Below, one piece after another: positions 1-41,167 of a DNA stretch of 41,167 bases. The stretch is taken from positions 1-41,167 of the forward strand of contig JAGAAL010000044.1 of assembly GCA_017615245.1 (NCBI GenBank), in the 5' to 3' direction. How positions within the stretch are numbered: position 1 is the first letter of the stretch; the number at the start of each line of letters is the position of its first letter. The notes beneath the pieces were generated by a model. The model saw nothing but the letters and a program-made list of their open reading frames with translations, made no database searches and had not been told where the DNA came from. The stretch is from Bacteroidaceae bacterium (lineage in GTDB: Bacteria; Bacteroidota; Bacteroidia; Bacteroidales; Bacteroidaceae). Both the position numbers and the translations under genes were made by a program.

Positions 1-56
1 CATTTCGCAATTTTTCCCTGAGTACAGGGTGGCGGTATGACTTTGTGAGTATAATC

Positions 57-76
57 ATATAGCGTTTGTGCTATAT
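57..76. other. Small perfect hairpin in the left-edge non-coding stretch
   Basis: A 7-bp perfect inverted repeat (ATATAGC at 57-63, GCTATAT at 70-76) with a 6-nt loop. No U-run follows, so it is not a convincing terminator. The rest of 1-219 shows no gene I can support; all three forward frames hit stops quickly, so at most the tail of an upstream gene is present. Confidence 0.3.
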
Positions 77-219
77 TCGGAATGTCCAAGAACCTAGGAA
101 ATTCAAAATGGGGTGACTGGCGACTTTGTTTTTGATACCAAAAGAAATACCATGGTCGGTTAATTTTAGAACTAAGTATGGCTATTTTAAGGCGATTGTT
201 AGTTTTTCCTAGAAAATGT

Positions 220-250
220 TTTGTAGATTCAGAGAAACAATGTATATTTG
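220..250 (+). promoter_or_regulatory. Bacteroidetes-type promoter for the DUF4492-cydAB unit
   Basis: TTTG at 220-223, 19 nt of spacer, then TATATTTG at 243-250, a full match to the -33 TTTG / -7 TAnnTTTG consensus of the Bacteroidetes primary sigma factor. Transcription should start near 257, only about 14 nt before the ATG at 271. This site decides the start of the first gene, because the upstream in-frame ATG at 178 lies before the promoter. Confidence 0.75.
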
Positions 251-270
251 CAACATTAAATGTTGTGAGT

Positions 271-492
271 ATGCATATTCGCAGTTTTATATACAGGGTG
301 TATGATCTCTATCGCGATGGATTCCGACACATGCGGTTGGGCAAGTTGTTGTGGGTGATTGTCCTTGTGAAACTGTTTGTGATATTCGTGGTGCTGAAAA
401 TCTTTTTCTTCCCGAACTTCCTCAAGCAGCATGCGAAGGAGGGGGAGGAAGCCGAGTATGTGGCAAGCCAAGTGTTGAAAGCCTACCCCTAA
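271..492 (+). CDS. DUF4492 family single-span membrane protein
   Basis: A 73-aa protein with a basic N-terminus (about residues 1-24, rich in Arg, Tyr and Lys), one hydrophobic segment (about 25-48) and a charged C-terminal tail. Length and pattern fit the Bacteroidetes DUF4492 family, which I recall as commonly preceding cydA. An in-frame ATG at 178 would add 31 residues, but a consensus promoter at 220-250 lies inside that extension, so 271 is preferred. The gene leads a same-strand unit with cydA and cydB. A role as a small accessory subunit of the oxidase, comparable to CydX or CydS, is an inference from position and topology only. Confidence 0.75.
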   Translation: MHIRSFIYRVYDLYRDGFRHMRLGKLLWVIVLVKLFVIFVVLKIFFFPNFLKQHAKEGEEAEYVASQVLKAYP

Positions 493-496
493 CCCC

Positions 497-513
497 TCCC
501 TTATGGGAAGGGA
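497..513 (+). other. Possible mRNA hairpin between the DUF4492 gene and cydA
   Basis: TCCCTT at 497-502 pairs with AAGGGA at 508-513 around a 5-nt loop, just after the stop codon of the small gene. No U-tract follows, so it may be a partial attenuator or an mRNA stability element rather than a terminator. The rest of the 122-nt gap is purine-rich and resembles the cydA-cydB gap. Confidence 0.3.
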
Positions 514-614
514 ACAAGGCATTAGACCTTCAAAAATTGAAAATAGAAAGGAATGGAAAGGAAGCCCTTCAAAGCCTCAAAAGATGAAAATAGACCTTTG
601 ACTTATAAATAATA

Positions 615-2201
615 ATGCCTATGCAAGAAATCTTATCTACAATCGACACTGGTACCATTGAGTGGTCGAGGGCGCAGTTTGCGCTGACCGCTATCTATCA
701 TTGGCTGTTTGTCCCGTTGACGTTGGGACTGGCTGTGATTATGGGTATCATGGAAACTTGTTATTACCGCACCAAGAATGTGTTCTGGCGCGATGTTGCC
801 AAATTCTGGCAGAAACTCTTCGGCATCAACTTCGCGATGGGTGTGGCTACTGGTATCATTCTGGAGTTTGAGTTTGGAACGAACTGGTCGAACTACTCGT
901 GGTTTGTGGGCGACATCTTTGGTGCTCCGCTTGCCATCGAGGGCATCGTGGCGTTCTTTATGGAGAGTACGTTTGTTGCTGTGATGTTCTTTGGCTGGAA
1001 GAAGGTGTCGGCTGGATTCCATCTGACTGCTACGTGGCTCACTGGCCTTGGCGCTACCATCTCTGCATGGTGGATATTGGTGGCAAATGCATGGATGCAG
1101 AATCCTGTGGGTTGTGAGTTCAATCCCGACACGATGCGCAATGAGATGGTGTCGTTTGCCGATGTGGCACTCTCTCCGTTTGCTGTCGACAAATTCTGCC
1201 ATACGGTCATCTCGGCTTGGATTATCGGAGCGGTGTTCACGGTAGCCGTGAGTGGCTGGTATCTGATGAAGAAACGTGAGATACCTTTGGCAAAAGCGAG
1301 TATGAAGATTGGCGCCATCGTAGGTGTCGTGGCTGCTATGGGTGCTGCTGTGACGGGTCACCATTCTGCCTATAGTGTGGCTCAGGTGCAACCTATGAAG
1401 CTGGCTGCGATGGAGGCGCTCTATAATGGTGGAACGGACCAGAGCCTGACGGGTATCGCATGGATCAATCCGTTTGAACAACCCGACTACGCCAACCAGG
1501 AGGAGCCTGAACTGAAGATTGCTGCTCCGTATGCTTTGTCGTTCCTCGCTACGAACGACCTGCATGGGTATGTGCCAGGTATCAACGACATCATCAAGGG
1601 TGGTTATACGAATGCGAAGGGTGAAGTGGAACCGTCGCTCGACGAGAAGATAGAACGAGGCAAGCTGGCCATCAGTGCCTTGGCAGCGTATCGTCAGGCT
1701 AAGAAGGACGGGGCAGACGAGGCTTCACTCACCGCTCAACTGTCGGATATCAAGGAGAACATGCCTTACTTCGGCTATGGCTACATCAAGTCGGCCGACG
1801 AGGTGGTGCCTTTCATTCCAATCAACTTCTATGCGTTCCGTATGATGGTGGGAATGGGGTGTCTGTTGATTCTGTTCTTTGCTGTCATCCTGTTCTTCCT
1901 GTATCGGAAAGACATCGCGAGTGCGCCTAAGTGGCTGTATGTCTCAGGCCTTGTGATGATTCCGCTGTCGTATATCGCCTCAGAGTGCGGATGGCTTGTG
2001 GCAGAGTTCGGACGTCAGCCTTGGACCATTCAGGACATGCTGCCTACGTGGGTATCTGTCAGCAATCTGCAGTCATCGAGCGTGATGATTACCTTCTTCG
2101 TCTTCCTGGTGCTTTTCACCACGATGCTTGTTGTGGAGCTGAACATCCTCATTAAGCAAATCAAGAAGGGACCGGAGTATGATAAAGTTGAAAGTTTATA
2201 G
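615..2201 (+). CDS. cydA: Cytochrome bd ubiquinol oxidase subunit I
   Basis: CydA carries the haems and the quinol site of the high-affinity cytochrome bd oxidase in the cytoplasmic membrane, which oxidises quinol and reduces oxygen to water. At 528 aa it has the usual length. Visible haem ligands are His29 (TAIYHWLFVPLTLG), His196 (DKFCHTV) and Met411 (FRMMVGMG), aligning with His19, His186 and Met393 of E. coli. The conserved acidic stretch FEFGTNWSNYSWFVGDIFGA (about 85-104) and the GRQPW motif (466-470) are intact. It follows the DUF4492 gene and precedes cydB. In this lineage the enzyme supports nanaerobic respiration and oxygen scavenging; that role is inferred from family knowledge. 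Confidence 0.98.
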   Translation: MPMQEILSTIDTGTIEWSRAQFALTAIYHWLFVPLTLGLAVIMGIMETCYYRTKNVFWRDVAKFWQKLFGINFAMGVATGIILEFEFGTNWSNYSWFVGDIFGAPLAIEGIVAFFMESTFVAVMFFGWKKVSAGFHLTATWLTGLGATISAWWILVANAWMQNPVGCEFNPDTMRNEMVSFADVALSPFAVDKFCHTVISAWIIGAVFTVAVSGWYLMKKREIPLAKASMKIGAIVGVVAAMGAAVTGHHSAYSVAQVQPMKLAAMEALYNGGTDQSLTGIAWINPFEQPDYANQEEPELKIAAPYALSFLATNDLHGYVPGINDIIKGGYTNAKGEVEPSLDEKIERGKLAISALAAYRQAKKDGADEASLTAQLSDIKENMPYFGYGYIKSADEVVPFIPINFYAFRMMVGMGCLLILFFAVILFFLYRKDIASAPKWLYVSGLVMIPLSYIASECGWLVAEFGRQPWTIQDMLPTWVSVSNLQSSSVMITFFVFLVLFTTMLVVELNILIKQIKKGPEYDKVESL

Positions 2202-2236
2202 TTTAATTTAAAGAATGGAAGAGAATGGAAAGGAAT

Positions 2237-2303
2237 GGAAGTTAAAAGGACGAATGATTTTTGACCATCAAAAGTATCGTCCCTTCAATTCCCTTTAACT
2301 TCC
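2237..2303 (+). other. Intercistronic mRNA structure with two alternative helices
   Basis: Within the 132-nt cydA-cydB gap, GGACGA (2248-2253) and TTTTGA (2259-2264) pair with TCAAAA (2268-2273) and TCGTCC (2277-2282) around a 3-nt loop. A second, overlapping helix pairs GGAAGTTAAAAGGA (2237-2250) with TCCCTTTAACTTCC (2290-2303) with one mismatch. The second helix can enclose part of the first, but both use bases 2248-2250. No U-run follows, so this is not an obvious terminator; differential stability or spacing of cydA and cydB messages is possible. Confidence 0.5.
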
Positions 2304-2333
2304 CTTCAAATCAAAATAATAATAAATGATTTT

Positions 2334-3473
2334 ATGACATACGAATTTCTTCAGCAATATTGGTGGTTCCTTGTGTCGCTCTTAGGTGCCTTGTTGGTGT
2401 TCCTGATGTTTGTGCAGGGTGCCAACTCATTGGTGTGGTTGTTAGGAACCAACGAAACGGAGCGACGACTGATTGTCAACTCGACAGGTCGCAAGTGGGA
2501 GTTCACGTTCACCACACTCGTCACCTTCGGAGGTGCGTTCTTTGCATCCTTCCCCTTGTTCTATTCTACCAGCTTTGGCGGAGCTTATTGGCTTTGGATG
2601 CTGATTCTCTTCTCTTTTGTGTTACAAGCTGTCAGTTATGAGTTCCAGAACAAACTGGGTAACTTGCTGGGTGCCAAGACATTTCAGTTGATGCTGATTC
2701 TCAACGGTCTCATTGGACCGTTGCTGTTGGGTGGAGCTGTAGCTACATTCTTCGAAGGTTCGAACTTCATCGTAGAGAAGAACAACATCACAGATATGGC
2801 TTCTCCAGTCATCAGCCAATGGGCAAATGCCTCGCATGGATTGGATGCGCTGCTCAATCCTTGGGTACTTGTCTTCGGCTTTGCTGTGTTCTTCCTGGCA
2901 AGGATTCTCGGCATCCTCTATGTAATGAATAATGTGAACGACGAGAACATCCGTTCGCGTGCTTCCGTACGACTGGTGGGTGCTACGATTTGTTTCCTTG
3001 TGCTCTTTGTTGCCTATCTGGTTCATCTGCTTTTGATAGATGGATATGCCTACACAGACGAGGGACAGATACTGATTGAGCCAAACAAATACCTTCATAA
3101 CTTCCTTGAGATGTGGTACCTGATGGTGGTTCTGCTCGTGGGTGTCGTCCTGGTGCTTTATGGCATCGTGCGAACCATCCTCAGCAAGACCTATATCAAA
3201 GGAATCTGGCCTGTAGGAATCGGCGTGGTGTTGACCGTATTGGCCTTGTTGCTTTGTGCAGGGTGGAACCACACCGCCTATTATCCATCGACAGCCGATT
3301 TGCAGAGTTCGCTCACGATAGTCAATTCCTGTTCAAGTGAGTTCACACTCCGTACGATGGCGATTGTGAGTCTGCTCATCCCATTCGTGCTTGCATATAT
3401 TATTGTGGCTTGGCGCAAAATCGACAAAAAGAAACTGGATAAAGACGAGATTGCAAACGATGAAGCATATTAA
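2334..3473 (+). CDS. cydB: Cytochrome bd ubiquinol oxidase subunit II
   Basis: CydB is the second large integral membrane subunit of cytochrome bd oxidase and pairs with CydA. The 379-aa product has many hydrophobic spans, beginning with a Trp-rich first helix (QQYWWFLVSLLGALLVFLMF) followed by VQGANSL, equivalent to the conserved FDGxD region of CydB. The length matches the family. It sits downstream of cydA on the same strand after a structured 132-nt gap, and its stop is only 18 nt from the next gene, a GHMP kinase. That spacing suggests the kinase is co-transcribed. The ATG at 2334 is the natural start, right before the first membrane helix. Confidence 0.96.
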   Translation: MTYEFLQQYWWFLVSLLGALLVFLMFVQGANSLVWLLGTNETERRLIVNSTGRKWEFTFTTLVTFGGAFFASFPLFYSTSFGGAYWLWMLILFSFVLQAVSYEFQNKLGNLLGAKTFQLMLILNGLIGPLLLGGAVATFFEGSNFIVEKNNITDMASPVISQWANASHGLDALLNPWVLVFGFAVFFLARILGILYVMNNVNDENIRSRASVRLVGATICFLVLFVAYLVHLLLIDGYAYTDEGQILIEPNKYLHNFLEMWYLMVVLLVGVVLVLYGIVRTILSKTYIKGIWPVGIGVVLTVLALLLCAGWNHTAYYPSTADLQSSLTIVNSCSSEFTLRTMAIVSLLIPFVLAYIIVAWRKIDKKKLDKDEIANDEAY

Positions 3474-3491
3474 TTCAACAAATAGAAAGCG

Positions 3492-4667
3492 ATGTTAAAG
3501 TGTCAGGAAAAGTTTTTCGAGATTTACAAAAAAGATGCTGACAGATTGGCATTCTGTCCGTATCGAATTTGTCCGATTGGTGCACATTCCGACCATAACC
3601 TTGGTAAGATAACAGGTTTGGCCATCGATAAGGGCATCCATATTGCCTACAAGGTAAAGCAAAACGGAGTGGTAGAGTTGTGTTCTCTTCAGTTTGATAA
3701 GCGTGCACAGTGGCATGTGCGTGAAGTGCCTAAGAGCAAAGAGAACGATTGGGCCGACTATCTGCGTGGTGCTACGCTGCAATTGGCAGAACGTTACCCG
3801 CTGTCGAAAGGATTGAGCGGAGTGATTGAGGGAAGTCTGCCGATTGGCGGTCTGTCGTCTTCGGCTGCTGTCGTGTTGGTGTTCCTAAAGGCCCTTTGCG
3901 ATGTGAACGACCTCCATCCAGAGCCGTTGGAACTTATCATGATGTCAGTGAAGGCTGAGAACGACTATGTGGGTGTGAGCAGCGGTAAACTCGACCAGAG
4001 TTGTGAAATGTATTCCAAGAAGGACCATCTGCTTTATCTCGATACCAAAGATGATACCTACGAACTGATTCCTGCTTCGCCAGTGATGAAGCCCTACAAG
4101 ATTGCCATCTTCTTCAGCGGTGTGGAGCGTACGCTGGCAGGTAGTAAATTCAATATGCGTGTGGATGAACTCCGTAGTGCTGCATACGCCCTTGCTGCAT
4201 ACGCAGGGATGGAATATGGTAAGTTCAAGGAAACGAATATGCGTGACATCCCACGTGAGGTGTACGAGCAATATAAAGACCGTCTGCCTGAGAACTGGCG
4301 CAAGCGTGCAGAGCATTGGATGACGGAGTTCGATCGTGTGGAACAAGGTGCAGAGGCGTGGCGTCGAGGTGATATCGAGACGTATGGACGCCTGAGTTTC
4401 GAGAGTGGTCATTCCTCAATTTATAATTGGGAAACAGGTTCGCCAGAACTCAAGACTCTCTACGATATCATGACGCATACGGATGGTATCTATGGAGGCC
4501 GTTTCAGTGGTGCAGGCTTCAAAGGCTGCTGCATGTCGCTGATAGATCCTGCGTTCGAAGAGAGTATTATTAATAAGGTAACAGCCGAATATCTCAAAGC
4601 CTTCCCAGAACTCGAGGGGAAATATATGGTGAAGATATGCCAGTCGGCAGATGGAATTATGTTATGA
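3492..4667 (+). CDS. GHMP-family sugar kinase, galacturonokinase-like
   Basis: A 391-aa member of the galactokinase branch of GHMP kinases, which phosphorylate C1 of a hexose or uronic acid. Motif 1 is PYRICPIGAHSDHNLG (about 23-38). Motif 2, the ATP loop, is PIGGLSSSAA (117-126). The probable catalytic base is Asp168 in SSGKLDQS, and motif 3 is GGRFSGAGFKGCC near the C-terminus. In true galactokinases motif 1 reads IGEHTDY; here the Glu that contacts the C6 hydroxyl is Ala31. As I recall, plant galacturonokinase has the same RICPxGAH.DH form, so D-galacturonate is a reasonable substrate guess. It lies 18 nt after cydB and overlaps the next gene, a nucleotidyltransferase, by 4 nt. Plain galactose or another sugar remains possible. 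Confidence 0.8.
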   Translation: MLKCQEKFFEIYKKDADRLAFCPYRICPIGAHSDHNLGKITGLAIDKGIHIAYKVKQNGVVELCSLQFDKRAQWHVREVPKSKENDWADYLRGATLQLAERYPLSKGLSGVIEGSLPIGGLSSSAAVVLVFLKALCDVNDLHPEPLELIMMSVKAENDYVGVSSGKLDQSCEMYSKKDHLLYLDTKDDTYELIPASPVMKPYKIAIFFSGVERTLAGSKFNMRVDELRSAAYALAAYAGMEYGKFKETNMRDIPREVYEQYKDRLPENWRKRAEHWMTEFDRVEQGAEAWRRGDIETYGRLSFESGHSSIYNWETGSPELKTLYDIMTHTDGIYGGRFSGAGFKGCCMSLIDPAFEESIINKVTAEYLKAFPELEGKYMVKICQSADGIML

Positions 4668-5398
4668 AGTGTCTGATATTGGCGGCAGGATACGCCACAC
4701 GATTATATCCTTTGACAGAGAATTTCCCGAAGCCATTGCTCAAAGTGGGCGACAAGACCATCTTGGATTGGCTGGTAGATGATATCGATGGTGCTCATTT
4801 GGTCGATGAGTTCGTCGTGATATCCAATCATAAGTTTGCTACCCATTTCCAGCAATGGGCAGATACAAAACCACAGAAGATAACTGTGGTAGATGACGGT
4901 ACTTCCACCAACGAGACACGATTGGGAGCGGTGAAAGATATTCAGTTTGCTATTGATGCCTTGGGTATTGATGACGATATGCTGGTCATAGCAGGTGATA
5001 ATGTGCTCGATTTCAGCCTCCAGAAGTTTGTGCGTTATGCGGTGGAGAAAGGCACCAGCTGCATCCTTCGCTACTATGAGCCTGAGGAGAAGAAGTTGCT
5101 GAAGAGTGGGGTAGTGACGATTGATGAGCAGGAGCGGGTGCTACGGATGACGGAGAAGTCGCCTACGCCTGAGACTCATTGGTGCTGCCCTCCTTTTTAT
5201 TATTATACGCGCGAGGATGCCCGATTGGTTCAAGCTGGCATTGATGCTGGATGTGGTACCGATGCACCTGGTAGTTACTTAGCCTGGCTATGTACGCAGG
5301 TTCCTGTTCATGCGATGGAGATGCCTGGTCGTCGTTACGATATAGGCGACATCGTGAGCTATAAAGAGGTTCAAGAAACATATCGAGGCATTGACTGA
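4664..5398 (+). CDS. Sugar-1-phosphate nucleotidyltransferase
   Basis: A 244-aa NTP_transferase protein (Rossmann-like GT-A fold) that transfers a nucleotidyl group to a sugar-1-phosphate. The N-terminus MKCLILAAGYATRLYPLT and the following FPKPLLKVGD are the nucleotide-binding signature, with Tyr-Ala where the classic GxGTR motif has Gly-Thr. The metal-binding Asp lies in VIAGDNVLDF (about residues 107-116). There is no C-terminal left-handed beta-helix, so it is a short form. The chosen ATG overlaps the kinase stop (ATGA) and starts directly at the signature; an in-frame ATG at 4637 would prepend nine residues encoded inside the kinase. Kinase plus nucleotidyltransferase would form a salvage pair, sugar to sugar-1-P to NDP-sugar; UDP-galacturonate is a candidate product by inference. 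Confidence 0.88.
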   Translation: MKCLILAAGYATRLYPLTENFPKPLLKVGDKTILDWLVDDIDGAHLVDEFVVISNHKFATHFQQWADTKPQKITVVDDGTSTNETRLGAVKDIQFAIDALGIDDDMLVIAGDNVLDFSLQKFVRYAVEKGTSCILRYYEPEEKKLLKSGVVTIDEQERVLRMTEKSPTPETHWCCPPFYYYTREDARLVQAGIDAGCGTDAPGSYLAWLCTQVPVHAMEMPGRRYDIGDIVSYKEVQETYRGID

Positions 5399-5408
5399 CA
5401 AAAGTACA

Positions 5409-5437
5409 GGGGGTTGGGCAACCAAACTCCTTTTTTG
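5409..5437 (+). terminator. Intrinsic terminator of the DUF4492-cydAB-kinase unit
   Basis: GGGGGTTGG (5409-5417) pairs with CCAAACTCC (5422-5430) around a GCAA tetraloop, with one mismatch and one G-U pair. Six T residues follow. It is 11 nt past the nucleotidyltransferase stop and is a textbook rho-independent terminator. Confidence 0.85.
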
Positions 5438-5511
5438 TATAGTTGAATTGTTAATGATTGTGCTTGTTGTGTTAAACATTCTCAAAACCATGAAAAAATA
5501 GGTTGAATTAT

Positions 5512-5542
5512 TTTGTCAGTATTAAACTAAATACTAAATTTG
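5512..5542 (+). promoter_or_regulatory. Promoter of degP
   Basis: TTTG at 5512-5515, exactly 19 nt of spacer, then TAAATTTG at 5535-5542, a full match to the Bacteroidetes promoter consensus. Predicted transcription start is about 5549, giving a 5' leader of nearly 60 nt before the ATG at 5607. Confidence 0.75.
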
Positions 5543-5606
5543 GCATCGATTTTGTAGATTATTCGTTAAAAACGGACTGATATTAACATAAAACATAAAG
5601 ATAATT

Positions 5607-7160
5607 ATGAAACAGACAATGAAAAGAATTTATGGAACACTTGCCCTCGTGGCTTTGGTATCAGGAGTTACCGGTGCTGTAACTTTCTCTTTCTTACACA
5701 ATCGTTTTAGCAATTTGGGCAATGACAAGGCTCAGGTGTTTAACAGTAAATCAAATGACGATGGCTTTATGACACTCGCCAGTAAGGACGATACGCCAAG
5801 AACGCAGTCTTACATCGACCTCACTGAAGCAGCCGAGAAGGGTTGTGCCGCTGTAGTTTATATCAAGGTGACACAGAACGGTAGTACTCGTATTCAGGAA
5901 TACTACGATCCGTTCGATGATATGTTCAGTCAGTTCTTTGGCCGTGGTAACGGAGGTACTCAGCGTCGTCAGATTCAGACACCAAAACGTCAGGGTGCAG
6001 GTTCGGGTGTTATCATCTCAAAAGATGGATATATCGTAACAAACAACCACGTAGTCGAGGGTGCCGATGATATCGAGATTACCCTGAACGACAACCGCGA
6101 GTTCAAGGCAACAGTGGTCGGGTTGGATGCAAACACCGACTTGGCATTGCTGAAGATCGATGGTAAGGATTTGCCAACATTGGTTATAGGTGACAGCGAC
6201 GAACTGAAAGTAGGAGAGTGGGTATTGGCAGTCGGCAACCCGTTCAACTTGAAATCTACTGTGACTGCTGGTATCGTCAGCGCCAAGGCTCGTAAGATTC
6301 AAGAGGTGAGCCGTACAGGCAATGAGATTGAATCGTACATCCAGACAGATGCTGCTATCAATGCAGGTAACAGTGGTGGTGCGTTGGTTAACTCCCGTGG
6401 TGAGTTGGTAGGTATCAATGCAGCTCTCTACAGTCAGACAGGTAGCTTCACAGGTTATGGTTTCGCTATCCCGACGACCATCATGAAGAAGGTAGTGAAC
6501 GACCTTAAGGAATATGGTGCAGTACAGCGTGCCCTCATCGGCATCAGCGGTAGCGACCTCAGTGCATACGTTGATGACCAGAAGGCTAAGGACGAGAAAT
6601 GGAATAAGGACTTCGGTACTAACGAAGGCGTGTATGTGGCAGATGTGATGGACAACGGGGCTGCCAAGGAGGCAGGTATCAAGGAAGGTGATGTCATTGT
6701 GTCAGTCAACGACAAGAAGATTTCCAAGATGTCAGAGTTGCAGGAAGTCATTACGCGCTACAGCCCAGGCGACAAAGTGAGTGTAGGTATCTTGCGTGAT
6801 AAGAAGTCGAAGACCGTTGATGTGACACTCAAGAACGGCCAGGGAAATACGAAGGTAGTGAAAGCACAGAATCTGTCATCTCTTGGAGCCGAATTCAAGG
6901 AGATTACAGCTGACCAGAAGAAGTCGCTCAACCTCTCGAATGGTGTACAGGTCACTAAACTCGACAGCGATAGTCCATTGCGTAAGATGGGTGTAGGCAA
7001 TGACTTCATTATCATGCTTGCCAACAACGTGAAGATTAATACTGTGGCTGATCTGGAGCGCATCTACAAGTCTGCTTGTGATTCGGAGGCCAAAACTCTC
7101 TTCATCTGGGGTAAATACCCATCAGGTCGTACAGGCAGCTATGCAATTGAGTTGGAATAA
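5607..7160 (+). CDS. degP: Periplasmic serine protease/chaperone of the HtrA (DegP) family
   Basis: The 517-aa product degrades or refolds misfolded envelope proteins. The N-terminus has a signal peptide or anchor (about residues 5-30). A trypsin-like domain shows the full triad: His148 in TNNHVVEG, Asp178 in NTDLALLKID and Ser256 in INAGNSGGAL. Two PDZ domains follow; the first includes GVYVADVMDNGAAKEAGIKE and the second, more divergent one carries GVQVTKLDSDSPLRKMGVG. The N-terminal loop has a Phe-rich, Gly-rich LA-like segment (about 100-120). The gene stands alone between a strong upstream terminator with its own promoter and a convergent neighbour, so it is probably monocistronic. Envelope-stress control is likely by family, but no specific operator is visible. 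Confidence 0.96.
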   Translation: MKQTMKRIYGTLALVALVSGVTGAVTFSFLHNRFSNLGNDKAQVFNSKSNDDGFMTLASKDDTPRTQSYIDLTEAAEKGCAAVVYIKVTQNGSTRIQEYYDPFDDMFSQFFGRGNGGTQRRQIQTPKRQGAGSGVIISKDGYIVTNNHVVEGADDIEITLNDNREFKATVVGLDANTDLALLKIDGKDLPTLVIGDSDELKVGEWVLAVGNPFNLKSTVTAGIVSAKARKIQEVSRTGNEIESYIQTDAAINAGNSGGALVNSRGELVGINAALYSQTGSFTGYGFAIPTTIMKKVVNDLKEYGAVQRALIGISGSDLSAYVDDQKAKDEKWNKDFGTNEGVYVADVMDNGAAKEAGIKEGDVIVSVNDKKISKMSELQEVITRYSPGDKVSVGILRDKKSKTVDVTLKNGQGNTKVVKAQNLSSLGAEFKEITADQKKSLNLSNGVQVTKLDSDSPLRKMGVGNDFIIMLANNVKINTVADLERIYKSACDSEAKTLFIWGKYPSGRTGSYAIELE

Positions 7161-7207
7161 AAGACTGGTTTTCTCATAATTTCTGCTGAGATTACAACAT
7201 ATTAAGA

Positions 7208-7244
7208 AAGGAAGGTATCCGAATCTACATCGGGTACCTTCCTT
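7208..7244. terminator. Bidirectional terminator between convergent genes
   Basis: A 15-bp inverted repeat with one G-U pair (AAGGAAGGTATCCGA at 7208-7222, TCGGGTACCTTCCTT at 7230-7244) and a 7-nt loop. It sits between the stops of degP (+) and the secreted HExxH protein (-). The flanks are AT-rich rather than pure T-runs. Confidence 0.7.
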
Positions 7245-7287
7245 ATTATTGCCTCTATACAAGGTTCTATATATTTTGTTTTGACTC

Positions 7288-10038
7288 TTACTTCACAATG
7301 ACCTTATATACTTCTTGCTTGTGATTATAGGCAAAGAGGATGATATATAGGCCATTGTGTATGTTGGCTGGTAGTTGGAATGACCCGTCGGCATTGACGC
7401 GACCATCGGCGCATACTATGCCTGTAGCTCCTATGATGCGAAGTCGGATGTCGGATGGGTTCACTCCGTTGAGGTCTACATTAATAGTGCTACCAGGGCT
7501 GAAGCGTGATGACATCATCTTAATGCCTTTAGCTTCGGGGATATTGCTGTCGTTAACTTCTTGGATACCAGATATCATCTCCTCATAAGCGGGGTCAGTC
7601 AGGCTGCGCTCGTAGTAGAACCATTTGATATATGGATCGGCTACGGCAATGGCTCCTTCGCCCAGTCGCAGACGATAGTCCCAGTGGTGTTTGCGTTGCT
7701 CATCTCCTGTATATACGTAATCTGTATTCACGACAACGCAGAAGATGACTCCGTTGGCTGGTTTCTTTGTGATATCTATGCTCATATTGCCACAATATAC
7801 GGTCTGGCTGTAGTAGCATTGCCCATCGGCAGTTCGGTAGCAGAGCAGTGCTCGCATATTAGTGTCTTCGGGTCGGAACTCTACGTTGGCAACGTCACCC
7901 ATTACGTGTATTGGTATGATGTTGGCACCGCTCCATCCTGGATTGGTGAGGGTGTCGGGGGCCATCCATCCTGCTGAGTCATTTAACTCGACAGTCTGAT
8001 AAGGGGTTAGCTTGTAAGGTGCTACGTTTATCCAGCATGCCATTTGGCTGTTGTCCGGATCGCGTCCCACGATGGGCTGTCCGGCACCAGCGCACACACC
8101 ATTGCTGTATTCCGCCTTTACGGTTGTTCCGAAATAGGAGTTGGTGACTGAACGGTAGCTGTTGTCCCATCCTCCAAGGTCAAAGAGTGCCTGACGTGCA
8201 CGATACTGGATGATGACATCGCGCATTGCTTCGTCGCCCAACGTATCACCCATGGTTTCAAGTACGCGATTCTTACAATAGCGCCATATCCAAGGAATAC
8301 TCCCGTCGCCACACACGTTGGCTACAACGGTTGGGAATGCATTGGCATACTGAACACCTCCGAGATAGTTACGCCAAGTACATATCTGCTGTCCTCCGCT
8401 GTACATATTCACTCCTTGTGCTGCAGGACCTCCGTAAGAACCGTCTTGTAGCCATCCTGAGTAGCACTCGATAGGCATGTGAGGTGCGAGGAATGGACCT
8501 CCGTCGAGGAATCCTGCATCTCCAAACTTACCGTCACGACGTGCATAGACCTGTCCTTGCAGCCATGTGTTACCTCCCTCATGGAACCACGATGAACCTC
8601 TACATGCATTCAGGTCAGCAAATATAGCATGGATGCCTTCGTGAATCATCGCGTCACGCTGATAGTCGCCGTCGTTCCATAGTTGGTCGGCATCATCGCG
8701 GAAACGACTGAAAGGATAGTATGATGCCCAAACACAGGCGTAGTTCTTTCCATCGACGCGTGTACTGCTCTGATAGCCGCCTTGGGTGGTATTCGATTCA
8801 TTATCATTAGACAATCCTGAGCCGAAGATATAGACGAACGATTTATAACCCTCACGTGCACTGAGGTCGGGTGGCCATCCCATGTAATCGCGTATGTATG
8901 CAAAGTCATAGTCGTATTTCTCCACAAGATTCTTGGCTGCTGCCATTACGGTTGCTTCGTCTTTTCCTACTTCCGAGTTGAGGTTGTCGCCCCAGAAAAC
9001 CGACCACCACTCGCCGACATACTGTTTTGCTTTCTTACCGTTCTTTTGCATCACATTATGTACTTTCTGTGGTGTCCCAAGCTTGGGATATTCGGTATGG
9101 AAGTCGTATGTAAGGTTATATGTGGGCCATTCCTTGAACTGCCCTGCATTCTCCTGCACATCTACATAGAAGTAATAGGTCTTAACCACTATCTTGTCAT
9201 TTGTGTCAGTTAGGCGGGCACTTACTTTATACATGCCTCCATCACCGTATTCTGCACTCTCTGTCAGTACGAAGTCATTCTCATTATAGCTTCTCAGGCT
9301 CTTGGTGACATCTTTCTTCTGCTTGGCATCCCAGTAGCACTTATACCATTGATATTTTGCTGAAGGGTAGGTTGTGGTATCCAAAATCTGACATCCAAGT
9401 GTTATCCTATCGCCTGCATTTACGGATATGAAGTTCTCATATTTAGGCTCTTGTTCGTTTTGCTGAACCACAGGGCGTACCAACCATCCGTCAGTAGTGC
9501 TTTTCCGTCCTACCATATCTGGTTGGTCGGTGGTGACCGACTCCTCCGAACCTGCTGCTCCAATAGTCACGTTGAAGACATAGACGAGGGTGTCGTTGTT
9601 TGTTAATAATGCTTCCTTCACTGTGTATGTAGCCCCGACTTCTATATTTGCTTCTGAATTATGAGTGACGTAGAACGTTGGGGCATTCCATACTACCTTG
9701 ATGCAGTAATTCTTAGGCTTTGAGGTGGTAAGACCTGTCTGCGTAAACCAATGTCCCTTCTCTGAACTGTCGCCAGTCGTCGATGAACCGTAGAAAGATT
9801 CATTACCTGTGGAACCAATCCACGTTGCTTTTAAGGTAACGTTAGGAATCTCAGTTGCTGTAATTCCCAATAAGTTTTTAATCAATGTGGTTTTTGCCGT
9901 ACATGTTGATGCAGTCTGAGCATCAATAGGACGGTTGATGTTGAAGTTGTAAGTGTGACGTGTTCCTGCAAATGAAGTGCATGAATACATCATCACGGCA
10001 AAAGCCATCAAGGCTTTCATTAATAGATTTAGTTTCAT
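7288..10038 (-). CDS. Large secreted HExxH protein with Ig-like domain and T9SS-type tail
   Basis: A 916-aa exported protein. Residues 1-24 form a signal peptide ending SFAG. An N-terminal beta-rich region (about 25-195) is followed by an Ig-like domain (about 200-295, with VNAGDRITLGCQ, YQWYK and GGMYKVSA). The central domain carries MIHEGIHAIF (His466, Glu467, His470) and, after 16 residues, WFHEGGNTW with Glu487. This spacing resembles gluzincin zinc peptidases, in which the second Glu is the third zinc ligand. The last 70 or so residues (IRLRIIGATGIV, GLYIILFAYN, EVYKVIVK) fit a T9SS type A sorting domain. I do not recognise a named peptidase family. It lies 31 nt downstream of purM. Proteolysis of host or dietary protein is plausible but unproven. 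Confidence 0.8.
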   Translation of the reverse strand: MKLNLLMKALMAFAVMMYSCTSFAGTRHTYNFNINRPIDAQTASTCTAKTTLIKNLLGITATEIPNVTLKATWIGSTGNESFYGSSTTGDSSEKGHWFTQTGLTTSKPKNYCIKVVWNAPTFYVTHNSEANIEVGATYTVKEALLTNNDTLVYVFNVTIGAAGSEESVTTDQPDMVGRKSTTDGWLVRPVVQQNEQEPKYENFISVNAGDRITLGCQILDTTTYPSAKYQWYKCYWDAKQKKDVTKSLRSYNENDFVLTESAEYGDGGMYKVSARLTDTNDKIVVKTYYFYVDVQENAGQFKEWPTYNLTYDFHTEYPKLGTPQKVHNVMQKNGKKAKQYVGEWWSVFWGDNLNSEVGKDEATVMAAAKNLVEKYDYDFAYIRDYMGWPPDLSAREGYKSFVYIFGSGLSNDNESNTTQGGYQSSTRVDGKNYACVWASYYPFSRFRDDADQLWNDGDYQRDAMIHEGIHAIFADLNACRGSSWFHEGGNTWLQGQVYARRDGKFGDAGFLDGGPFLAPHMPIECYSGWLQDGSYGGPAAQGVNMYSGGQQICTWRNYLGGVQYANAFPTVVANVCGDGSIPWIWRYCKNRVLETMGDTLGDEAMRDVIIQYRARQALFDLGGWDNSYRSVTNSYFGTTVKAEYSNGVCAGAGQPIVGRDPDNSQMACWINVAPYKLTPYQTVELNDSAGWMAPDTLTNPGWSGANIIPIHVMGDVANVEFRPEDTNMRALLCYRTADGQCYYSQTVYCGNMSIDITKKPANGVIFCVVVNTDYVYTGDEQRKHHWDYRLRLGEGAIAVADPYIKWFYYERSLTDPAYEEMISGIQEVNDSNIPEAKGIKMMSSRFSPGSTINVDLNGVNPSDIRLRIIGATGIVCADGRVNADGSFQLPANIHNGLYIILFAYNHKQEVYKVIVK

Positions 10039-10069
10039 ATGTAGTTAATTATTGAGGGTATTGCAATGA

Positions 10070-11236
10070 TTAGTAGTTGAATGAGCCGTATTCACTTTGA
10101 ATAGTGAGGCTTCGGGGACCTTCCTCGATGCGACCTACAATCTGAGCATCGATATTGAAAGAACGTGAGATGTCGATGACTTGCTGGGCATCTTCGGGGG
10201 AGAGGTACATTTCAAGGTGGTGACCCATATTGAACACTTTATACATTTCCTGCCAGTCGGTGTGGCTTTCTTCTTGAATGACACGGAAGAGTGGGGGCAC
10301 TGGGAACATATTGTCCTTGATGACGCGACAGTTGTCGCCCACGAAATGAAGCACTTTAGTTTGTGCACCACCAGTACAATGTACCATACCGTGAATCTTC
10401 GGACGTAGTTCGTCGAGCATGCGGCGAACGACAGGCGCATAGGTTCTTGTTGGTGACAAAACCAACAGTCCTGCGTTAACTGGAGAACCGTCGACAGTAT
10501 CCGTCAGTTTATAATGACCACTATATACTAACTCTTCGGGCACAGCGTGGTCGTAGCTTTCTGGATATTTATCTGCCAGATACTTTGAGAAGACATCATG
10601 ACGAGCAGAAGTAAGTCCGTTGCTGCCCATACCGCCGTTATATTGTTTTTCGTAAGATGCCTGTCCTGTAGAAGAAAGGCCCACGATGACATCCCCTGGA
10701 CGGATATTAGCGTTGTTGATGACATCGGCACGACGCATGCGACAAGTGACGGTTGAGTCGACAATGATAGTGCGAACTAAGTCGCCAACATCTGCTGTTT
10801 CGCCTCCTGTGCCGTAGATGCCGATTCCCATTTCGCGGAGTTCGGCCATGAGTTCGTCGGTTCCATTGATGATGGCTGAGATGACTTCACCAGGGATGAG
10901 CATTTTGTTGCGTCCGATGGTTGAGCTGACAAGGATGTTATCGACCGCACCGACACAGAGTAGGTCGTCGGTGTTCATGATGAGGGCATCTTGTGCGATT
11001 CCTTTCCATACGGAAAGATCACCAGTCTCGCGCCAGTACATATAAGCCAAACTGGACTTGGTGCCTGCTCCGTCGGCATGCATGATGTTACAATACTCAG
11101 GATCGCCGCCGAGGATGTCAGGGATGATCTTACAGAATGCCTGAGGGAATATACCCTTGTCGATGTTCTTGATGGCGTTGTGCACATCTTCTTTGGCGGC
11201 ACTCACGCCGCGCATCATATAACGTTGGTTATCCAT
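10070..11236 (-). CDS. purM: Phosphoribosylformylglycinamidine cyclo-ligase (AIR synthetase)
   Basis: PurM makes aminoimidazole ribonucleotide from FGAM with ATP, the fifth step of purine synthesis, in the cytoplasm. The 388-aa protein has the family's Gly/Asp-rich ATP-site motif HADGAGTKSSLAY (about 53-65), then DALIMNTDDLLCVGA, GTGGETADVGD and VIVGLSSTGQASYE, and the FNMGHHLEMYL segment near the C-terminus. It is longer than E. coli PurM (345 aa), which fits the diverged Bacteroidetes form. It begins 3 nt after the stop of the upstream DUF486 gene, so the two are almost certainly co-transcribed. No other purine gene is in the window. Confidence 0.93.
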   Translation of the reverse strand: MDNQRYMMRGVSAAKEDVHNAIKNIDKGIFPQAFCKIIPDILGGDPEYCNIMHADGAGTKSSLAYMYWRETGDLSVWKGIAQDALIMNTDDLLCVGAVDNILVSSTIGRNKMLIPGEVISAIINGTDELMAELREMGIGIYGTGGETADVGDLVRTIIVDSTVTCRMRRADVINNANIRPGDVIVGLSSTGQASYEKQYNGGMGSNGLTSARHDVFSKYLADKYPESYDHAVPEELVYSGHYKLTDTVDGSPVNAGLLVLSPTRTYAPVVRRMLDELRPKIHGMVHCTGGAQTKVLHFVGDNCRVIKDNMFPVPPLFRVIQEESHTDWQEMYKVFNMGHHLEMYLSPEDAQQVIDISRSFNIDAQIVGRIEEGPRSLTIQSEYGSFNY

Positions 11237-11239
11237 AAT

Positions 11240-11608
11240 CTATTTATAAAAAACAAAACATACTGCTGCGATGAGGCAGATGAATGCAGCGATATGGTTC
11301 CAATGGAGTTGCTGTCCTTGGAAGCACATCATAGCAATGACAGTGAACACACTGATGGAGATAACTTCCTGTATGACTTTCAACTGCATGAGGTTAAAAG
11401 GACCGCCCGTTATGTCCGACCCGATGTTGTTCGCAGGGATGAGGAAACAGTATTCCACACCTGCAATGAGCCAAGACAACAGGATGATTTTCGGCATAGA
11501 CCATCCGTCGGATATGTGACGTTGTTTCATCAGCAAGTTGCCATACCAGGCAAAAGTCATGAACGTATTCGAGCAAATCAACAGCAGTACTGTGTATAAT
11601 CCTTTCAT
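11240..11608 (-). CDS. DMT-family small membrane protein (DUF486)
   Basis: A 122-aa protein with four predicted membrane helices. The opening VLLLICSNTFMTFAWYGNL matches the DUF486 family, small drug/metabolite-transporter-like proteins of unknown substrate. The C-terminus ends in a hydrophobic helix and two-residue tail (AAVCFVFYK). It is the first gene of a minus-strand group with purM (3-nt gap), driven by a -7 element about 50 nt upstream. No substrate can be assigned from sequence. Confidence 0.85.
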   Translation of the reverse strand: MKGLYTVLLLICSNTFMTFAWYGNLLMKQRHISDGWSMPKIILLSWLIAGVEYCFLIPANNIGSDITGGPFNLMQLKVIQEVISISVFTVIAMMCFQGQQLHWNHIAAFICLIAAVCFVFYK

Positions 11609-11655
11609 CTCGTTTTTTTCTGTTTATATCAATGTTGATTTTCGTTTTCAATTTG

Positions 11656-11663
11656 CAAAGTTA
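11656..11663 (-). promoter_or_regulatory. -7 element for the DUF486-purM unit
   Basis: On the minus strand this reads TAACTTTG, matching TAnnTTTG, about 48 nt before the DUF486 start. No good TTTG -33 box lies at the expected 19-21 nt, so the promoter is incomplete by consensus. Confidence 0.45.
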
Positions 11664-11738
11664 GTGTTTTTTTTACAAATTATCGCTCGAAATAGTATTT
11701 TTCTTTATTCTTCATTCCGAATTATTAATTAAATGTCG

Positions 11739-11746
11739 TATATTTG
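11739..11746 (+). promoter_or_regulatory. -7 element for nadC
   Basis: TATATTTG matches TAnnTTTG and lies 29 nt before the nadC ATG. No clean -33 TTTG is at the expected spacing. Together with the element at 11656-11663 it makes this a divergent promoter region. Confidence 0.5.
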
Positions 11747-11775
11747 CAAAGAAAATAAATAAACAACGAGTAATT

Positions 11776-12645
11776 ATGCTATCAGTAGAAGAACTCAACG
11801 ACCGCTTGATATACCTCGCATTTGCAGAGGACATAGGCGACGGTGACCATACCACTCTTTGTTGCATTCCTGCGGATGCGGTGAGTGAGTCGAAACTTCT
11901 AATCAAAGAGGAGGGTATCTTTGCTGGCGAGCAAATTGCCAAGCAGGTATTCCACCGGTTCGACCCTACGATGGAGGTAGAGGTATATATCCACGATGGT
12001 GCGCACGTGAAGCCTGGTGATATCGTGATGAGTGTGAAGGGACGGATTCAAAGCCTTCTTCAAACGGAGCGTCTGATGCTCAACATTTTGCAGCGCATGA
12101 GTGGTATTGCTACGATGACAAACAAGTATGTAAAGCGTCTAGAAGGTACGAAGACACGCATTCTTGATACCCGCAAGACCACTCCTGGCATGCGTATGTT
12201 GGAGAAGGAGGCTGTGAAGATTGGTGGTGGAGTAAACCACCGTATCGGCTTGTTCGATATGATTTTGTTGAAGGATAACCATATTGACTTCGCTGGTGGA
12301 ATAGAGAATGCCATTACAAGGTGTCATCAATACCTTAAGGAGAAGGGGAAGGACTTGAAGATAGAAATAGAGGTGCGTGGGTTTGATGAACTGAACGAAG
12401 TGCTCCGTGTAGGAGGTGTAGACCGTATTATGCTCGATAATTTCACTCCAGAGCAGACTCGCAAGGCCGTAGAGCTGATTGGAGGAAAATATGAGACAGA
12501 ATCGTCGGGTGGTATCACTTACGATACGATTCGCGACTATGCCGAGTGTGGAGTGGACTTTATCAGTGTGGGTGCGTTGACTCATTCTGTGAAAGGCCTC
12601 GACATGAGTTTCAAGGCAGTAGATTCAAGTAAACTCAAAATATAA
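11776..12645 (+). CDS. nadC: Nicotinate-nucleotide pyrophosphorylase, carboxylating (quinolinate PRTase)
   Basis: NadC converts quinolinate and PRPP to nicotinate mononucleotide, releasing CO2 and pyrophosphate, in de novo NAD synthesis in the cytoplasm. The 289-aa protein has the usual length. Clear motifs are AFAEDIGDGDHTT near the N-terminus, LQTERLMLNILQRMSGIAT (about 95-113), DTRKTTPGMR (about 132-141), the HRIGLFDMILLKDNH segment and the barrel-closing ESSGGI and ISVGALTHS. The ATG follows a -7 element at a short distance. nadA and nadB are not in the window. Downstream genes on the same strand are two secreted peptidases and a small exported protein, with no functional link visible. 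Confidence 0.97.
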   Translation: MLSVEELNDRLIYLAFAEDIGDGDHTTLCCIPADAVSESKLLIKEEGIFAGEQIAKQVFHRFDPTMEVEVYIHDGAHVKPGDIVMSVKGRIQSLLQTERLMLNILQRMSGIATMTNKYVKRLEGTKTRILDTRKTTPGMRMLEKEAVKIGGGVNHRIGLFDMILLKDNHIDFAGGIENAITRCHQYLKEKGKDLKIEIEVRGFDELNEVLRVGGVDRIMLDNFTPEQTRKAVELIGGKYETESSGGITYDTIRDYAECGVDFISVGALTHSVKGLDMSFKAVDSSKLKI

Positions 12646-12705
12646 GCGTAATCTTTTTAAATTATACCTAATTAATTTATCCATTTATTAAAATCTTAAC
12701 AAATT

Positions 12706-13341
12706 ATGAAAGTAATGAAATCAATTTTGACAGTGCTCATCGCACTGTTTGCAGTGACAGCAAACGCACAGACAGCAAGCGCATTGGTAGCTAAGTACAA
12801 AGGACAGGGAGTAAAGACCGAAGACATGATGGCGGACGTAAAACAAATGGTTGATGCATTTGCTAATATGCCAGCACAAGGTGGCGGTGGTATGCCGGGT
12901 ATGCCAGATATGGGTAGTATGGCTGCACAGCTCAAGAGCATCAAGAGCTACACAGTGCTTACTCCTAGTGCCGACAAGGTAGCTGCTATCAAGGCCGACA
13001 TCGAAGCCCTCAAGGACTATAAAACCCTCATTGAGTTCGTGGAAACTGATGGCGGTGGTGGTATGGGCGGTTTCGCTATGCCAGAGCCAAAGGTGGGCGC
13101 AGACGGAGTAAAGCGCCTTCAGTTGCCTAATATGTTCCAGCAGATGGGCGGTTCTATGCAGGCTTATGCAAAAGTAACAGACAACAAGTTCAACGAAGTA
13201 CTCTTCTTCTCTACAGGTCAGCAGAACTCCGTTTCACTCGTTGAGGCAACAGACCTTACTGTTGACAACCTTATGATGATTATGATGATTCCGATGATGC
13301 GCAATATGCAAGGCGGTGGCGGATTCGGAGGAGGATTCTGA
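12706..13341 (+). CDS. Small exported Gly/Met-rich protein, DUF4252-like
   Basis: A 211-aa protein with a clear signal peptide (residues 1-21, ending ANAQ). The body alternates helical segments with low-complexity Gly/Met patches: GGGGMPGMPDMGSM (about 60-73), DGGGGMGGFAM (about 115-125) and the C-terminal GGGGFGGGF. The arrangement of short helices ending in a hydrophobic MMIMMIPMM stretch loosely resembles DUF4252 proteins of Bacteroidetes, but I am not sure of the family. No catalytic residues are apparent. It lies 60 nt after nadC and 27 nt before the C69 peptidase, with no promoter of its own visible. Confidence 0.6.
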   Translation: MKVMKSILTVLIALFAVTANAQTASALVAKYKGQGVKTEDMMADVKQMVDAFANMPAQGGGGMPGMPDMGSMAAQLKSIKSYTVLTPSADKVAAIKADIEALKDYKTLIEFVETDGGGGMGGFAMPEPKVGADGVKRLQLPNMFQQMGGSMQAYAKVTDNKFNEVLFFSTGQQNSVSLVEATDLTVDNLMMIMMIPMMRNMQGGGGFGGGF

Positions 13342-13368
13342 TAATGCATAATTCATAAAAATAAATTA

Positions 13369-15027
13369 TTGATGAAAAAAAACATTTTTCTGACAGCATT
13401 GGCAATTGTGGGTATGCAGTTGCCAATGCTCCATTCTGTAGCATGTACGAACCTCATCGTTGGTAAGAAAGCATCGACGGATGGAAGTGTGATTGTAAGC
13501 TACAATGCTGACTCCTACGGCATGTACGGTAATATGTACCGTCATGTAGGAGGCACTCATCAGGCAGGTGAGATGCGTAAGATTTATGAGTGGGATACCA
13601 ACAAGTATCTGGGTGAAATTCCTCAGGCTGCCCGTACATACAACGTTGTGGGACAGATGAACGAAAACCAAGTGAGCATCTGCGAAACCACGTTTGGCGG
13701 ACGTGAGGAGGTGGTTGACCCCAAAGGAATCATTGACTATGGTAGCTTGATCTACATCGGACTGGAGCGTTCTCGCACGGCTCGTGAGGCAATTCAGATA
13801 ATGACCGATCTCGTTGCAAAGTATGGCTATTGCAGTGAGGGTGAGACCTTTACGATTGCCGACAAAAACGAGGCGTGGGTGATGGAAATGGTAGGAATGG
13901 GACCTGGTTCGAATAATGCGGCATGGGTAGCCGTACGTGTGCCTGACGACTGTATCTGTGCACATGCCAACCAAAGCCGCATCACACGCTATTTCCAGCT
14001 ATTCCCTAAGCAGGATGTGCTCTATAACAAAGATAATGTGAAGTTTGCACGCGAGAAGGGTTTCTTTAGCGGTAAAGATGCCGACTTCAGTTTCCGCGAT
14101 GCCTTTAATCCTCTTGACTTCAGTGGTATTCGCTATTGTGATGCTCGTGCCTGGAGCTTCTTCAATCATCACGTCAGTGGAATGGACAAATATTTGCCTT
14201 ACCTCAATGGTGAAGACATGAAAGGCGAGATGCCTCTCTACATGAAACCAAACCATCTACTCTCAGTAGCTGATGTGAAAAATGGTATGCGTGACCACTA
14301 CGAAGGTACCGCGCTTGATATCACGAAGGACCTTGGCGCAGGTGCATATTCGATGCCTTACCGTCCAAGTCCGTTGAGCTTCAAGGTGGACGAGCAGGAG
14401 TATTTCAACGAACGTCCGACCAGTACTCAGCAGACAGGTTTTACTTTTGTGGGGCAGATGCGCAGTTGGTTGCCAGATGCCGTTGGTGGTATCGTGTGGT
14501 GGGGTAATGACGATGCGAATATGGTGCCTTACACTCCTGTGTATTGTGGCGTGAGTGATATTCCTCAGTGCTATGTACGCATCTCAGGAGAACAGGATGA
14601 ACTGGTATTTTCATGGAAGTCTGCGTTCTGGATGCAGAACACCGTGAGCAATATGGTTTATCCATATTATAGCAAGATTTATCCCGATTTGCGCAAGGTC
14701 ATCGATGAACTTGAAGCTGGATACGTGAAAGAGGTTGTTGATATAGACAATGAAGGAAAGAAACTCTGTGAAAGTCAGCCCAATGCCGTAGGACGCTATC
14801 TCGCCAATTATAGCAACAAGGCAGCTGACCAGATGATGGAACGCTGGGAATCATTGTTCCGCTATCTTGTCGTGAAGCACAATGATATGGTCGTGAAGCG
14901 CGAGAAGGATGGTCAGTTTGAACGTACTCCTGACGGCTATGCCGCTCCTACCATACGTCCTGGATACCCTGCCGAATTCGGTAAACGAATCGTGAAAGAG
15001 ACAGGAAGTCGATATAAGATGAAATAG
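13369..15027 (+). CDS. C69-family (PepD-like) dipeptidase, exported
   Basis: A 552-aa N-terminal-nucleophile hydrolase. A signal-like leader (residues 1-25) ends just before Cys26 in ACTNLIVGKKAS, the expected nucleophile of C69 peptidases, which becomes N-terminal on processing. The following STDGSVIVSYNAD, VGQMNENQVSICETTFGGRE and AWVMEMVGMGPG segments are typical of the family. Members act on dipeptides. The cell compartment is inferred from the leader; the nucleophile position means cleavage could be autocatalytic instead. It sits between a small exported protein and an M6 protease on the same strand, forming a run of exported proteins. ATG codons at 13369 and 13372 are adjacent and either could be used. 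Confidence 0.9.
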   Translation: MMKKNIFLTALAIVGMQLPMLHSVACTNLIVGKKASTDGSVIVSYNADSYGMYGNMYRHVGGTHQAGEMRKIYEWDTNKYLGEIPQAARTYNVVGQMNENQVSICETTFGGREEVVDPKGIIDYGSLIYIGLERSRTAREAIQIMTDLVAKYGYCSEGETFTIADKNEAWVMEMVGMGPGSNNAAWVAVRVPDDCICAHANQSRITRYFQLFPKQDVLYNKDNVKFAREKGFFSGKDADFSFRDAFNPLDFSGIRYCDARAWSFFNHHVSGMDKYLPYLNGEDMKGEMPLYMKPNHLLSVADVKNGMRDHYEGTALDITKDLGAGAYSMPYRPSPLSFKVDEQEYFNERPTSTQQTGFTFVGQMRSWLPDAVGGIVWWGNDDANMVPYTPVYCGVSDIPQCYVRISGEQDELVFSWKSAFWMQNTVSNMVYPYYSKIYPDLRKVIDELEAGYVKEVVDIDNEGKKLCESQPNAVGRYLANYSNKAADQMMERWESLFRYLVVKHNDMVVKREKDGQFERTPDGYAAPTIRPGYPAEFGKRIVKETGSRYKMK

Positions 15028-15060
15028 TGGTTATTGGTTAATGGCTATAGGTTATAGAGG

Positions 15061-16563
15061 ATGAGAAGATTGGAGGTTTTCTTGATGATAGTATGGATTA
15101 TGCTGTCGTCAATGGGGCAGTCGGTCGTGGGTGAATCAACTAGTGGCTTGCCGCGTGGTTGTCGTCGTGAACAGATGTTACGTCGGCATGGAACCAAGAA
15201 GACACGTCGTGCTTCAGGTGTGACTCGTAAGGTAGACAAGTATGTCGGCACTCGTCATCAGTTGGTAGTGCTGGTTTCTTTTGCCGATTTGAAGTTCCTT
15301 GAGGAAGACCCTCTACCATTGTGGAACCGTATCTTCAACGAGGTTGGCTATCATGAAGACGGATATGTGGGTTCGGTTCATGACTACTTCTATGACCAAA
15401 GCTATCATCAGTGGAACCTCATGTTTGATCTTCAGTACATTGGCTTAGACGAGAGCCGGGTGAAGTACAAAAGTTATTATGGCGATCCTTACGACGAGAA
15501 CTCCAAGTATCTCATCTATGATATTGTTGATGTGCTTCTCAAACGCAATATTGACTGGAGTCTATACGACTGGGATGAAGATGGTGAGATTGACCAGTTG
15601 CTCGTCGTCTATGCAGGAAAAGGAATGAATATCGATGGCGACAATAACACCATCTGGCCCCATCAGTGGTGGCTCAGTGAGCACGATAACTGCCAACCAC
15701 GTACTGTCAGCAGCGGTGGAAAGAACTATCTCATCGATACCTATTGTGTGGTGATGGAGACAGCTAACAGTAGTGGAGTCTATACCGCCTTCGGTACCCT
15801 TTGCCACGAGTATAGCCATTGCCTCGGCCTCCCCGACTTCTATAATGGAAGTACTTCTATTGTACGCGACTGGGACATCATGGATTACGGATGTTATAAT
15901 GGCCAGAGTTTCTGTCCTTGTAACTATTCTGCCCACGAGCGTATGTTTATGGGATGGCTAACCCCCAATGAGTTACAGACAAAGACTTCCGTCACTAATA
16001 TACCTTCCCTCGACAAAGCCCCTGTGGCTTATCTCGTTCGTAACGATGGTTGGGCTGATGAGTACTACATCCTTGAAAACCGACAACAGCAAGGGTGGGA
16101 CGCTTATTTGCCAGGTAGTGGATTGATAGTTTTTCATGTCGATTATGATGAACAGCTCTGGATTATTGGAACTCCTAATAGTGATTCCAACAAACCACGC
16201 TATCGTATTATTCCTGCCAACAACAAAACGAGTACCACTAGTATGAGTATGAAAGGATGGGGGTATCCCTACGTAGGCGGTGATGATATCAACAATGCTC
16301 TCACCAACAATACCCTTCCCGTAGCTAAGGTGAACCATAAGAATATCGATGGTTCATACTACATGTCCAAACCCATTACTAACATTTCTGTCACTGATGG
16401 TCTTGCCTGTTTCGACTTTTTTGCTGATGAAACAGGAATCAAAAGCCTCTCTTCATCTGTTTCTCAAGGCAAAGAGGATATTTTCAATATCTCAGGGCAA
16501 CGGCTTTCTTTTCCTGTCAAGGGAATAAATATCATAGGCGGACAAAAGGTTTTGATAAGATAA
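15061..16563 (+). CDS. Secreted M6-family metalloprotease with T9SS-type tail
   Basis: A 500-aa exported zinc protease. Residues 1-24 form a signal peptide, followed by a basic stretch (about 32-58) that may be a propeptide. The metzincin zinc site is LCHEYSHCLGLPDF (His249, Glu250, His253, Asp259) and the Met-turn is DWDIMDYG (Met274). Upstream, SVHDYFYDQSYHQWNL and DWDEDGEIDQLLVVYAGKG are hallmarks of M6 (immune inhibitor A-like) proteases. The tail, IFNISGQRLSFPVKGINIIG ending in GQKVLIR, is the short Prevotella-style T9SS type A sorting signal, so export across the outer membrane by type IX secretion is expected. It follows the C69 peptidase by 33 nt. Confidence 0.92.
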   Translation: MRRLEVFLMIVWIMLSSMGQSVVGESTSGLPRGCRREQMLRRHGTKKTRRASGVTRKVDKYVGTRHQLVVLVSFADLKFLEEDPLPLWNRIFNEVGYHEDGYVGSVHDYFYDQSYHQWNLMFDLQYIGLDESRVKYKSYYGDPYDENSKYLIYDIVDVLLKRNIDWSLYDWDEDGEIDQLLVVYAGKGMNIDGDNNTIWPHQWWLSEHDNCQPRTVSSGGKNYLIDTYCVVMETANSSGVYTAFGTLCHEYSHCLGLPDFYNGSTSIVRDWDIMDYGCYNGQSFCPCNYSAHERMFMGWLTPNELQTKTSVTNIPSLDKAPVAYLVRNDGWADEYYILENRQQQGWDAYLPGSGLIVFHVDYDEQLWIIGTPNSDSNKPRYRIIPANNKTSTTSMSMKGWGYPYVGGDDINNALTNNTLPVAKVNHKNIDGSYYMSKPITNISVTDGLACFDFFADETGIKSLSSSVSQGKEDIFNISGQRLSFPVKGINIIGGQKVLIR

Positions 16564-16568
16564 TGAAT

Positions 16569-16626
16569 CTACATTAAAGATACAATCGGCCTTAAACAAT
16601 GTGAAAAATGTAGTATGATTGTTTAA
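16569..16626 (+). other. Hairpin or pseudoknot downstream of the M6 gene, possible terminator
   Basis: Two interleaved helices are possible: CTACATT (16569-16575) with AATGTAG (16607-16613), and TTAAACAAT (16592-16600) with ATTGTTTAA (16618-16626). They cross, so they form either a pseudoknot or exclusive alternatives. The second is followed by AAA rather than T, so classic termination on the plus strand is weak. Confidence 0.4.
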
Positions 16627-16638
16627 AAACGCAACTAA

Positions 16639-16671
16639 TTTGTTTGAATTCAAATTTATTTAGTAAATTTG
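16639..16671 (+). promoter_or_regulatory. Promoter of the PBP1A-kdsB unit
   Basis: TAAATTTG at 16664-16671 is a consensus -7 box. Two TTTG boxes precede it, at 16639-16642 (21-nt spacer) and 16643-16646 (17-nt spacer). The start codon is at 16727, giving a leader of roughly 50 nt. Confidence 0.65.
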
Positions 16672-16726
16672 CACGGATTTTGAACAATGATTTCGTTTAA
16701 TTAGGTAATAGGTTAATTAGGAAATA

Positions 16727-19087
16727 ATGGAAAAGGAAAAGAAACAGAGTGTAGCGAAAGGTGTAACATTGATATGGATTTGTGTGTTTGTGGTGTTGAT
16801 GAGTTGTGTAGGATTGGTATATTCCATTTCGCAAGGTTGGTTGGGCGATATTCCTGAGATTGAGGAGTTGCAGAACCCAATCAATAAGTATGCATCGCGT
16901 GTGTATTCTGACGACGGGGTGCTTATGGGTACATGGAGCTATGCGAGTCAGAACCGTGTGATGGTACCATACGATTCTATCCCTGAAAATCTGGTGAATG
17001 CATTGGTTGCTACGGAGGACGAACGATTTTTTGAGCATTCGGGTATTGACTTCAAGGCATTGGGACGTGCCATTGTGAAGACGCTGATTATGGGTGACCG
17101 TTCGGCTGGCGGTGGTAGTACACTGACACAGCAGCTGGCGAAGCAGCTATATACGGATGTCGCCCATGACATAAAAGGACGTATTCTGCAGAAACCAATC
17201 GAGTGGTATATTGCTGTTCAGTTGGAGAAATTCTATACGAAGGAGGAAATCATTGCGATGTATCTCAATCAGTTTGACTTCCTCTACAACGCTGTCGGTA
17301 TCAAGAGTGCTGCGAATACCTACTTTGGTAAAGCACCTTACGACCTCAATCTGAACGAGTGTGCTGTACTGGTTGGTATGTGCAAGAACCCATCGCTGTA
17401 TAATCCTGTTCGAGACAACGAGGTATGTAAAGAACGTCGTAATGTGGTGTTACAACAGATGCTGAAAGAAGGTTATATCACGCAACAGCAGTTTAACGAA
17501 ACATCGCAGATGCCGATTGATGTGTCGCTTTTCAAGATTACCAATCACAATGAAGGTATCGCTCCATATTTGCGTGAATATCTCCGCCAGATTATGATGG
17601 CAAAGAAACCTAACCGTAGCGATTATGCTTCATGGCAATATCAACAGTACTATGACGACTCGTTGATGTGGGAGACCGACCCTCTATTCGGATGGTGTAA
17701 TAAGAACAAGAAGAAGAACGGCGAAAACTATAACATCTACACGGACGGTCTGAAGGTCTATACAACCCTCGATACACGTATGCAGAAATATGCTGAGGAG
17801 GCTATGCGCGAACATGTGGCGAAATATCTGCAACCGGCATTCGACAACCTGAAGAACCGCTATTCTACCTTCCCGTATATCGGCGTGGATAAGGCCAGAG
17901 TGGAACGTATCGTGAACCGTGCCATCAAGCAGTCGGAGCGTTATCGTCTGCTGAAAGAAGCCGGATGGTCAGAGGATCAGATTAAAGAGTCGTTCAATAC
18001 TAAGACTATGATGACTCTGTTGAAATATGAAAAGGACGGCACCTGCTCGGAATTCGAGACGGAGATGACGCCACGCGACTCAATCTTATATTACAAGAAG
18101 TTCCTCCGTTCAGCCATGATGGCCATGGACCCCCAGACGGGTTATGTGCGTGCATACGTGCCAGGTCTCGACTTCAAGCATTTCCAATATGATAATGTGA
18201 TGGGTGGCGGACGCCGTCAGGTAGGCTCCACGATCAAACCGTATCTTTATAGTTTGGCGATGATGAATGGCTGGACCCCTTGCGACGAAATCAATACCGC
18301 TCAGTTCTCGGCAGGAGGATGGTCACCAGACGGTGGTATAGGCGGCTATCGTACGCTTGCTGCAGCCCTTGCTGCATCGAGCAATCAGGCAAGTGCCCGA
18401 CTGATAGACCAGTTGCGTCCGGAGAACTTCATCAGAATGTTGCATCAGTTCGGTATCCGTACTCAGAACATCGATCCGACACTCTCGCTCTGTCTGGGTA
18501 CGTGTGACATTAGCGTGGGTGAGATGGTCAGTGGCTATACGGCTTTTGCCAATCAGGGACTGCGTACAGAGCCACTTTTGGTGACACATATAGAAGATGC
18601 CGAAGGTAACACGGTAGCGACCTTTACTCCTCGCACTAACGAAGTGCTCTCGCCAGAAGCCGCATACCAGATGGTGACGATGCTGAGAGGCGTCATCAAC
18701 AGTGGTACAGGTCGTGCGCTACGCTCATCAATTCGCGCCGATATGGGAGGCAAGACTGGAACGACGAACTCCCATGCCGACGGATGGTTTATGGGTTTCA
18801 CTCCTCATCTTGTAGTTGGCGCTTGGGTTGGTGGTGACGATCGTGACATTCACTTTGACTCTATGAGTTTTGGTCAAGGTGCACGTGCTGCTTTACCTAT
18901 CTACCATAAATTTATGGATAAGGTGTATAGGGACGGTAGGTTTGGTATTACTCAGGACCAGACGTTTGTCCAGCCTGAAGGTTTCGACCCTTGCTATGAT
19001 GCATTAGACGAACTCCGTAGCTTGGAGTATCGTGGGCAGGGTGTTGTGGATGAATACGAGAACCAGATAGACGAAGCGTTCCAATGA
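16727..19087 (+). CDS. mrcA: Class A penicillin-binding protein (PBP1A type)
   Basis: A bifunctional peptidoglycan synthase, 786 aa, anchored by one N-terminal helix (about 13-35). The GT51 glycosyltransferase domain has ATEDERFFEHSGIDFKALGR with catalytic Glu97, GGGSTLTQQLAKQ (128-140) and EKFYTKEEIIAMYLNQ. The transpeptidase domain has the SxxK nucleophile STIK (501-504), SSN (551-553) and KTGT (676-679). All key residues are present, so both activities should be intact. A consensus promoter lies upstream. The stop overlaps the start of kdsB by 4 nt, tying wall synthesis and lipopolysaccharide core synthesis in one transcript. Confidence 0.97.
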   Translation: MEKEKKQSVAKGVTLIWICVFVVLMSCVGLVYSISQGWLGDIPEIEELQNPINKYASRVYSDDGVLMGTWSYASQNRVMVPYDSIPENLVNALVATEDERFFEHSGIDFKALGRAIVKTLIMGDRSAGGGSTLTQQLAKQLYTDVAHDIKGRILQKPIEWYIAVQLEKFYTKEEIIAMYLNQFDFLYNAVGIKSAANTYFGKAPYDLNLNECAVLVGMCKNPSLYNPVRDNEVCKERRNVVLQQMLKEGYITQQQFNETSQMPIDVSLFKITNHNEGIAPYLREYLRQIMMAKKPNRSDYASWQYQQYYDDSLMWETDPLFGWCNKNKKKNGENYNIYTDGLKVYTTLDTRMQKYAEEAMREHVAKYLQPAFDNLKNRYSTFPYIGVDKARVERIVNRAIKQSERYRLLKEAGWSEDQIKESFNTKTMMTLLKYEKDGTCSEFETEMTPRDSILYYKKFLRSAMMAMDPQTGYVRAYVPGLDFKHFQYDNVMGGGRRQVGSTIKPYLYSLAMMNGWTPCDEINTAQFSAGGWSPDGGIGGYRTLAAALAASSNQASARLIDQLRPENFIRMLHQFGIRTQNIDPTLSLCLGTCDISVGEMVSGYTAFANQGLRTEPLLVTHIEDAEGNTVATFTPRTNEVLSPEAAYQMVTMLRGVINSGTGRALRSSIRADMGGKTGTTNSHADGWFMGFTPHLVVGAWVGGDDRDIHFDSMSFGQGARAALPIYHKFMDKVYRDGRFGITQDQTFVQPEGFDPCYDALDELRSLEYRGQGVVDEYENQIDEAFQ

Positions 19088-19842
19088 AATATATAGGAAT
19101 TATACCGGCACGCTATGCTTCCACCCGCTTTCCTGCGAAACCGCTGGCAATGTTGGGTGGAAAACGTGTGATTGAACGTGTATATAATCAGGTAGTTGGA
19201 CAGTTGGATGATGTATATGTGGCTACTGACGACGAGCGCATCGAACAGGCCGTGAAGTCATTTGGAGGTAAGGTGGTGATGACCAGTACAGAATGTCGTA
19301 GCGGTACTGATCGCTGTTGGGAAGCTGCCAGCAGAATGCATTTGTCGGCTGACGATGTTGTGGTGAACATTCAGGGTGACGAACCTTTCATTCAGCCTCA
19401 GCAGATAGCAGCCATCAAGGGGTGTTTCACTGATGCATCTGTGGAGATTGCCACATTGGTGAAACCGTTTACTCCGACTGACGGATTAGCTGCGTTAGAG
19501 AATGTGAACTCACCTAAGGTGGTAGTGAACCGCAGTATGGAGGCTCTGTATTTTTCGCGCTCCATCATCCCCTTCACGCGCGGAAAAGATAAAGAGGAGT
19601 GGCTCGCTGGTCATACCTATTACAAGCATATCGGTATCTATGCTTATCGCACTAAGGTGCTGAGTGAGATTACCCAGCTGCCTCAGTCTTCGCTCGAGCT
19701 GGCAGAATCGCTGGAGCAGTTGCGCTGGCTGGAGAATGGTTATAAAATCAAGGTCGGGGTGTCGAATATTGAGACTATTGGTATTGATACACCAGAAGAC
19801 TTAGAGAAAGCAGAGGAGTTTTTAAAGTTGAAAGAACAATAA
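19084..19842 (+). CDS. kdsB: 3-deoxy-manno-octulosonate cytidylyltransferase (CMP-KDO synthetase)
   Basis: KdsB activates KDO with CTP to give CMP-KDO for the lipopolysaccharide inner core, in the cytoplasm. The 252-aa length is standard. The N-terminus IGIIPARYASTRFPAKPLA is the CTP-binding signature; STECRSGTDRCWEA and VVNIQGDEPFIQP (the metal-binding Asp region) follow, and ETIGIDTPEDLEKAE closes the protein. The start overlaps the PBP stop (ATGA), so translation is coupled. A lipoprotein gene begins 6 nt after its stop. Confidence 0.97.
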   Translation: MKYIGIIPARYASTRFPAKPLAMLGGKRVIERVYNQVVGQLDDVYVATDDERIEQAVKSFGGKVVMTSTECRSGTDRCWEAASRMHLSADDVVVNIQGDEPFIQPQQIAAIKGCFTDASVEIATLVKPFTPTDGLAALENVNSPKVVVNRSMEALYFSRSIIPFTRGKDKEEWLAGHTYYKHIGIYAYRTKVLSEITQLPQSSLELAESLEQLRWLENGYKIKVGVSNIETIGIDTPEDLEKAEEFLKLKEQ

Positions 19843-19848
19843 GTAAAT

Positions 19849-20316
19849 ATGAGAAAACTATTGAGCGTAGTGATGTTGTGTCTAGGTGTGACAAGTTTTG
19901 TGGCTTGTTCGATGGATACAGATAGTGAAGCGAGTGTAACTATTCAGTATGAGGGCTATTGCGACAGTGTGGTGTTTGTGCATCCAGAGGATAGCGTGTA
20001 TAAACCATATATCCTGAAGATGATATCATCGGAAACCACTCCGCTTGCTGGTCCGAACTCGGTGTTCACGGAAACAGCAACCACTCAGGACGAGTATTAT
20101 CAGAATGCGGTATATAACTGCAACATCAAAGCTATGAAGACGTATGAGTCGATGTTGCAAAACGTTCCAGCAAGGGTGTTGCGTAATTCACTCGAGACAA
20201 CCTATGGAGACTCTATCGATGTGTCGAAGCTGGGTTATTTCACCATCTATTACAGCCTTTATGGTTTTTACGACATGAAGACTGTTCAGGTGGGTACCAC
20301 GCACAAAGATTATTAA
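19849..20316 (+). CDS. Putative lipoprotein of unknown function
   Basis: A 155-aa protein with a lipoprotein signal: residues 1-19 are hydrophobic and end in the lipobox FVACS, with Cys20 as the acylated residue. The mature part is acidic, with alternating beta-like segments (ASVTIQYEGYCDSVVFV, YFTIYYSLYGFYDMKTV). I do not recognise the family. It lies 6 nt after kdsB and 12 nt before a PL11 lyase on the same strand, so it is part of the same transcript; its function cannot be told from position. Confidence 0.75.
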   Translation: MRKLLSVVMLCLGVTSFVACSMDTDSEASVTIQYEGYCDSVVFVHPEDSVYKPYILKMISSETTPLAGPNSVFTETATTQDEYYQNAVYNCNIKAMKTYESMLQNVPARVLRNSLETTYGDSIDVSKLGYFTIYYSLYGFYDMKTVQVGTTHKDY

Positions 20317-20328
20317 TTCCTTCCACCC

Positions 20329-22179
20329 ATGAAATACACCCTACTGATATTATTGCTGATGACGAGTCATGTAATGATGGCTCAACCGCGTTATGACCTG
20401 AAAGGTATGCAGCGCGAGCAGTTAGGCAGAGGGGTGGTGGCATGTCGTACGAATGGAGGCGACAGCGTGAGTGTCAGTTGGCGCTATTTGGATGAGGACG
20501 GTCTGACGACTAGTTTCAATGTGTATCGGGATGGGAAGAAGGTCAATAAAACGCCTATCACTTCGACCACCTATCTCAAACTGCCATTTGAGGGTGGGGC
20601 TATCTATGAAGTGCGGACGGTTGATAACGGAAAAGAAACACACCGTAAGGACGGACGATTCGTTCTAAAGGAAGAAGCACCTAAGGGCTATCTGAGTATT
20701 CCGATACAGATACCCGAAGGAGGAACAACCCCCGATGGACGACGTTACGGCTATAGTGCCAATGATGCCTCAGTAGGTGATGTGGATGGTGACGGAGAAT
20801 ACGAAGTCATCCTAAAATGGGACCCTTCGAACTCCCGCGATAATGCTCATGATGGGTATTCAGGTAATGTACTGTTCGACTGTTATCGTCTCGATGGCAC
20901 ACGGTTGTGGCGCATCGACTTAGGTCAGAATATCCGGGCAGGAGCGCACTATACGCAATTTATGGTCTTTGACCTCGATGGTGATGGCAAGGCCGAAGTG
21001 GTGATGAAAACTAGCGATGGAACCATCGATGGGAAAGGTAAGGTAATTGGTGATGCAAATGCCGACTACCGTACACATACAGGCAGACTTGGACGTGTTC
21101 TTTCAGGTAACGAATACCTGACCGTATTCAGCGGACTGACAGGCGAGAACTTGTGTACCGTAGATTATCTGCCAGGACTCAATACAGGCGACTGGGGCGA
21201 CGATTACGGCAATCGTAGCGAGCGCTATTTGGCCTGTGTGGCTTATCTTGACGGACGACATGCAAGTGTGGTGATGTGTCGAGGCTATTATGAGCGCACT
21301 ACATTGACTGCATGGGATTGGGATGGGAAACAACTCACCCAGCGTTGGGCATTCGATAGTCAGAATCCAAATATGAGAGAGTGGGGCGGTCAAGGCAATC
21401 ATAACTTGCGTGTTGCCGATGTGGATGGTGACGGAAAGGACGAAATCATCTATGGTGCGATGTGTGTCGATGATAATGGAAAGGGTCTTTGGAATACCCG
21501 CATGGGACATGGCGATGCTATGCACTTAATGGGCTTCTTTCCCGATTCTGAACAGTTGCAGGTATGGGATGTGCATGAAAACCGTCGTGACGGTTCCACG
21601 CTTGTGCAAGCAGCAACAGGAGAGGTTGTCTTCCAAATCCGTTCGAATGCCGATGTGGGCCGTGGAATGGCTGCTGATATCGACCCCACGAACTACGGAG
21701 TGGAGATGTGGTCTTCGACGTCAGGAGGTATTCTGAACGTGAAGGGAGAGGTCGTCGCACCTGCGTTCCTCTCTACGAATTTCGCCGTATGGTGGACGGG
21801 TGACTTGAATCGCGAACTGCTTGATGGTGCCCGTATCTCCAAGTATAATCCTGTCACGAAACGTGCAGACGTTATCATGGATATGTCGCGCGAGTGTGTC
21901 TTCAATAATGGTACGAAAAGCAATCCGTGTTTGGAGGTAGACCTGTTGGGTGATTGGCGTGAGGAAGTCATTGTGCGAACTCGTCGAAGTGACGAACTGC
22001 GTATCTATATCACTGACTATTCGACTCCGTATCGATTCTATACACTGATGCAGGACATTCCTTACCGCCTCAGTGTCGCCACCCAGAATGTAGCCTATAA
22101 TCAACCTTCAGAGTTGGGCTGTTACTTTGGGTCAGACATGAAAAAAGGAAGGGTGTTCAGAGGATGGACGTTTGAATAA
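20329..22179 (+). CDS. Rhamnogalacturonan lyase, polysaccharide lyase family 11
   Basis: A 616-aa exported enzyme expected to cleave the rhamnose-galacturonate backbone of rhamnogalacturonan I by beta-elimination, as YesW/YesX do in Bacillus. Residues 1-18 form a signal peptide ending MMAQ. A fibronectin-like N-terminal region (about 38-115, VSVSWRYLDEDGLTTSFNVYRDG) is followed by the beta-propeller. The propeller carries calcium-binding loops DVDGDGEYE, DLDGDGKAE and DVDGDGKDE, and the family segments GLNTGDWGDDYGNRSERYLA and WGGQGNHNLRVAD. Length matches PL11. It is isolated from any SusC/SusD pair and lies among envelope genes. The galacturonate-related genes elsewhere in the window may share the substrate. 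Confidence 0.93.
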   Translation: MKYTLLILLLMTSHVMMAQPRYDLKGMQREQLGRGVVACRTNGGDSVSVSWRYLDEDGLTTSFNVYRDGKKVNKTPITSTTYLKLPFEGGAIYEVRTVDNGKETHRKDGRFVLKEEAPKGYLSIPIQIPEGGTTPDGRRYGYSANDASVGDVDGDGEYEVILKWDPSNSRDNAHDGYSGNVLFDCYRLDGTRLWRIDLGQNIRAGAHYTQFMVFDLDGDGKAEVVMKTSDGTIDGKGKVIGDANADYRTHTGRLGRVLSGNEYLTVFSGLTGENLCTVDYLPGLNTGDWGDDYGNRSERYLACVAYLDGRHASVVMCRGYYERTTLTAWDWDGKQLTQRWAFDSQNPNMREWGGQGNHNLRVADVDGDGKDEIIYGAMCVDDNGKGLWNTRMGHGDAMHLMGFFPDSEQLQVWDVHENRRDGSTLVQAATGEVVFQIRSNADVGRGMAADIDPTNYGVEMWSSTSGGILNVKGEVVAPAFLSTNFAVWWTGDLNRELLDGARISKYNPVTKRADVIMDMSRECVFNNGTKSNPCLEVDLLGDWREEVIVRTRRSDELRIYITDYSTPYRFYTLMQDIPYRLSVATQNVAYNQPSELGCYFGSDMKKGRVFRGWTFE

Positions 22180-22209
22180 AATGTATAATTATAAATGTAA
22201 AAAACGCGT

Positions 22210-23091
22210 ATGACGTTCGAAGATGTTGAGAAACTGTTAGAGACGAAAGTGTTTGGAATCACGTTGCTTGATCCCATTATGTTTTGCTTGAAGGCATTTG
22301 CCATTTTTCTGTTGATACAGGTGGCTGTGTGGGTGATTCGTTTTCTGATGAACCCAGAGCGGGCCAAACAGAAGAACCATAAGCTCGATGAGACCAGTAT
22401 GGTGTTTTTCCGTAAGTTGTTGGTTACGGTGGTGTATGTGTTGGGTCTCGCATGTGTGTTATATTTGATTCCACCTTTGCGTACTTTTGCTACCTCTATC
22501 CTTGCTAGTGCTGGTATCATGGCGATGGCGATAGGTCTGGCATCCCAGGAAGCTCTCTCGAATTTCGTCAGCGGTATCTTTATCATCCTTGCCAAACCCT
22601 TCCGTATCGGAGATGTCGTGACGCTCGATAGTGGTCAGACGGGAAAGGTGACCGAGATTGCCATTCGTCACACCATCATCACTACAGCAGAGAATCGTCA
22701 TGTCATTGTGCCGAATTCCAAAATCAATTCAGCCATCATCACCAACTCTACCATCAACGACACTCGCACCTGTGTGTTCGTAGAGGTGGGTGTGGCATAT
22801 TCTGAGAATCTCGACCATTGTATCGCTGAGATGCGTAAGGTGATAGAGGCCGACCCCCGTGTGCTCGACAAACGAACCGATAAGGAGAAAGCTGATGGGG
22901 TAGAGAAGGTTATCATTCGCGTGTTGGAATTGGGCAGTTCGTCTGTCACTCTCCGTGCCTATGTGTGGGCACCCAATCCCGCTGATGCCTTTGTTCTGAA
23001 ATGCGATTTGCTGAAAGCTGTTAAAGACCACTACGACGAAGTGGGTATTGAGATTCCATATCAGTATATTAACGTCGTGAGTAAGAGTTGA
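22210..23091 (+). CDS. MscS-family mechanosensitive channel
   Basis: A 293-aa membrane channel protein of the small-conductance mechanosensitive family, which releases solutes on hypo-osmotic shock. Three hydrophobic segments lie at about 20-47, 64-86 and 93-110. The pore-lining third helix is the Gly/Ala-rich ASAGIMAMAIGLASQEALSNF, followed by the signature GIFIILAKPFRIGDVV and the cytoplasmic beta domain (VIVPNSKINSAIITN). The soluble alpha/beta C-terminal domain is complete. It starts 30 nt after the PL11 gene, and the HD-domain gene begins 5 nt after its stop. Confidence 0.95.
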   Translation: MTFEDVEKLLETKVFGITLLDPIMFCLKAFAIFLLIQVAVWVIRFLMNPERAKQKNHKLDETSMVFFRKLLVTVVYVLGLACVLYLIPPLRTFATSILASAGIMAMAIGLASQEALSNFVSGIFIILAKPFRIGDVVTLDSGQTGKVTEIAIRHTIITTAENRHVIVPNSKINSAIITNSTINDTRTCVFVEVGVAYSENLDHCIAEMRKVIEADPRVLDKRTDKEKADGVEKVIIRVLELGSSSVTLRAYVWAPNPADAFVLKCDLLKAVKDHYDEVGIEIPYQYINVVSKS

Positions 23092-23096
23092 AGACA

Positions 23097-23633
23097 ATGA
23101 ACTACCAAAAACTATTTGACAAATATTATCCAGAAGATAACGAACAGCGTCACATCCTGCTGACTCATAGCCGGTTGGTAGCCGATAAGGCATTGATGAT
23201 TGCTCGTCAACATCCTGAGATGCTGCTCAACCTGCCCTTCATTGAAGAGGCAGCGATGTTGCACGACATCGGTATCCGCGAATGCGATGCCGCCAGCATT
23301 TATTGTTTTGGTTCTAATCCCTATCTTTGTCATGGAATTATCGGTGCTGAGATGCTACGTGCAGAGGGTTATCCCGAGCATGCTTTGGTATGCGAACGTC
23401 ACACAGGAACGGGGCTGACGTTGAACTATATCCTTGCCAACAATCTCCCACTTCCTCATCACGATTTAGTACCCGTCACTCTTGAAGAGCAACTCATCTG
23501 TTTTGCCGACAAGTTTTTCTCGAAGACCCGTCCCGAACAGGAAAAATCTGTCGATGATGCGCTGAAGAGCGTTGCAAAATTCGGTGACGAGTGTGCAGAA
23601 AAATTTCTCCGTTGGTGTCATTTGTTCCTCTAA
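23097..23633 (+). CDS. HD-domain hydrolase
   Basis: A 178-aa soluble protein with HD-superfamily metal ligands: a His in THSRLVADKA, the His-Asp pair in EEAAMLHDIGI (residues 56-57), a His in CHGIIGAEML and an Asp in FADKFFSKT. Such proteins are metal-dependent phosphohydrolases acting on nucleotides or related phosphates; the substrate is unknown. I prefer the ATG at 23097. A TTG in frame at 23088 overlaps the MscS stop and would add three residues. It is the last gene before a hairpin terminator, so it closes the PBP1A transcript. Confidence 0.85.
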   Translation: MNYQKLFDKYYPEDNEQRHILLTHSRLVADKALMIARQHPEMLLNLPFIEEAAMLHDIGIRECDAASIYCFGSNPYLCHGIIGAEMLRAEGYPEHALVCERHTGTGLTLNYILANNLPLPHHDLVPVTLEEQLICFADKFFSKTRPEQEKSVDDALKSVAKFGDECAEKFLRWCHLFL

Positions 23634-23672
23634 CACGTCACTTTTTCCCTTCTTTAAGATTATTTATGACTG

Positions 23673-23698
23673 AACGAAACAAGAGTTTCGTTATTTTG
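23673..23698 (+). terminator. Intrinsic terminator after the HD-domain gene
   Basis: A perfect 8-bp stem (AACGAAAC at 23673-23680, GTTTCGTT at 23685-23692) with a 4-nt loop, followed by ATTTTG. It lies 40 nt past the stop of the HD gene and 10 nt before the lptD -7 box. Confidence 0.7.
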
Positions 23699-23701
23699 TC
23701 G

Positions 23702-23709
23702 TACCTTTG
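23702..23709 (+). promoter_or_regulatory. -7 element for lptD
   Basis: TACCTTTG matches TAnnTTTG. The expected -33 region falls inside the terminator hairpin and has no TTTG. The predicted leader to the TTG start at 23738 is only about 20 nt. Confidence 0.45.
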
Positions 23710-23737
23710 CATTTCATAATGTAGGCCAACAAACGAT

Positions 23738-26626
23738 TTGAATAGAAGAATCTACATATTGTTGCTGTTTTTATGCGTGATGATTTCCATGGCGCAAGGC
23801 TTTGGCGATGTTCGTGGCGTTATCGTCAACGACTCCATCATTACACCCGCCGACTCCTTGCCTCCGTTGACCATTGATACAGTATCTGTTCACAAACTCG
23901 ACTCGGCAACGCAAGCTCAGCTTCAGCAACTCGATAGCCTCAAAAACAGGTTCGATGAGGAACATGGCATCGAGCCTGAAGGAAATCCCCGTGCCATTCA
24001 GTGGAACGACTCTGTCGCTGCTGCCGAAGATTCCATTCGTCGTATGCAGAAACCCGATGTGCTTGATGCCCCTGTGTCGTACGAGGCGTCCGACTCTGTG
24101 GTGTTCTTCATGAAGACCAAGGATGCCTATCTCTATGGAGAAAGCGATGTGAAGTATCAGAACATGAACCTCAAGGCTGCCCAGATCATGATGAACATGG
24201 ACAGCTCGATAGTGCATGCCACCTACGTGCTCGACACGCTGGGTGTAGCGAAGGGTGAAGGACCAACGATGAAGGGAAAGCCTATCTTCAAGCAGGGCAA
24301 TGATGAGTATGTGTCCGAGAAGATGGACTACAACTTTAAGACTCGTAAGGGATTCATCACCAACGTAACTACAGAGCAGGAAGAAGGATTCATCCGCAGT
24401 GAGGAATCGAAGAAAGGCGATGGCGATGAGGTCTATCTGCACAAAGGTACCTATACAACTTGCGACGAAGAGCATCCGCACTTCTACATCCGTATGTCCC
24501 GAGCAAAGGTCCACACGGGCAAGAGTGTGTTCTCTGGTCCTGCGTGGTTGGTTGTTGAAGACGTGCCTCTTCCCATCGTTGTGCCTTTTGCGTTCTTCCC
24601 TCTCACTACGAAGTATTCGTCAGGTTTTATCATGCCGAGCTATGGTGACGAGTCTTCGCGCGGTTTCTATCTTCGCGACGGAGGTTACTACTTCGCAATC
24701 AACGACCATGTAGATGCTAAACTTACAGGTGAAATCTTTACCAAGGGTTCCTGGGCTGTAGCCCTCCAGACTACCTACCGCACCCGCTACAAGTACTCAG
24801 GCAACTTCTATTTCAACTATCAGGTCACTAAGGATGGCGAGAAGAACATGCCCGACTACAACGTCGTGAAGAACTTCAAACTCCAGTGGTCGCATCGTCA
24901 GGACAGCAAGGCCAGTCCCAACAGTTCGTTCTCAGCCAGCGTCAACTTTACCACGCAGAGCTACGAACGCAACAACCTCTCCAGCCTCTACAATCCAACC
25001 TCTTATTCGCAGAGCACACGAACATCAAGTATCAGCTATTCACGTACGTTCGACAAGATAGGACTCAGCCTTTCGACAAGCTTCAACGTCTCTCAGAACA
25101 TGCGCGATTCCACCCTCGCGCTTACATTGCCTAACCTCAGTATTTCCATGAGCCGCTTCTATCCCTTTAAGCGGAAACATCAGGTAGGCAAGGAACGATG
25201 GTACGAGAAGATAGCCATGTCATACACAGGAACCTTCTCTAACAGTATCACGACCAAGGAAGACAAGCTGCTCCATTCCGACCTCATCAAGGACTGGCGC
25301 AACGGTATGCGTCACTCCATCCCCATTTCTGCTTCCTTCAACGTGTTCGACTACATCAATGTCACCCCGTCGTTCAACTACACCGAACGTTGGTACACCA
25401 ATCGCATTGAGCAGAGCTGGAACCCAGTAGCACAAGTCGTAGAGCGCGACACAGTATGGGGCTTCAATCGTGTCTATAACTACAACCTTAGCCTTTCGCT
25501 CAACACCAAGCTCTATGTGATGTACACCCCCAATCCGAAGATATGGGGTAAGAAGATCTATAAGGTGCGACATGTGTTCACCCCAACCGTCAGCTTCAGC
25601 TATGCTCCCGACTTCGGCGCCAGCCGCTATGGCTTTTGGAAGACCTACACCAAGACCGACCTCGATGGCAACGTGACTCTTGTCGACTACTCGCCATACT
25701 CCAACTCGCTCTATGGCACCGTCTCGCGAGGCAAGACCGGATCTGTCACCTTCGACATGTCCAACAACATCGAGATGAAGTACTACGACTCCCGCGACTC
25801 GCTCAAGAAGATACCGATTATCGACGAACTCGGCGCCAGCCTGTCCTATAACCTCTCAGCCAAGACCCAGCCGTGGAGCAACCTCTCCACCCGTCTGCGA
25901 CTTAAATTCGGAAAGACCACGTTCAACGTCAATGCCGTGTTCCAGACCTACGCCTACGAATTCGACAGCCGAGGCAACGTAGTGGTCGGCAATCGCACAG
26001 AGTGGTCCTATGGCCGTTTTGGACGCTTCCAGGGCATGAGCAAGAACCTTTCGTACTCCTTCAACAATCAGTCGTGGGATAAAATCAAGAAGTTCTTCAA
26101 GAAGCTCCTTGGAAAGGGAGGGGATGATGAGGACGACGAAAACAACAAAAACAACAAAAACAATGATGACGATGAGGATGAAGACATGAGCGAAAACGAT
26201 AACAAAAGGAAGGCCAGAAGCAAGGACGAGCTTGACGAAGATGGCTACATGAAGTTCAAGATTCCATGGTCGTTCAGTATCTCCTACGGTATCACGATGG
26301 CAGAAGACCGCTCCGCCAAGATTAACGTCAAGAACATGCGCTATCCGTATAGTTTCACGCAGAACCTCAACTTCTCAGGCACCATCAAGCTCTCCAATGC
26401 ATGGAATGCCAGCTTCTCGTCGGGCTACGACTTCACCAACCATGCCATATCGATGACCACCGCCAACATCTCGCGCGATATGCACTGTTTCAATATCAGC
26501 GCAGGTTTCGTCTTTGGTACCTTCACCTCCTACCATATCACCCTCCGTGCCAATGCCAGCACCCTCACCGATGCCCTCAAGTACGACAAGAAGAGCAGCT
26601 ATTCAAGCTCCATCCGCTGGTATTGA
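23738..26626 (+). CDS. lptD: LPS-assembly protein LptD (OstA), Bacteroidetes type
   Basis: LptD is the outer-membrane barrel that inserts lipopolysaccharide into the outer leaflet. The 962-aa product has a signal peptide (residues 2-20, ending SMAQG) and an OstA-like beta-jellyroll domain (about 110-270: DAYLYGESDVKYQNMNLKAA, KGEGPTMKGKPIF, SEKMDYNFKTRKG). The VVPFAFFPLTTKYSSGF segment (about 285-301) leads into a long barrel of alternating strands. The apparent start is TTG: the only upstream in-frame ATG (23719) is followed at once by a stop, and a downstream ATG would lose the signal peptide. Residues about 796-835 form an Asp/Asn/Lys-rich tract, likely a loop. A -7 box and a bidirectional terminator frame it as a single-gene unit. 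Confidence 0.88.
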   Translation: MNRRIYILLLFLCVMISMAQGFGDVRGVIVNDSIITPADSLPPLTIDTVSVHKLDSATQAQLQQLDSLKNRFDEEHGIEPEGNPRAIQWNDSVAAAEDSIRRMQKPDVLDAPVSYEASDSVVFFMKTKDAYLYGESDVKYQNMNLKAAQIMMNMDSSIVHATYVLDTLGVAKGEGPTMKGKPIFKQGNDEYVSEKMDYNFKTRKGFITNVTTEQEEGFIRSEESKKGDGDEVYLHKGTYTTCDEEHPHFYIRMSRAKVHTGKSVFSGPAWLVVEDVPLPIVVPFAFFPLTTKYSSGFIMPSYGDESSRGFYLRDGGYYFAINDHVDAKLTGEIFTKGSWAVALQTTYRTRYKYSGNFYFNYQVTKDGEKNMPDYNVVKNFKLQWSHRQDSKASPNSSFSASVNFTTQSYERNNLSSLYNPTSYSQSTRTSSISYSRTFDKIGLSLSTSFNVSQNMRDSTLALTLPNLSISMSRFYPFKRKHQVGKERWYEKIAMSYTGTFSNSITTKEDKLLHSDLIKDWRNGMRHSIPISASFNVFDYINVTPSFNYTERWYTNRIEQSWNPVAQVVERDTVWGFNRVYNYNLSLSLNTKLYVMYTPNPKIWGKKIYKVRHVFTPTVSFSYAPDFGASRYGFWKTYTKTDLDGNVTLVDYSPYSNSLYGTVSRGKTGSVTFDMSNNIEMKYYDSRDSLKKIPIIDELGASLSYNLSAKTQPWSNLSTRLRLKFGKTTFNVNAVFQTYAYEFDSRGNVVVGNRTEWSYGRFGRFQGMSKNLSYSFNNQSWDKIKKFFKKLLGKGGDDEDDENNKNNKNNDDDEDEDMSENDNKRKARSKDELDEDGYMKFKIPWSFSISYGITMAEDRSAKINVKNMRYPYSFTQNLNFSGTIKLSNAWNASFSSGYDFTNHAISMTTANISRDMHCFNISAGFVFGTFTSYHITLRANASTLTDALKYDKKSSYSSSIRWY

Positions 26627-26648
26627 CCCTTCACCATTTAACCTACAA

Positions 26649-26685
26649 AAAAGGGCTGCCAGCATAGCGTGGCAGTCCTTTTTTT
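26649..26685. terminator. Strong bidirectional terminator between lptD and the CE1 pseudogene
   Basis: AAAGGGCTGCCA pairs with TGGCAGTCCTTT (one G-U pair) around an 8-nt loop. Seven T residues follow on the plus strand and a run of A residues precedes, so both convergent genes are served. Confidence 0.9.
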
Positions 26686-26779
26686 GGTTACATGGGTCAC
26701 ATGGTAATATGGTTACATTGATTTTTTGAACTTTTTGCCTCGTGCCCCTGTGCCGATTGTATGTTATGTATCACCAGCC

Positions 26780-27955
26780 TTACTTGAACAGGTATTGGGC
26801 GAATTCATGGAGTGACTTGCGCCACACTTGCCACTCGTGGTCGCCTGGATAGGAGTTGAAGTGGACATCGACACCTCCGTCGCGCATCTTCTGGACGATA
26901 GTGCGGGTGTACTGGATGCGTGGATCTTGCTCACCGCAACTGAGGAAGAACACGTCGAACTGCTTATTGAAGGTCTTCACATCGCTCAGCATCCCGGGCA
27001 CTTCGGTTTCGAGGTCGAAGTTGGATGCGCCTGATATACCTCCGAACATACCTGTGGAGAACACACCTACATTGGCGAACACTTCGGGATCGCGCAGACC
27101 GATATAGAACGACTGACCACCACCCATGGAGAGGCCGCACATGGCGCGACTCTTGCGGTCCTTGCGGACACGGTAGGTCTTCTCGACGAACGGGATAATG
27201 TTGTCGATCATCTCGCTGCGGAAGGTCTGCATGCCTTGCCAGCTATAGCCGCCTCCCATACCTCCGTTGCGCGACTGCACATTGCTGTTGGAACTGACGA
27301 CAATCATCGGTACGGCCTTGCCAGCTGCGATGAGGTTGTCCATAATCTGGGCGGTACGACCTTGCTCCATCCATCCGCGATGGTCCTCTCCACCTCCGTG
27401 CTGGATATAGACCACAGGATAGTCCTTCTGACGGTTCTCGTTGTAGCCTGCAGGGGTATAGACTATAAGCGGGCGCCATGATTCGTCGACCTTGGAGAAG
27501 TAGTAGATGGTACGGACTTCGCCATGGGGAACATCCTGCACCTCGAAGTCGTCCATTCCTTTCTCTGTAATCTCGATGGCGCTCGACCATCGGCTGCAGC
27601 CGAAGAAGGTCTGGCTGGCGGGGTCGGCTACTGACACTCCGTCGACGATGAGTGAATAATAGTGGAAGCCTGGCACCTGAGGCTTTGTGGTTACTGCCCA
27701 GGTACCGTTTTCAAATTTCTGCATGTCGTATTTGGTGCCACCTAGGTCGATCTACACTTGCTGTGCCTGCGGGGCATTGACGCGGAACATGACGCTTCCA
27801 TCGTTGAGCACACGCGGATAGCTGCTACGATTGATATTTGTCACTGGGGAGTAGGACCCTTCGGGCATCGGTTCCCTGCGGAATCCCTGTGCTGCAAGTT
27901 CGCTGCAGCTGACGGCCGTAAGTATGACGGCGAGCATGGTTTTGATTGCGTTCAT
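26780..27955 (-). pseudogene. CE1-type esterase broken by one in-frame TAG
   Basis: Read through, this is a 391-codon exported esterase of the Esterase D/feruloyl-esterase type. Codons 1-67 encode a signal peptide (ending LAAQG) and the start of an N-terminal carbohydrate-binding-like domain (SVMFRVNAPQAQQV). Codon 68 (27754-27752) is TAG, and the same frame continues with IDLGGTKYDMQKFENGTW. The catalytic domain is complete: PVVYIQHGGGEDHRGW, the nucleophile Ser in AMCGLSMGGGQ, an Asp in SCGEQDP and a His in PGDHEWQVW. No frameshift is needed, so this is a single nonsense change, for example from CAG or AAG. Reinitiation at the ATG at 27724 could still yield the catalytic domain without a signal peptide. 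It is the last gene of the minus-strand run. Confidence 0.85.
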
Positions 27956-27966
27956 ATTTTTTGTCT

Positions 27967-28671
27967 TTAGAGATAATTCAGGATGTCGGAGAATTGACGG
28001 ACTTGAATGACATGGTCGTGCTGGTATTCCTCGGTATGTTCGTACTGCCACATGCGCTTGTAGGGGATATGGATGCCATAGCCTCCGAGGGTGACGATAG
28101 GGTGGATGTCGCTCTTGAAGGAGTTGCCGATTGAAACCATCTCTGAGGGTTTGACTCCATTATAAAAGCATAGTCGTTCGAATTCCTTGTCGTCTTTGTC
28201 GGATGTTACATAGATATCGTGGAACACATCTGTGAGTCCAGACTTCATGAATTTCTCTTCTTGTTCTATTGCATCACCCTTGGTGAAGCAAACGATTTTG
28301 TATTTCCCGCTGTTGAATAGTTCTGCGAGTGTCTCTCGTACTCCCGGGAATGGTTTGGCTGACATGTTTAGGATGTCCATACCTATGTCCAGTATCTTCT
28401 GAATCGCCTCTGCTGGAATTTTGGAGTCTGTCATCCCTATGGCATTCTCAATCATTGAGAGTATGAAGGCCTTTGTGCCATAGCCGGTAAGCGGCATATT
28501 GCGACATTCTACTTTGTAAAGGCTGTTGCGAATAGCCTGCTCGTCGGCCCATGGTGCGAGGAGTTTGCAGTATAGATCTTGAGCTGTATCGAAATGAGTC
28601 TGATTGTCCCACAGCGTATCGTCGGCGTCAATGGCCAAGAGTTTGATGTGTTGTAGTTTATTTCTTGTCAT
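27967..28671 (-). CDS. HAD-superfamily hydrolase
   Basis: A 234-aa cytoplasmic phosphatase-like protein. Motif I is LLAIDADDTLWDN (Asp15 nucleophile, Asp17). Motif II is the Thr in IVCFTKGD, motif III includes the Lys in a later helix, and motif IV is SIGNSFKSDI. The DADDTLW form with a helical cap resembles phosphoglycolate-phosphatase or YjjG-like members, which often act on nucleotides. The start overlaps the upstream LOG-family gene by 14 nt, so the two are translationally linked. Substrate unknown. Confidence 0.85.
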   Translation of the reverse strand: MTRNKLQHIKLLAIDADDTLWDNQTHFDTAQDLYCKLLAPWADEQAIRNSLYKVECRNMPLTGYGTKAFILSMIENAIGMTDSKIPAEAIQKILDIGMDILNMSAKPFPGVRETLAELFNSGKYKIVCFTKGDAIEQEEKFMKSGLTDVFHDIYVTSDKDDKEFERLCFYNGVKPSEMVSIGNSFKSDIHPIVTLGGYGIHIPYKRMWQYEHTEEYQHDHVIQVRQFSDILNYL

Positions 28672-29629
28672 TGTTATGGCTGTTTCGGAAGTCGAGAAGG
28701 GTTTGGATGATTTCTTCGTTGCTGTCGGTGAGTGAAAGCAGCAGGTTCTTATATTTCCCTTTCTTGACGAGATGTTTCAGGAGGGGGTAGATGGGCATAT
28801 CGTAGTTCCAGAACTGAGTACCGAGGAAAATCATAGGACTGGCAATTCCGTATGAGAGGTAATGGTTCTGCACGGCATCCTGGAAGATTTCCTGCATAGT
28901 GCCTGCACTTCCCGGGGAGTAGATGATGCCTCCAAATGCAAGGGTGAGGATGTTGTCTTCACGAATGGCGTTCTCGAAATACTTGGCAATGTGGGTGGCA
29001 AACGGGGTGGATGGTTCGTGTCCGTAGAGCCATGTGGGGATTCCCAGGCTGCGGTAGCGTGTCTGTGGGTAGTCGCGCATGACAAGGAACGCACTTGATA
29101 GCCATCCTTCGTCGCGGAATGTAGGAGCTATACTGATCCGGTGGAGCACAGCCTCAACATCGGCTGATGAGTAGCCTGCCAGCCAAGCACCCAGATGGGT
29201 AGCTTCCATAGCTCCGGGACCTCCACCGCTAATCATGAGGAAGCCTTCTTCGGTGAGCCGCTTGCTGACCAACACAATCTCGCGATACATGGGGTCGGTA
29301 CGTAGTAATCCATGTCCGCCCATGATGCCTACGATGCGTTTCAGATCGTAACCTTCAAGGAAATTACTGAGGCCGCGGTTGATGCCAAAATCGTGCAGAC
29401 TGCGAGCCAATGATTCTTTGGCACTGAAGGCATGTTTGCCTGTCTTCATGTAGTATTCGTACACCTGAGTGTCGTAGCAATTGGCAATAGTTTCAGGTTG
29501 TTTGGGATTGTAACCTGAATAGAGTGCCTCTGCATTGTACAGTTCGTTTCTTGTCACATCGTAAGGCACGAATTCAAAGTAATCGGCCAATGCGATGAAT
29601 TGTTCACGGGTAAGGTCAGTTGAGATCAT
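28658..29629 (-). CDS. LOG-family (TIGR00730-like) Rossmann nucleotide-binding protein
   Basis: A 323-aa protein with the LOG/lysine-decarboxylase-like fold. The phosphate-binding motif is MISGGGPGAMEATHLG (about 132-147), and the catalytic PGGxGTxxE motif appears as PGSAGTMQE (239-247), with Ser replacing the second Gly. Members such as PpnN hydrolyse nucleoside monophosphates to base and ribose-5-phosphate; smaller ones release cytokinin-like bases. An extra 95-residue N-terminal region, before KRIVGIMGGHG, makes this a long form. HAD phosphatases lie on both sides in the same transcript (14-nt overlap downstream), which would fit nucleotide clean-up, but that is inference. Confidence 0.85.
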   Translation of the reverse strand: MISTDLTREQFIALADYFEFVPYDVTRNELYNAEALYSGYNPKQPETIANCYDTQVYEYYMKTGKHAFSAKESLARSLHDFGINRGLSNFLEGYDLKRIVGIMGGHGLLRTDPMYREIVLVSKRLTEEGFLMISGGGPGAMEATHLGAWLAGYSSADVEAVLHRISIAPTFRDEGWLSSAFLVMRDYPQTRYRSLGIPTWLYGHEPSTPFATHIAKYFENAIREDNILTLAFGGIIYSPGSAGTMQEIFQDAVQNHYLSYGIASPMIFLGTQFWNYDMPIYPLLKHLVKKGKYKNLLLSLTDSNEEIIQTLLDFRNSHNNDKK

Positions 29630-29659
29630 ATTTATTTAATTAGGAGTTAAAAAGGAGAG

Positions 29660-30427
29660 TTATAGGGAGTTGGCTTCGTGAATGATACCGACGATGTTCT
29701 CACTCAGTTCGGTCATGGAATGGAAGAGAAGGTTGGCGCCTTGGTCGAGCAGCACAGAGTCGGGTAGGGGACCTGTGTTGACTGCGATGACGAAACATCC
29801 AGCTGCGACACCTGCTTCTACACCTAAGGGTGCGTTTTCGACCACCATGGTCTGATAGGGTTTCAGCTGTCCGGCTTTCTGCATTCCCATGAGGTAAGGC
29901 TCTGGGTTTGGCTTGCCGTATTTGACATCTCGTGCAGCTACCATCCATTCGTGGTGAAAGAGCGAAGGGAAGTTCTGCTCGATGCGTTCCAAGAGGCTGA
30001 CTGTTCCAGAGCCTGTCACGATAATAGGGGTGACGCCAGATTCTTTTACCGCTTTCACAGTCTCATAGGCTCCAGGCATTCGTTCGGCAGTAGGGTATTC
30101 ATTGAAGAACTCACTCTTCTTCTGGTATATCTTATCGCATTCCGTATGGTCGGCAGCTCGTCCGAGTTGGCGTTGTGTAACGATGTTGATGGTGCCAAAC
30201 CCTGTACGCCCTTCGTGCAGGTAGGCTTCATCTTCAGGGAGATCTAGCCCGTAGAATGCCATTGCGCGATGCCAGGCACGTGCGTGATTGGGCATCGAGT
30301 TGAACAGCACGCCATCCATGTCGAACATGATGGTGCGGAGTTCGAAGCGCTGGTAATTGTGGTCTTGGCAGAAGGCCGCAAGCTGCGGATATGTGAGTTG
30401 ATGAGTCATATGAGTCTTATGGGACAT
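29660..30427 (-). CDS. HAD-superfamily hydrolase, beta-phosphoglucomutase-like
   Basis: A 255-aa protein with motif I TIMFDMDGVLFNSMPNH (Asp36, Asp38), a helical cap (about 45-120), motif II in IIVTGSGT, motif III Lys in KYGKPNPEPYL and motif IV VVENAPLGVEAG. The DMDGVLFNSMP and KPxPEPYL forms are typical of subfamily IA sugar-phosphate phosphatases and beta-phosphoglucomutases. About 30 residues precede the core; ATGs at 30427 and 30409 are both possible starts. It begins 1 nt after the stop of uxaA, so a role in hexuronate or sugar-phosphate metabolism is possible but not shown. Confidence 0.87.
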   Translation of the reverse strand: MSHKTHMTHQLTYPQLAAFCQDHNYQRFELRTIMFDMDGVLFNSMPNHARAWHRAMAFYGLDLPEDEAYLHEGRTGFGTINIVTQRQLGRAADHTECDKIYQKKSEFFNEYPTAERMPGAYETVKAVKESGVTPIIVTGSGTVSLLERIEQNFPSLFHHEWMVAARDVKYGKPNPEPYLMGMQKAGQLKPYQTMVVENAPLGVEAGVAAGCFVIAVNTGPLPDSVLLDQGANLLFHSMTELSENIVGIIHEANSL

Positions 30428-30428
30428 A

Positions 30429-31913
30429 TTATAATGTCACTCCAGTTTTGAAGATGGCGATTTCCTGATAGTCTTTCTTTTCGTTCCATGTGGGTTCGCC
30501 CGATGCGATGGCGATGACTTTCTGACGGAACTGCTCAAACACGGTCTGCATCGTTTGCCCTTCGACCAATGTGCCAGCATTGAAGTCAATCCATGTGGGT
30601 TTGTTGGTGGCCAACCCCGAATTGGTGCTAATCTTCATCGTGGGAACAAAGGTACCGAAAGGAGTTCCACGTCCTGTGGTGAAGAGCACAATGTGACATC
30701 CAGCAGCTGCTAAGGCTGTACTGGCTACAAGGTCGTTGCCTGGTGCGCTCAGGAGGTTAAGTCCTTTGTTGCTCAATCGTTCTCCATAATCTATCACACC
30801 ACGTACCACACTCTTTCCGCATTTCTGTGTGCAGCCTAATGCTTTCTCTTCGAGTGTGCTGATGCCGCCAGCTTTGTTGCCTGGACTTGGGTTTTCGCCG
30901 ACAGGTTCGCCATGACTGAGGAAGTAGTCCTTGAAGTCGTTAATGAGACGCACAGTCTGGTCGAACAAGTCACGATTGGCACAGCGATTCATCAATATGG
31001 TCTCGGCTCCAAACATCTCAGGTACTTCGGTCAGAACGGTCGTGCCTCCCTGACTGACGATATAATCGCTGAATACGCCCAGTAGCGGATTGGCTGTGAT
31101 GCCCGAGAACCCATCGCTACCACCACATTTCAGTCCGACTCGTAGTTCGCTCAATGGAATTTTTGTGCGTACATCGTTCCGCATGATAGCGTACAGCTTA
31201 CGTAGGATACGCATTCCTTCTTCAATTTCATCGCCTGCAACCTGTTGGGTTACCATGAAGCGGATTCGCTCTTTATCGTAATCGCCCAAGAGATTTGCGA
31301 ACTGGTCGGGTTGATTGTTCTCGCAACCCAGTCCCACCACCAGAACGGCACCTGCATTGGGATGCAACACCAGATCGCGCAAGATCTTACGTGTATTCTC
31401 ATGATCACCACTCAATTGGCTACAACCGTAGTTGTGCGGAAAAGCCACGATACGTACATCCGAGACTTCGTTCCGCATCTGGTCACGCAATTGCTGACAA
31501 ACTCCATTGACGCAGCCAACAGTCGGAACAATCCAGAGTTCGTTGCGAATGCCTACATCGCCGTTCTTTCGACGATAGCCCATGAAGTATTCCTTAGGGT
31601 AAGAGGCAAACTCATCTTCAGCAATCGGAATAGGTTTGTATGTATAGTCGAGCAGACCACTGAGATTGGTTTTGATATGTGTGTGATTGATACAATCGCC
31701 AGCTTGGTGGTCTTCTGTGAGATGGCCAATAGGGTAGCCGTACTTCACAACATTCTCACCCTGAGCAAGGTCGGTCAGGAGAAACTTATGACCAGCTGGC
31801 ACATCGCTTGTAAGGCGGATAGTTTGTCCGCCTATTATTACTTGTTCTCCTTTTTGCAGCGGCTCAATGGCTACTGCTACATTATCCGATGGATTGATCT
31901 TGATGGGATTCAT
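30429..31913 (-). CDS. uxaA: Altronate dehydratase (UxaA family)
   Basis: UxaA removes water from D-altronate to give 2-keto-3-deoxygluconate, a step of galacturonate catabolism in the cytoplasm. The SAF domain is N-terminal (about 1-80, DNVAVAIEPLQKGEQVIIGG) and the catalytic domain contains GYRRKNGDVGIRNELWIVPTVGCVN, FPHNYGCSQ, LKCGGSDGFSGITANP and the GRGTPFGTFVPTMKI segment. I start at 31913, where MNPIKINPSDNVAVA aligns with the E. coli N-terminus and gives 494 aa, the family length; longer in-frame starts reach back to 31964. The start lies inside the end of the 5-formyl-THF cyclo-ligase gene. No uxaB or uxaC is nearby. D-galactarate dehydratase is the main alternative. Confidence 0.9.
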   Translation of the reverse strand: MNPIKINPSDNVAVAIEPLQKGEQVIIGGQTIRLTSDVPAGHKFLLTDLAQGENVVKYGYPIGHLTEDHQAGDCINHTHIKTNLSGLLDYTYKPIPIAEDEFASYPKEYFMGYRRKNGDVGIRNELWIVPTVGCVNGVCQQLRDQMRNEVSDVRIVAFPHNYGCSQLSGDHENTRKILRDLVLHPNAGAVLVVGLGCENNQPDQFANLLGDYDKERIRFMVTQQVAGDEIEEGMRILRKLYAIMRNDVRTKIPLSELRVGLKCGGSDGFSGITANPLLGVFSDYIVSQGGTTVLTEVPEMFGAETILMNRCANRDLFDQTVRLINDFKDYFLSHGEPVGENPSPGNKAGGISTLEEKALGCTQKCGKSVVRGVIDYGERLSNKGLNLLSAPGNDLVASTALAAAGCHIVLFTTGRGTPFGTFVPTMKISTNSGLATNKPTWIDFNAGTLVEGQTMQTVFEQFRQKVIAIASGEPTWNEKKDYQEIAIFKTGVTL

Positions 31914-32448
31914 ATGATGATAATACTTCATTGACAGGGATGTCATGCGGTTCGTGGGGCACATGGCTGATAAGTTGGTGAGGGTAACAGATGCCGATGG
32001 TGTGACATGTCAGTTTGGGCAATAATCGGTCATAGTACCCTTTACCGCGACCCAGGCGGTTGCCTTGTGGGTCGAACGCTACTCCTGGAATAATTGCCAG
32101 ATCGATGCTGCCGTATTCCGATTCGGGCACTATGGGGCCGGATGATTCCTGAATGTGGAAGGCTCCCTCGTAGGTCGTGGATGACGGATCGTAGAGATGT
32201 AGTTCCAGTTCATCGCCCACCACGGTCGGAAGGATGATGGTTTTCTTCCCCTTGTAGCGCTCGATGAGGTCGTGTGTATCTACTTCGTCCTTCAGCGAAT
32301 GAAACAGCAACACCCGCTCCGCCTGTTGGAATAGCGGGTGACGCTCGAGTCGCTCTATCACGTCGGCTGCCTGTTTATGCAGCGAGCCAGACTTTGAGAG
32401 TTGGATGCGGAGTTGCGTAAGCAGTCTTCTTATCTGTTGCTTGTTCAT
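31882..32448 (-). CDS. 5-formyltetrahydrofolate cyclo-ligase
   Basis: A 188-aa enzyme that converts 5-formyl-THF to 5,10-methenyl-THF with ATP, returning the storage form of folate to the one-carbon pool. The signature is IPGVAFDPQGNRLGRGKGYYDR (about 120-141), preceded by EERVLLFHSLKDEVDT-like sequence and the basic N-terminal helix MNKQQIRRLLTQLR that normally opens the family. The start overlaps the upstream S41 protease reading frame by 74 nt, which is long; the N-terminal match to the family supports it. The end overlaps the uxaA start. Confidence 0.92.
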   Translation of the reverse strand: MNKQQIRRLLTQLRIQLSKSGSLHKQAADVIERLERHPLFQQAERVLLFHSLKDEVDTHDLIERYKGKKTIILPTVVGDELELHLYDPSSTTYEGAFHIQESSGPIVPESEYGSIDLAIIPGVAFDPQGNRLGRGKGYYDRLLPKLTCHTIGICYPHQLISHVPHEPHDIPVNEVLSSYESHQDQSIG

Positions 32449-34072
32449 CGGCAGGTAGGGTAGGAGTGGTGAGGTGATCGTTGAAAAGCTGAATGGCTTT
32501 TTGAATTGTCACATCGTCTTTGTTGATGAATCTCAAATACTCCGAGATATCAAGCAGGTTGTAGAGGATGATACCATGAACCACATTCTCAATCAGTTGC
32601 TGGGACTTGAGAATCATATTGTTCCGACGTTTTACCCCCTTCGTGTCGCAGTAGTTGATAAACTGTTGAATCACACGATCTTTACGCAGCTGCTTCAGTA
32701 CCTCTTCGCCTGTGTTGTAATTTGCATACCTTGCACGATTGTTGTCGGTATATTCAAAACAGAACTGCGATACGAGTCCCTTCTGCACCACTTCCTGATA
32801 GTATGTGGTAAAGAGGGTTGTGTCTTCTGCAACAAAGTAGTCAGGCATAATGCCACCACCGCCATAGACAGTACGTCCGATACTTGTTTTGTATGTGTCA
32901 CCCGTTTGGCGGATGCTATCTTCGTTGAAGAACTCGCCATGGAGGTATCGGTTGGCGATATCGTACTCATATTCCTTATCTTCCCCATTGACGTATGGTT
33001 TCTGGATACAACGTCCTGAGGGGGTGTAGTAGCGTGATATGGTGAGGTGAATGAGACTTCCGTCGGAGAATACAACAGGTTTTTGAACAAGTCCCTTACC
33101 AAACGAACGACGTCCCACAATGATGCCTCGATCGTTGTCTTGAATGGCTCCTGAGAAGATTTCCGCAGCGCTGGCTGTCCCTTCGTCTGTTAGTACGATG
33201 AGTGGCAGTTTCTGATACGAACCACGTCCGTCGCTCTTGTAGTCCTCACGCTTTGTCTTCCTTCCTTCTGTATAAACAATCAGTTTGTTAGCTGGCAGGA
33301 ATTCGTTAACAAGTTGGATGGCGCAATCGAGATAACCACCTGTATTGCCTCGGAGGTCAATCACCAGGCCTTTGAATTTTTTCTGTTCGAGTTCGGCTAA
33401 CGAAATCAGCAACTCCGGATAGGTGGTCTTTCCGAATTTGTTGATGCGCACGTAGCCCAACTTATCTGTCAGCATGTAGGTGGCATCGATACTCTTAATT
33501 GGGATTTCACCTCTTGTGATGGTAAACGACAACGGATTCTGCTCACTACGACGCATGACGCCTACCTTGACAGTCGAACCTTCCTCGCCTTTCAAACGAT
33601 GCAGAGTTTCCTCGTTGGTGACGACTTTTCCTACGTATGGCTCATCGTTGACACTAATGATGCGGTCGCCTGCCATCAGTCCCACCTTCTCCGCAGGTCC
33701 GCCACTGATGATGCTGGTGATATACACCGTATCGTTTTTGATGGTAAACTGCACACCGATACCGCAGAAGCTGCCATCGAGGTCGTCATTAGCTGTCTTT
33801 GCTGCCTCTGCTGAGATGTACGAGCAATGTGGGTCGAGTTCTGCTAAGATGCGCGGCATCGCTTGTTCCACGATGTCAGTAATATTGACAGTATCGACAT
33901 ATTGGTCGTCGATGATGTGTAGAAGGTCGTTGATTTTGTTCGATGACGTGTTGATGATGTTCAGACGATTGCCTGAGAACCTGTTTGCAAAGAATGTTCC
34001 GATGATGATGCCCACGATGATGCTGACGGCTATTAGAATCGGTGCAAATCTTGAGTGGTGTGGTGAATCCAT
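32375..34072 (-). CDS. C-terminal processing peptidase (S41 family, CtpA-like)
   Basis: A 565-aa periplasmic or membrane-anchored protease. One N-terminal helix (about 11-29) acts as anchor or signal. A PDZ domain (about 95-175) includes GIGVQFTIKNDTVYITSIISG and GLMAGDRIISVND. The catalytic S41 domain has VIDLRGNTGGYL (about 237-248), the nucleophile Ser301 in TDEGTASAAEIFSGAI and Lys326 in RRSFGKGLVQ. The last 25 codons, Thr/Ala/Pro-rich, overlap the cyclo-ligase gene in another frame. It begins 6 nt after the stop of the dCMP deaminase gene. Such proteases trim or degrade envelope proteins; a specific target is not evident. Confidence 0.93.
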   Translation of the reverse strand: MDSPHHSRFAPILIAVSIIVGIIIGTFFANRFSGNRLNIINTSSNKINDLLHIIDDQYVDTVNITDIVEQAMPRILAELDPHCSYISAEAAKTANDDLDGSFCGIGVQFTIKNDTVYITSIISGGPAEKVGLMAGDRIISVNDEPYVGKVVTNEETLHRLKGEEGSTVKVGVMRRSEQNPLSFTITRGEIPIKSIDATYMLTDKLGYVRINKFGKTTYPELLISLAELEQKKFKGLVIDLRGNTGGYLDCAIQLVNEFLPANKLIVYTEGRKTKREDYKSDGRGSYQKLPLIVLTDEGTASAAEIFSGAIQDNDRGIIVGRRSFGKGLVQKPVVFSDGSLIHLTISRYYTPSGRCIQKPYVNGEDKEYEYDIANRYLHGEFFNEDSIRQTGDTYKTSIGRTVYGGGGIMPDYFVAEDTTLFTTYYQEVVQKGLVSQFCFEYTDNNRARYANYNTGEEVLKQLRKDRVIQQFINYCDTKGVKRRNNMILKSQQLIENVVHGIILYNLLDISEYLRFINKDDVTIQKAIQLFNDHLTTPTLPADEQATDKKTAYATPHPTLKVWLAA

Positions 34073-34078
34073 ATTCTT

Positions 34079-34498
34079 TTATACGTCCATTTGTTCTACT
34101 TCAATTCCTGCGCGCTTGAGAAGGTCGATGCCGTCGCTGAGACGATATTGCTCCCCATAAATTACACGCTTGATGCCCGACTGGATAATGAGTTTCGAGC
34201 ACTCAAGACATGGTGATGCTGTGACATACAGCGTAGCACCGTTGCTTGAGTTATGCGAACGTGCCAGTTTGGTGATGGCGTTTGCCTCAGCGTGAAGCAC
34301 GTAAGGCTTCGTTACATCGTTCTCTTCGCACACATTCTCAAATCCCGAAGGTGTGCCATTGAATCCGTCGCTGATAATCATCTGGTTCTTGACGACCAAA
34401 GCCCCCACCTGACGGCGCTTGCAATAGCTGTTTTCTGCCCAGATCTTTGCCATCCTCAGATAGCGTTGGTCGAGTTGATGTTGTTTTTCTTCTGTCAT
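34079..34498 (-). CDS. dCMP deaminase (ComEB-like cytidine/deoxycytidylate deaminase)
   Basis: A 139-aa zinc enzyme converting dCMP to dUMP for thymidylate synthesis. The zinc site is LHAEANAI (His69, Glu71) and SPCLECSKLI (Cys97, Cys100). The N-terminal QRYLRMAKIWAENSYCKRRQVGALVVKN and the NGTPSGFENVCEE segment are characteristic of dCMP deaminases rather than free cytidine deaminases. It is tightly packed between a lipoprotein gene (15-nt gap) and the S41 protease gene (6-nt gap). Confidence 0.93.
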   Translation of the reverse strand: MTEEKQHQLDQRYLRMAKIWAENSYCKRRQVGALVVKNQMIISDGFNGTPSGFENVCEENDVTKPYVLHAEANAITKLARSHNSSNGATLYVTASPCLECSKLIIQSGIKRVIYGEQYRLSDGIDLLKRAGIEVEQMDV

Positions 34499-34513
34499 AT
34501 TATTCTTTTTTAT

Positions 34514-34981
34514 TTACTTTTTCACTTCCGAACTTAATTCGATGTACGAACTGTTGTCACGTTTAATTCTTAATACGTTCTTATCTCCGCTGTACGATGT
34601 GGCATTCTTCAAGATGCTGAACACCTTGCTGCAGATGTCGGATGAACCATCTGCGTTCTTGGGTGAAGTGAGGTTGATTGACATCTCTCTGCTGCTACCG
34701 TCGGCATTCCACGTTCCCTCGATTTTCATTCCTGACTGCAACACACCCGTTACGGTCGATTGAGAAAATGCAATCCAGTAAGTGTCGTTGACCTCATAGA
34801 ACTCTTTCACGTCCTTTACCGTCTTCTGCCCATTATAGGTCAGCCCGGTAATCTTAAAGCGGTTGCCTATGAATATCTCATTGACATCATCGTCTGTACT
34901 ACAAGCCACAAGCAGCGGGATGGCCACTATCGTGCAATGTAATAATGTAACAATTATATAATGTAATAATTTCTGTTTCAA
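34514..34981 (-). CDS. Putative lipoprotein, DUF4847-like
   Basis: A 155-aa protein with a lipoprotein signal peptide (residues 1-26) and lipobox LVACS, Cys27 being the acylated residue. The mature part (FKITGLTYNGQKTVKDVKEFYEV, GMKIEGTWNADGSSREMSINL) looks like a small lipocalin-type beta-barrel. I recall Bacteroidetes DUF4847 proteins having a similar look and place next to dCMP deaminase, but I cannot confirm this. The DNA encoding the signal peptide is an AT-rich degenerate repeat of the kind seen in intergenic regions here. Function unknown. Confidence 0.65.
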   Translation of the reverse strand: MKQKLLHYIIVTLLHCTIVAIPLLVACSTDDDVNEIFIGNRFKITGLTYNGQKTVKDVKEFYEVNDTYWIAFSQSTVTGVLQSGMKIEGTWNADGSSREMSINLTSPKNADGSSDICSKVFSILKNATSYSGDKNVLRIKRDNSSYIELSSEVKK

Positions 34982-35008
34982 TTTTTCAATTCTTTAATTT
35001 TTTAATTT

Positions 35009-37066
35009 TTACATTTTCCTTTCAGGCCTTATCCCATTTCGTTCGAGCAATGCATCGATGGTCGGCTCTTGTCCACGGAAACGCTTATACAGCGTCATAG
35101 GATGCTCTGTTGCCCCTCTCGATAAGATATTCTGACGGAAACTATCTGCTGTTGCTGGGTCGAACAATCCATGTTGTTTGAATACTGAGAACGCATCAGC
35201 ATCGAGCACCTCTGCCCATTTATAACTATAGTAGCCTGCTGAGTACCCGCCTGCCATGATATGTGAGAACTGTACCGATATGCATGTTCTTGGTACAGAA
35301 GGGGTAATGACCGCTTCTTTCCAAGCCTCTTGTTCGAAGGTCTCGATATCTGTATCCAGTTCGTGGTTGAGGGTATAGTAGGCCATATCGAGTAGTCCCA
35401 AACTCACTTGACGCAAACATCCCATCGCTACGCAGAAATTGCGGCTGTCGACAATGCGTTGTATCAACTCATCGGGGAGTGGCTCGCCTGTCTCGTAATG
35501 ACGGGCAAAAGTCGAAAGGAAGTCTTTTTCGATGGCAAAATTCTCCATGAATTGTGAAGGCAACTCAACGAAGTCCCAATATACGTTCGTGCCGCTCAGC
35601 TCCTCATACTGGCAGTTCGAGAACATTTCGTGGAGCGCATGTCCGAATTCATGCAGAAAAGTCTCTACTTCGCCCAATGTCAGCAGGGCAGGTTTTGTTT
35701 CCGTAGGCTTCGTGAAGTTCATCACTAACGACACATGTGGACGATGATTCACACCTTCTTTATCGATATATTGTCCTCTAAAGGTCGTCATCCATGCACC
35801 CGACTTCTTGCTCTTGCGAGGGTAGAAGTCGCAGTAGAGTAGGGCGAGGAACGATCCGTCACGGTCGTACACCTCAAACACATCTACGTCGGGATGATAG
35901 ACAGGGATGTCGCGGTTCTGTCGGAATGTGATGCCGTACAACCGTGTTGCCAGTCCAAATACGCCATCCTTCACCTTGCTCAGTTCCAGATACGGACGCA
36001 ACATCTCAGAGTTGATATTGTAGAGTTTCTCTTGCAGTTTGTTTGAATAGTAGGCCATGTCCCACGGCATCAGCTCAAAGTCGTCACCCTCCAGTTCGCG
36101 AGCCATTTGTCGGATGGCATCCAATTCCTTCTGTGCGGTTGGTTTATATGCCTCGATAAGTTTATATAAGAGGTCGTAAACGTTCTTTTGGTTCTTCGCC
36201 ATTCGCTCCTCCAGCACATAGTCAGCATAGTTGTCGTACCCCATGATTTGTGCCTCTTCGCGACACAAATCTACAATACGCTTCACCATCTTGGTGTTGT
36301 TGTGCTTGTTATCATGGATACAGATGGTATTATATGCCATCCATACTTGTTTGCGCAATTCGCGCTTGCTGCTGTAGGTCATGAAGGGCGACATGCTTGG
36401 ACTGTGCAGGGTGATGACCCATCCGTCCATTTTCTTCTCTTTCGCAGCGATGCGTGCAGCTTCGATAGCGCTGTCGGGTAGTCCTGCCAAATCGGCCTCG
36501 TTAGTGATATGAAGTGTGAATGCGTTGATTTCTTTCAGCTTGTTTTGTGAGAACTGCAAGTCCAACTTACTCATCTCATTGCCTATCTGCTTCAGCCGTT
36601 GCTGCTTCTCCTTTGGAAGATATGCGCCGCTACGTACAAATCCTAGATATGTATCACGGAGCAATTGCTGCTGTTCAGTAGTCAACTCCTTTTCGCCCTT
36701 CTTTTTCAACGCTTCATACACCATCTTCACCCTTTCTGCCAGTTTCGGGTTGAACATGATGTCGTTTGCATGATCCGATAAGATAGGCGACATCTTGTCA
36801 GCCAGTTCGTCCATCTCGTCGTTCGTCTCTGCTGATATGAGATTGAAGAACACCTCCGTCACCTCACCCAACAGCTCACCCGATTGTTCCATTGCTTCGA
36901 CGGTATTCTCAAAGGTTGGAGCCTCAGGGTTATTGGCAATCCTGGCCATCTCCTCATTCTCCACCTCCATCCCCCTGCGCATAGCAGGTTCGTAGTCCTC
37001 CAACTTTATTTTGTCGAAGGGAACAGCATCAAAGGGAGTATTATATTTCTCAAAAAACACATTCAT
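35009..37066 (-). CDS. dcp: M3-family oligopeptidase (peptidyl-dipeptidase Dcp-like)
   Basis: A 685-aa zinc oligopeptidase. The zinc site is TFLHEFGHALHEMF (His472, Glu473, His476 counting from the ATG at 37066), with the third ligand Glu expected in SGTNVYWDFVELPSQFMENFA. The N-terminal helical domain starts NTPFDAVPFDKIKLEDYEPAM, standard for Dcp/OpdA. No signal peptide is present, so it acts in the cytoplasm on short peptides. The longer in-frame start at 37090 adds eight residues that look like leader DNA (FIVYGLGM), so 37066 is preferred. It follows the Crp/Fnr gene on the same strand. Confidence 0.94.
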   Translation of the reverse strand: MNVFFEKYNTPFDAVPFDKIKLEDYEPAMRRGMEVENEEMARIANNPEAPTFENTVEAMEQSGELLGEVTEVFFNLISAETNDEMDELADKMSPILSDHANDIMFNPKLAERVKMVYEALKKKGEKELTTEQQQLLRDTYLGFVRSGAYLPKEKQQRLKQIGNEMSKLDLQFSQNKLKEINAFTLHITNEADLAGLPDSAIEAARIAAKEKKMDGWVITLHSPSMSPFMTYSSKRELRKQVWMAYNTICIHDNKHNNTKMVKRIVDLCREEAQIMGYDNYADYVLEERMAKNQKNVYDLLYKLIEAYKPTAQKELDAIRQMARELEGDDFELMPWDMAYYSNKLQEKLYNINSEMLRPYLELSKVKDGVFGLATRLYGITFRQNRDIPVYHPDVDVFEVYDRDGSFLALLYCDFYPRKSKKSGAWMTTFRGQYIDKEGVNHRPHVSLVMNFTKPTETKPALLTLGEVETFLHEFGHALHEMFSNCQYEELSGTNVYWDFVELPSQFMENFAIEKDFLSTFARHYETGEPLPDELIQRIVDSRNFCVAMGCLRQVSLGLLDMAYYTLNHELDTDIETFEQEAWKEAVITPSVPRTCISVQFSHIMAGGYSAGYYSYKWAEVLDADAFSVFKQHGLFDPATADSFRQNILSRGATEHPMTLYKRFRGQEPTIDALLERNGIRPERKM

Positions 37067-37105
37067 ACCTAAACCGTAAACTATAAACACGCAAAGCGTC
37101 TAAAC

Positions 37106-37786
37106 TCACAAATTCCCAAACTCTTTAATGGTGAAACCATAGCGTCTCAGTTCGATGAGTTGTTGCTCGTTCCATCGATTGAGTACGTTTGACACATTCA
37201 GACGGGTTTCGTCGATAAGGGTTGCGAAGTCATTCATCTTTACCCTCACTATCTTCTCCCCATTGGTTGTTAGACAGAAACTTGCAATAGCTGCTTTCAT
37301 CTTTGCCTCCACGCCATTCGTGGGAACAGCAAGTCGTCCGCTGTTGCTTTTGCGCAGGCTGTTACACAGATAATTGATGAAGTTGCTGCGCACAATATTG
37401 TTATGCAACATGCGCTGAACAAAAAACTCACGCGAGATGGTGAATGTGGAACCTTTTGTTCGGAACGAATATGTGCGTTCGTATGTACGTTTAACACTAA
37501 ACAGATTATAAGGTTCAATCAGGTATGGTGTCATCTCTGCATCGCATATTTCTGAGAGAATCAAGGCCGTGTTATCATCGTGAATCTCCGCTTCGAACTC
37601 CCCGTCCATAATATATATAAGACTACTTGAGCGTTCACCCTGATTCACAATGACATCACCCTCATCCCATTGCTGGAAGTCGAGTTTTAAGTTTATAATC
37701 AAGTCGTTGAATTCTTGCAGGTTGAGTCCTTGCAGGAGTGGCAGCGACTGCATTCTCTCAAACATACTGGTTTCCATACGCTTCAC
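37106..37786 (-). CDS. Crp/Fnr-family transcription regulator
   Basis: A 226-aa regulator with an N-terminal cyclic-nucleotide-binding fold (about 15-120: QWDEGDVIVNQGERSSSLIYIMDGEFEAEI) and a C-terminal winged helix-turn-helix (about 160-222), with recognition helix near DETRLNVSNVLNRWNEQQLI. The nucleotide pocket lacks the RxTxR-type residues of E. coli CRP, and there is no N-terminal Cys cluster like that of FNR, so the signal is unknown. It heads the long minus-strand run from its own -7 element. An M3 peptidase lies downstream. The M4 and M8 codons are alternative starts. Confidence 0.88.
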   Translation of the reverse strand: MKRMETSMFERMQSLPLLQGLNLQEFNDLIINLKLDFQQWDEGDVIVNQGERSSSLIYIMDGEFEAEIHDDNTALILSEICDAEMTPYLIEPYNLFSVKRTYERTYSFRTKGSTFTISREFFVQRMLHNNIVRSNFINYLCNSLRKSNSGRLAVPTNGVEAKMKAAIASFCLTTNGEKIVRVKMNDFATLIDETRLNVSNVLNRWNEQQLIELRRYGFTIKEFGNL

Positions 37787-37830
37787 ATTTCTAACGTCTG
37801 ACGTCTAATGTCTAAAACCTAAATTTTCTG

Positions 37831-37838
37831 CAAAGTTA
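37831..37838 (-). promoter_or_regulatory. -7 element for the Crp/Fnr-led run
   Basis: On the minus strand this is TAACTTTG, matching TAnnTTTG, about 45 nt before the Crp/Fnr start. A TTTG lies 14 nt upstream, closer than the usual 19-21 nt, so the -33 assignment is doubtful. Confidence 0.45.
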
Positions 37839-37962
37839 TGAAAATAAATTGACAAAACCGCTACTTCGTACCATAAATAATGTTAAAACGAATGATAATT
37901 CATAATAAACGGCACTTATTGATGAATACATGGCCTTTAATAGAAAAGTGAATTCCTGTCTA

Positions 37963-38148
37963 ACCCCAACGGGGTGACATAGTTCAGAATAGGGTGTCAA
38001 CCCTATCATGTCGAGGCGTGCATCCACACAATAGCGCCAAAGGTGCGGCATAGTATAATAATCTGTTGCCCTTACAGGGCTATGAAATTGATCGGCACTC
38101 ATTACGGGGGTTCATGCCCCCGTCTATGATATATCGCTCCATTGGGGC
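37963..38148. repeat. Array of six short hairpins with CATAG/CTATG flanks
   Basis: Part of the 812-nt gene-free gap 37787-38598. Six hairpins follow one another: stems at 37963-37975 (ACCCC/GGGGT), 37989-38006 (ATAGGGT/ACCCTAT), 38034-38046 (GCGCC/GGTGC), 38068-38080 (GCCCT/AGGGC), 38104-38123 (ACGGGGG/CCCCCGT) and 38136-38148 (GCTCC/GGGGC). The first and third are followed by CATAG and the second by CATG; the last three are followed by CTATGA or CTATAA. The array is thus a large imperfect dyad built of small ones. Stem sequences differ while loops and flanks recur, so base-pairing seems to matter more than sequence. It has the look of a REP-like or transposase-mobilised element; no transposase is present. 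Confidence 0.7.
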
Positions 38149-38177
38149 TATAACTAAACACCCCATCTGCATCTTTT

Positions 38178-38387
38178 GTTCGAGTGCCCTCCGTCACTTG
38201 TTGGAGTGCACTCTGACAAGTGTTCGACAGCACTCCATCAATGCACGCACAATGCGAATTGTTTGGAGCCTGCAAACGCTGTGAATTCTGCGATTAAACG
38301 AGAACAATGCCGTACTAGTATGAGCATTGTCGAGTGCAAGCAGAATGGACTGGGTCAATTTACGCATAATTCGAAGGGTTTGCAGGC
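38178..38387. repeat. Palindrome-rich non-coding tract
   Basis: The remainder of the gap before the MNT gene. CACTTGT (38195-38201) and ACAAGTG (38216-38222) flank the perfect palindrome GAGTGCACTC (38204-38213), and GAGTGC (38182-38187) and GCACTC (38230-38235) flank those. ACAATGC (38304-38310) pairs with GCATTGT (38324-38330) around TACTAGTA. GCCTGCAAAC (38268-38277) is perfectly complementary to GTTTGCAGGC (38378-38387) and would enclose the previous stem. No reading frame of note covers it. Confidence 0.6.
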
Positions 38388-38552
38388 ATAATACTCATAA
38401 CTCTTTTAACTACACTAAACACAAAACTGACAACTCTCAACTCTTTTTTCTCATTTTTCCAGAAAAAAGTTTTGTCGTTTCAAATAAACAGTGCTAATTT
38501 AACTTCGTTGAAGATAAAATACGCCTCGGAAATAAAAAAAATACTGATTTAT

Positions 38553-38583
38553 TTTGTACTTCTCTCGGCTTTTGCTATCTTTG
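38553..38583 (+). promoter_or_regulatory. Promoter of the MNT-HEPN pair
   Basis: TTTG at 38553-38556, 19-nt spacer, TATCTTTG at 38576-38583: a full consensus match. Transcription should start near 38590, just before the first ATGs. Confidence 0.75.
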
Positions 38584-38610
38584 CGGCTGAATATGTAAAT
38601 GCTTGTAATA

Positions 38611-38928
38611 ATGAATGCAGATAAGAATCGAGTGCTGAATCTCATTCGTACAACAGTACGGGAAAAAGAGCCGGAAGCGCAGATCATATTATATGGTTCC
38701 AGAGCCCGTGGTGATTACCACGAAGGTTCCGATTGGGATGTTATCATCATTGTCAACAAGCCTAATATGGAATTTAAAGAACGAGGTAATCTGAGCTATG
38801 AAGTGTGGGATAAAGGTTTAGATTTAGGAGCGACTATTAATGCTATTGAATACACTCAAAAGCAATGGGATTCCGCACCTCCTTCTTTATTCAAGCACAA
38901 TGTTCTTAAAGATGCGATTTACTTATGA
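38611..38928 (+). CDS. MNT-type nucleotidyltransferase antitoxin
   Basis: A 105-aa minimal nucleotidyltransferase. The active-site pattern GSx10DxD is present in YGSRARGDYHEGSDWDVIIIV (about residues 28-48). Proteins of this type partner HEPN toxins; MntA of a studied pair neutralises its toxin by adding AMP to a Tyr. Two in-frame ATGs, 38599 and 38611, follow the promoter; 38611 gives the more typical N-terminus (MNADKNRVLNLIR). The stop overlaps the ATG of the HEPN gene by 4 nt. The pair stands alone next to repeat-rich non-coding DNA, which is a common setting for mobile toxin-antitoxin modules. Confidence 0.88.
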   Translation: MNADKNRVLNLIRTTVREKEPEAQIILYGSRARGDYHEGSDWDVIIIVNKPNMEFKERGNLSYEVWDKGLDLGATINAIEYTQKQWDSAPPSLFKHNVLKDAIYL

Positions 38929-39329
38929 GTTTAAGCCAAGAAGAACGAAAAGCCGTAGTTGATTATCGATTGGAAAAAGCAGAATCAACATTTGTTGAAG
39001 CCCAAAAGGTTTCTACATTGGATTTGTGGAACAATGCAGCCAATAGATTGTATTATTCATTATACTATGCTGCAACAGCTTTGTTGATAGCAGATCAACA
39101 TCAATGTCATACTCATTCTGGTATGCTTACCCTGATGAATCTGCATTATGTAAAGACCGGGAAGTTGTCAGCAGAAGATGGCCGTTTGCTAAGACGTCTG
39201 TTTACGTTACGACATGAAGGCGATTATGAAGATTTTGTGGAAGTAACAAAAGAAGAGATATTACAGGCAACCCCCGAAGTTAGGGCATTGTTAGACAAAC
39301 TCAAACATTTGCTCCCTTCTTCCCTCTAA
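38925..39329 (+). CDS. HEPN-domain protein, probable RNase toxin partner
   Basis: A 134-aa all-helical HEPN protein (UPF0332-like). Helix 1-2 holds DYRLEKAESTFVEAQ and the middle carries LWNNAANRLYYSLYYAATALLIA. The likely active region is RRLFTLRHEGDYEDF (about 88-102), containing an R-x5-H and an HxxxY arrangement close to the Rx4-6H signature of HEPN RNases, with a Tyr that could be the AMPylation target. It is coupled to the MNT gene by an ATGA overlap, which argues for joint control. Toxicity is inferred from family and context. Confidence 0.85.
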   Translation: MSLSQEERKAVVDYRLEKAESTFVEAQKVSTLDLWNNAANRLYYSLYYAATALLIADQHQCHTHSGMLTLMNLHYVKTGKLSAEDGRLLRRLFTLRHEGDYEDFVEVTKEEILQATPEVRALLDKLKHLLPSSL

Positions 39330-39340
39330 ACTCTAAACTC

Positions 39341-39355
39341 GTGAGCACAGCTCAC
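39341..39355 (+). terminator. Hairpin after the HEPN gene, possible terminator
   Basis: GTGAGC (39341-39346) and GCTCAC (39350-39355) form a perfect 6-bp stem with a 3-nt loop, 11 nt after the HEPN stop. No T-run follows. Downstream to about 39410 lies a degenerate CTATAAAC-type repeat. Confidence 0.4.
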
Positions 39356-39487
39356 AACAACTATAAACGAAAAAACTGACTATAAACTATAAACAATAAA
39401 CTTTAAACTGAATTTTGCCTATGGGCTAAGATAGATACGATGCATTTGCATCAGGGACATATAGGATGAACATCCACTTTGATTCTT

Positions 39488-39628
39488 GTTTCGGACAATT
39501 GGGGAATTGAAAGAAGCATTCAAGAACTGAAGTAGATAGTTCACGCTGTTTGGCGTGGGCATTTACTCGTTTAAGAATGCAAGGTTATCCCCAATACCTC
39601 CGAAACGTAGACGAAGTAATTTGTCCAC
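39488..39628 (+). ncRNA. Long structured RNA leader with two competing folds
   Basis: In the 340-nt gap before the BspA-like gene, GTTTCGGACAATTGGGG (39488-39504) pairs with CCCCAATACCTCCGAAAC (39589-39606), giving 15 bp around a small internal loop. Nested inside are GCATTC/GAATGC (39516-39521, 39575-39580), AAC/GTT, AGTA/TACT and an 8-bp apical stem GTTCACGC/GCGTGGGC (39539-39546, 39553-39560). All stack into one long, interrupted hairpin of 119 nt. A rival helix uses 39555-39570 (GTGGGCATTTACTCGT) with 39611-39628 (ending TTTGTCCAC), about 15 bp, and is followed by a T-rich run (TTTTCTTGT). The two folds cannot coexist. It may be a switch, an attenuator, or an independent RNA. Confidence 0.6.
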
Positions 39629-39669
39629 GTTTTCTTGTACTATTCATTAACAACTAAAACATAAAGATT

Positions 39670-41167
39670 ATGAAGAATATATTACTTTTACTCATGATGT
39701 TGTTGCTGCCGATGGCGGCAAGTGCGTATGACGTAGAGATAGGCGGCATCTACTATGATGTCGTTTCAAAAGCCAAGGTCGCAGAAGTAACCTTTGGTGA
39801 AAAAAAGTACAGCGGAGACATTGTTATACCCTCAACGATTGAATATGAAGGAGTATTATGCGATGTCAAATTTATTGGAGGAGGAGCATTTACAGATTGT
39901 GACGGTCTTGTTTCGCTCAAGCTAAATGAAGGCATTGAAACTATAAAGTCGGGAGGAATACAAGTTGTTCGGAATTTGAAGTCGGTGACAATACCAAGGA
40001 GCCTAAAGACAATCGAGGAATGGAATTTCACATATGCTGAAGGTATGAATGTTTATATCTCGGATTTGGAAAGCTGGTGTCACATGACATTTCATAATAA
40101 TAACCTGCTTAATGGTGCTGGACATTTATATATAAACAACACAGAGATAAGTGATTTGATTTTACCAGGGAATTTTGAATGGATAAGCGACCGAGCGTTC
40201 TCTGGATGTGCAAACATCAAAAGCGTCACGATTGAGGAGGGAATAAGAGTGATCGGAAACTCTGCATTTGATGGCTGTCCGCAACTTGCCACAGTCTCTT
40301 TTCCTGCAAGCATTGAGTCTATCGGAAGCTCGGCATTTGATGGCTGTCCGCAACTTGCCACAGTCTCTTTTCCTGCAAGCATTGAGTCTATCAAGTCTTT
40401 TGCTTTTGCCCATTGTCCCGAATTAACAAATGTAAGTCTGCCACATGTTCAGGAACTTGGCAATTATGTTTTTGGAGAATGCAGCAAACTACAACACATT
40501 ACGCTGCCAAATGACCTGAATCAGATTAGTATGGGAATGTTCTCGTTTTGCACAAGTTTGACCGATCTGTCATTTCTTTCTAATATTATTACAATCGGGG
40601 AGAATGCTTTTGATGGATGTACAGGTCTGAGGTCTATTGATTTACCAAACAGTGTTGTTCAAATTGGGCGTGTGGCTTTTGCGGGATGCACAAATGTTGA
40701 GTCTATCTTATTACCAAGTTCTGTAAATATGATAGACGCTCAAGCCTTTGCCGATTGCAAAAAAATAAAGGATGTTTATTGCTATGCCAAAAATATTCCT
40801 CAAACTGAGGGAGATATTTTCGCAGGTTCTTATATTGAGTATTCAACACTTCATGTTCCTGTTGCTTCCATTGATGACTATAAGTCAACAGCCCCTTGGA
40901 GCGATTTTAAGACTATTGTAGGAATTACAGAGACAGAACCAATGACATATAAATTGATATATATGGTAGATGGTGAAGAGTATAGGGCTTATGATGTAGA
41001 AGATGGTGCGTCTATTATACCAGAAACATCGCCCACTAAAGACGGGTATACATTCTCTGGATGGATTAATCTTCCAGAAACCATGCCAGCACATGATGTA
41101 ATAATCACAGGGTACTTCGTCAATAGTCATAATAATTCTGATCATGAATATGTGGATCTAGGACTCC
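39670..41167 (+). CDS. BspA-like leucine-rich-repeat surface protein, truncated by the window edge
   Basis: At least 499 codons, open to the end of the window. Residues 1-19 form a signal peptide (LLLLMMLLLPMAASA-like). The body is a run of about 23-residue BspA/TpLRR (LRR_5) repeats, each with the IGxxAFxGCxxL-type core, for example SAFDGCPQLATVSFPASIES and NAFDGCTGLRSIDLPNSVVQ. From about residue 427 comes an InlB/Listeria-Bacteroides B-repeat (YKLIYMVDGEEYRAYDVEDG, DGYTFSGW). The last residues, HEYVDLGL, resemble the opening of the Fibrobacter/Prevotella paralogous (FISUMP-like) domain. Such proteins are adhesins or surface binders. The start at 39670 is set by the signal peptide; the structured leader lies upstream. 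Confidence 0.88.
   Translation, partial: MKNILLLLMMLLLPMAASAYDVEIGGIYYDVVSKAKVAEVTFGEKKYSGDIVIPSTIEYEGVLCDVKFIGGGAFTDCDGLVSLKLNEGIETIKSGGIQVVRNLKSVTIPRSLKTIEEWNFTYAEGMNVYISDLESWCHMTFHNNNLLNGAGHLYINNTEISDLILPGNFEWISDRAFSGCANIKSVTIEEGIRVIGNSAFDGCPQLATVSFPASIESIGSSAFDGCPQLATVSFPASIESIKSFAFAHCPELTNVSLPHVQELGNYVFGECSKLQHITLPNDLNQISMGMFSFCTSLTDLSFLSNIITIGENAFDGCTGLRSIDLPNSVVQIGRVAFAGCTNVESILLPSSVNMIDAQAFADCKKIKDVYCYAKNIPQTEGDIFAGSYIEYSTLHVPVASIDDYKSTAPWSDFKTIVGITETEPMTYKLIYMVDGEEYRAYDVEDGASIIPETSPTKDGYTFSGWINLPETMPAHDVIITGYFVNSHNNSDHEYVDLGL
40264..40392 (+). repeat. 69-bp tandem duplication inside the LRR gene
   Basis: Two identical 60-nt blocks, 40264-40323 and 40333-40392, lie at a 69-nt period, exactly 23 codons, one LRR unit. 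The 9-nt linker differs from the sequence before the first copy at two bases. Identity at the DNA level points to a recent duplication that kept the frame. Confidence 0.9.

What the first reader, a model, noticed from the sequence alone, without database searches (positions are those of the whole stretch)
39488..39628. Long nested RNA hairpin with a rival terminator-like helix before the BspA-like gene
The 119-nt element folds end to end: 15 bp at the base, several nested mid stems and an 8-bp apical stem. A second helix of about 15 bp would tear open the apical and middle stems and is followed by a T-rich run. Mutually exclusive folds next to a surface-adhesin gene suggest a switchable leader (riboswitch, attenuator or protein-binding leader). 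An independent RNA with a 6S-like long interrupted hairpin is the alternative. I do not recognise it as a named Rfam family.
Basis: partly seen in the sequence, partly recalled or inferred. Interest (0 to 1): 0.78.

Follow-up and report, generated by a model that had tools for sequence, protein, structure and literature searches.

The report
Likely RNA switch before exported-protein genes
The RNA hairpin in front of this surface-protein gene belongs to a family, not found in the Rfam catalogue, of probable on/off switches that sit before many exported-protein genes in Bacteroidota, and near relatives begin with a one-to-three-codon reading frame.

Summary
The hairpin is real (z -5.8, 0 of 200 shuffles as stable), and so is the rival helix. 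Covariance models find relatives, own genome included, in 143 of 301 family genomes, 70 of 247 drawn from the order and 16 of 296 from the phylum. No Rfam 15 family reaches its gathering score. In 102 copies the fold has 551 doubly compensated cells against 166 in shuffles. Four segments re-pair: in 100 distant copies 1:2, 2:3 and 3:4 are partner-specific (z -9.5 to -18.1) and non-cognate combinations are not. The match ends a median 64 nt before a start codon; 77 of 87 adjacent genes have signal-peptide-like N-termini against 80 of 309 nearby ORFs. Copies of the window's family open with an ultrashort uORF (82 of 85 stop after 0-2 codons); it was found in 40 of 102 distant copies. I read it as a conserved attenuator. 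Signal and uORF role are unknown; no expression data exist here.

The parts
39421..39429 (+). ultrashort uORF ATG GGC TAA (Met-Gly-stop)
   Evidence: read directly; of 101 copies 85 have ATG at this alignment column and 82 of the 85 stop in frame after 0-2 sense codons
39464..39475 (+). small 5' hairpin GGATGAACATCC; many other copies carry GAAGCGTTAGCTT here
   Evidence: read directly; listing; paired in the folds
39476..39488 (+). segment 1 (ACTTTGATTCTTG), pairs with segment 2
   Evidence: prefix folds pair segment 2 with 39476-39486 while the 3' end lies at 39540-39564; S1xS2 permutation z -9.5 in distant copies, -2.3 in copies of the window's family
39490..39495 (+). helix P1, 5' strand (partner 39599-39604)
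   Evidence: all 6 pairs have changes on both sides, 88.5% of cells paired
39499..39505 (+). helix P2, 5' strand TTGGGGA (partner 39588-39594 TCCCCAA)
   Evidence: 5 of 7 pairs have changes on both sides, 99.0% of cells paired
39516..39521 (+). helix P3, 5' strand GCATTC (partner 39575-39580 GAATGC)
   Evidence: 6 of 6 pairs have changes on both sides, 95.1% of cells paired
39522..39534 (+). segment 2 (AAGAACTGAAGTA), pairs with segment 1 or with bases after 39560
39539..39546 (+). apical helix P5, 5' strand GTTCACGC
   Evidence: 99.8% of cells paired; P5a x S3head z -13.5 in distant copies
39553..39574 (+). segment 3: P5 3' strand GCGTGGGC plus ATTTACTCGTTTAA; shared by the antiterminator (2:3) and the terminator (3:4)
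   Evidence: S3xS4 z -18.1 in 100 distant copies, -7.1 in 99 copies of the window's family
39583..39598 (+). GGU/ACC stem closing a loop that holds the P2 3' strand (pseudoknot-like)
   Evidence: 100% of cells paired; UA 93 / CG 9 at one of its three pairs
39605..39612 (+). local terminator hairpin, 5' arm ACGTAGAC, with a nearly invariant A.C mismatch
   Evidence: 98 of 100 copies keep A.C; 4 of 7 pairs have changes on both sides; not better than shuffled in distant copies
39610..39630 (+). segment 4: 3' arm shared by helix 3:4 and the local hairpin
39630..39633 (+). U-run after segment 4 (candidate termination site)
   Evidence: read directly; a T-run follows in most copies displayed; L160 is one without it
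39670..41166 (+). downstream gene: BspA-type LRR protein with a signal-peptide-like N-terminus, cut by the contig end
   Evidence: LRR_5 E 1.7e-85; ORF open at the window end

Best explanation
The segment is the 5' leader of the BspA-like gene and a transcription attenuator. Shown by comparison: four segments can pair 1:2, 2:3 or 3:4. Helix 2:3 sits at the tip of a long hairpin (P1-P5); helix 3:4 runs straight into a U-run. Inferred: as RNA polymerase moves, 1:2 forms first. If segment 2 then swaps to segment 3, the long hairpin forms and transcription reads into the gene (ON). If 1:2 is held, segment 3 is free to pair with segment 4 and transcription ends near 39630-39635 (OFF). In the window's family a ribosome on the one-to-three-codon uORF, about 45-55 nt upstream of segment 1, is the likeliest input, by opening or covering the 5' region; in copies without a uORF the input must be something else, for example a protein or ligand bound to the P2/GGU-ACC core. 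The targets are mainly exported proteins, so the switch would set output of surface and periplasmic proteins.
For: Fold: 96.6% of cells paired, 24 of 37 pairs with double-sided changes, 551 such cells against 166 in shuffles and 52-95 with slid partners. Partner-specific complementarity: in 100 distant copies S1xS2 z -9.5, S2xS3tail -11.3, P5axS3head -13.5, S3xS4 -18.1, each 0 of 2000 permutations; six non-cognate combinations gave z -1.8 to +1.7. In 99 copies of the window's family: S3xS4 -7.1, S2xS3tail -6.4, P5axS3head -4.2, S1xS2 only -2.3 (25 of 2000); the six non-cognate ones -1.3 to +2.1. Placement: 100 of 103 copies have a downstream sense ORF, median 64 nt from the match end, 85 of 103 within 20-130 nt. 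TAnnTTTG box within 90 nt upstream of the uORF in 51 of 85 (shuffle mean 3.9, max 8), and in 0 of 87 gaps between U-run and gene. Prefix folds of the window show segment 2 moving from 39476-39486 to 39564-39572. S2 pairs with the S1 region in 101 of 102 prefix folds of each set. uORF: 82 of 85 stop within 0-2 sense codons; 2 and 22 of 85 in the other frames; shuffle mean 21, max 33.
Against: No expression, probing or termination data. Within the window's family 3:4 is 99.6% paired but has no double-sided change, and shuffles give 99.5%; S3head x S4end alone gives z -0.4 there, so support rests on the outer part and on distant copies. These copies also carry a local hairpin on the same 3' arm, which could terminate even in the ON fold. 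In full minimum-energy folds 3:4 appears in only 2 of 102 and 5 of 102 copies, and segment 4 is mostly paired elsewhere (67 and 76 of 102); forcing 3:4 costs 19.1 and 16.9 kcal/mol on average, so the OFF state needs kinetics or a factor. The uORF is not universal: 40 of 102 distant copies against a shuffle mean of 17.7, max 32. It lies too far upstream for one ribosome to cover segment 1 directly (inference). The window copy has no TAnnTTTG box in 39101-39480. Permutation tests do not correct for relatedness, although the non-cognate pairs share that relatedness. The signal-peptide rule is home-made and the background ORFs were called mechanically.
Confidence: 0.72

Rival explanations
1. Free-standing small RNA with its own promoter and terminator that happens to lie before genes and acts in trans, as FopS/GibS do.
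For: It has terminator-like hairpins, often an upstream promoter box, and is multi-copy like FopS.
Against: Position is steady relative to a start codon (median 64 nt) and 0 of 87 gaps hold a TAnnTTTG box for the gene. FopS is described as a single-stranded 5' stretch plus terminator hairpin and as deposited in Rfam, and no FopS or GibS match appeared in the Rfam scans.
Confidence: 0.12
2. Ligand-binding riboswitch whose aptamer is the P1-P3 plus P2/GGU-ACC core, with the uORF incidental.
For: Conserved pseudoknot-like core and near-invariant internal stretches; core elements recur where no uORF is seen.
Against: Downstream genes share export, not a pathway: 65 Pfam families among 86 proteins, LRR_5 in 19, dockerin in 7. 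The uORF frame signal in the window's family would be unexplained.
Confidence: 0.2
3. Protein-binding leader (processive antitermination or repression) in which a trans factor recognises the long hairpin.
For: Long conserved hairpin, strong conservation of P5, very broad, mostly exported target set.
Against: Does not by itself explain the partner-specific 1:2, 2:3 and 3:4 exchange. No linked regulator was found by the one look made: small HTH genes lie near the element in 5 of 198 loci.
Confidence: 0.25
4. Mobile palindromic repeat (MITE/REP-like) with no regulatory role.
For: Dispersed, multi-copy, also folds on the minus strand.
Against: Copies are diverged yet keep pairing by compensatory change, mostly face into a gene at a set distance, and keep alternative helices in register.
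Confidence: 0.03

Closest known systems
trp-type leader attenuators (1:2 + 3:4 against 2:3; described from memory)
   Same: Four segments with mutually exclusive pairing, terminator helix 3:4 ending in a U-run, short ORF at the 5' end (in the window's family).
   Different: uORF of mostly one to three codons without a shared set of regulatory codons, about 45-55 nt from segment 1; the antiterminator is embedded in a long pseudoknot-like hairpin; targets are unrelated, mostly exported proteins; 62 of 102 distant copies show no such uORF.
FopS / GibS sRNAs of Bacteroides thetaiotaomicron (PMC11697453, passages seen)
   Same: Multi-copy RNA family in Bacteroidaceae with an intrinsic terminator.
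   Different: FopS is described as a single-stranded 5' stretch plus terminator that represses SusC-like mRNAs in trans; this is a structured leader next to a gene.
Flavo-1 (RF01705; named in PMC2864571 and PMC9723704)
   Same: Structured RNA motif widespread in Bacteroidetes.
   Different: No Flavo-1 match in the Rfam scans made, including 20 distant loci at E up to 1.
Palindromic Bacteroidetes candidates HMP2_4205, HMP2_1065, HMP2_1032 (PMC8040213, section read)
   Same: Bacteroidetes RNAs with predicted terminators, 80-132 bp.
   Different: Reported near TPR genes, RuvA and TonB.

Membership tests
trp-type transcription attenuator | mutually exclusive 1:2/3:4 and 2:3 helices, both conserved | tested here: met
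   partner-specific in distant copies, weaker within the window's family; 3:4 alone inconclusive by pair counting in the family
trp-type transcription attenuator | terminator helix followed by a U-run, upstream of the gene | tested here: met
   by sequence only:
trp-type transcription attenuator | translated leader ORF with codons for the sensed amino acid that overlap segment 1 | tested here: not met
   uORF has 0-2 varied sense codons after ATG and ends upstream of segment 1; seen in 40 of 102 distant copies
trp-type transcription attenuator | condition-dependent termination in vivo | not testable with these tools
   no expression data
Any Rfam 15 family | match at the gathering score | tested here: not met
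   none at gathering in the window or 20 further loci. With relaxed limits one search gave two weak overlaps of the 3' end (mir-368, 15.6 bits against 58; Plastid-psbA-1, 17.5 against 54.3, other strand); matches lay away from the element
FopS sRNA | single-stranded seed region plus terminator; Rfam model said to be deposited | tested here: not met
   structure differs; no such match. I did not check that the model is in this Rfam copy
6S RNA | 6S covariance model match | tested here: not met
Riboswitch | direct ligand binding | not testable with these tools
   no binding data
REP/MITE mobile repeat | placement independent of gene orientation | tested here: not met
   downstream sense ORF within 20-130 nt in 85 of 103 copies; no random-position control was run

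The most novel reading that the evidence does not exclude
A Bacteroidota-wide attenuator class in which, in the window's family, an AUG-stop or two-to-three-codon ORF reports translation initiation itself rather than an amino acid, and gates expression of a regulon of exported proteins.
Probability: 0.33. Interest if true: 0.92.

Novelty: new variant of a known kind. Interest (0 to 1): 0.8.

Why it matters
If right, one RNA switch family that Rfam 15 does not recognise sits in front of many secreted and surface proteins in a major gut and environmental phylum. Control of such proteins in Bacteroidota is mostly discussed through transcription factors, invertible promoters and sRNAs (general knowledge). 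The start-stop uORF would be a clean, testable case of a leader that could sense ribosome loading rather than an amino acid.

Tried and rejected
Pairing of 5' GGACA with UGUCC of segment 4, which the window's minimum-energy fold uses in place of the local terminator hairpin: no partner specificity (S0xS4 z +1.2 and +0.7), and outer bases change without compensation, so I do not count it as conserved.

A conserved leader peptide MNIHF (ATG at 39466): read by eye in several copies, but the window copy lacks its stop codon and other copies put a hairpin of different sequence there, so treated as structure.

6S-like RNA, FopS and Flavo-1: no such match in the Rfam scans. Phage or plasmid spread: no match in the phage or plasmid collections, and none of an exact 26-base pattern in viral contigs.

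Weak model hits (below about 45 bits) were not trusted, because antisense readings of true elements score 26-31 bits. The first family tally, 180 of 301 at E 0.001, was replaced by 143 of 301 at 1e-8. E-values of both models are rough (short calibration). The negative control, 0 of 16 genomes of other groups at E 0.01, is weak because that set holds no positive control.

Rows dropped: from A1 the partial or deleted copies L013, L014/L007 and L018 and the three 25-29 bp matches L009, L019, L026; two antisense rows of A2; two duplicate copies (L141:5421, L127); L114's 56-aa ORF from A3; cores at least 90% alike. The 80 family regions and 60 order regions came from the strongest listed hits, not from all.

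Full report
Names. That the window's family is Bacteroidaceae (in the wide sense that includes Prevotella) and its phylum Bacteroidota is my inference from the BspA-type gene, the TAnnTTTG promoter type and named records that hold a copy: a Prevotellaceae MAG (L028, 128.1 bits), and more weakly a Bacteroidetes MAG (L032, 58.6 bits) and an uncultured Bacteroides (L068, 55.3 bits).

Check. The element folds as described: -58.5 kcal/mol, z -5.8, 0 of 200 shuffles as stable. The rival helix pairs 39553-39560 with 39623-39630 and can extend outward; it ends at TTTTC. The downstream gene encodes a BspA-type LRR protein (LRR_5, E 1.7e-85). Rfam 15 has no match at the gathering score in the window; two weak overlaps in 371 nt (E 4.4 and 8.7, far below gathering) are not meaningful.

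Relatives. The window's own incomplete genome (62% complete) holds one confident copy; a second R1 hit of 34.9 bits is not trusted. By DNA, 9 of 17 genomes of the genus, own included, match at E 0.001, but the only match of one (G014) is a 25-bp stretch by the start codon; one genome (G004) has eight confident copies. Twenty copies gave alignment A1, where 11 of 37 predicted pairs already had double-sided changes, and model R1. A model from 102 copies (A4, R2) finds E at most 1e-8, own genome included, in 143 of 301 family genomes and 20 of 30 genera, in 70 of 247 genomes of the order draw (55 of 174 genera) and in 16 of 296 of the phylum draw, so it is sparse outside the order. Counts of 10 matches in one family genome and 12 in two order genomes equal the number of candidates scored there, so they may be lower bounds.

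Structure. In A4 the named fold (P1, P2, P3, P5, GGU/ACC, local terminator) has 96.6% of cells paired, 24 of 37 pairs with double-sided changes and 551 such cells; shuffles give 166 and slid partners 52-95. A4 was fitted to the R1 structure, which leans towards P2, P3, P5 and the local terminator, but P1 and GGU/ACC were not in R1. Mutual information over all column pairs, on an alignment whose core was R1-guided, ranks P3, P2 and P1 pairs at the top and also finds the GGU/ACC pair. P2's 3' strand lies in the loop closed by GGU/ACC, so the two together form a pseudoknot-like unit.

The alternative helix. Within the window's family, helix 3:4 is 99.6% paired, but shuffles give 99.5% and no pair has a double-sided change, so that test is inconclusive. 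I therefore compared duplex energies of each copy's own segments with those of other copies. In 100 dereplicated distant copies (A5), cognate pairs exceed all 2000 permutations: S1xS2 z -9.5, S2xS3tail -11.3, P5axS3head -13.5, S3xS4 -18.1. Non-cognate combinations S1xS4, S2xS4, P5axS4, P2axS4, P2axS3 and S1xP2a lie between -1.8 and +1.7. In 99 copies of the window's family the cognate values are -2.3 (25 of 2000 permutations as low), -6.4, -4.2 and -7.1, with S3tail x S4beg -4.4 but S3head x S4end -0.4; the six non-cognate ones lie between -1.3 and +2.1. Eight further combinations with the 5' region gave no support in A5 (-0.4 to +1.6); in A4 hp5xS2 (-4.6) and hp5xS3 (-3.3) did, hp5 overlapping segment 1, and hp5xS4 was worse than permuted (+3.5). 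Examples of changed but still pairing arms are L227 (GGGGTGTTCC with GGAACACCC) and L277 (GTGTGTTCC with GGTTCACAC, two U.U mismatches). The local terminator hairpin is better than shuffled in the window's family (-6.33 against -2.53) and not in distant copies (-2.23 against -2.12). I therefore take helix 3:4 as the terminator common to the wider group and the local hairpin as a family-level addition.

Kinetics. Prefix folds of the window show segment 2 paired with 39476-39486 while the 3' end lies at 39540-39564, then handed to 39564-39572. S2 pairs with the S1 region in 101 of 102 prefix folds of each set. By the end of segment 3 it has moved to the S3 tail in 61 of 102 (A4) and 89 of 102 (A5). 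The full minimum-energy fold keeps P5 in 100 of 102 and 96 of 102, shows 3:4 in only 2 and 5, and pairs segment 4 with other partners in most; forcing 3:4 costs 19.1 and 16.9 kcal/mol on average. In isolation the ON fold is therefore the ground state, and OFF must come from kinetics or a factor. These are energy-model results only.

Placement and targets. Of 103 copies, 100 have a downstream sense ORF, median 64 nt from the end of the match, 85 of 103 within 20-130 nt. Of 87 unique genes within 130 nt, 77 have a signal-peptide-like N-terminus by a home-made rule, against 80 of 309 other ORFs in the same loci. Distant copies: 58 of 79. Pfam on 86 of the 87: LRR_5 in 19, dockerin in 7, and 65 families in all. 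The TAnnTTTG promoter box starts within 90 nt upstream of the uORF in 51 of 85 copies (27 of the 51 at 31-37 nt; shuffle mean 3.9, max 8), and in 0 of 87 gaps between U-run and gene. The window copy has no such box in 39101-39480, so its start site is unknown.

The uORF. At the start of the conserved region (TGCCTATG), 85 of 101 copies have ATG in the aligned column; 82 of these stop in frame after 0-2 sense codons, 27 of them at once (ATG TAA or ATG TAG). The other frames give 2 and 22 of 85; shuffles of the following bases give a mean of 21 and a maximum of 33. Stops occur at different codons through different sequences (ATG AAG CAT TGA, ATG GAC AGA TAA), which argues for selection on the frame. 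With a looser, alignment-free definition the counts are 89 of 102 in A4 (shuffle mean 15.0, max 26) and 40 of 102 in A5 (shuffle mean 17.7, max 32). The uORF is centred on the window's family and cannot be the universal sensor.

Literature. Searches listed no paper whose title or abstract start describes this leader; several lists were cut (20 of 24, 20 of 29, 12 of 365 and 12 of 41 papers shown). Beyond listings I saw passages of PMC11697453, PMC8040213, PMC9723704, PMC7366714 and PMC2864571 and one full section each of PMC8040213 and PMC9723704. PMC8040213 reports palindromic Bacteroidetes candidate RNAs whose sequences I could not compare, so an earlier sighting is possible. The Bacteroidetes promoter consensus, the trp model and ribosome footprint sizes are from memory.

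Verdict. The attenuator architecture is well supported by comparison; termination, the signal and the uORF's role are inferred.

Noticed in passing
L007 / L014 (G012:C2:90484-90650): A natural copy lacks the equivalent of 39556-39593 (3' side of the long hairpin) but keeps the terminator arm, so the ON fold should not form there (inference).
   Followed up: no
L147 (G299:C96:5500-16000): Three copies within about 5 kb, each before a different gene with a signal-peptide-like start.
   Followed up: partly
L267 (1170-1315 and 2295-2440): Two equally scoring copies about 1.1 kb apart on the same strand, a possible recent tandem duplication.
   Followed up: no
L203, L290, L294, L297 and L286: Small HTH-like proteins of about 70 aa follow the element, 1-11 nt after the match in four of the five; regulated gene or possible trans factor. 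The HTH label is by eye.
   Followed up: partly
window 38599-39329: Nucleotidyltransferase/HEPN gene pair just upstream (NTP_transf_2 and HEPN); L020 aligns from at least 39000 through the leader to 39638 and then diverges.
   Followed up: partly
window 39609 and 39626 (alignment columns 188/205): A nearly invariant A.C mismatch (98 of 100) in the local terminator hairpin; the same C pairs with G in helix 3:4, which may be why it is kept.
   Followed up: partly
L165, L166, L174, L177, L183: The uORF ATG is replaced by ATA with an in-frame stop still close by, hinting at non-AUG initiation or relaxed selection.
   Followed up: no
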